Positions 1 to 32,160 of a stretch of DNA of 32,160 nt are shown one piece after another (the stretch's first letter is position 1; every line of letters begins with the position of its first letter). Source of the stretch: a virus; IMG/VR virus record IMGVR_UViG_3300031746_000104, positions 1-32,160 of that record; one strand, given 5' to 3'. The notes below the pieces were generated by a model. The model saw only the letters and a program-made list of their open reading frames with translations, searched no databases and had not been told where the DNA came from. The translations under genes were made by a program, and so were the position numbers.

Positions 1-231
1 CGTCGTCTCTTCTTGACGGCGGACAGAGAGCGCGTGGTGGAGGACGGGGACGTTGAGGCCCGTTTCCTCCTGGTGGGAAAGGGCGGCGAAATGCCAATGG
101 CAGAGGCGGAACGCTACGGCCTCCTGAAGCCGAAGGCGGAAGTGAAGGCGGTCGAAGGGCCGCCCGAGGACAAGGCCATGCCGCCGCCCAAGAACAAGGC
201 AGCCAAGCGGGGACGCAACAAGAAGAGGTAG
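1..231 (+). CDS. Small head-region protein, 5' end outside the window
   Basis: The frame is open from base 1, reading RRLFLTADRERVVEDGD, and ends in a Lys/Arg/Pro-rich tail (KNKAAKRGRNKKR) at 231. A TTG at 13 could start a 72-residue product, but the LTADRxRVVEDGDxEA start resembles small phage proteins found between major capsid and head-tail connector, which usually carry a few residues before LTAD. I therefore read it as 5'-truncated. The connector gene starts 3 bases after the stop, so the two are probably one transcript. The basic tail could bind nucleic acid, but its function is unknown. Confidence 0.6.
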   Translation, partial: RRLFLTADRERVVEDGDVEARFLLVGKGGEMPMAEAERYGLLKPKAEVKAVEGPPEDKAMPPPKNKAAKRGRNKKR

Positions 232-234
232 CAG

Positions 235-870
235 ATGGGCGACGTGACCGATCCCTATGTGACGCTGCCTGAGTACAAGGCGCGCGTCAACATGACCGGC
301 ACAGCCGACGACGAAGAGATGAAGGCCCAACTTGAGGCCGCCTCCAACTTCATCTTTCACGAGTGCGGCGACCGCTTCTTCAGCAAGGACGCGGCGGCAG
401 TGGTCCGCCTGTTCGACGGCAATGGTCTGACACGCCTCTATGTCGATGACATCGCCAGCCTGACGGGCCTCATCGTGAAGGTAGACCTAGACGCCGACTT
501 CGACTTCATCGACACGGGGGAGACGCTGACCATCGGCACGCACTTCTGGGCCGGGCCGGCGAACGCGGCGCTGGGGCCAGAGGCGCGCCCCTACACCTTC
601 CTGGACATCGTGCCGTGGAATGGACGTCTGGACGTCTGGCCAGCCGTGCCGCGGAGCGTTCAGGTGACGGCCGTCTTCGGTTGGCCTGCCGTCCCGGCGG
701 CCATCAAGGAGGCGACGGTCGACCTCGTGCGGAAGCTGCGCGACATCCAGCAGGCGGGCGCCTCGGAGGCGCTTCAGAACATCGACATGGCGATGCAGAT
801 GGCGGGCAGGCAGTCCTTCATCTTCCAGGACATGAGGCGCCAGTACCGGCGCGGGGTGCCGTTCGCATGA
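235..870 (+). CDS. Head-tail connector protein (gp6-like adaptor)
   Basis: The 211-residue product has the form of HK97 gp6-like / phage DNA-packaging connector proteins: an N-terminal helical part (TLPEYKARVNMTG, then DDEEMKAQLEAASNFI) followed by a small beta-rich insertion and a C-terminal helical tail. In the family these proteins form a ring below the portal and join head to tail. The ATG at 235 lies just after the previous stop, with a purine-rich AAGAAGAGG upstream. The stop overlaps the next gene's ATG (ATGA at 867-870), which suggests translational coupling. Position between a head gene and a gp10-like gene supports the call. Confidence 0.8.
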   Translation: MGDVTDPYVTLPEYKARVNMTGTADDEEMKAQLEAASNFIFHECGDRFFSKDAAAVVRLFDGNGLTRLYVDDIASLTGLIVKVDLDADFDFIDTGETLTIGTHFWAGPANAALGPEARPYTFLDIVPWNGRLDVWPAVPRSVQVTAVFGWPAVPAAIKEATVDLVRKLRDIQQAGASEALQNIDMAMQMAGRQSFIFQDMRRQYRRGVPFA

Positions 871-1364
871 CTGGCTCAGGGATCGTCGTCACCGTCGAGG
901 GCCTGGACCAACTGACGCGGAAGCTGCGCGGGGTGACGGAGCCCATCGGTGGCATCGTCAGAGAGGCGGGCATCTTTGCTCGCGAGAAGACGGCCACCTA
1001 TGCCAAGCCCCACGCCGCTGATACGGGGGCATTGGGGCAGAAGATCACCCTGAAACTTGGCGCCGGCGTCGTGCCCCTTGAGGCCACGATTGCCCCGAAC
1101 CGTGCGGTTGCGGGGCTCGCCTGGAAGGTTGAGGTAGGACAGGGGCCGGGTAAGGCCCCGCCGACGAAGGCCATCGGACGGTGGGGCAAGAGGCACGGCT
1201 ATCTTAGCCGGACGATAACTCCCTGGATATTGGCCCAGAAGATCGCCCGCGAGGGCACGAGGGGCGTTCACATGTTCGAGCACGCGGCGAAGGACACCGA
1301 GGCGAAGGTGAAGGAACTCATCGGCAACGCCGTGCGAACCATCGAGAGGAAGTGGGGGAGTTAG
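867..1364 (+). CDS. HK97 gp10-like head-tail / tail-completion protein
   Basis: The 165-residue protein starts at the ATG of the ATGA junction at 867; longer upstream readings of this frame run through the connector gene and are not credible. It shows the pattern of HK97 gp10-like proteins: an N-terminal GLDQLTRKLRGV segment, then AREKTATYAKPHAADTGAL (family members typically have a run around xPVDTGxL), and a C-terminal helix (FEHAAKDTEAKVKELIG). The family acts at the head-tail interface. Order (connector, gp10-like, tail terminator-like, tail tube) is the standard siphovirus order. Confidence 0.75.
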   Translation: MTGSGIVVTVEGLDQLTRKLRGVTEPIGGIVREAGIFAREKTATYAKPHAADTGALGQKITLKLGAGVVPLEATIAPNRAVAGLAWKVEVGQGPGKAPPTKAIGRWGKRHGYLSRTITPWILAQKIAREGTRGVHMFEHAAKDTEAKVKELIGNAVRTIERKWGS

Positions 1365-1802
1365 GTGGACTGGGCAGGCGCGGAAGCGGCCATCAAGACG
1401 ATGCTTGAGGGCCTGAGCATTACGTCACCCATCACACAGACCATCGCCCGCGTCTACGTCGACCCGCCGGCCACGCTTCAAGACCTGCCCGCTATCCTAG
1501 TGCTCCCGGAGATTCAGGAGCACGCTGATGGCCCGTGGGGTTGCCGCCTGGTCTACCTTGTTACCCTTCAGCTTCTCTTGCGGGACGCGGACGAGGCGCA
1601 GGCTGGCGCCATCGTCAAGGCATACCGGGCCGCTCTCATCGCGGCCTTTCATTCGCATCTGGCGCTCAGTGGGGCGGTGGACATCATGACCTCACCGCTG
1701 GGCGGGAAGTTGGCCGGCCTTCAGTACGCCGGCACTCAATACGTGGGCGCCGAGTTCACCCTGACCGTCATGGTGATGAGCGCGCCGACCTTCGGGACAT
1801 AG
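1365..1802 (+). CDS. Putative tail terminator / tail completion protein
   Basis: The 145-residue product starts with GTG directly after the previous stop, with GGGGGAG at 1355-1361 as ribosome binding site. No catalytic motif is seen. Size, a mixed alpha/beta pattern ending in a beta strand (GAEFTLTVMVM), and position between a gp10-like gene and the major tail protein match the tail terminator slot, where proteins such as lambda gpU cap the finished tail. This assignment rests mainly on position and fold impression. Confidence 0.55.
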   Translation: MDWAGAEAAIKTMLEGLSITSPITQTIARVYVDPPATLQDLPAILVLPEIQEHADGPWGCRLVYLVTLQLLLRDADEAQAGAIVKAYRAALIAAFHSHLALSGAVDIMTSPLGGKLAGLQYAGTQYVGAEFTLTVMVMSAPTFGT

Positions 1803-1812
1803 GAGGTAGAGC

Positions 1813-2013
1813 ATGTGGAAGTACACGGGCCAGGGTGAGTTCATTCCCGGCGTCCCGGCGGTTGACATGCCGGACGCTGAGTTTGAGCGCCTCGAGGAGG
1901 AGTACGAGAGGAATAACCAAGTTCCGGCAAACCAGACGGGATGCCTGAAGCGGTCTCCTCTCTACAAGCACATCAAGGATGCGTCCCCAGAGGACGCCAG
2001 GAAGGAGGGCTAG
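1813..2013 (+). CDS. Small hypothetical protein between tail terminator and tail tube
   Basis: A 66-residue soluble, acidic/basic mixed protein preceded by a good AGGAGG at 1801-1806 and an ATG at 1813. It opens MWKYTGQGEFIPGVPAVDM, and the rest is helical (DAEFERLEEEYERNN). The start resembles small phage proteins of the type Y.G.....GVPARDL that often sit beside tail-tube genes, but I do not recognise a named family. The next gene's Shine-Dalgarno (AAGGAGG) lies inside its last codons, so it is part of the tail operon. Confidence 0.6.
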   Translation: MWKYTGQGEFIPGVPAVDMPDAEFERLEEEYERNNQVPANQTGCLKRSPLYKHIKDASPEDARKEG

Positions 2014-2016
2014 AAA

Positions 2017-3021
2017 TTGCCAACGTTCAGAGCCCAATCAGCGGTTCTCCAATCCGTCCTGGAGGCCACCAAGGGGACGGACCCCGGCGCGAAGACGATC
2101 CGTCATGTCTTTGAGACGCTGAAGATCACCCCCATCGACGAGCTCTACCGGCCCAAGCTGGTCGTCGGGGTACTGGTCGCCAACCAGGGCGGCGAGTTCG
2201 CCGTGAAGCGCGGCGTCGAGTGGGAGGTCGGCGGCCCCGTCATGCTCGACCAGTTCCACTACTACCTGGGCATGGCCGTGCAGGGTGTCCCCGTCATGAC
2301 GGGCACCGGCCCCTACGCGTGGACTGCCACCCGCAACGCGACGGTCGACCCGGCGCTCAAGTCCCGCAGCTTCTCCTATCGCATGACGGACGGGACCACG
2401 CCGAGCGACTGGAAGCTGCTCTACGCGATGGCCCAGAAGCTGGAAGTGACCGGGGCCGAGAACGCCCCGATAACCTTCGCGCTCAACGGCTTCGCCCGTC
2501 GCCTTCAGACGGACGGCGCCTTCACTGGGGCGTTGAGCTTGCCCACGATGGACATGCCGTCTATGTCTCAGAGCATCGTCTACATCGATGCTGCATGGGG
2601 GACGCCGACAGCGGCCGTAGCCGCGGCTGTCCTGAGCTGGAAGTACACCGTCGAGACCGGCCTGGTGCCCCTAGCTACGGCGGACGCCCGCGCGGACTTG
2701 GACTACATGGCGGACGAGATAGACGTCGGCAACGTCAAGGTATCAGCCGAGATCCTCCTGCTGGCTAAGGCAGGCGGCATCTGGGCGACAGAGAAGACGG
2801 CGGCTGAGGCGGGGACCTTGCGCCAGATCACGATCCTGTCCGCTATCAGCGGCACTCGCTCGCTACAGTTCCGGGCGCTGATGAAGTACAGCGCCGGCAG
2901 TCTCTTCCCGGATGGCGAGAAGGATGGCTTGCAGACCGTCAGCCTGAAGCTGGAGGGCTCGACTGACGCGACCAACTTCCTGGAGATGGTCTGCAAGAAT
3001 GCGATAGGAACGCTGACGTAG
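2017..3021 (+). CDS. Major tail (tube) protein
   Basis: The 334-residue product starts at TTG 2017, 7 bases after AAGGAGG. It is rich in beta strands with regularly spaced small residues, has an N-terminal alpha/loop segment (RAQSAVLQSVLEATKGTDPGA), and contains the DxKxxSFSYRMTDGTTPSDWK type of stretch seen in phage tail-tube proteins. It lies directly upstream of the frameshifted tail assembly chaperones and tape measure, which is the conserved place of the tube gene. It would polymerise into the tail tube around the tape measure. Confidence 0.75.
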   Translation: MPTFRAQSAVLQSVLEATKGTDPGAKTIRHVFETLKITPIDELYRPKLVVGVLVANQGGEFAVKRGVEWEVGGPVMLDQFHYYLGMAVQGVPVMTGTGPYAWTATRNATVDPALKSRSFSYRMTDGTTPSDWKLLYAMAQKLEVTGAENAPITFALNGFARRLQTDGAFTGALSLPTMDMPSMSQSIVYIDAAWGTPTAAVAAAVLSWKYTVETGLVPLATADARADLDYMADEIDVGNVKVSAEILLLAKAGGIWATEKTAAEAGTLRQITILSAISGTRSLQFRALMKYSAGSLFPDGEKDGLQTVSLKLEGSTDATNFLEMVCKNAIGTLT

Positions 3022-3030
3022 GAGGAAACC

Positions 3031-3453
3031 ATGAGCCTACTTCTACAGCCGGAGACTCACCGGCTCGACCTGGGCGACGGCGAGTGGGTGGAGGTCCGCC
3101 GCCACATCACCACGGGAGACCGGGCCGCCATCAACAGCCGGGCGATGACCATCGCCGCTGAGATGGGGCTGGACGGTCAGGGGACGAAGACGGCCCGCAT
3201 GACCATCGACCCCGGCCTCTGGGGCCTGGCCCTCCTGGAGCGCATGATCACGGCTTGGAGCGACCCGGCGCAGGTCAACCCGGTCAACATAGGGCGATTG
3301 TCTGAGGAGACAGCCGACAAGATCAGGGCTGAGATCGACCGTCTGAATCCTAGCCGGAGCGATGCTGAAAAAAAAGACTCTACGGGCAGCTCCTTGTCTC
3401 TTTTCGAGCAGCCGGCAGAGGCGATTCCGGTGGAACCTGGCCTAGAGAGTTAG
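3031..3453 (+). CDS. Tail assembly chaperone, unshifted product (gpG-like)
   Basis: A 140-residue protein with ATG at 3031 after AGGAGG. Its N-terminal part (LDLGDGEWVEVRRHITTGDRA) is beta-rich and followed by helices. This is the position, size and shape of the gpG-type chaperone that coats the tape measure during tail assembly and is not part of the virion. The zero frame continues 26 codons past an A8 run at 3368-3375 to a TAG at 3451-3453. A second product by -1 frameshift is listed separately. Confidence 0.75.
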   Translation: MSLLLQPETHRLDLGDGEWVEVRRHITTGDRAAINSRAMTIAAEMGLDGQGTKTARMTIDPGLWGLALLERMITAWSDPAQVNPVNIGRLSEETADKIRAEIDRLNPSRSDAEKKDSTGSSLSLFEQPAEAIPVEPGLES

Positions 3454-3626
3454 GGTACATCGCCGAAATGGAGGCGATGGGCATCAAGGATTACGGCGTC
3501 TGGCTGCGCCAGCCGGAGTTCTACCGTAGCGATTCGCTGCTCATAGCCGAGGCGCGCGGTGAGGCCGAGCGGCTGAGCATGGCCGAGCGGGAGGTGCAAG
3601 AGAAGGTGCGTGGGAAGGGGCGCTAG
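3031..3626 (+). CDS. Tail assembly chaperone, -1 frameshift fusion (gpGT-like)
   Basis: After codon 115 (AAA at 3373-3375) a -1 shift opens a second frame that runs to TAG 3624-3626 and adds 83 residues, giving about 198 in total. The added part reads RLYGQLLVSFRAAG..., then ...ELGYIAEMEAMGIKDYGVWLRQ..., ending in a charged helix (GEAERLSMAEREVQEKVRGKGR). In the -1 frame there is a TGA at 3366-3368 immediately before the A run, and its first ATG comes about 90 bases later, so separate initiation would lose the well-formed first part. This is the classic G/GT arrangement upstream of tape-measure genes. Confidence 0.85.
3368..3375 (+). promoter_or_regulatory. Slippery A8 site for -1 ribosomal frameshifting
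   Basis: Eight A residues are read in frame as GAA-AAA-AAA-GAC, giving the canonical A-AAA-AAA heptamer at 3369-3375 followed by G. Both tRNA-Lys can re-pair one base back. The downstream -1 frame is open and coherent. I did not identify an obvious downstream stem-loop by eye. Confidence 0.85.
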
Positions 3627-3686
3627 CCCGCAGCGACTGCCTCCCTCAATGCTCTTACCGCAGCACGTTGTCAAGAGGAGCGCCTG

Positions 3687-6593
3687 ATGGCCAATACAGC
3701 CGAGCTGGGCATCTATCTGCGCTGTAAGGATGATGCCTCAAAGGTTCTGGGCGATGTCCAGAAGAAGGCGGGCGGCCTCGGCAAAGCCTTCGGAGACATG
3801 GCCAAGATCGCCGGCGGCTTCGTGATGGCCCAGGGCATCATGGCGGCCCCCGGCTTCCTTATGGACGCGGCGCAGGCCGCCGCTAATGAGACAGCATCAC
3901 TTATGCGTCTTCAGAAGGCCGTCGAAAATAGTGGCGGGTCCTGGGATATCTACGGCAAGCAGCTTGATGCCGTCGTTGAGGCCGGGATGAAGAAGGGCTT
4001 TGACGATGACGCTCAGCGTGCTGCCCTATCCCTCTTGGTGGCCCAGACTGATAACGCGACCGAAGCCATCGGTCGGTTTGGGTTGGCCCAGGACGTTGCC
4101 CGTGGTGCCGGAATCGACCTAGAGACGGCTTCCCGTCTCTTGGGCAAGGTCACTGAGGAGAACGCCAACGTCTTCAAGCGAATGGGCATCAACTTAGCGG
4201 AAGGCGCAACGGCGGCTGAGGCGTTCGCGGCTTTGCAGCAGAAGTTCGGGGGGCAGGCTGACGCCTATGCCAAGTCAACCGCAGGACAGATGGAAGCCGC
4301 CAAGATTCAGATGGGTGAACTGAAGGAGACGATTGGCTATCTAGTTCTCCCCATCCTGACCACGCTGGTCGATGTCGTCACTAACCAGATCATCCCTGCC
4401 GTTGTCAAGTTCATCGACGCCTGGGGGCCGAAGTTAACAGCCGCATTCGATACGGCCAAGGCCGCTATCGAGCCCTTGATCGATACCCTCAAAGGACCCC
4501 TGCGAGAAGCCCTCAACTTCCTTGACGAGCACAGGGAGGCGATAGTCGGTGCCCTCGCCGCCATCGGAGTTGTGGTGCTCTACAACGTGGTGCCGGCCTT
4601 CATCGCCTGGGCCGCAGCCACCATCGCTGCGACGTGGCCCATCCTGGCCATTGTTGCCGCCGCTGCCCTGCTGGGCGCGGGCCTCGCTCTCCTTATCCGC
4701 AACTGGGACACGGTATGGCCCGCCCTTCAGAGGGCGCCAGCCGCGCTGCTCAACTGGTTCAAGGACAACTGGCAGCGAGCCCTCCTGGCCATCCTTGGCG
4801 GCCCACTGGCGATCATCGCTATGAACTGGGGCCGCATCTTCAACGCTATGCCAGCGCCTGTACGGGCTGCGATGAACGCCGTGGCCAGCATCATAGAAGT
4901 AACCGTCAACTGGATTCTGGATCGCCTCGCTGACTTGTTATCTGGCATCAACAATATCGCCAGCTTCGCCAACAAGCTGCTGGGCAACATCGGCCTAGAG
5001 ATACCTGACCTGAGCGGTGCGATAGCGGACATGCGCGCTGGCGTCTCACTCCAACTTGAGGTCGCGGTCAAGCCCGCTGTGGAAGGCGTAGCGGGTCTGA
5101 CGTTAGCGGCGAAGAACTTCAAGAAGAGCGCAGAGGAGGCCCGTCCGCCGCTGTTAGACTGGACGACCAGCCTTGGCGGGGCAGGCGCCGCCGCTGGTGG
5201 TGCCGCCGCCGCTGTTGAGAAACTCGCGGAGGTCGTTGACATCCTTGACGATGGCATCATCTCCCTCGCTGAGGCCACGGCCAACGGCATCCCCGCCTGG
5301 GCTGCCGCCCGATTCGAGGCTGCGGCGCTGGCGAAGACACTTGCTGACAAGGTTGCCGAGGATGCGTGGACAGCCCAGAAGGCTCTCGTCAACCTTTCCG
5401 ATGCGATGGGGGAGAACGGAGCCACGAAGGCCACCGTCGCCTTCTGGGCGGCGGCCAAGATCGCCAATGAGGGCACGCTCACCCTCAAGGATGCCCTGAA
5501 CCTGGGCCTCACACCAGCGCAGGCCACCACAATCCAGTCCCTCGCCGACGTGGTGAAGAAGCACCAGGAACTTCAGGATGCCATCTTCAAGGTTCAGATC
5601 GAGATGGCCACCTTCAACCTGCAACTGAAGGAACTGCCCGGCCCGATAGCCGATTCCGTGCGCGAACTCTATAACCTGGGAATCCGCCTGGGGAACACGG
5701 GGCTCGGGCGGCAGGCGCTCGACTTTGAACTGGCGATGCAGGCCGTTCAGTCCAGCTTCGGGAGCGCCAAGGCCGCTGCCTCCGAGTTCGCCTACCAGGT
5801 CGGCACTGAACTCGTGAGCCAACTGCAGGGCGCCCTCGGGAAGTTGCTCGGCGGGCCGACCGTAGAGACGGCACAACTGCAGCTTCAGATCGACACGCTG
5901 GAATATCAGAAGGCGGTCATACTGGCGGCGGGGGCCACGACCGAGCAGACGAAGGCCATCGATGAGCAGATCACGGCTCTTCAGAATCAACTAGCCGTCT
6001 ACACCGCCGACCACAGGATCATGCAGGATCGGGCGACGCTCAATGACGCGTCGCTGCCTACCGAGCGTGAGCTCAAGGATATGGCTGGCCAACTCACCGA
6101 GGCCATCAAGGCGCAATCCCAGAAGGTTCAGGACCTTAGCTGGGTGACCGACATTCAGAGACTAGCGACGGCGGGAGCTGCTAACGCGGCGGACAACATG
6201 GAGACAACCGTCCGGGGTGCCACTGATTATATCGGCTTCGCCTTCCGGGGCCTGGGCGACGCCGTGGGTGCCCAGACGACCATGACCTGGAACCTGAACA
6301 CGGCTGGCCAGAATGCGGCGAATGTATTGAATAGCCTGCATGTACCGCCGGGGTTTCAATCCGGCGTCCACAACTTCGGCGGCGGCCTAGCATGGGTCGG
6401 CGAGCGCGGCCCGGAACTCGTCTCCCTGCCCCGTGGCTCCAACGTCTACTCAGCGCAGGAGAGCCGGGGTCTGGGTGGCAACACCATCATCATCAATGGC
6501 GGGATCACCATCCCCGCGCGCGACCTTGCGGAGATGCGTACCGTGCAGGACTTCTTCGACCGCCTACAGCGTGTGGCGAGAGGGGGCGGGTAG
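3687..6593 (+). CDS. Tape measure protein
   Basis: At 968 residues this is the longest gene after the chaperones. ATG 3687 is preceded by GAGGAG. The N-terminus (ELGIYLRCKDDASKVLGDVQKKAGGLGKAFGD) is typical of TP901-like tape measures. A strongly hydrophobic stretch around residues 285-370 holds several possible membrane segments, and long Ala-rich helices follow. The C-terminus (GFQSGVHNFGGGLAWVGERGPELV, near residues 888-911) carries the GxxxFxGGxAxVGExGPE-like motif common to these proteins. It sets tail length and may help DNA cross the membrane. No peptidase or muramidase motif was seen. Confidence 0.95.
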   Translation: MANTAELGIYLRCKDDASKVLGDVQKKAGGLGKAFGDMAKIAGGFVMAQGIMAAPGFLMDAAQAAANETASLMRLQKAVENSGGSWDIYGKQLDAVVEAGMKKGFDDDAQRAALSLLVAQTDNATEAIGRFGLAQDVARGAGIDLETASRLLGKVTEENANVFKRMGINLAEGATAAEAFAALQQKFGGQADAYAKSTAGQMEAAKIQMGELKETIGYLVLPILTTLVDVVTNQIIPAVVKFIDAWGPKLTAAFDTAKAAIEPLIDTLKGPLREALNFLDEHREAIVGALAAIGVVVLYNVVPAFIAWAAATIAATWPILAIVAAAALLGAGLALLIRNWDTVWPALQRAPAALLNWFKDNWQRALLAILGGPLAIIAMNWGRIFNAMPAPVRAAMNAVASIIEVTVNWILDRLADLLSGINNIASFANKLLGNIGLEIPDLSGAIADMRAGVSLQLEVAVKPAVEGVAGLTLAAKNFKKSAEEARPPLLDWTTSLGGAGAAAGGAAAAVEKLAEVVDILDDGIISLAEATANGIPAWAAARFEAAALAKTLADKVAEDAWTAQKALVNLSDAMGENGATKATVAFWAAAKIANEGTLTLKDALNLGLTPAQATTIQSLADVVKKHQELQDAIFKVQIEMATFNLQLKELPGPIADSVRELYNLGIRLGNTGLGRQALDFELAMQAVQSSFGSAKAAASEFAYQVGTELVSQLQGALGKLLGGPTVETAQLQLQIDTLEYQKAVILAAGATTEQTKAIDEQITALQNQLAVYTADHRIMQDRATLNDASLPTERELKDMAGQLTEAIKAQSQKVQDLSWVTDIQRLATAGAANAADNMETTVRGATDYIGFAFRGLGDAVGAQTTMTWNLNTAGQNAANVLNSLHVPPGFQSGVHNFGGGLAWVGERGPELVSLPRGSNVYSAQESRGLGGNTIIINGGITIPARDLAEMRTVQDFFDRLQRVARGGG

Positions 6594-6595
6594 CG

Positions 6596-8491
6596 ATGGC
6601 AGTAACGTTTGACGCCAAGAGCTACGCGCAGGACTTCCACCCCGCCGCGAGCCCCGTCGCCTGGGCGCACACCTGCGCGGGCAGTGATCGGTTACTCATC
6701 GTCTGCCTTGGCCTGTCAGATCACGACGCCGCAACCGTGACCGGCGTCACCTACAACGGAGTCGCCATGACCCTCGTGGGGGGAGCAACGGAGGGCTCCG
6801 GCGATCTCAAGCGTCGCTATGAAATGTGGAGGCTCATTGCCCCAGCGACTGGTGCCCACAACGTTAGTGTCGCCTTTACGGGGACCGACCTTAATGTTGA
6901 GGCCGTGGCGGTCAGCTTCAGCAACGCCCACCAGACAGACCCGATTGAAACCTACGGTTCCGCCTCAGGAACCGGCGCGCCGGCCTCGATACAGGTTGCC
7001 AGCGGCGAGGATCAGCTCGTCATCGATTGCCTTGTGCGGCAGAGTTCCGACCCGCCCACTTGTGGGGCTGGACAAACCTTGCAATATGCCATCTCATCTC
7101 AATCCGTCAGCACGAAGGTCGGCAGCGTTGCGACTCAGATGTTGTGGACGTGGCCCAACGCGGTGGGCCCCTGGCTCCTTGGGGCTATTGCCATCCGCCA
7201 GCTCAACCGCGCCCCGAACCCGCCCACGGGCCTTGTGCGGGCCAACTTCGACAAGGCCGCGGAGGCCGACTTTGCCTGGACATTCAGCGACCCCGACTCC
7301 GGGGACACCCAGTCCTCCTATCAACTAAAAATCGTACGAGCCTCAGACTCCGTAGAGGTCTATGACTCAGGCGTGGTTGGCAGCAGCACTAGTTTCCATA
7401 GCCTCACTGCGGGCACCCTCGTGAACAACGTGCAGTACCAGTGGAAGGTGAAGACCTGGGATCGGGATGCCGCCGGTGGCGACTACAGTGTGCTCGCTAG
7501 CTTCTGGTGTTCGGCCACGCCGACGGCCACCATCACCTACCCTGCCATCAATCACGATGATGTCACCGGCCCCTCACTGACCCTTACCTGGACATATAGC
7601 GATCCAGAAGCTGAGGCACAAACCGCCTATGCGCTCATTCTCACAGCACATGATGAGATGTTTCCGTTTCTCTATGAGAGCGGCAAGGTCTCTGGTGATG
7701 TGACTGAGGCGGTGATTGACTATGAGCTAGAGAATGGTCACAGCTACATAGCTTATCTAGTCCTGTATGACGGCAAGGGCGTCGAAAGCGTGACCAAGGA
7801 GCGCCACTTCGATGCCGTCTTCACAAACCCGCCTACACCCACCGTTGTCGATACGGGCGAGGCCACCAGCGGGCGGATCAAGCTGGTGATCACCAACCCC
7901 GCGCCAGGCGGGGGCGAACCAGCCCTGGATCACAACGACATCTACCGGCGCGTCTCAGGCGAGTCGGCCTGGGTGCGGATCGCCACGGACGTCGGGACGT
8001 CTGCCACCTACTACGACTACGCCGTCGCTTCCGGCGTCACCTACGAGTACAAGGTGCGGGCCATCGGCGTCACGGGCACCTTCGCCGACAGCGCGACGCA
8101 CAGCCTGAGCATCACCTTCACTGGCGTCTGGATGCACGACGTGGCCAGCCCCGCTGCCACGGCCCACCAATATGTCTACGATGGTCGCGGCCGCGCTAGT
8201 GATTGGTCTATCCCCGCTACATACCTTCAGTTTGCCGGTAGAGTCGCCCCCGTCGTTGAACTCGGCGAATCCGCCACGACGAAGGTGAGCATAGGCCTGG
8301 AGCTGCTCAGGACTGGCCCGGACCGGGCCATCCTGGAGGCTTTCGTCCAGACCAAGCCGACAGTTTGCTACCGGGATGGGGCGGGCCGCAAACTTTTTGG
8401 TGTGGTGGCCGAGTTGTCCCTTGATGATCAGCCCCAGGGCACCGACGCCGACTTCACGGTCGAGGGCATCGACTTCAGCGAGGCCGTTTGA
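6596..8491 (+). CDS. Tail-tip protein with fibronectin type III-like domains
   Basis: The product is 631 residues from ATG 6596, which sits 2 bases after the tape-measure stop; an in-frame upstream extension overlapping the tape measure was rejected. The N-terminal 200 residues are a beta domain (TVTGVTYNGVAMTLVGG...MWRLIAPATGAHNVSV) of a sort common in phage tail and adhesion proteins. Next come tandem Ig/Fn3-like modules (about 205-300, 305-400 and 410-505; for example NDIYRRVSGESAWVRIA then YEYKVRAIG). The last 100 residues look like a distal tail (Dit) type domain. Its place between tape measure and tail hub fits a distal-tail or baseplate role with host-surface contact. Confidence 0.75.
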   Translation: MAVTFDAKSYAQDFHPAASPVAWAHTCAGSDRLLIVCLGLSDHDAATVTGVTYNGVAMTLVGGATEGSGDLKRRYEMWRLIAPATGAHNVSVAFTGTDLNVEAVAVSFSNAHQTDPIETYGSASGTGAPASIQVASGEDQLVIDCLVRQSSDPPTCGAGQTLQYAISSQSVSTKVGSVATQMLWTWPNAVGPWLLGAIAIRQLNRAPNPPTGLVRANFDKAAEADFAWTFSDPDSGDTQSSYQLKIVRASDSVEVYDSGVVGSSTSFHSLTAGTLVNNVQYQWKVKTWDRDAAGGDYSVLASFWCSATPTATITYPAINHDDVTGPSLTLTWTYSDPEAEAQTAYALILTAHDEMFPFLYESGKVSGDVTEAVIDYELENGHSYIAYLVLYDGKGVESVTKERHFDAVFTNPPTPTVVDTGEATSGRIKLVITNPAPGGGEPALDHNDIYRRVSGESAWVRIATDVGTSATYYDYAVASGVTYEYKVRAIGVTGTFADSATHSLSITFTGVWMHDVASPAATAHQYVYDGRGRASDWSIPATYLQFAGRVAPVVELGESATTKVSIGLELLRTGPDRAILEAFVQTKPTVCYRDGAGRKLFGVVAELSLDDQPQGTDADFTVEGIDFSEAV

Positions 8492-9600
8492 TGCAATCCC
8501 TCGCGGTCAGCGGCTACACAGCGGACGCGGTTCAGGCGGCGCTTCACGCTGCCAGCCGCGAGTGGCGCTTTCGCTATGATCTCCTGACCAGCGCGAACGT
8601 CTACGAGGCCGCTTTGACGAGCGTGCTCTCCAGCCAGATAGAGAACAATAGCCTGGCGGACATCAAGCGCACTGCCCGCTTCACGGTGAGGGATGATGGG
8701 AACATCGACTTCCTCTCGGAGCGCATCAAGCCCTACGCCCAGCTCAAGATGCCTGACGACGGCTGGGCCGAGTGGCCGCTTGGCGTCTTCCTCCTGAGCA
8801 CGCCGCCGCGGGCGGTAGATGCGGCTGGTGTCGTGACTCGCGAGATCGACGCCTATGACCAACTCCAGGTGTTGCAGGATGACAAGGTGGAGGATCGCTA
8901 CACCGTGGCCGCCGCCATCAATTACATCACGGCGGTCAAGACCCTGCTGGACGGCGCCGGCATCACCGGCCAGAACCTCACGGCCACCAGCAAGACGCTG
9001 CCCGAAGTGCGGGTCTGGCCACCCGGGGCGGCGAAGCTCGCCATCGTCAACGACCTCCTGGGCGCGGTCAACTACAGGAGCCTTTATTTCGACGAGAACG
9101 GCGTGGCCGTCGCACAGCCCTACGTCAGCCCGTCTGACCGGCCCTCAGAGTACACCTACCAGGACGACGGCGACTCCGTCCTCATCCCTGAAGCGCAGGA
9201 ATCGCTTGACCTCTTCGCCATCGCCAATAAGTGGGTGCTGGTCAAGAGCGAACCCGACGCCGACGCCCTCATTGCCACCTACACCAACACCAGCGTCGAC
9301 TCGCCCACCTCGACGGTGAACCGGGGGCGTACCATCGTCGACTTCCGCGAGCGCGTAGAGGCGGCGGACCAGGATGCCCTCAATGGCCTGGTGGCGCGGC
9401 TGGCATACGAGGCATCACAGGTCTACCAGCAGGTCGAGTTTGCGACGGGGATCATGCCGTTCCACGGCGACAGAGATGTCTACATTTTGGTTCACAGCGG
9501 GCTCGCAGTATCGGCGAAGTTTTCCGAGGTGAGTTGGTCACTGCCCCTGGTGGCCGGCGGGGCCATGAAGCACACGGCGCGGCGAGTGGTGACGGTATGA
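8491..9600 (+). CDS. Tail hub / tail-associated protein (Tal-like)
   Basis: The 369-residue product uses the ATG at 8491 inside a TGATG overlap; a TTG one codon earlier is the alternative. Segments such as SVLSSQIENNSLADIKRTARFTV and DEWPLGVFLLSTPPR-like (WAEWPLGVFLL) are typical of phage proteins next to the distal tail protein, whose folds resemble the gp27/gpD baseplate hub. It probably forms the trimeric hub closing the tail tube. There is no C-terminal enzymatic domain, so the fibre functions seem to lie in later genes. The stop overlaps the next ATG (ATGA). Confidence 0.7.
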   Translation: MQSLAVSGYTADAVQAALHAASREWRFRYDLLTSANVYEAALTSVLSSQIENNSLADIKRTARFTVRDDGNIDFLSERIKPYAQLKMPDDGWAEWPLGVFLLSTPPRAVDAAGVVTREIDAYDQLQVLQDDKVEDRYTVAAAINYITAVKTLLDGAGITGQNLTATSKTLPEVRVWPPGAAKLAIVNDLLGAVNYRSLYFDENGVAVAQPYVSPSDRPSEYTYQDDGDSVLIPEAQESLDLFAIANKWVLVKSEPDADALIATYTNTSVDSPTSTVNRGRTIVDFRERVEAADQDALNGLVARLAYEASQVYQQVEFATGIMPFHGDRDVYILVHSGLAVSAKFSEVSWSLPLVAGGAMKHTARRVVTV

Positions 9601-9839
9601 GGCTGAAGGCAGAGGAGTTCTTGGGGCTGGTGCAGCCGAAGGCGGCGCAGATCGTCTTCAAGCTGGGCACCATCCCCTCGGATTACGTGAGCGGCCGACC
9701 GACGATCCTGTTCGACGGCGAGGGCACGATTAGCACGCGCACCTATCCCTACCTAGACAGCTATACGCCGACGGTCAATGACAGGGTGCTAGTGGCGATG
9801 GTGGGGCATTCGGGCGTCGTGCTGGGGGATGTAGTCTAA
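9597..9839 (+). CDS. Small tail-tip protein, hypothetical
   Basis: The 80-residue product starts at ATGA 9597, overlapping the hub gene stop. The sequence GRPTILFDGEGTISTRTYPYLDSYTPTVNDRVLVAMVGHSGVVLG is a compact run of beta strands that looks like an OB-fold, as found in small proteins and tail-spike bases beside phage hubs. Function is inferred from context only. Its TAA overlaps the next ATG (TAATG), so the fused enzyme downstream is translated in the same operon. Confidence 0.65.
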   Translation: MRLKAEEFLGLVQPKAAQIVFKLGTIPSDYVSGRPTILFDGEGTISTRTYPYLDSYTPTVNDRVLVAMVGHSGVVLGDVV

Positions 9840-11467
9840 TGCGTATCCTTTTCGTCTCTGACGCCCCCTGGCAGGCCAGTGGCTACGGGCAACAGACAGA
9901 CATGGTGACGCGGGCGATGGTCGCTGACGGGCATGAGGTCTATGTCTATGCACCCGGCGCCCTTCATGAGGGTGAGGTGCCCCTTGCGGAAAACCTCACC
10001 GTGCTCTCCTCGGCCTACGGCGATGACCGATGGGGCAACATGAGCCTGCCTTGGCACATGGAGCGAGTGCAGCCCGATCTAGTCATCACCTGGCTCGACG
10101 CCCAGGGGCTTATCGGCTACGGGCGCGACCATGTGCCCTGCTACATGTGGGCGCCGATAGACAGCCAGCCAATCCCCATCATGGAGCGGGACGTGCTCCA
10201 GCGTGCGACGAAGATCCTCGTGCCCTCGCGGTGGGGGCAGGGAATACTGGCGGAACATGGCTTTGATAGTGAGTACGTGCCGTGCTGCATAGACCTCGCG
10301 GCGCTACGGATAGACCCCGGTGCCCGCCAGCGATGGCGTAAGCGAAACGGCGTTCAAGACGACGACTGGCTCATCGGCATGGTGGGCCAGAATCGTGGTA
10401 GCCCAGATCGCAAAGGATACGCCTGGGCCTTCGATATCCTGAAGGAGTTCATGGGGCGACACGCCGACGTGAAGGCATACCTTCACACGGAACCCGTAGG
10501 CGACCAGTATGCGCCGAACCTCACCTATCTGCGGATGGAGTTGGGCCTACTTGGCCGCATCGACTTTCCCAGACAGACCGGCTCCTACGCCTGGGCCGGC
10601 CCGTGGATGGCCGAGATGTATAACGCCTTTGACGTGCTGCTTCATTGCTCGCTGGGCGAGGGATTCGGCGTGCCCATCCTAGAGGCTCAGGCGTGCGGTA
10701 CGCCCGTTGTCGTCAATGCGGCGACGGCGGTTACGGAGTTGAGCGCCAACGGCTACCAGGCGCAGCCATCGCAATGGATTTGGAGCACTACGATAACAAA
10801 GTGGGCGCTGCCCGACGTGAGTAACCTTCTGGAGCAGCTCGAACGGGCCTACGCCGCCCGGGGCGACTTGAACCGCGAGGCCGTGAGGGAATTCACGCTA
10901 CCCTACGGCGCCCGCCGTGTCTATGAGGATTGCTGGCGCCCCGTCCTGGCAGCGGTGGCTCCGCCTCTCGACTACAAGGCCGGCGAGCGGAAGCTCCTCC
11001 TTGGCGCCGGAAGGGTGAGGAAGGCAGGCTATACCCACCACGACAGGGACGGCCTCTACCCGGACATCGACGTGGCCCACGACCTCACCGTGTTCCCCTG
11101 GCCGTGGGCCGATTCCTCCTGGGATTACGTCGAGGCGGTGGATGTCCTCGAGCACCTCGCCTGCGACTTCACGCTCGTCATGGATGAACTCTGGCGCATC
11201 ACGGCCCCGGGCGGCTATCTCATGGTTCATGGCCCCGAAGTCGGCTCCTGGCAGCACACGGCAGACCCGACGCATGTTCGGGGCTTCACGCTTGATTCAT
11301 TCGACTACTGGACCGAAAGGGGGTGGGGCAAGACATACCCTTACACGACTCACAAGTGGGAAACGATAAGAAAGTTGCGGGATGAGAGCGGGATCACCGT
11401 CGTTCTGAGGCCGCTCAAGCCCGTGGCGAAGGAGAAACAATGGCTGGAAACATCAGCGACTACCTAG
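9839..11467 (+). CDS. Bifunctional glycosyltransferase (GT4-like) - methyltransferase fusion
   Basis: The 542-residue protein begins MRILFVSDAPW, followed by GYGQQTDMVTRAM, the N-terminal pattern of GT-B glycosyltransferases. Around residues 268-290 it has HCSLGEGFGVPILEAQACG, with the EGFGxPxLEA signature (E-x7-E type) of GT4 enzymes that bind the nucleotide sugar. From about residue 380 a second domain resembles class I SAM methyltransferases: LLLGAGR, then D-rich AHDLTVFPWPWADSSWD, and VDVLEHL near 431. It would glycosylate, and perhaps O-methylate, a surface or phage-protein glycan. It starts by TAATG overlap and its end overlaps the next gene by 28 bases, so it is embedded in the tail operon. 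The acceptor is unknown. Confidence 0.85.
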   Translation: MRILFVSDAPWQASGYGQQTDMVTRAMVADGHEVYVYAPGALHEGEVPLAENLTVLSSAYGDDRWGNMSLPWHMERVQPDLVITWLDAQGLIGYGRDHVPCYMWAPIDSQPIPIMERDVLQRATKILVPSRWGQGILAEHGFDSEYVPCCIDLAALRIDPGARQRWRKRNGVQDDDWLIGMVGQNRGSPDRKGYAWAFDILKEFMGRHADVKAYLHTEPVGDQYAPNLTYLRMELGLLGRIDFPRQTGSYAWAGPWMAEMYNAFDVLLHCSLGEGFGVPILEAQACGTPVVVNAATAVTELSANGYQAQPSQWIWSTTITKWALPDVSNLLEQLERAYAARGDLNREAVREFTLPYGARRVYEDCWRPVLAAVAPPLDYKAGERKLLLGAGRVRKAGYTHHDRDGLYPDIDVAHDLTVFPWPWADSSWDYVEAVDVLEHLACDFTLVMDELWRITAPGGYLMVHGPEVGSWQHTADPTHVRGFTLDSFDYWTERGWGKTYPYTTHKWETIRKLRDESGITVVLRPLKPVAKEKQWLETSATT

Positions 11468-11853
11468 AGAACAAGGTCCTGGATCACACCCTGGCAAAGA
11501 CGGACTTTGATAAGCCGGCGGCCTGCTACGTGGGCCTATTCACCGGCAGCCCCGCCGACGACTACAGCGGCAGCGCCAGTGAGGTGGCAACCGGAACCAC
11601 CACATCCTATGCCCGCAAGAGCGCGACCTTCAGCGCCGCCGCCGGTGGTAGCACCACGAACAGCGCCGATGTGCTCTTTGACGAGGCAACGGCTAGCTGG
11701 GGCAACCTCACCCACGCGGCTCTGTTCACCAGCTCGGACGGCTCCGGCAGTGCCAACATGCTGTGGCACGGCTCGCTCGCAGCCAACAAGTCCATCGCCT
11801 CGGGCGACCAGTTCAAGATCAAGGCGGGTGACCTAGACGTTAGTCTCGACTAG
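11440..11853 (+). CDS. Phage tail-fibre-associated beta protein
   Basis: A 137-residue protein with ATG 11440 inside the end of the fusion gene and a good GAAGGAGA upstream. The pattern (ISDYLENKVLDHTLAK, then CYVGLFTGSP, ARKSATFSAA, LTHAALFTSS, ANMLWHGSLAANKSI, then FKIKAGDLDVSLD) is that of a common small phage protein family usually annotated as tail fibre or hypothetical and found in fibre regions. It is a compact beta-sandwich-like sequence. No enzymatic residues were identified. It is probably a fibre or decoration subunit. Confidence 0.65.
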   Translation: MAGNISDYLENKVLDHTLAKTDFDKPAACYVGLFTGSPADDYSGSASEVATGTTTSYARKSATFSAAAGGSTTNSADVLFDEATASWGNLTHAALFTSSDGSGSANMLWHGSLAANKSIASGDQFKIKAGDLDVSLD

Positions 11854-11862
11854 GAGGACCAG

Positions 11863-12357
11863 ATGGAGCCCTTCGAGGTTCGAGTCCTAACCGATAAGGC
11901 CGCTCCGCTCTCCCTGGCATCTACCGCTGGCATACGTTGCTGGCCCGACTCTGCCCAGAGCGCCGTCCAAAAGGGCCTGAAAAGCGACAGCGTGCTGCTC
12001 GGCGCCTACTACGGGGGCACGCTGGTCGCTATCTCTATCTGGATATTCCAGACCGGCGATCCGCTGTCCTGCACCACGGGAGCCAACGTGGTGGATGAGA
12101 AGCAGCCCAAGAACGTGCGGCTGGCCGCCTGCCTGTCCGAGCTGCTGTGGGTCAACGAGGAGATGGTCAGGCGAGGCGTGTCAGTCTGTCGTTGTACCGT
12201 GCCGTCTGAGCCAGGACTCAGCCTTTTCCACGAGGTCCTGGAGATGATCCCATCGTGCAAGGTCGCCAACCTAGCGAGTAGCGGGCCGCCGGCGTGGGGG
12301 GCACGGTGGGAGGGCGATGTGAGCGGCGAGATCAGGGAGTTGATAGCGGGGCTGTAG
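11863..12357 (+). CDS. Hypothetical protein in the tail-fibre cluster
   Basis: The 164-residue product follows AGGAGGACC with ATG 11863 and ends immediately before the next ATG (TAG-ATG). The layout (LLGAYYGGTLVAISIWIF, then RLAACLSELLWVNEEMVRRGVSVCRCTV, then LFHEVLEMI) recalls the strand-helix order of GNAT-type N-acetyltransferases, but I cannot see a clear acetyl-CoA loop (Q/RxxGxG/A). I therefore leave it unassigned. It lies between two fibre-type genes and is probably co-translated with the large fibre gene. Confidence 0.55.
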   Translation: MEPFEVRVLTDKAAPLSLASTAGIRCWPDSAQSAVQKGLKSDSVLLGAYYGGTLVAISIWIFQTGDPLSCTTGANVVDEKQPKNVRLAACLSELLWVNEEMVRRGVSVCRCTVPSEPGLSLFHEVLEMIPSCKVANLASSGPPAWGARWEGDVSGEIRELIAGL

Positions 12358-15300
12358 ATGTCTCAGACGGTTGCGATCACCAACTTCACCTATGTTGATG
12401 AAGCCTACCCCACCAGCAAGTTCGGCTCTACCGCGGTGGGCATATTTGGACGCTCGCCCACCAAGGCGCCGAAAAAGAAGCGCCTCCTCCTTAGTGTTGA
12501 TGTCTCGGCCTACTATGGCCGAACCGTCCTGATAGGAACAAGACTCCGCCTCTATGTGAACGCCTACACTGGGGCGGCTTATACAGCAAGGGTGTACCGT
12601 CTTTACCAAGGGTGTACCGAGGCCACCGTCACATGGGATACCCAAGAGGCGGAGCAGGGTAGCCCCAGCCCGCACACATTCACCACGCCCACCGCGACGG
12701 GCTGGCTGACAATTAGCGGGGCGAACTTTCAAGCTCTCGTCCAGTATGCCCTCGATAACAGTATAACGCTGAACTTGGGCATCCGCAGCAACGCCGAAAC
12801 GGAGACAGCCCAGGACACCTCGGTTGACTCCGACGATGGCACCAATCCACCTGAACTCGTCCTATGTCTGGTCGAAGAGGGCTCACTCGCCCTCGCGGGC
12901 AACGGCACTCTCACGCCCACCGCCATCAAGACCCCGCGCCAGTTCCTCATGCGCTACTTCGGCCCCGCAGCCGCCCCAGCCAAGATACAGGTCAACGACC
13001 TCACCGAACTCATGCGGGCGGGCACGCCGGGGAAGACAACGTATTCCCTCGGGGACGGGCTCAACAACTGCCACGGGGGGGCCTACGACCCTGTAACGGG
13101 CAAGGCGTTCCTTGTCCTCCGCATGAGCCTGACCTCTCCTATAACTTCCTACCGCCTGATACGGCTTGACCCCACGGATGGCACCTATGACACCTACACG
13201 GCACCGGCTGGCGACAACTACGGCGAGGCGTGCTGCGTGGCGGGCGACTACGTCTATGTGGTGCATGGGGAGGCCATCGAAAACCCCAACATCCTCCTGG
13301 ATAGGTTCGACGCCGATGAGGCTACGCTAGGCGCCACCCGAACGCAGTACACCTACAATATCGCTGCCTACACAACCGGACAGGACGCCGACCGCAGCGT
13401 GGCCGATGCGGCAGGCAACACCCGACGCTCTCAGTCGTTCCAGGTTGCGGTCGCCCAGGAGGTCAGGTCGGCCCAACTCTATCTCAAGAAGGGCGGTTCG
13501 GGCACCGTTCCGTCTGACTGGATTGCGGAGATTCGGACGGACGACGGATCGGGCAAGCCCTCCGCCACCATCCTAGGAACAAGCGTAGCCAGGCAGGGCA
13601 TGACTGGGGCTAGCTATACCTGGGTCGGTTTCTGGTTCACTATCCCCGTCTCGCTGTCCGCCGATACGACCTACCACCTCGTCTTACGGCGGCAACTGGA
13701 TGCTACCGGCACCACATATCAGGTTTGGGGAGTGGACACATCAACCGGCTATGCGCTAGGAAAGCACGGCGTCTATGGCGGAGCAAACTGGACGGTCTCG
13801 GATAGTGAGGACGCGCTGTTCGGCCTGGGGCCTCAGCGGGGGAACAGCATAAGCACAGACGGGACTTATCTCTACATCGGCACCCGTGACTCGCATGTAG
13901 CCGTTGTCCGCATCAGCGACATGACCCTCCGGGCCGTGAAGTCTCTTACCGGTATTCAGGGGATCGTCCACTGCATCCGCTACAGCCACGCCAGCGGCAA
14001 CGACCGCATCTTCTACTGTACGAAAGCCGAGGGGACAGTCTTCAAGCTGACCTACAACGTGAGCACGGACGCCCTCACTGAGAACGCCTACCAGGATTCA
14101 GGTCAAACGCTGACGGATGACTTCGCCGTCACCGCCGACTATCTCTACCTGGGGTATGAGGGTAGTCCGACCTGGAATGGTTACATCTGCAAGATGGCGA
14201 AGTCTGACCTAAGCATCGTCGACCGCATCCTAGTACACGAGTCCCTTGAAAACCCCCAAAGCTACGGTGTGTTTGAGACACCCGACGGCGACTATGTCTG
14301 GACGGTCTGGAACTTCACCGAGTTGGGGATGGCCCGGATCAAGGTTTCGGACAGTAGCATTCAGCGTGTCTGGTTCGACCGCGCCAACGATGAGATCAAC
14401 ACGAATGAGGTCATCTTCTGCGGCTCGGAGGACCTCGCCCTCATAACCTGCTGGCTTACGACGCCCCTTCCGGTCATCAAACTGACAGACCTCTTTGCCC
14501 AGGAGACCATCGAGGCAGGTAGCGGCGACGCCTACTCCTACTGGTGGCCCCTGAAGGTCTACGTTGAGGAGCCGCCCGATGAGGACATGGGCACCTTCGC
14601 CGCCTTCACAGACGGCGTGAATGGCCTGGGCACGGGTGTTAGCCTCGTCGGCAACGTGGCCACGGGCTACACCGAGCCCACGGGAACCCCAGGCGAGTCG
14701 GGTGATGTGCTCAACCCTACGAACTATCCGTCCCTGGCCGGCGCTGTCGCTGACGCCTTCGACTGGACGAGCGGGAGCCCGAAGGCGATCTCCGGTACCC
14801 TCGCCAAACAGGCCAGTTATCGGGCCTCAGACACTTCAACCGCCGACGCTGCCACCACGCTGACTCTGGATAAGCCCGCCGGCCTAGCCGTGGGGGACGC
14901 GCTCGCGGCCTTCGTCGCTGCCCGCAGCGCGGCTGGCGCCGGAGCCATCACGCCGCCCGCTGGCTGGACGGAAGCCGCCCAACTTGCCTCTAACGATGCC
15001 AAGATGTACGGGGCCATCTTCACGAAGGAAGCCGACGCAGACGATGTAGCGGCTGCCACCTTCGACTTCACAACCGTTGCCGCCCATTATTGGAGCGGTG
15101 CGCTGTGGGCCTGCAAGGATGCGGACCCTATCTATTCCGTCGCCAGCATAGGGATCACCGCTACGGGCACCTCCCACCTCTCGCCCACGGACGTAGCGAC
15201 CGCAAGCAAGCGCGAGCTTGTCTTCTACTGCTACGCGGTGGACGTCAGCGCAACGTGGGGTACAATCGCCGGGCTCACTGAGCGGGCTGCCGTAGAGAGT

Positions 15301-17592
15301 CACGCGCCGAGCCTCCTCGTGGCTGACGCGCAACTGGAGACTGAGAGCGGGCCGACTCAGAAGGAGGGCGTTTCCAGTTCAGCGGGTTACGGCATAACCG
15401 CCTACATTACCTTCCGCCGCAAGCGCGTCATCGACAACTTCCTGGTCCTCCAGATGGTCGTCGCTGATACCGCCGCCGAGGGTGCGACGCCGGACGAAAG
15501 CCTGAGCCTATACGGCACACTATCCTCGATGAAGCCTGCCCGCTCGGTCAGTCTCTACGGCGACATCGTGCTGGGGTTCGTCACGGGGGCGCTCTCCCTT
15601 TCCGGCTCAGGCACACTGAGTCCCGCGTCAACCCGAATACGTACCGCCATCGCACAGTTCGCCGGTTCCGGCACGCTGGCTCCTACGGGCGGGGCCAAAC
15701 GTTCAACATCCGTAGCCCTCGCCGGGGCGGGCACGTTAGCAATACAGCCTAAACCCGTCCTAGGAACCAGCACGTTGATGACGGCGCAGAGCGCCCTTGC
15801 CATTACCCCCGCCGCCATCCGTTCAGTCGCCGCCGACCTGAGCGGTTCGGGCGTGACCGCGATAGTGCCAAGGGTGGTCAGGGCGAACACTGTTGACCTG
15901 GCCGGCAGCGGCACGCTGGAGGCCGTAGGCCAGCGTACCCGGATGGGTGCCGTTGCGCTTGCGGCGGAGGGGACTTTAGCGCCCACCGGTCTCCGCACCC
16001 GTTGCGGCATCGCCGCTTTCGCAGGTAACAGTACCCTCGTTTGCACGCCGCATTATCTAGCGGGCGGGCTTCTGACCCTCTCCTCCACCGGCACGATTGT
16101 CATTGCTAGTTCGGTATCCGCTATCATCGAAGCCATCCTTTCGATGAACGCTTCAGGCGGCCTAGCAGTCGTCGGTCGCGCTCTTCGCCCGGGTATCTTT
16201 GGCCTTTCGGGTGATGGTAGCCTCAGCCCGACAGGCGTTCGCATGAGAATAGCCAGCCTGGGGCTCTCTGGAGATGGGGCGCTATCCCTTCAGGGTGTCA
16301 GAGTAGCCTATGGCATTGTGGCCCTCTCGGGCCAGGGAACCCTTGCCGTGATGCCCCGATACTTAGGGCGCGGGGCGGTAGCCCTCTCTAGTTCTGGTTC
16401 CATTGTAATCACCGCCTCCGTCGGCGCTATCATCGAAGCCATCCTCTCTCTGGGCGCTTCGGGTTCTCTCGTTACGCTTGGCCGGGCGCTACGATCTGCT
16501 GCCGTCGCCCTCACCGGGGACGGTACTCTGTCACCAGCCGGTCAGCGCCTCCGATTAGGGGCTGCTGCGCTATCGGGGACAGGGACCCTCTCGCCCAGTG
16601 CTGTCCGTCAACGCCTCGCTGCAGCCACCTTATCAGGCGCTGGCACTCTCGCCGTCGTCCCGCATTACCTAGCAGGTGGGGCAATAGTCCTTTCTGGGGC
16701 TGGCTCCCTTGTAACCATCGGTAGCATCGGCTCGATTATCGAGGCCATACTTTCTCTCAGCGGTTCGGGTTCCCTGGCCGTGGCAGGGCGGGCTCTCCTA
16801 GCGGACTCCATCGCCCTGGCGGGCAACGGCACCCTGGCACCAGACGGGCGGCGTATCCGGCTAGGGGCAACCGCGCTCTCTGGGGAGGGCATCCTTGCCG
16901 CCACGGGCATGAGGATGAGGGCGGGTTCGCTCGGCCTGTCGGGTCAAAGTAGCCTAGCGGTTCTTGGGCGGCGACTGGTAAGCGGAACCATCAGCCTGAG
17001 CGGCCTGGGCGATCTCGATGTCGCAGCCTACATGGGCGGCGTACTAGAGGGAACGGTTGCCTTAACCGCCGAGGGCCTCCTAGTCGTCACGGGAACACTG
17101 ATCCGGGCTGCTAGCGTTTCCCTCTCAGGTAATGGGCACCTAGAGCCTACGGGCCTCCGCATCACTACGGGCGGCGTGGCCCTTTCGGGCAACGGCTCCC
17201 TTGACGTGGGCGGGATTCGCCTTCGAATGAGCAGCATCGCCCTATCAGGCAACGGTGTTCTAGCAGTAGCGGGGCGACGGCTGGCGCTCGGCTCTATATC
17301 CCTGGCAGCGAACGGCAATCTAGCCATTGCCGCCGCCGCCCTCTTCGGCGGCTCTGCGGTGCTAACCGCTGAGGGGCTTCTTATGCCCATCGGCACCGCC
17401 CTCGAGATCGGGGCGGTCAATCTGTCCGCCTCCGGCACGATGCTCATCATCGGCACCAGCGGGCAAATCATCGCCGCCATCTCCCTTCAGGGTGAGGCGG
17501 CTCCCAATATCGTGCTGGTCGGCCAATCTCTGCCTGCGCTCACGCTGGCTGGCACCAAGACAGATCAGGTATTGGAGGGAGAGGTCTCATGA
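12358..17592 (+). CDS. Giant tail-fibre / adhesin with nested C-terminal repeats
   Basis: A 1744-residue protein. Residues 1-170 resemble a DNRLRE-type beta domain (VDVSAYYGRTVLIGTRLRLYV, with a TVTWDT turn). About 220-720 looks like a beta-propeller (repeating YxY/Lxxx...DxxxxR strands) interrupted near 350-450 by a jelly-roll-like insert (FQVAVAQEVRSAQLYLKKGG ... TYHLVLRRQ). About 800-1050 is another beta domain (TLTLDKPAGLAVGDALAAFVA). From about residue 1076 to 1730 it is a continuous repeat of roughly 20 residues with consensus LSGxGTLxPxGxRxR, grouped into 102-residue blocks. No transmembrane segment was seen. It is most likely the receptor-binding fibre, with the repeats as an extended shaft; the distal end carries no evident enzyme. 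Confidence 0.8.
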   Translation: MSQTVAITNFTYVDEAYPTSKFGSTAVGIFGRSPTKAPKKKRLLLSVDVSAYYGRTVLIGTRLRLYVNAYTGAAYTARVYRLYQGCTEATVTWDTQEAEQGSPSPHTFTTPTATGWLTISGANFQALVQYALDNSITLNLGIRSNAETETAQDTSVDSDDGTNPPELVLCLVEEGSLALAGNGTLTPTAIKTPRQFLMRYFGPAAAPAKIQVNDLTELMRAGTPGKTTYSLGDGLNNCHGGAYDPVTGKAFLVLRMSLTSPITSYRLIRLDPTDGTYDTYTAPAGDNYGEACCVAGDYVYVVHGEAIENPNILLDRFDADEATLGATRTQYTYNIAAYTTGQDADRSVADAAGNTRRSQSFQVAVAQEVRSAQLYLKKGGSGTVPSDWIAEIRTDDGSGKPSATILGTSVARQGMTGASYTWVGFWFTIPVSLSADTTYHLVLRRQLDATGTTYQVWGVDTSTGYALGKHGVYGGANWTVSDSEDALFGLGPQRGNSISTDGTYLYIGTRDSHVAVVRISDMTLRAVKSLTGIQGIVHCIRYSHASGNDRIFYCTKAEGTVFKLTYNVSTDALTENAYQDSGQTLTDDFAVTADYLYLGYEGSPTWNGYICKMAKSDLSIVDRILVHESLENPQSYGVFETPDGDYVWTVWNFTELGMARIKVSDSSIQRVWFDRANDEINTNEVIFCGSEDLALITCWLTTPLPVIKLTDLFAQETIEAGSGDAYSYWWPLKVYVEEPPDEDMGTFAAFTDGVNGLGTGVSLVGNVATGYTEPTGTPGESGDVLNPTNYPSLAGAVADAFDWTSGSPKAISGTLAKQASYRASDTSTADAATTLTLDKPAGLAVGDALAAFVAARSAAGAGAITPPAGWTEAAQLASNDAKMYGAIFTKEADADDVAAATFDFTTVAAHYWSGALWACKDADPIYSVASIGITATGTSHLSPTDVATASKRELVFYCYAVDVSATWGTIAGLTERAAVESHAPSLLVADAQLETESGPTQKEGVSSSAGYGITAYITFRRKRVIDNFLVLQMVVADTAAEGATPDESLSLYGTLSSMKPARSVSLYGDIVLGFVTGALSLSGSGTLSPASTRIRTAIAQFAGSGTLAPTGGAKRSTSVALAGAGTLAIQPKPVLGTSTLMTAQSALAITPAAIRSVAADLSGSGVTAIVPRVVRANTVDLAGSGTLEAVGQRTRMGAVALAAEGTLAPTGLRTRCGIAAFAGNSTLVCTPHYLAGGLLTLSSTGTIVIASSVSAIIEAILSMNASGGLAVVGRALRPGIFGLSGDGSLSPTGVRMRIASLGLSGDGALSLQGVRVAYGIVALSGQGTLAVMPRYLGRGAVALSSSGSIVITASVGAIIEAILSLGASGSLVTLGRALRSAAVALTGDGTLSPAGQRLRLGAAALSGTGTLSPSAVRQRLAAATLSGAGTLAVVPHYLAGGAIVLSGAGSLVTIGSIGSIIEAILSLSGSGSLAVAGRALLADSIALAGNGTLAPDGRRIRLGATALSGEGILAATGMRMRAGSLGLSGQSSLAVLGRRLVSGTISLSGLGDLDVAAYMGGVLEGTVALTAEGLLVVTGTLIRAASVSLSGNGHLEPTGLRITTGGVALSGNGSLDVGGIRLRMSSIALSGNGVLAVAGRRLALGSISLAANGNLAIAAAALFGGSAVLTAEGLLMPIGTALEIGAVNLSASGTMLIIGTSGQIIAAISLQGEAAPNIVLVGQSLPALTLAGTKTDQVLEGEVS
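15748..17271 (+). repeat. Tandem 300-306 bp coding repeats inside the fibre gene
   Basis: Blocks begin at 15748 (300 bp), 16048, 16354, 16660 and 16966. The last four are each exactly 306 bp (102 residues). Each starts with a P(H/K/R)YLxxG- or GRRLxxG-like segment. Three (16048, 16354, 16660) contain an IIEAILS motif about 25 residues in, followed by three to four copies of the LSGxGTL unit. A partial block continues to about 17490. DNA copies are diverged, so the repeat is old and probably selected for protein shape. Confidence 0.85.
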
Positions 17593-17608
17593 ACTATAGG
17601 GAGGCCCT

Positions 17609-17971
17609 ATGACAAGCGAAGACCAGAACTTCGAACTCTACGCCGGCGAGAGCAAGGTGCTCACCGTCACGGTCAAGGATGCCGCCGGCGCCCTTATCGA
17701 CCTGACCGGCTCGACCATCGAGTGGATCGTCAAGCGGGCCGAGGATGACGCGGCGGGCCTCATCACCAAGACGACTGTGCCGATCACGGGTGGCATCACC
17801 CTCTCGAACCAGACCACGAACAAGGGCGAGTTCACGATCACGCTGTTGCCCGCCGACACACTGAGCCTGGGCGGGGCGAGCTACTACCATGAGGCCGAGG
17901 TGACGGATGCGGCAACGAACGTATCAACGGTTACGCGGGGTGTCGTGACGGTCAAGAAGGCGCTGACGTAG
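17609..17971 (+). CDS. Ig-like baseplate / fibre accessory protein
   Basis: A 120-residue all-beta protein with ATG 17609 after GGAGG. Its sequence (NFELYAGESKVLTVTVKDAAGALIDLTGSTIEWIV ... GEFTITLLPADTLSL ... YYHEAEVTDAATNVSTVTRGVVTVK) has the strand order of an Ig-like domain, similar to the N-terminal domain of baseplate upper proteins (BppU type) in siphophages. It would be a structural adaptor at the tail tip. It follows the giant fibre gene by 17 bases and precedes the lysis cassette. Confidence 0.65.
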   Translation: MTSEDQNFELYAGESKVLTVTVKDAAGALIDLTGSTIEWIVKRAEDDAAGLITKTTVPITGGITLSNQTTNKGEFTITLLPADTLSLGGASYYHEAEVTDAATNVSTVTRGVVTVKKALT

Positions 17972-17982
17972 GAGGTGCCGGG

Positions 17983-18246
17983 ATGGTAAACGAGGAGCCT
18001 GGGGAACGAGTCCAAGAAGAGGCCACGGATATACTTCGATCTCTGGATGGACATGCAAGACCTCCCGTGGCACCCGCCAGACGAGGTAGAGTTGATCTAC
18101 TCGACCCCCGACTGTGTGTTATCGCTGGGCACCTATCACAAGGGGGCCACGTCGCCCTCCTCGAACCCTTCTTGTGTACCCGCCCAGGAGAACGAGGGGG
18201 AACAATCGAATACCGGCTAGTCGCGCTGGTGCAAGGAGGAAACTGA
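17983..18246 (+). CDS. Small pre-holin ORF of uncertain reading frame
   Basis: The frame from ATG 17983 has an ideal AGGAGG and gives 87 residues ending directly at the next ATG. Codon use, however, favours the +1 frame between about 18005 and 18135: roughly 80 percent of codons there end in G or C, against about 35 percent in the annotated frame. That frame reads SKKRPRIYFDLWMDM then LPWHPPDEVELIYS, which is more protein-like, and it stays open to TAG 18218-18220 but lacks a good start codon. One of the two, or a frame-shifted combination (G runs at 18001-18004 and near 18142), is the real gene. Function is unknown. Confidence 0.4.
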   Translation: MVNEEPGERVQEEATDILRSLDGHARPPVAPARRGRVDLLDPRLCVIAGHLSQGGHVALLEPFLCTRPGERGGTIEYRLVALVQGGN

Positions 18247-18429
18247 ATGAGAACGATAACGCTTAGGCTTCTGTTCGCTGGCCTGTTCGCCATCGTCGCC
18301 CTGGGTGGTGCCCTAGGCTTAGAGGCGATGGGCCATGAATGCCCTGTCTGGCTGGTCGCCACACTCGCAACGGCAGTTGGCTACATCTTCGGGCAGGTTC
18401 ACGAGAATGGAGTAAACCTGGGCAAGTGA
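18247..18429 (+). CDS. Small two-helix membrane protein, holin candidate
   Basis: The 60-residue product starts at ATG 18247 after GCAAGGAGGAAAC. It has two hydrophobic stretches, residues 7-28 (LRLLFAGLFAIVALGGALGLEA) and 34-49 (VWLVATLATAVGYIFG), separated by a short polar turn, with a polar C-terminus. Its position directly upstream of the endolysin is where phage holins lie. No named holin family was recognised, so the role is inferred from size, topology and location. A second membrane gene follows the endolysin and is a competing holin candidate. Confidence 0.65.
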   Translation: MRTITLRLLFAGLFAIVALGGALGLEAMGHECPVWLVATLATAVGYIFGQVHENGVNLGK

Positions 18430-18476
18430 ACCTACTGGCGCGGGCGTTAGGGGAAAGGGACCGAGAGGACAAGACT

Positions 18477-19163
18477 ATGGACTTCAAACCCGACTACAAG
18501 ATGGGCGTCGCATGGCCTGCCTCTGAGACGAACTTCGGCTATCCGCGCTCCTACGCTGAGGACCCGGCGCAACAACTCGTGAACCAACCGCGAGCATTCG
18601 TGCTTCACACCGCTGAGGAGCCCGCCGATCCTCACAGCAGCACGCCGCTCTACTTCGACGACCCAGGGCGCGGCGGCAGTACCCACTACTTCATCTCCCA
18701 CGCCGGCGGCTGCTATCAGATGGTGCCAGAACGCCTCGGCGCCTGGGCCAATGCCCTACAGGGCAAGCCGCCACCTTGCTGGGCCGACTCGAACAAGAAC
18801 CTCAACCTGCAGACCCTCTCAGTAGAGATCGAGGGCTACGCGGGGAGCATCGGCCAGACCATGCCGCCCGGTTGCCCGCAGTGGAAGGCGCTTGTCGCCC
18901 TGGTCCAGGATCGCTGCGTTCACTACGCGATCCCCTTGGACCACCAACACATCATCGGCCACTACGAGGTTTCGAATCAGCGGTCAGACCCGGGGGCGGG
19001 CTTTGTCTGGGACCTCTTTGTGCTTGACGTGCAGCAGGCGCGAAAGGATGAGATCTTCCTGGTCGTGGTGAAGATGCGGGCCAACCTCGTGATGCTGGCG
19101 AATCAGGATCGCTGGCAGGAGATCGCCAACGCCCTCGCCCACATCGGCGTAAGGCCGGAGTGA
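18477..19163 (+). CDS. Endolysin: N-acetylmuramoyl-L-alanine amidase (Amidase_2)
   Basis: The 228-residue product is read from ATG 18477, preceded by GAGAGGAC; upstream in-frame extension into the holin-like gene was rejected. It is a zinc amidase of the Amidase_2/PGRP fold that cuts the bond between N-acetylmuramic acid and L-alanine of peptidoglycan. Visible ligands and active-site features are His44 (FVLHTAEEP), His70 (STHYFI), Glu119 (LSVEIEG), His162 (IIGHYEVS) and Asp171 (QRSDPGAGFVW). The SDPGxxFxW segment is typical. About 50 C-terminal helical residues follow, and I see no recognised wall-binding repeat. No signal peptide is present, so release needs a holin. Its TGA overlaps the next GTG. 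Confidence 0.9.
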   Translation: MDFKPDYKMGVAWPASETNFGYPRSYAEDPAQQLVNQPRAFVLHTAEEPADPHSSTPLYFDDPGRGGSTHYFISHAGGCYQMVPERLGAWANALQGKPPPCWADSNKNLNLQTLSVEIEGYAGSIGQTMPPGCPQWKALVALVQDRCVHYAIPLDHQHIIGHYEVSNQRSDPGAGFVWDLFVLDVQQARKDEIFLVVVKMRANLVMLANQDRWQEIANALAHIGVRPE

Positions 19164-19354
19164 ACACCTGGCTCCCCTGGGCCATCTGGGCCGCAGCGGG
19201 CACGGCGCTCGAACTGTGGGGCCTGCTCACGAAGAGGCGCGGCGACACCCTTACGGAGAACGTGCGCTGGCTCGTGTCCCACAAGTGGCTCTGGTGGTCG
19301 CTCCTGGGCCTGAGCGTGTGGACGGTAGGCCACTTCTTCTTTGGGTGGAGCTAG
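19160..19354 (+). CDS. Second small membrane protein of the lysis cassette
   Basis: The 64-residue product starts at GTG 19160 in a GTGA overlap with the endolysin stop, with AAGGCCGGAG upstream. It has two Trp-rich hydrophobic segments (WLPWAIWAAAGTALELWGLL near the N-terminus and WLWWSLLGLSVWTVGHFFFGW at the C-terminus) around a charged middle (TKRRGDTLTENVRWLVSHK). Small proteins of this shape are common next to endolysins of phages of high-GC hosts and are called holin-like. It could be a holin, an antiholin or a superinfection protein. Confidence 0.65.
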   Translation: MNTWLPWAIWAAAGTALELWGLLTKRRGDTLTENVRWLVSHKWLWWSLLGLSVWTVGHFFFGWS

Positions 19355-19697
19355 GAAGACGCTGACTCTGGGGAACCCCCCGATAAGCGGCTACCATCTC
19401 ATCGCGAACGGCATGGGGATCTCGCGCAGCCCCGGCGATATCGCCCGCTTCCTACTGCGGGCCCGGCTCCTCACCGGTCTCCACAAGATCGCCCCGCCCT
19501 GTATCTCTGAGATCCACAGCCAGGGCCTGGTCCTCATCGCCGAGAGCCATATCTCTATTGCTATCTACGGGAGCCGGGCCTATGCCGATGTCTTTTCCTG
19601 TCGGCCATTTCGGACGCGGCCCGTGCTGGCTGCGCTCAGGGCCATCTTCGGGGGAACCTGGAGGTCGGGATACTTCAGGCGGTCGGTGGAGCGCTAG
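19341..19697 (+). CDS. speD: S-adenosylmethionine decarboxylase-like (SpeD) protein
   Basis: The frame has G/C-ending codons as strong as neighbouring genes. It reads GYHLIANGMG at residues 17-26 and LLTGLHKIAPP at 43-53, then LVLIAESHISI at 63-73 and YADVFSCRPF at 81-90. These match SpeD-type decarboxylases, in which the Ser of ESH becomes the pyruvoyl cofactor (here Ser69) and the Cys of DxFxC (here Cys87) is catalytic. The usual His of the HTxPE motif is Ala74, two residues are missing between Ser69 and Cys87, and the Ser eight before the cleavage site is Gln61, so activity may be altered. TTG 19341 is the only common start upstream of the HLI motif and has no strong ribosome site; CTG 19362 is possible. 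A leftward gene overlaps its last 246 bases. Confidence 0.75.
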   Translation: MGGARKTLTLGNPPISGYHLIANGMGISRSPGDIARFLLRARLLTGLHKIAPPCISEIHSQGLVLIAESHISIAIYGSRAYADVFSCRPFRTRPVLAALRAIFGGTWRSGYFRRSVER

Positions 19698-19886
19698 CTC
19701 CTTGGGCGCATACCCCGCCATCCAGCTAATCCGCTCCCAGCTCTTCTCCTTCTCACACAACTTGCAGCGTCCACGACAGAGGTAGACGAAGCCCTTCCTT
19801 GGGCCATTGGCGCCGTGGCGGGCGACCATCCTCAGGAACCTGTCGGGCGCCAGGATGAGCCAGTGGGTGCAGCCGTTACGCCTCAT
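19452..19886 (-). CDS. Cys-rich hypothetical protein running antisense into speD
   Basis: The product is 144 residues from ATG 19886, which has GGAGG 10-14 bases upstream; a longer start at 19922 overlaps the preceding gene more. The first 64 codons (MRRNGCTHWLILAPDRFLRM ... FVYLCRGRCKLCEKEKSWERI) have strong G/C third positions and a CxxxCxxC cluster (Cys37, 41, 44), perhaps metal binding. From about residue 64 the frame runs antisense over speD, codon use weakens and the sequence becomes Pro/Gly-rich. The ancestral stop may have been lost, or speD may have been inserted. It is the last gene of the leftward cluster. Function is unknown. Confidence 0.55.
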   Translation of the reverse strand: MRRNGCTHWLILAPDRFLRMVARHGANGPRKGFVYLCRGRCKLCEKEKSWERISWMAGYAPKELALHRPPEVSRPPGSPEDGPERSQHGPRPKWPTGKDIGIGPAPVDSNRDMALGDEDQALAVDLRDTGRGDLVETGEEPGPQ

Positions 19887-20322
19887 GACCAGCCAGCCTC
19901 CAAGCGAGATAGGCCCAGCCATCGTTCAGGAGCTCATAGAAGCGCGTCCTGGAGGTGTGAAGCCGGCCGGCGCATTCATCCGCGGGCAGGTTCTTGACGT
20001 CGGCCAGGACGAGGGCCTGGGAAGACTCATAGTCTTCCCAGGCGAGCGCCTCACGGCCGCGCTCGACGGCGGCCCGCGTGATCTTCAGGCCGAGCTTCTC
20101 CTGGAGGGCCTCTTCCCTCTCCTCCAGCCGAATGGTCTGGCGCTCGGGTTGACTCGTCCGAAAGAACTTGTCGGGGGAGATCCGGGGCGGGAAGTCCACC
20201 CTGAGCGGGTAGAAGTCCTGGCCCATGCGGAGGAGGACCTTCCAGGCCCGCCGGGTCCGGTGGCCGGCCTGGCGCCAGTCTGCCGTCTTCCAGGGCTGCG
20301 TTGTCGTCATCACCAGCACCAT
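19876..20322 (-). CDS. HTH-containing hypothetical protein
   Basis: A 148-residue leftward gene starting at ATG 20322, with GAGGAT 6 bases upstream. The N-terminal half (QPWKTADWRQAGHRTRRAWKVLLRMGQDFYPLRVDFPP) is not recognised. The middle is a charged helix (RLEEREEALQEKLG), and the C-terminus (ADVKNLPADECAGRLHTSRTRFYELLNDGWAYLAW) reads as a helix-turn-helix with the recognition helix near SRTRFYELL. It is probably a DNA-binding regulator of the lysogeny side. Its stop overlaps the Cys-rich gene by 11 bases. A rightward ORF over the same bases was judged a shadow. Confidence 0.65.
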   Translation of the reverse strand: MVLVMTTTQPWKTADWRQAGHRTRRAWKVLLRMGQDFYPLRVDFPPRISPDKFFRTSQPERQTIRLEEREEALQEKLGLKITRAAVERGREALAWEDYESSQALVLADVKNLPADECAGRLHTSRTRFYELLNDGWAYLAWRLAGHEA

Positions 20323-20401
20323 GTGATCCTCGATCCCCTCATAGAATGCCCCGCCTGGGGCACCAGCGGGCCGGGGCGTGGCCTAGAACGCATGAGCCGC
20401 C

Positions 20402-20593
20402 TCACCACCCCATGCTGGCCTTCCGCCAACGCCTGTGCTCCTGGTGTTTGTAGCTCTGGAGCTGCCTGTGAACACTGGTGGCCCGCAGCCTTCGACCCTC
20501 ATGCGTTCGGCGCCCATTCAGCGAGGGTCGCGCGGCCCTTACCTTCCTGGTGGGTTCCTTGACGACCTGCGTGTACTTTGGCTTACCGGCCAT
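20402..20593 (-). CDS. Small, very basic protein
   Basis: The product is 63 residues from ATG 20593, with a strong AGGAGGGGG ribosome site; longer in-frame starts lie inside the upstream terminator hairpin. Nearly a third of residues are Arg, Lys or His (KPKYTQVVKEPTRKVRAARP, then NGRRTHEGRRLRA). No fold is recognised. The charge suggests nucleic-acid binding. It lies just downstream of a promoter-like -10 box and a terminator-like hairpin on the same strand, so its expression may be attenuated. Confidence 0.6.
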   Translation of the reverse strand: MAGKPKYTQVVKEPTRKVRAARPSLNGRRTHEGRRLRATSVHRQLQSYKHQEHRRWRKASMGW

Positions 20594-20619
20594 ACGCTCC
20601 CCCTCCTTATCGCCAACAG

Positions 20620-20639
20620 AAAAGCCCCCTCTCGGGGGC
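20620..20639 (-). terminator. Rho-independent terminator-like hairpin, leftward
   Basis: On the minus strand a 6-bp stem GCCCCC-GAGA-GGGGGC is followed directly by TTTTCT. It lies downstream of integrase and 27 bases upstream of the next leftward ATG, so it either ends the repressor-integrase transcript or attenuates the following gene. Confidence 0.7.
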
Positions 20640-20687
20640 CTTCCACCGGGCACTCGCTCACGTCCTTGTAGCCGAGCCTGCCTATCA

Positions 20688-20723
20688 CGGGCGCATTATA
20701 ACGCCAAATGCAACAGTAGAAAA
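20688..20723 (-). promoter_or_regulatory. Possible leftward promoter with perfect -10 TATAAT
   Basis: The minus strand reads TATAAT at 20700-20695 in a region richer in A/T than its surroundings. The -35 region at 17-bp spacing is only TTTTCT, so an activator may be needed. Transcription from here would meet the hairpin at 20639-20620 after about 50 bases. Confidence 0.4.
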
Positions 20724-20752
20724 GCAAGAAACTTCGGGAAAGAGGGCGGGCT

Positions 20753-21607
20753 CTAGAGGCGGTCGGCCAAATTGAACCGCCGCTGCTGGTCAAGGGCGCG
20801 GGTAGCGGCACTGTAGGCCGCATACTCCGCCGCCTGCTTCAAGGTCTCGTGGCCCAGGATGATCCGCAGAGCGTCCAGGTCTCGGCTCTCCTCTAGGAAG
20901 CGGATCGCAAATGTGACCCTGAACCCATGAGGGTGAATCCGCCCAAGGTGAGCCTCCCGAGCCCGCCGGTTGACCATCGCCTCTATCGCCGCTATCCCGA
21001 TCTCCCACACTGCGCCCACCTGCCCATTCACGTACTCGCGTAGCGATACCATGACCGCTTCACCCGGCGCGATCCATCTTTCCTTTGCCCCCTTGCCGTG
21101 GAGAAGGATGCAACCGCCCTCCCAATCGATGTCTACCGTTTTCATCCCGGCCAGCTCACTCAGGCGCAAGCCACCACCGATGAAGAGGAGGAGCATGGCC
21201 CGATCCCGCAGGGCACGCGGCGGGTCATTCTCGGTTGCGGCCAGGAGAGCCCGCAACTCTTGGGGGCTGTAGGGCCGGTGGGGTTGATGGCGAACGGGCC
21301 GCAGTTTCAGCCCGGTCGTGGGATCATCGTGCCGGCGACGGCTGGCTATGAGCCAGCGGTAGAAGGAGCGGAGGGTGCAGATCGACTGCTGGGCCGTGGC
21401 GGGAGCCCGGTCTTGGAAGCGGCTGGCAATCCAGCGGTGGACTTGCACGCGGTTGGCCTTCGGCGCCGTGGTGTGTTGACCCAGGCACCAGCGTTCAAAG
21501 AGGTCGAGCGTGATGGGGTAACGGCGGCAGGTGTTCGGGCTGTAGCCCCTGGCTACGAGGGCAAGGCGGTACGCGTCCCTGCTTTCCGCCCACGTGCGGG
21601 CGGGCAT
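20753..21607 (-). CDS. int: Tyrosine recombinase / phage integrase
   Basis: The 284-residue leftward gene has a SAM-like N-terminal DNA-binding domain (residues 5-90, ARGYSPNTCRRYPITLDLFERW) and a complete catalytic domain. Visible residues are Arg148 (GGLRLSEL), Lys175 (GKGAKERWI), His227 and Arg230 (HPHGFRVTFA), His253 (LGHETL) and the nucleophile Tyr262, nine residues after His253 as is usual. It is XerC/D-sized with no arm-binding extension evident. It would integrate and excise the phage at an attachment site I could not identify. Its start overlaps the repressor gene end by 55 bases and lacks a clear ribosome site, suggesting coupled translation. Adjacent AT-rich sequence at 20640-20750 is the likeliest place for attP. 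Confidence 0.95.
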   Translation of the reverse strand: MPARTWAESRDAYRLALVARGYSPNTCRRYPITLDLFERWCLGQHTTAPKANRVQVHRWIASRFQDRAPATAQQSICTLRSFYRWLIASRRRHDDPTTGLKLRPVRHQPHRPYSPQELRALLAATENDPPRALRDRAMLLLFIGGGLRLSELAGMKTVDIDWEGGCILLHGKGAKERWIAPGEAVMVSLREYVNGQVGAVWEIGIAAIEAMVNRRAREAHLGRIHPHGFRVTFAIRFLEESRDLDALRIILGHETLKQAAEYAAYSAATRALDQQRRFNLADRL

Positions 21608-21876
21608 GCGCTTGCACTTTCCGGCGGGGTCTGGCGGGTGTTGCCGTTGCTACCGTTGGCAGCGAGCGCTAGTTCCTCAACATCGCGCCCGATGGCCTTG
21701 GCGATCCGAATGAGGTGAAGGGCACGAGGGCAGGTTCCCTTGTAGCGTGCATCCCTGAGCACCCAGTAGGGAACACCCCATTCATCAGCCGCTTCCGCAA
21801 GGGGGCGGCTCCCTATGGCCTCATCGATGATCTCGGCGAGTTTGTTCATCCTGTCAGCTAGCCTAGCACGTTTCAT
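21553..21876 (-). CDS. HTH repressor-like protein
   Basis: The 107-residue product is read from ATG 21876; TTG 21888 would add four residues. The segment RLADRMNKLAEIIDEAIGSRPLAEAADEWGVPYWVLRDARYKGTCP forms an HTH at about 26-50, followed by helices (LHLIRIAKAIGRDVEELALAA), as in XRE-type phage repressors. The C-terminus is polar and shows no LexA/CI-type peptidase motif. It is divergent from the rightward promoter at 21918 and followed by integrase, the usual place of the lysogeny repressor. Likely targets are the palindromes at 21929 and 21885, so it may repress both itself and the early genes. Confidence 0.7.
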   Translation of the reverse strand: MKRARLADRMNKLAEIIDEAIGSRPLAEAADEWGVPYWVLRDARYKGTCPRALHLIRIAKAIGRDVEELALAANGSNGNTRQTPPESASACPPARGRKAGTRTALPS

Positions 21877-21884
21877 GGCAAAGA

Positions 21885-21900
21885 TCAAGAAAAATCTACA
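21885..21900 (+). promoter_or_regulatory. Second, degenerate operator-like site
   Basis: TCAAG-aaaaat-CTACA has the same 16-bp layout as the site at 21929: the right half is identical and the left half matches at three of five positions. It lies just upstream of the repressor ATG on the leftward strand, suited to autoregulation. Confidence 0.4.
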
Positions 21901-21917
21901 AACTGGCCCCTAATCGC

Positions 21918-21946
21918 TTGACATGCTTTGTAGGATTCTCTACAAT
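21918..21946 (+). promoter_or_regulatory. Rightward early promoter (sigma70 type)
   Basis: TTGACA at 21918-21923, a 17-bp spacer, then TACAAT at 21941-21946: a perfect -35, a one-mismatch -10 and ideal spacing. It lies between the divergent repressor and the early genes, and the predicted start near 21953 gives a leader of about 65 bases with GC-rich inverted repeats before ATG 22019. Confidence 0.85.
21929..21944 (+). promoter_or_regulatory. Palindromic operator overlapping the early promoter
   Basis: TGTAG-gattct-CTACA is an exact 5-bp inverted repeat spaced by 6, covering the spacer and the first bases of the -10 box. Repressor binding here would block polymerase. A weaker copy lies at 21885-21900. 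Confidence 0.65.
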
Positions 21947-22018
21947 GCCCCTGTGAGTTCCGGCCCCTCGCAGGGAAGCGGGCCGAAAGGTAGGGCCGGG
22001 GCTCCCGAAAGGTTGAAC

Positions 22019-22387
22019 ATGACGGACCCCGCCAGCCCGCTCATATTTCCTGCCCCCTCCCGTTCAGAGAAAGGGAATAAAATCCTCAATGAAAATTGGC
22101 GATCTGTCGCTGGTTTTGAGGGGCTTTATGAGATTTCAGATCAAGGGCGGGTTCGACGCATCGCCAAAGGCCGAGGTTATGGGGGCTATCCTGGTCGGAT
22201 CATCCGCCCCCGTATTGGCCTGTACTATGTAGTCCAACTCCGGCGAGAGTGCCAAAGGTTCGGCCTAACCGTCCATAGCATAGTAGCGACGGCGTTCCAC
22301 GGAGCCCGGCCTCCGGGCCGGGAAGTCAACCACCTCGACGGTAACAATCACCGGCTCCGCTGGGCGGTGAATGGAGCGACCCAATGA
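22019..22387 (+). CDS. NUMOD4 / HNH homing-endonuclease-like protein, shortened
   Basis: The 122-residue product is read from ATG 22019 (GAAAGG upstream); the frame extends further 5' but would start inside the promoter. Residues 24-49 (NENWRSVAGFEGLYEISDQGRVRRI) are a clear NUMOD4 DNA-binding motif. Residues 86-109 (VHSIVATAFHG ... REVNHLDGN) are the first half of an HNH nuclease, with His105 and the N/D/G/N residues. The stretch that normally follows (about seven residues with the second Asn) is missing: DGN runs straight to NHRLRWA. The stop codon is made by the first bases of the 103-bp repeat at 22383. It may be a decaying or altered homing nuclease. Confidence 0.75.
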   Translation: MTDPASPLIFPAPSRSEKGNKILNENWRSVAGFEGLYEISDQGRVRRIAKGRGYGGYPGRIIRPRIGLYYVVQLRRECQRFGLTVHSIVATAFHGARPPGREVNHLDGNNHRLRWAVNGATQ

Positions 22388-22485
22388 CGCTCCCGCACGA
22401 CCTCGAAATCCTAAACGACGTTGGCACAGACCAGGGCTACAAACTCACGGTTCACTGTCGCCAGTGTGGTCGCCAGAAAACCCTC
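22383..22485 (+). repeat. 103-bp exact direct repeat, copy 1
   Basis: Identical at every base to 23408-23510, starting AATGACGCTCCCGC and ending AAAACCCTC. Copies start 1025 bp apart. Copy 1 supplies the stop of the HNH-like gene and, in another frame, an ATG with 34 codons fused in front of the HTH protein. Confidence 0.95.
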
Positions 22486-23250
22486 CGCGCGGTGGGACGG
22501 CGAGGCGAGGGAGTGCGCCTCATGAGGAGTCGCTGGAAGTGGAGCGCAGAAGACCTGCTGCAGCTGGAGGAGTTGCTCGTCCGCGGCTGGAGCGACCACA
22601 AGATCGGCGAGGCCCTGGGCTGTACCGCCGTGGCTGTCCAGGTCATCAGGAAGCGCAAGCGCATACCGCCGCGTCAGCGGTTGCTCCTCTCGGCTCGCGC
22701 CGTAGCCAGAAAGCTCGGCGTGCGGTGCAGCAAGACCGTGACCTGGTGGATCAAGGCCGGATACCTGAAGGGCAGGCGGGGGCAGGGAGCGGGACCGCAC
22801 AGGATGTGGTACGTGACGGAGGAGGCGCTCCTGCGCTTCCTGGAAGACGCACGCTACTGGCACCTGTGGGATCCGACCAAGATCGGGGCGGACCTCAAGC
22901 CCTGGGTGCGGGAGATCCGCAACGGGATAGCCTTCCTCACGACGGGCCAGGTCGCCACCCAGCTGCACGTCGGCCATTCCGCAGTCAACGCTTGGATTCA
23001 TCGGGGCCTATTGCCCGCCGTTCGGCGCGGCAACTGGCTCGTGAGGGATTGCGACCTGCGCGGCTTTGTGCCCCCCTGCGAGCGGAGCAGGAAGGGAAAG
23101 AGGCCCAGGCGCTTCTCTCCGCAGGAGGACGTGCAGCTCCTCTCGCTGAGGACAGAGGGCAAGTCTCTGGTGGAGATAGCGGGCTGCTTGTCCCGGCCTC
23201 TTGGCTCGTGCGCCGGACGTCTGGCGCGGTTGGGGGCAAGGGCAGGATGA
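22384..23250 (+). CDS. Protein with four HTH-like segments (regulator)
   Basis: The frame from ATG 22384 (ATGA overlap with the HNH-like stop) gives 288 residues. The first 34 are encoded by repeat copy 1, so the ancestral start is probably ATG 22522, which has GAGGCGAGGGA upstream and gives 242 residues. Numbering from 22522, residues 6-45 are Myb/SANT-like (KWSAEDLLQLEELLVRGWSDHKIGEALG), about 55-110 is an excisionase/MerR-like winged HTH (SARAVARKLGV ... WIKAGYLKGRR ... WYVTEEALLRFL), about 140-185 is a second (TTGQVATQLHV ... WIHRGLLPAVRRGNW), and 195-240 is again Myb-like (FSPQEDVQLLSLRTEGKSLVEIAG). It is a likely DNA-binding early regulator or recombination directionality factor. Its stop overlaps the next ATG (ATGA). 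Confidence 0.75.
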   Translation: MTLPHDLEILNDVGTDQGYKLTVHCRQCGRQKTLRAVGRRGEGVRLMRSRWKWSAEDLLQLEELLVRGWSDHKIGEALGCTAVAVQVIRKRKRIPPRQRLLLSARAVARKLGVRCSKTVTWWIKAGYLKGRRGQGAGPHRMWYVTEEALLRFLEDARYWHLWDPTKIGADLKPWVREIRNGIAFLTTGQVATQLHVGHSAVNAWIHRGLLPAVRRGNWLVRDCDLRGFVPPCERSRKGKRPRRFSPQEDVQLLSLRTEGKSLVEIAGCLSRPLGSCAGRLARLGARAG

Positions 23251-23594
23251 AGCAACCTACCTGCTTCAACAGCCTCATGTACTGGTTTCCCAAGGTAGAG
23301 GAACTGGGGATTCCGCAGCCGCGCACTGAGATCGTATGGCTGGGCTGGGAGAGGATGTGCGGCTTGCTGGACGGCAAAGCCCTGCCAAGGAAGATGACAG
23401 AGCAAATAATGACGCTCCCGCACGACCTCGAAATCCTAAACGACGTTGGCACAGACCAGGGCTACAAACTCACGGTTCACTGTCGCCAGTGTGGTCGCCA
23501 GAAAACCCTCTACACCCTTCACGGCGGCCTTGTCGGTCTGGACGAGTGTGCCCGCCGCTGGTCTGGCTGCACAGGGCAAGAGAGGTTGCTATGA
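23247..23594 (+). CDS. Zinc-ribbon-like protein carrying the intact form of the repeat
   Basis: The 115-residue product starts at ATG 23247 in an ATGA overlap. The N-terminal part (YWFPKVEELGIPQPRTEIVWL) is a pattern seen in phage early proteins of unknown function. Residues 55-88 are encoded by repeat copy 2 and include HCRQCGRQ. Together with Cys101 and Cys108 these make a possible four-Cys zinc site (79, 82, 101, 108). The same N-terminal segment in copy 1 lacks the second Cys pair. This gene is therefore the parent of the duplicated segment. Function is unknown. Confidence 0.65.
   Translation: MKQPTCFNSLMYWFPKVEELGIPQPRTEIVWLGWERMCGLLDGKALPRKMTEQIMTLPHDLEILNDVGTDQGYKLTVHCRQCGRQKTLYTLHGGLVGLDECARRWSGCTGQERLL
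23408..23510 (+). repeat. 103-bp exact direct repeat, copy 2
   Basis: The second copy of the repeat at 22383-22485, lying inside the intact zinc-ribbon-like gene. Recombination between copies would delete the four-HTH gene and join the HNH-like gene to the C-terminal half of this gene. Confidence 0.95.
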
Positions 23595-23830
23595 GGCCTT
23601 CCCCTCCTGCCGCTTCCCCCGCCACCAGCGCGGTAGGCGGTGAAGCGCTGCCCGGCCTGCCGGTGTCGCTGACCCGGCCGGCAGGCCAGGGGCGGCCACA
23701 CGTCAGCGCCAACTGTATCCGCTGCATGATCTCCTGCGGGTGCGATTCTCCATCCGGGAGCCCCGGCACAAGGTCGGGGCTCCCAACGGCTCACAGCCAG
23801 ATAGACGATCAGGAAGAAGGTAAGCCATGA
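23591..23830 (+). CDS. Possible small Cys/Pro/Ser-rich protein (weak)
   Basis: The frame from ATG 23591 overlaps the previous stop (ATGA) and gives 79 residues to 23830, overlapping the next ATG by four bases. The sequence is Pro/Ser/Gly-rich, with one Cys cluster (NCIRCMISCGCD). It contains the bases of two strong hairpins at 23655-23686 and 23756-23784. It may be a real coupled gene or a structured untranslated leader for the gene at 23827. Confidence 0.3.
   Translation: MRPSPPAASPATSAVGGEALPGLPVSLTRPAGQGRPHVSANCIRCMISCGCDSPSGSPGTRSGLPTAHSQIDDQEEGKP
23655..23686 (+). other. Stem-loop in early leader region
   Basis: GCCTGCCGG at 23655-23663 pairs perfectly with CCGGCAGGC at 23678-23686 around a 14-base loop. 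There is no T tract, so it is not a standard terminator. Confidence 0.5.
23756..23784 (+). other. Strong 10-bp stem-loop upstream of the next early gene
   Basis: GGGAGCCCCG at 23756-23765 pairs perfectly with CGGGGCTCCC at 23775-23784 around a 9-base loop. There is no T tract on either side. It ends 42 bases before ATG 23827 and could control processing or translation of the early message. Confidence 0.6.
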
Positions 23831-24198
23831 CAGAGATCGATGTCGAGACGAAGTTCACGCGGCAGGAGGCCATCGCTAAGATACTCGACGCCGTGAAGGA
23901 CGGTGGATTGCCCGTAGAGGATAGGGTGGTCCTGCTCTGCGGGCTCGTGCGGGAGCAGTCCTGGGATATCCGCCAACTCCGCAACGACTTGCGCCAGGAA
24001 CAGCAGGCGAACGCGGCGAACACCGCAACCCTCGCCTCCCTGAAGGCGCTGGTGGACGGTATCCGTATGCACATACCGGGGGCGATCTACCCCAAAGTGC
24101 CGCCAGCCAGGGACCTTCCAGCCGAGGGCGGCTCGCACGTCAAGCACTCAGTCGGCGCAGGGCCGAGGCGGGTACTGAAGGGGGCGGTGCCGTCGTGA
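23827..24198 (+). CDS. Hypothetical early protein, coiled-coil
   Basis: The 123-residue product is read from ATG 23827 with GAAGAAGG upstream. The N-terminal 85 residues are helical (RQEAIAKILDAVKDGGLPVEDRVVLLCGLVREQS, then IRQLRNDLRQEQQANAANTATLASLKALVDGI) with coiled-coil character; the C-terminus is basic and unstructured. No family is recognised. A 15-codon GTGA-coupled frame (24195-24242) lies between it and the SWIM-RecT gene and may only serve to pass ribosomes on. Confidence 0.6.
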   Translation: MTEIDVETKFTRQEAIAKILDAVKDGGLPVEDRVVLLCGLVREQSWDIRQLRNDLRQEQQANAANTATLASLKALVDGIRMHIPGAIYPKVPPARDLPAEGGSHVKHSVGAGPRRVLKGAVPS

Positions 24199-24244
24199 TA
24201 GCCGCCGACCTCGGGCCGGTGCTGGACGGAATGGGGGTGTAGAG

Positions 24245-25273
24245 ATGGAGACTCTGACCCGGCCCCACAACTACTTGATCCGTTCGAGCCAACCCGACGG
24301 CGGCGAGTACCGCGTCCAGGTTCTCCAAGGGCGCGCTGTCTGCCATTGCCCCGGCTGGACGCGCTACGGCCAGTGTCGGCATGAAAGAGAGGCACTAAGG
24401 ATGAACGAGCAGCAAGAACAGGAGCAGACGCGGGCGCTGGTGCCCATCGAGGTCAGCCCACCCGTGGCCGTGCTACCAACGCAGCCGGAGATAAGCATCA
24501 TGGGGACGCTGGCGAAGAGCGTAGTGCTCGCTCGCGGCCATGCCGTCCCTGCCACCGTCGACTCGCCGGCCAAAGCGTTTGCGATCATGCTCGCGGGCTG
24601 GGAGGTCGGCGCCAAGCCCATGACGGCCCTGCGTCACATGTTCGTGGTGAACGGGCGGACGGAGCCCGACGCCCAACTCATGATGGGCATCGTCAAGGCC
24701 CGCGACCCGTCGGCGCGGTTCGTTTTTCACGCCCGCACCGACGACCTCTGCGACATGGAGCTTTTCAGGGGCGGGCGGCCTGTCGTGCGCCTCGCCTATA
24801 CAGCCGCGGACGCGGAGCGGGCGGGCCTGCTAAAGAAGGGCGGCCCGTGGGCGCAGTACCGGAAGGACATGATGGCGTGGGCGGCGATCAAGCGCGTGTG
24901 CCGCCTTGGAGCGCCGGATCTCATCAACGCGATCTCCGGCGTCGATGTCGGCGAGGCCAGCGAGATGATGGACGACCTGCCGGATGAGGGCGGTCCCGTG
25001 ATCGATGTCGAGGCGGTGCCGGCGGCGGAGCTGGTGAACGAGGGAGACGAGGCCGAGGCGGAAGGAGAGCCCGAAGCCGACGCCGAGCCTGAGCCCGCCG
25101 GCGAGGAGCCGATGCCCAAGCTCCGCAACCTGGGCGACCTCTACAAGCAGGCGCACGAGCTCCTGGGATACCCCAACAAGGCAGCCGTGCTCAAGGACCT
25201 GGGCTGCGCGGAGACGGACATCGCCGACCTGCCGGCCGCGTGGGGCAAGCTGGTGGCGAAGGCGCGAGCGTGA
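24245..25273 (+). CDS. recT: SWIM zinc finger - RecT-like annealing protein fusion
   Basis: A 342-residue protein. Residues 22-50 contain CHC-(x8)-CRH (Cys33, Cys35, Cys44, His46), a SWIM-type zinc finger (CxC...CxH). From about residue 80 it matches phage RecT-like single-strand annealing proteins: AFAIMLAGWEVGAKPMTALRHMFVVNGR, then TEPDAQLMMGIVKA, then YTAADAERAGLLKKGGPWAQYRKDMMAWAAIKRVCRLGAPDLI. An acidic linker (about 255-290) leads to a short helical C-terminal domain (LGDLYKQAHELLGYPNKAAVLKDLG). Annealing proteins pair single strands during phage recombination and replication. Met53 could start a shorter RecT alone, but no stop separates the two parts. VRR-NUC and replication genes follow. 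Confidence 0.8.
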   Translation: METLTRPHNYLIRSSQPDGGEYRVQVLQGRAVCHCPGWTRYGQCRHEREALRMNEQQEQEQTRALVPIEVSPPVAVLPTQPEISIMGTLAKSVVLARGHAVPATVDSPAKAFAIMLAGWEVGAKPMTALRHMFVVNGRTEPDAQLMMGIVKARDPSARFVFHARTDDLCDMELFRGGRPVVRLAYTAADAERAGLLKKGGPWAQYRKDMMAWAAIKRVCRLGAPDLINAISGVDVGEASEMMDDLPDEGGPVIDVEAVPAAELVNEGDEAEAEGEPEADAEPEPAGEEPMPKLRNLGDLYKQAHELLGYPNKAAVLKDLGCAETDIADLPAAWGKLVAKARA

Positions 25274-25359
25274 GCAAGCACAGGCACATCCAGGTTGACA
25301 GGACACCGGCTCCGAAGCCCAAGCCGCCGAAGCCGTACCGGTGTGATGCTGGTCCCTGA
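25270..25359 (+). CDS. Tiny Pro/Lys-rich ORF, possible coupled gene
   Basis: GTG 25270 overlaps the RecT stop (GTGA) and gives 29 residues (SKHRHIQVDRTPAPKPKPPKPYRC...) ending at 25359, 14 bases past the next ATG. Codon use fits the phage. It is basic and Pro-rich. It may be a real small protein or just a translation bridge. Confidence 0.35.
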   Translation: MSKHRHIQVDRTPAPKPKPPKPYRCDAGP

Positions 25360-25531
25360 GTTTGTGACGGTGCGCGTGCTCACCATCTGCGGCTGGCGGA
25401 GCGTGGCGGTTGCCCGCCTGCACCAGACCATTGAGATCGCGCCGGGCTGTTGGCGGGAACACCTCAAGGAGACGTACCGGCTGGCCGAGGGTCGGACAGT
25501 AGCCGCGTTGGAGCGGCAGAAGGAGGGCTAG
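25346..25531 (+). CDS. Small hypothetical early protein
   Basis: The 61-residue product is read from ATG 25346, the first ATG in a frame that opens earlier; the ribosome site is poor, so translation may be coupled to the tiny ORF before it. The sequence has a strand-rich first half (EFVTVRVLTICGWRSVAVARL) and a helical end (REHLKETYRLAEGRTVAALERQK). No family is recognised. Its last codons carry AAGGAGG for the next gene. Confidence 0.5.
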   Translation: MLVPEFVTVRVLTICGWRSVAVARLHQTIEIAPGCWREHLKETYRLAEGRTVAALERQKEG

Positions 25532-25762
25532 ATGGCAAGCAGACAATTCCTGGGGAACATCAAGGGTTTCCGCGTCGGTGGTGAGGACCAGGAGCCGGAG
25601 ATCATCGTTCTTCTGAGGATCCCGCTGAAGGAAGTCACGGACTTGGCCTTCCTCGGCGCCGTCAAGAAGCACGGGGTGGCCATCGTGGAGATCCAGAGCG
25701 CACAGAGCGAGATGCCGCTGGACGAGGCAGGCCAAGGAGTCATCCATGCCCCACAAGGATAG
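25532..25762 (+). CDS. Small hypothetical early protein
   Basis: A 76-residue soluble protein beginning at ATG 25532 directly after the preceding TAG, with AAGGAGGG as ribosome site. It contains EPEIIVLLRIPLKEVTDLAFLGAVKKHGVAIVEIQS, an alternating strand-helix-strand pattern resembling a ferredoxin-like half fold. It lies between the recombination gene and a VRR-NUC nuclease, so a role in DNA metabolism is possible but unproven. Confidence 0.6.
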   Translation: MASRQFLGNIKGFRVGGEDQEPEIIVLLRIPLKEVTDLAFLGAVKKHGVAIVEIQSAQSEMPLDEAGQGVIHAPQG

Positions 25763-25775
25763 GGAGATGTAGTCG

Positions 25776-26081
25776 ATGCCTCCAACGCTGGGAATCAGCG
25801 AAAAGACTTTCTCTCAGCAGGTCTATGACCTAGCCCGTTACTGCGGCTGGCGTGGCTTCCGTTTCCCGCCCTGGAGGGCAACCGCTACCAGCCCGGGGGT
25901 GCCGGATCTCTGGCTTCTAAGGCCGCCGAAGCTTCTGGTGATCGAACTCAAGTCCGAGAAGGGCAAGCTCTCGCCCGCCCAGGAGGAATGGCTGGGGGCG
26001 CTGCAACACGTTGAAACGATAGAAGCGTTTTGCTGGAAGCCGGCGCACTGGCCGTTGATAGAAGAAGCATTGAGGCGGTAG
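25776..26081 (+). CDS. VRR-NUC domain nuclease
   Basis: The 101-residue product is read from ATG 25776. It has the compact PD-(D/E)xK layout of stand-alone viral VRR-NUC proteins: a helix (SEKTFSQQVYDLARYCGW), GVPDLWLL with Asp44, IELKSEKGKLS with Glu57 and Lys59, and QEEWLGAL with Gln69. Family members cleave branched DNA and belong to the Holliday-junction-resolvase-like nucleases. With the annealing protein upstream and replication genes downstream, it probably processes recombination or replication intermediates. All expected active-site residues are present. Confidence 0.85.
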   Translation: MPPTLGISEKTFSQQVYDLARYCGWRGFRFPPWRATATSPGVPDLWLLRPPKLLVIELKSEKGKLSPAQEEWLGALQHVETIEAFCWKPAHWPLIEEALRR

Positions 26082-26085
26082 GACT

Positions 26086-26895
26086 ATGGCTAAGTGGCGC
26101 TGTCTCTGGGCCTCGATAAGTCTCTCGCGACGGCTGGGGGGCTGCTCCACGCTGGCCGCCCTCGCCTATACCTGGGGCATCGCCCACGGGGATGCCTACG
26201 GCCTCATGCGGCGCGATGACGTGCGGCTGAAAGTGCTTGGACGACGCCGGGTGAGCCCGGCCAGCCTTGAACGCGCCATCGACGAGCTCATTGCCCTCGG
26301 CCTGCTGTGCCAGCCGCGGTACAACGATGACGCTTGGCTCCATTGGTGCGGGTGGGATGCCTACCAGGGCGAGCAGGTCCGCAAGCGCACCGTCGCGCCC
26401 CGCTTCAACCTTATCTGTACGAATGAAAAGCGCGGAAATTTCCGCGCTGTGGCGGAAAAAAGCGCAAAGACAAAGACAAAGACAAAGACAAAGACAAAGA
26501 CAAAGACAAAGACAGCAGCCCCCCCTACCCCCCCAAACGGGCCGCCGTCGTCCGAGGAAAAGACCCTAGGTCGGTTGATGGAGGCGGTAGTCGCCATCTG
26601 GCCCGGGGCCGGCGCCGTCTTCTATCAGGGCTACACCGACCTAGAGGACGAGTACGGCATTGACTTCATCTGGGAGTGCTGGAAGGCGGCGCTGGAGTCG
26701 GGGCAGACGAAGGCGAGTGTCCGCTACCTTGAGGCGATAGCTCGACGCTGCAAGGCCGAAGGCAAGAAGCCGGGGCAGAAGGAGGATCTACATGGCGAGA
26801 ATCGGCGGGATGCGCAAGCTGGCCGAGGTCCTGGTGGGAGTCCGGGAGAGTCCGCCCGACGGCTCGTCGAGCAGCGAGAGCGAATGTGGGCCTGA
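26086..26895 (+). CDS. Replication initiator-like protein with (Lys-Thr)8 linker
   Basis: The 269-residue product is read from ATG 26086. Residues 15-105 (STLAALAYTWGIAHGDAYGLMRRDDVRLKVLG ... ERAIDELIALGLLCQPRYNDDAWLHWCGW) look like the winged-helix DNA-binding domain of phage replisome organisers. A linker at about 127-142 is eight Lys-Thr pairs encoded by an AAAGAC repeat. The C-terminal region (LMEAVVAIWPGAGAVFYQGYTDLEDEYGIDFIWECWKAAL) is helical, similar in place to DnaD-like domains. A DnaC-like loader follows, the usual pair for recruiting helicase to the phage origin. The last 104 bases overlap the loader in another frame. Confidence 0.7.
   Translation: MAKWRCLWASISLSRRLGGCSTLAALAYTWGIAHGDAYGLMRRDDVRLKVLGRRRVSPASLERAIDELIALGLLCQPRYNDDAWLHWCGWDAYQGEQVRKRTVAPRFNLICTNEKRGNFRAVAEKSAKTKTKTKTKTKTKTKTAAPPTPPNGPPSSEEKTLGRLMEAVVAIWPGAGAVFYQGYTDLEDEYGIDFIWECWKAALESGQTKASVRYLEAIARRCKAEGKKPGQKEDLHGENRRDAQAGRGPGGSPGESARRLVEQRERMWA
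26466..26513 (+). repeat. Hexanucleotide microsatellite (AAAGAC) x 8
   Basis: Eight uninterrupted units over 48 bp, all coding for Lys-Thr in the initiator-like gene. Loss or gain of whole units keeps the frame and changes linker length. Confidence 0.95.
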
Positions 26896-27544
26896 CGGCG
26901 AGACGGCCTGCCCGCTGTGTGCCGGCGCTGGCTTTGTGACGGTCCGGGTCCCTTTCGGGCACCCGGATTTCGGCAGGGCCCTCCGTTGCCGCTGTAACCC
27001 GCCGCCGGCGACCGTGGGGATTCCGCCGCGTTTCGAGGTCTGCGCGTTCGAGAACTTCAAGCTAGCCTTAAACCTGGGGATGAAAGTGGCCCTGGGTGCG
27101 GTCCAGGAGGTAGCGGAGGGTCGGTCCTGGGGGACGCTGCTTATCGGCGAGTACGGCACGGGTAAGACCCACCTCGCCATCGCCGCTATGAAGACAAGCA
27201 TCCACGAGCGGCCCTCGGTCTTCTGGAGCGTGCCGCTGCTCTTGGACTTCTGGCGCCGGGCCTATAACGTCGACGCCTTCAACATCGAGGACCTCATGCG
27301 GCCCTACCTCATGGGCAAGTTCCTCCTGGTCCTCGACGACCTGGGAACGGAGAAGCCAACGGAGTGGGCTGGCGAGCGCCTCTATGAGGTCATCGATGCC
27401 CGCTACGGCGCGTCTCTGCCCACTATCGTGACGAGCAACGTGGACCCTGGCCGGCTGGACCCCAGGATAATCAGCCGGTTCGGGCGGGGAGTGGTGGCCT
27501 GCACGGGCAAGGACGTGCGGCTAAGGAAAGGAGTCGGCACCTGA
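26792..27544 (+). CDS. DnaC-like helicase loader (AAA+ ATPase)
   Basis: The 250-residue product is read from ATG 26792 with AAGGAGG upstream. An N-terminal zinc-binding module has Cys40, Cys43 (ACPLCAG) and Cys66, Cys68 (RCRC). The ATPase core has Walker A GEYGTGKT (119-126), Walker B FLLVLDDLG (Asp182, Asp183), the sensor-like IVTSNV (about 222-227) and a C-terminal RIISRFGRG with a possible arginine finger. DnaC/IstB-type loaders open the replicative helicase onto single-stranded DNA. No helicase gene is in the window, so it would load the host helicase. It starts 104 bases inside the preceding gene; the stop overlaps the next start (TGATG). Confidence 0.9.
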   Translation: MARIGGMRKLAEVLVGVRESPPDGSSSSESECGPDGETACPLCAGAGFVTVRVPFGHPDFGRALRCRCNPPPATVGIPPRFEVCAFENFKLALNLGMKVALGAVQEVAEGRSWGTLLIGEYGTGKTHLAIAAMKTSIHERPSVFWSVPLLLDFWRRAYNVDAFNIEDLMRPYLMGKFLLVLDDLGTEKPTEWAGERLYEVIDARYGASLPTIVTSNVDPGRLDPRIISRFGRGVVACTGKDVRLRKGVGT

Positions 27545-27954
27545 TGGCTATCGCCAAGAAAGAGCCCCAGCGGGCCTTCGATGAAGAAGAGCTACAAGAC
27601 TCTGCCTTGGAGGCTCTTCTGGGCGACTACTTTGACGCCCGCGAGGCGGCAAGCGAACCCGGCAAGTGGTTTCGCCGGGCTAAGAAGGCACTGAAGGGTT
27701 ACGTCGGTGAACGTCCGAACTTGTTGGATCGGTTGCTGGACGGCGGCCTTCTCCGGGTCGGCCCCTTTGTCCTCGCAGGGAAGGCCCTAGCGGGCGGGCC
27801 GACAGAGATACCGGAATGGAGTAGCTGGGCAGCGACGGTCCTCAGGACCGACCCTAGGGACCCGGTACGGGCCTTCGCTGAAAAGTATCATCCGCGTGTC
27901 GTTGAGGGTGCGCTGAGCCCGACGATAGAAGTCACGGTTCCAGGGAAGGATTAG
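27544..27954 (+). CDS. Hypothetical early protein
   Basis: The 136-residue product starts at ATG 27544 in a TGATG overlap with the loader. The first half is acidic to basic and helical (RAFDEEELQDSALEALLGDYFDAREA, then WFRRAKKALKGYV); the second contains VGPFVLAGKALAGG and ATVLRTDP. No domain is recognised. Phage proteins in this place are often replication accessory factors, but nothing here proves it. The TAG overlaps the GTG of the next short gene. Confidence 0.6.
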   Translation: MAIAKKEPQRAFDEEELQDSALEALLGDYFDAREAASEPGKWFRRAKKALKGYVGERPNLLDRLLDGGLLRVGPFVLAGKALAGGPTEIPEWSSWAATVLRTDPRDPVRAFAEKYHPRVVEGALSPTIEVTVPGKD

Positions 27955-28064
27955 TGCAGGACGTGCGGCTGGCGCATCCGGTCCACCGGCAACTATGGCC
28001 CGTAGCCCTTCACCTCGGCCACCTGGCCGAAAAGGTCAGGCAACTGAAGGAGAGGGCGTCATGA
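27954..28064 (+). CDS. 36-residue gene coupled on both sides
   Basis: GTG 27954 overlaps the previous TAG (TAGTG), with GGAAGGA upstream, and TGA 28062-28064 overlaps the following ATG (ATGA). The frame MQDVRLAHPVHRQLWPVALHLGHLAEKVRQLKERAS-like reading, split as MQDVRLAHPVHRQL then HLGHLAEKVRQLKE, has mostly G/C third positions, as in real neighbours. It is His- and basic-rich with a helical end. Its function is unknown. Confidence 0.55.
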   Translation: MQDVRLAHPVHRQLWPVALHLGHLAEKVRQLKERAS

Positions 28065-28750
28065 GAGGCCGCTACGAGGAGACCTACGTCTTGCGCCCGC
28101 TGGAGGGGTCTGGCCCCTGGCTGCGCTATGCCGGCGGCTTGTGGCTGCCTGATGATGGTGAGTTCGATCTTGCCTTCGTCAACGCGGTTCAGCCCATCGC
28201 CCTGGGCATGGTCCTGCCCTCCTACGAGGGGATCGAGTGGAGCTGGCGCGACCTCGCGGCGACGCGCGCCGCGGTCGGAGTCGTCGACGAGTGTGCCCGT
28301 GTGGACGCCTGGCATACCCAGGTGCGCGACCCTGCTGTGGGCGACGGAAGGTACGTTCCCTTCCAGGAGAAGCACCCGAACGGCCGGGCCCGCCGAGCTG
28401 CGATGGACAAGTGCTGCCAGTTGCACCACCTCGCTAGTGGGAGAGGTCCGCATTTCCAGCTCGGCGACGCGTGGATAGCCGCTGGCCTGGTCCACACGCT
28501 GGCTGGCGAGACGGTTCGTGAACCGGAGTCCCCCACGTGTTTCCTCTGCGCCAACGACGGCCTGGGGCACAAGCTGCGGTACCTGAAGGCTGAACGCGAG
28601 CGGCTAGAGTCCAGCCTGGCCTATGCCAGGGAGCGGGCGGACAAGCTCGAGCTTGACCTGGCTGGTGAGAGGGACGAGGTCGAGCAGCTCACAGAGCGCC
28701 TGTCGGCGTTCGATTGCCTGCTGCAGAGGGAGGTGGTCAATGCCGCGTAA
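28061..28750 (+). CDS. Hypothetical early protein with C-terminal coiled coil
   Basis: The 229-residue product is read from ATG 28061 with AAGGAGAGGG upstream; an in-frame start at 27995 would run across the small gene before it and is less likely. It begins with a beta-rich part (YEETYVLRPLEGSGPWLRYAGGLWLPDDGE), has scattered Cys/His residues (CCQLHH near 110, CFLCAN near 165) and ends in a long coiled coil (KLRYLKAERERLESSLAYARERADKLELDL). It is not recognised; it may be an adaptor or structural regulator. Its end overlaps the RHH gene by 11 bases. Confidence 0.6.
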   Translation: MRGRYEETYVLRPLEGSGPWLRYAGGLWLPDDGEFDLAFVNAVQPIALGMVLPSYEGIEWSWRDLAATRAAVGVVDECARVDAWHTQVRDPAVGDGRYVPFQEKHPNGRARRAAMDKCCQLHHLASGRGPHFQLGDAWIAAGLVHTLAGETVREPESPTCFLCANDGLGHKLRYLKAERERLESSLAYARERADKLELDLAGERDEVEQLTERLSAFDCLLQREVVNAA

Positions 28751-29069
28751 GGGCGACAAAGCCGTTCACGTGTGGCTCCCCTCCGGGTCCGTCAAGATGA
28801 TCGACTACCTGGCCGTCGATTGGGAGATGAACCGGACCGAGGCCCTGCGCCGCCTCATAGAGGAGGCGCTAGCGAACTACCACCCGCTGGCGAAGCGCAA
28901 CGAGTTGTTGGAGCCCGCCGACGGTGACCCCGAGGCAAGCCTCCCGTTCGAACCGCCAGACGGCGAGCCCGGACACCCTGTCCTCAGTGCGCCGGAGTTT
29001 GGCCCAGGAGGAACGCATGACGATGCGCTTGCGATCTCAGCGGCGGCGGGTGAGGTGGAGGTGCCGTGA
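28740..29069 (+). CDS. Ribbon-helix-helix-like small regulator
   Basis: The 109-residue product is read from ATG 28740 with GAGGGAGG upstream. Residues 6-45 (DKAVHVWLPSGSVKMIDYLAVDWEMNRTEALRRLIEEAL) have the strand-helix-turn-helix order and spacing of CopG/Arc-type DNA-binding proteins (VHVWLP strand, then MIDYLAVDW, NRTEALRRLIEEAL). The rest is acidic and Pro-rich with no visible fold. It is probably a transcription regulator of late early or middle genes, or of itself. Confidence 0.65.
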   Translation: MPRKGDKAVHVWLPSGSVKMIDYLAVDWEMNRTEALRRLIEEALANYHPLAKRNELLEPADGDPEASLPFEPPDGEPGHPVLSAPEFGPGGTHDDALAISAAAGEVEVP

Positions 29070-29434
29070 GGATCGTGTCCTTTGGCTGGACATGCGCTGC
29101 TTTGCTCTCTGGCCGCAAGACTGTGACCAGACGCGACTGGAACGACGCCTACGCTGCCCGCTTCCGGCCTGGGGACCTGCTGGCCGCCTACGACCGCTCG
29201 CCCAGGTACGGCGGCAAGCAGGTGGCTGTGATCCGCTTGACCGTCACCCCGAAGAAGGAATCGACAGCGGCGGCGCCAGCCTCGGATTACGAGGCGGAGG
29301 GCTTCGCCTTCCTGGAAGAGAAAGGGCTCAAGGTCGACGGGCTCACGCCGGAGGCTCTGTGGCGCTCCTGGCACCTACAGCCGCGGATGATGTGGGTCGT
29401 GCGGTTCGAGCTTGTTGAGGTGTGCGATGCCTGA
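29066..29434 (+). CDS. ASCH/PUA-like domain protein
   Basis: The 122-residue product is read from GTG 29066 in a GTGA overlap. It starts RIVSFGWTCAALLSGRKTVTRRDW, a pattern of small phage ASCH-type proteins in which the GRKTVTRR stretch lines a presumed RNA- or nucleotide-binding cleft, followed by FRPGDLLAAYDRSPRYGGKQVAVIRLTV strands. ASCH domains are related to the PUA fold; some act on RNA or modified nucleosides, but the substrate here cannot be told. It ends with WVVRFELVEV. Confidence 0.7.
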   Translation: MRIVSFGWTCAALLSGRKTVTRRDWNDAYAARFRPGDLLAAYDRSPRYGGKQVAVIRLTVTPKKESTAAAPASDYEAEGFAFLEEKGLKVDGLTPEALWRSWHLQPRMMWVVRFELVEVCDA

Positions 29435-29639
29435 GACGGGAATCGAGTGGGCGACCAGGACGTAGATGTCGAGCTGGCGCGTGTTGGACTGAGGCGCGCG
29501 TGATGCTCGCGAAAGGAGGCCAGGGATGGGATGCCCTTGCAGTAGGACGAAAGGGCTCTGAGATGGTGGGCCCGAGGTGCTGCACTGTTGCTGCTGTCGG
29601 CGACAGCCCTCGGGATTGTACTCGCGAGAGGAGGTGTCG
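29435..29639 (+). other. Region with tiny ORFs only
   Basis: No gene is assured here. A strong AAAGGAGG at 29513-29520 precedes ATG 29526, whose frame stops after 11 codons. A 46-codon frame runs from 29503 to 29643. From about 29546 a third frame encodes a signal-peptide-like hydrophobic stretch (ARGAALLLLSATALGIVLA) continuous with the lysozyme-like gene at 29837. Confidence 0.5.
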
Positions 29640-29840
29640 GTGACGGCGATCCTGTACGGACTGTGCGTGTTGATTCTATCGTGCGCGGTCGCCTGGCTGT
29701 TGAGCCGGCTGCGCAATGGGCGCCCACGGTGGCGGCGACTGTTGAGCCGACAGGAGATGAGGGCCCTCCGGCGAGTGAAACTCCGGGCGCTCGAAAATCT
29801 GACGCCGCACCAGCGCCTAGACCGGGCGATCCAGGAGTGA
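29640..29840 (+). CDS. Small N-terminally anchored membrane protein
   Basis: The 66-residue product is read from GTG 29640, with AGAGGAGG five bases upstream. It has an N-terminal membrane helix (TAILYGLCVLILSCAVAWLL) followed by a strongly basic helical tail (RLRNGRPRWRRLLSRQEMRALRRVKLRALEN). Third codon positions are largely G/C, supporting this frame over the two others. The TGA overlaps the GTG of the lysozyme-like gene. Topology and neighbours suggest a membrane partner for an exported enzyme, but the role is unknown. Confidence 0.6.
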   Translation: MTAILYGLCVLILSCAVAWLLSRLRNGRPRWRRLLSRQEMRALRRVKLRALENLTPHQRLDRAIQE

Positions 29841-30214
29841 GTCCTGACGTTCAACCAGGCGCTGCGCCTGGACGGGATGCAGAAGGCGCGACGCTCAGCG
29901 CGACCCATTACGGAGGCGGCGCCGCCTGGGGCGACAGCATCGGTTATGCCTGCTGGCCCGCCGAACTGTGGCCCGCCGTCGCCGCCGTCGAACAATGCGA
30001 GAGTCACGGTGGAGAAGACCCGCTAACGTGGGACTTGAACCGCTCTCAGTCGGGCAGGATGCAGTTAGACCGGGCGACCTGGGAGGTGTACTTCCTAGAG
30101 AGGGGCTGGACGTGGGAGCAGGTTATCTTCGACCAGACGATCCACTTCTGCGCTGCCTGGGAAGTGTACCAGCGGTCAGGAGGTTGGGGACCGTGGCCGA
30201 ATTGTCAGCCTTGA
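29837..30214 (+). CDS. Lysozyme / transglycosylase-like protein
   Basis: From GTG 29837 (GTGA overlap) the product is 125 residues. The frame is open back to 29546 and would then include a signal-like segment and a Pro/Ala-rich linker (starts at CTG 29558 or TTG 29588), so the 5' end is uncertain. The domain AELWPAVAAVEQCESHGGED, with the ExxxES-type catalytic Glu (Glu55 from GTG), followed by SGRMQLDRATWEVYF, FDQTIHFCAAWEVYQRSGGWGPW, matches transglycosylase-like domains of actinobacterial Rpf/phage lysozyme type. It would cut the glycan strand of peptidoglycan, perhaps at DNA entry or late release. Confidence 0.7.
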   Translation: MSPDVQPGAAPGRDAEGATLSATHYGGGAAWGDSIGYACWPAELWPAVAAVEQCESHGGEDPLTWDLNRSQSGRMQLDRATWEVYFLERGWTWEQVIFDQTIHFCAAWEVYQRSGGWGPWPNCQP

Positions 30215-30288
30215 ACATGCGCCCAAGCCTTGCCGTGACGGATGCGCTGGATGTCGTCGTGGTGGTGTGGGAATGACCCTCTGAGTCT

Positions 30289-30324
30289 GGACTTCGCGGA
30301 CTTTCTGGACTTTCCGTACTTTGC
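30289..30324 (+). repeat. Four 9-bp tandem iterons
   Basis: GGACTTCGC, GGACTTTCT, GGACTTTCC and GTACTTTGC follow one another without gaps; the next nine bases (GTATTGACA) are a weaker fifth. They lie in the gene-free stretch 30215-30418 just upstream of a promoter-like sequence, a place for a regulator or initiator to bind along one DNA face. Confidence 0.6.
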
Positions 30325-30327
30325 GTA

Positions 30328-30347
30328 TTGACAGGGTGTGATAGTAT
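30328..30347 (+). promoter_or_regulatory. Possible extended -10 promoter for the HNH/terminase genes
   Basis: TGATAGTAT at 30339-30347 is an extended -10 (TGn + TAGTAT). TTGACA at 30328-30333 is a perfect -35 hexamer but too close to it, so the -35 may be bypassed by the TG element or by a protein on the iterons. Confidence 0.4.
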
Positions 30348-30372
30348 TAAGCTAGGCGAGTTGTTGCCAGGG

Positions 30373-30392
30373 AGGCCCCAGAGATGGGGCCT
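30373..30392 (+). other. GC hairpin in the leader of the HNH gene
   Basis: AGGCCCC pairs with GGGGCCT across a 6-base loop (AGAGAT), followed by TTCCTATT. It looks like a weak terminator or attenuator 26 bases before ATG 30419. Confidence 0.5.
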
Positions 30393-30418
30393 TTCCTATT
30401 GGACGGAGAAGGAACCGG

Positions 30419-30787
30419 ATGTTGATCACGGTGAACCGCCGGATGCTCACCGCCTGCCGAGCGCCGGGGTGCCCGGAGCTAGTCCGGGGCGGGTTGTGCG
30501 TGCGACACCAGGGAGAGTATGAGAGCAAGCCTTGGGCCCGCAGCCGCCCACGCCGTATGCCCGCTGGCAGCGGTTGGGCCTGGCAGCGTGTCAGGGCGAC
30601 CATCCTACTGCGCGACAACTACACCTGCCGATACTGCGGCGCCCCCGCCACGGTGGTGGACCATGTCGTCGGGGTTCTCTTCGGGGGCACCGATGATCCA
30701 AGCAACCTCGTGGCGAGCTGCGAGCCGTGCAATAGCAAGAAGGCGCAGCGGGAGGCGCGGGCTGGCAAGATGCGAGGTGTGGCCTGA
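30419..30787 (+). CDS. HNH endonuclease of the packaging module
   Basis: The 122-residue product is read from ATG 30419 with GAGAAGGA upstream. The N-terminal zinc knuckle has Cys13, Cys18, Cys27 and His30. The nuclease part has ATILLRDNYTCRYCG (Cys70, Cys73), VVDHVVGVLFGGTDDPSNLVASC (Asp81-His82, Asn96) and CEPCNSKK (Cys101, Cys104, Asn105), a complete HNH with structural zinc. HNH proteins beside terminase in cos-type siphophages (HK97 gp74 group) work with terminase in DNA packaging. Its place two genes before the small terminase supports that job. Confidence 0.9.
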   Translation: MLITVNRRMLTACRAPGCPELVRGGLCVRHQGEYESKPWARSRPRRMPAGSGWAWQRVRATILLRDNYTCRYCGAPATVVDHVVGVLFGGTDDPSNLVASCEPCNSKKAQREARAGKMRGVA

Positions 30788-30790
30788 GTC

Positions 30791-31255
30791 ATGTGGAAGA
30801 CTTGTCCTGAGTGTGGCCAGCCCTTTGAGACGAACAGGAGCGCCCGCGTCTACTGCCCCGGCTATTCCTGCTCCAACAAGGCGAACGCCAGGGCGAGGGA
30901 AGCGGCGAAACTCAGTGGAGAGATCAAGCTGCCGTCGATCGAGCTGTCCGCCGCCGCCAGGCTGATCCCCGCGCTCGTGTCGACGGGCGTCAGGGTGTGG
31001 CTGCACGACGCCGTGCTCGGTGCCCGTTGCTCCGAGGTGTTGCCGGTGTCGCCGCTGCAGCTCCGGTCCGTGGGCGACGTCGAGTGCCTCGTCGTCGGCC
31101 GCGCAGACCCGTGCTATGAGGCGGTCCGGCTGTCGCAGCTCAAGAACGTGAAGATGGTGCTGGATGGAGCCGGCTTGTGGCGGACCCGCGCCGCTCAGTT
31201 TGACGCGATGGGTGTTGACTACCGCTGGCCGGGAAAGCCCGGCTGGTTGTCGTGA
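30791..31255 (+). CDS. Zinc-ribbon-containing hypothetical protein
   Basis: The 154-residue product is read from ATG 30791, four bases after the HNH stop. The first 35 residues hold CPECG and CPGYSC (Cys5, Cys8, Cys22, Cys27), a likely zinc ribbon (WKTCPECGQPFETNRSARVYCPGYSC). The remaining part is an alpha/beta unit (AARLIPALVSTGVRVWLHDAVL ... LSQLKNVKMVLDGAG) without recognised motifs. It may be a nucleic-acid-binding accessory of the packaging or late-control region. Confidence 0.6.
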   Translation: MWKTCPECGQPFETNRSARVYCPGYSCSNKANARAREAAKLSGEIKLPSIELSAAARLIPALVSTGVRVWLHDAVLGARCSEVLPVSPLQLRSVGDVECLVVGRADPCYEAVRLSQLKNVKMVLDGAGLWRTRAAQFDAMGVDYRWPGKPGWLS

Positions 31256-31268
31256 AAGAGGTGAAGAA

Positions 31269-31541
31269 ATGGTCGCGAGTATGCAGGCGTTGGCCGCTGC
31301 GTTCAACGAGTGGCAGCGGCGTTTCATAGAAGAGCCCGATCTGTTCAAGGAGCAATGGGCGTCGATAAAGCGGACGCTGCAGGAGAGAGCTGACGGCGTC
31401 GAGCCGAGCTATGGTGCGAACTGCGCGAGCTACCTCGAGAGCCTTCTGTCGGAAGCGCTCCCGGAGGAGGGGCCCGCGCCAGTGGCCGAGCCTGGGATCT
31501 TGCATGAGTGTGAAGCGCCGGGTGTCGCGTGTTGGGCGTGA
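31269..31541 (+). CDS. Small hypothetical protein upstream of terminase
   Basis: The 90-residue product is read from ATG 31269 with AAGAGGTG upstream; the frame is open earlier, but the sequence before this ATG is a shadow of the zinc-ribbon gene. It is mainly helical (LAAAFNEWQRRFIEEPDLFKEQWASIKRTLQERADG, then SYLESLLSEALPEE) with an acidic, Pro-rich tail. No family is recognised. Confidence 0.55.
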   Translation: MVASMQALAAAFNEWQRRFIEEPDLFKEQWASIKRTLQERADGVEPSYGANCASYLESLLSEALPEEGPAPVAEPGILHECEAPGVACWA

Positions 31542-31769
31542 AGGGGAACGGCGCTTCCGCCTTGTGACGCTACGATAAGGGTGTATCTGACGGGCTGAAC
31601 AGAATCGCATTGTAGGCGATTGGCATGTTGCTAGACATAAACACAGCGAGAATGCCCCTAGAAGGCACCACAAGGGGAATAGGGGGTCGAAAAATCTCTA
31701 ATGTCGTTTGTGGCGGAGTCGGCGCGCAGCTTCAGTCAAACGCCCTAGGGTTGAAGCAAGGGGGGAATC
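31542..31769 (+). other. Gene-free region before the small terminase
   Basis: These 228 bases carry no convincing ORF and are richer in A/T than the coding sequence around them. They hold an inverted pair CCCCTA (31655-31660) and TAGGGG (31680-31685), an A/T patch (GAAAAATCTCTAATG) and a G-rich ribosome site at the end. In cos- and pac-type phages the terminase recognition site often lies here, but no cos sequence is recognised by eye. Confidence 0.5.
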
Positions 31770-32160
31770 GTGAAACCCGGTCCTGCTCGTAAGCCCACAC
31801 AGCTCAAGATCATCCAGGGCAACCCCGGCCATCAGAAACTGAACCATGCCGAACCCCATCCCACGCCCGTTGCGCCGACCCGTCCCGACTGGCTGGAGCC
31901 AGAGGCGAAGCGCGAGTGGGGCCGCATCACGCCGGAGTTAGAACGGCTGGGGCTCTTGACCCTCGTGGATCGTGGGGCGCTGGCCGCCTACTGCCAAGCC
32001 TGGGGGCGCGCCGTCGGTGCAGAGAAGTTCCTGGCGGCGATGGGCCTGACCTTTACGACCCCGAACGGCTACGTGCAGCAGCGGCCCGAAGTCGCCATCG
32101 CTCAGAAGTCATGGCAACTCGTGCGCGCGTTCTGTGCCGAGTTCGGTCTGACGCCGAGCG
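31770..32160 (+). CDS. terS: Small terminase subunit (P27 family), 3' end outside the window
   Basis: Translation starts at GTG 31770, after AAGGGGGGAATC, and stays open for 130 codons to the window end. It starts KPGPARKPTQLKIIQGNPGHQKLN, the typical P27-type opening (GxxxxPTxLKxLxGNPGxxxLN). It continues with RPDWLEPEAKREWGRITPELERLGLLTLVDRGALAAYCQAWGRAV, a strongly conserved family block, and then YVQQRPEVAIAQKSWQLVRAFCAEFGLTPS. The small subunit recognises phage DNA and directs the large-subunit nuclease and motor, which should be encoded just past the edge. Confidence 0.93.
   Translation, partial: MKPGPARKPTQLKIIQGNPGHQKLNHAEPHPTPVAPTRPDWLEPEAKREWGRITPELERLGLLTLVDRGALAAYCQAWGRAVGAEKFLAAMGLTFTTPNGYVQQRPEVAIAQKSWQLVRAFCAEFGLTPS

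Follow-up and report, generated by a model that had tools for sequence, protein, structure and literature searches.

The window analysed here, a whole virus record of 32,160 bp classed as linear, carries an exact 103-bp direct repeat. On balance, the repeat is best read as a passive scar of recombination within the early operon of a temperate phage, left by a tandem duplication and a deletion or by a template switch, with a RecT-like protein and replication as the probable agents. Comparison of the flanking sequences leads us to judge copy 1, which seemingly lies between two broken genes, as the derived copy, and copy 2, the 5' half of a small gene, ZR, as the original. The relevant features, all on the + strand, are as follows.

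22021 to 22387 (start approximate), +: NUMOD4/HNH_3 endonuclease gene with a short C-terminus, its stop codon within copy 1
22383 to 22485, +: copy 1 of the repeat, a truncated 5' fragment (34 codons) of ZR, identical to copy 2, with a right flank that is not ZR; judged derived
22486 to 22521, +: probable tail of gene U (last 12 codons), carrying the Shine-Dalgarno sequence of the HTH gene; end-anchored match to the U tail of record L005
22522 to 23250, +: HTH gene, encoding a xis/MerR-like DNA-binding protein, with its natural start at M47 of the long ORF 22384-23250
23247 to 23407, +: MKQP coding segment, 54 codons, in frame with ZR; relatives not found
23394 to 23594, +: intact ZR gene, starting at 23394 by alignment with record L003, or else at 23247 as a fusion that includes the 49 codons upstream
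23408 to 23510, +: copy 2 of the repeat, inside the intact ZR gene, with L003 homology spanning 23417-23582; judged original
24245 to 25273, +: RecT-like single-strand annealing protein gene (phrog_561, E 4e-10; phrog_4171, E 4e-6), 0.7 kb downstream

The two copies agree at 103 of 103 bases and start 1025 bp apart, as the first-pass annotation had reported. The ends of the repeat are sharp, and the flanks outside it share no extended similarity. Its length is far above chance: the longest exact repeat in 50 dinucleotide-preserving shuffles of the window measured 14-18 bp, and once copy 1 is removed the next longest in the window itself is 44 bp, probably the CAAAGA hexamer array near 26.46-26.51 kb. 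These hexamers run head to tail at 26453-26512 inside ORF 26086-26895, where they encode a KTKTKT run and form a possible slippage-prone tract. The 103-bp sequence occurs only twice in the record; it is plain coding sequence, the first 34 codons of ZR, and its single-strand fold is not unusual. The absence of any difference across 103 bp bounds divergence below ~2.9% at 95%. Set against the 13-30% divergence from the closest relatives compared, the duplication event is probably recent, unless gene conversion keeps the copies alike, and the earlier proposal of a recent duplication is right as a general reading.

ZR is a small, CxxC-containing, zinc-ribbon-like protein (motif HCRQCGRQ) that matches DUF2688 weakly, below the family's cut-off. 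A predicted structural model, which reaches moderate confidence for the ZR part only, shows three strands and one helix (beta-beta-beta-helix); copy 1 holds the strands without the helix and is therefore unable to make the whole ZR fold. L003, another IMG/VR record whose lysis module is 87% identical to that of the window, matches window positions 23417-23582 at 84%. This homology reaches 72 bp past the repeat at copy 2, which bears out the earlier claim that this copy is internal to an intact gene. The complete ZR of L003 aligns gap-free to the ATG at 23394, a start that precedes the repeat by 14 nt, and the two sequences have ATGACA in common. The alignment weakly suggests that native ZR extends leftwards past the repeat at copy 2 only. 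ZR had no relatives in GTDB contigs, and its phage matches were weak and unconvincing. For the MKQP segment immediately upstream, family searches and an IMG/VR pattern scan were both empty, leaving it with no detectable relatives. Its assignment as an ATP-grasp N-terminus was a guess without support, since an approximate generic-motif query, like the family searches, gave nothing.

The surroundings of copy 1 are of a different kind. On its left, the HNH frame is closed by a TGA that overlaps the copy 1 ATG (22384-22387). Five relatives, namely one from L005 and four HNH proteins of phages (a near-identical pair among them), extend 50-69 residues beyond the C-terminus of the encoded protein, in whose HNH motif a short gap is seen as well. 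The truncation of the HNH frame by copy 1 had been noted before and is upheld by this comparison; the gene is probably a truncated remnant. On its right, copy 1 runs in frame through 12 codons into the HTH gene. These 36 bp resemble the end of gene U of L005 (protein shuffle p ~0.0003; DNA 20/36, p 0.004), and comparison with the U genes of L004 and L006 gave no support, so that the match is seen in one of three relatives. U is a conserved small gene directly upstream of the HTH gene in L004, L005 and L006, where it overlaps the HTH start as ATGA; L004 and L005 have it in complete form.

The HTH gene itself is 77% identical to its counterpart in L004 and 70% to that in L005. Relatives in L004, L005 and L006 begin at the equivalent of M47 and have no flanking repeat of this kind. 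In the window, M47 (22522) is preceded by a good Shine-Dalgarno-like GGGAG; a GGAG stands at a good distance from the ATG of copy 1 as well. Because the HTH gene retains its own start and Shine-Dalgarno sequence, the 46-residue N-terminal extension is probably incidental, including the half metal site presumed to lie within it; the long ORF probably starts at 22522. Copy 1 had been said to donate an ATG and 34 codons to this gene: the in-frame extension of 34 codons, ATG included, is present, but it does not supply the gene's own start, as relatives begin at M47. The description of the product as a four-HTH protein is roughly right. Pfam/PHROG matches fall at residues 50-96, 102-152, 184-221 and 242-271, several of them weak, and the predicted model places helical units in all four regions with modest confidence; for the long form, confidence is low to moderate over residues 1-50. 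Excisionase-like matches were obtained (phrog_66, phrog_2907), and the fold search returned local matches to BldC-type domains only (best E 0.06). No relatives were found in GenBank phages, plasmids or GTDB genome contigs.

In L004 and L005, the HTH gene is placed elsewhere, behind homologues of the window's 28.0-30.2 kb region. Comparison of L006:1169-1245 with L004:5901-8500 reveals that in L006 a deletion of ~2.1 kb relative to L004 interrupts the HTH gene after codon 73, with ~74 bp of unexplained sequence at the joint whose source was not found among the records compared. The neighbourhood of the HTH gene is thus rearranged in more than one phage. L004 also has a tRNA-Met (CAT) gene (5041-5115) immediately before its U-HTH gene pair.

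Taken together, these flanks point to copy 1 as the site of the new joints. Its right joint is derived because ZR continues normally at copy 2 only, and the truncation of the HNH gene at the left joint makes a derived origin probable for that one as well. A scar is also supported by the resemblance of the post-junction 36 bp to the L005 U tail, the ZR start 14 nt outside the repeat, the repeat-free HTH relatives and the nearby RecT-like gene. The pattern is that of a partial duplication: a sharp exact repeat with one copy native and the other fused to unrelated sequence, and genes truncated on both sides of the derived copy, the U side as judged from one of three relatives. In the proposed sequence of events, tandem duplication of a 1025-bp unit (22486-23510) would have joined ZR codon 34 to the tail of gene U; a subsequent deletion, running from the HNH gene to the start of the first repeat copy, would have taken with it the HNH end, the front of U and most of the first unit. 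Alternatively, one replication template switch may have produced both joints, and this mechanism, named in the first-pass annotation, is still live. The probable agents would be the phage's own RecT-like annealing protein and replication, the former a plausible but unproven candidate. Apart from giving the HTH protein an N-terminal extension that it can do without, the scar would be functionless.

In phage T4, microhomologies of 6-10 bp readily give rise to tandem segmental duplications, accompanied by large deletions at other sites (PMC9391042). The T4 tifA amplification resembles the window in that recombination made direct repeats in a phage genome that could later expand or collapse; unlike the window, where only 103 bp are still duplicated and the boundaries are unreadable, it amplified a whole gene unit under selection, with 6-10 bp microhomology boundaries (PMC9391042). 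The mosaic joints made by Rad52-like/RecT proteins in temperate phages offer a second parallel, given a temperate-type phage, a RecT-like protein and modules common to other phages in different order; those joints formed in diverged homology between two genomes, whereas the window's joints cut genes and leave an exact repeat (PMC3945230). Against a scar of this origin, two joints are required, and De Paepe et al. contend that in temperate phages illegitimate joints are rare relative to homology-driven ones (PMC3945230). The U-tail homology, moreover, rests on 12-14 codons and one of three relatives, and the HNH-ATGA-ZR layout that the left flank of copy 1 creates matches L003.

This last point fits a different history, insertion with target duplication, which is a serious if less probable contender; we give it about half the weight of the duplication or template-switch reading, and both are ordinary rearrangements. 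Here the ancestor would have carried HNH-ATGA-ZR, and a 922-bp segment (22486-23407), consisting of the U tail, the HTH gene and the MKQP head, would have entered ZR and duplicated 103 bp at its flanks. Illegitimate recombination, recombination driven by an annealing protein, or integration of a circle bearing one repeat copy could each account for its entry. L003 has such an arrangement, with one ZR copy directly behind an HNH gene (ATGA overlap) and no HTH gene or anything else between. Joining the window's flanks restores an intact ZR ORF, both segment ends resemble broken genes, the HTH gene has another location in L004 and L005, and the GGAG before the copy 1 ATG is well spaced. However, L003 and the window carry different kinds of HNH gene, which leaves common ancestry of the layout unproven; the window HNH is truncated exactly at copy 1, and the L003 ZR start aligns with a codon that lies outside the repeat in copy 2. 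Direct repeats flank the segment as they would in a target-site duplication, but it contains no transposase and lacks terminal inverted repeats. Transposon target duplications are usually much shorter than 103 bp.

An assembly artefact, in which the repeat served to link sequences from two or more strain variants or from a collapsed tandem array, is improbable yet deserves some weight. The sequence comes from a single metagenomic record, and neither junction has an independent copy. On the other hand, open reading frames are kept across both junctions, and k-mers of up to 127 were used in at least one JGI metagenome assembly, which may not be this record's pipeline (PMC10604447). K-mers of 127, being longer than 103 bp, would separate the two copies.

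A functional role, with the repeats as recombination sites for excising the HTH regulator or as the termini of a small element of the mobile or homing type, is very unlikely. Three features invite the idea: the excisionase-like matches of the HTH gene, a 103-bp identity that permits recombination, and a tyrosine integrase (20753-21607) within 1 kb of the HNH gene, the sole recombinase noted. The 922-bp segment, however, contains no recombinase (no transposase or integrase was found in it), no reverse transcriptase and no intact endonuclease, and the neighbouring HNH gene is itself cut short, which leaves the homing half of the earlier proposal of a homing or template-switch scar unsupported. 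Its ends at 22486 and 23407 have no paired terminal inverted repeats of at least 10 nt, the repeat is ordinary coding DNA that lacks any special fold, and HTH relatives have no flanking repeats of this kind. The suggestion of a reversible deletion of the regulator finds no support either, as the repeat is not associated with any recombinase, att-like or inverted-repeat structure. If the two copies recombined, 1025 bp would be lost and an intact ZR frame would remain, a one-way change with no evident route back. As to the comparison of relatives with and without copy 1 that was proposed as a check, the HTH relatives in L004, L005 and L006 have no repeat, and neither a variant without the copies nor one with re-joined copies, the recombining isoform, was found in IMG/VR or GTDB genome contigs. 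A diversity-generating retroelement was considered and rejected, as the record has no RVT_1 (control genomes were positive) and the copies are identical, with no adenine-specific differences. That the phage population moves, through its own annealing protein, between an HTH form with an extra half-zinc-ribbon N-terminus and a 1025-bp-shorter form in which an intact ZR gene comes directly after HNH, so that recombination drives loss or amplification of the regulator, is equally unlikely.

The repeat thus looks like an ordinary scar of phage genome shuffling; neither a mobile element nor a genetic switch is indicated. Its significance is mainly one of annotation, in that the HTH gene probably starts at 22522 and the HNH gene is probably a remnant; the locus also provides a small, clean example of phage early operons broken and re-joined. 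Were short and long forms to coexist in a population, the locus would illustrate how a regulator can be lost through repeats in nature.

Elsewhere in the window, an ARAGORN tRNA-Asn call (11635-11721, - strand) lies antisense in the structural-region ORF 11440-11853 and is probably false. A 542-aa tail-region ORF (9839-11467) appears, as judged by eye, to combine a glycosyltransferase-like part followed by a methyltransferase-like part. Further downstream, the second half of a 1744-aa ORF (12358-17592) is rich in degenerate repeats of the ALSGxGTL type.
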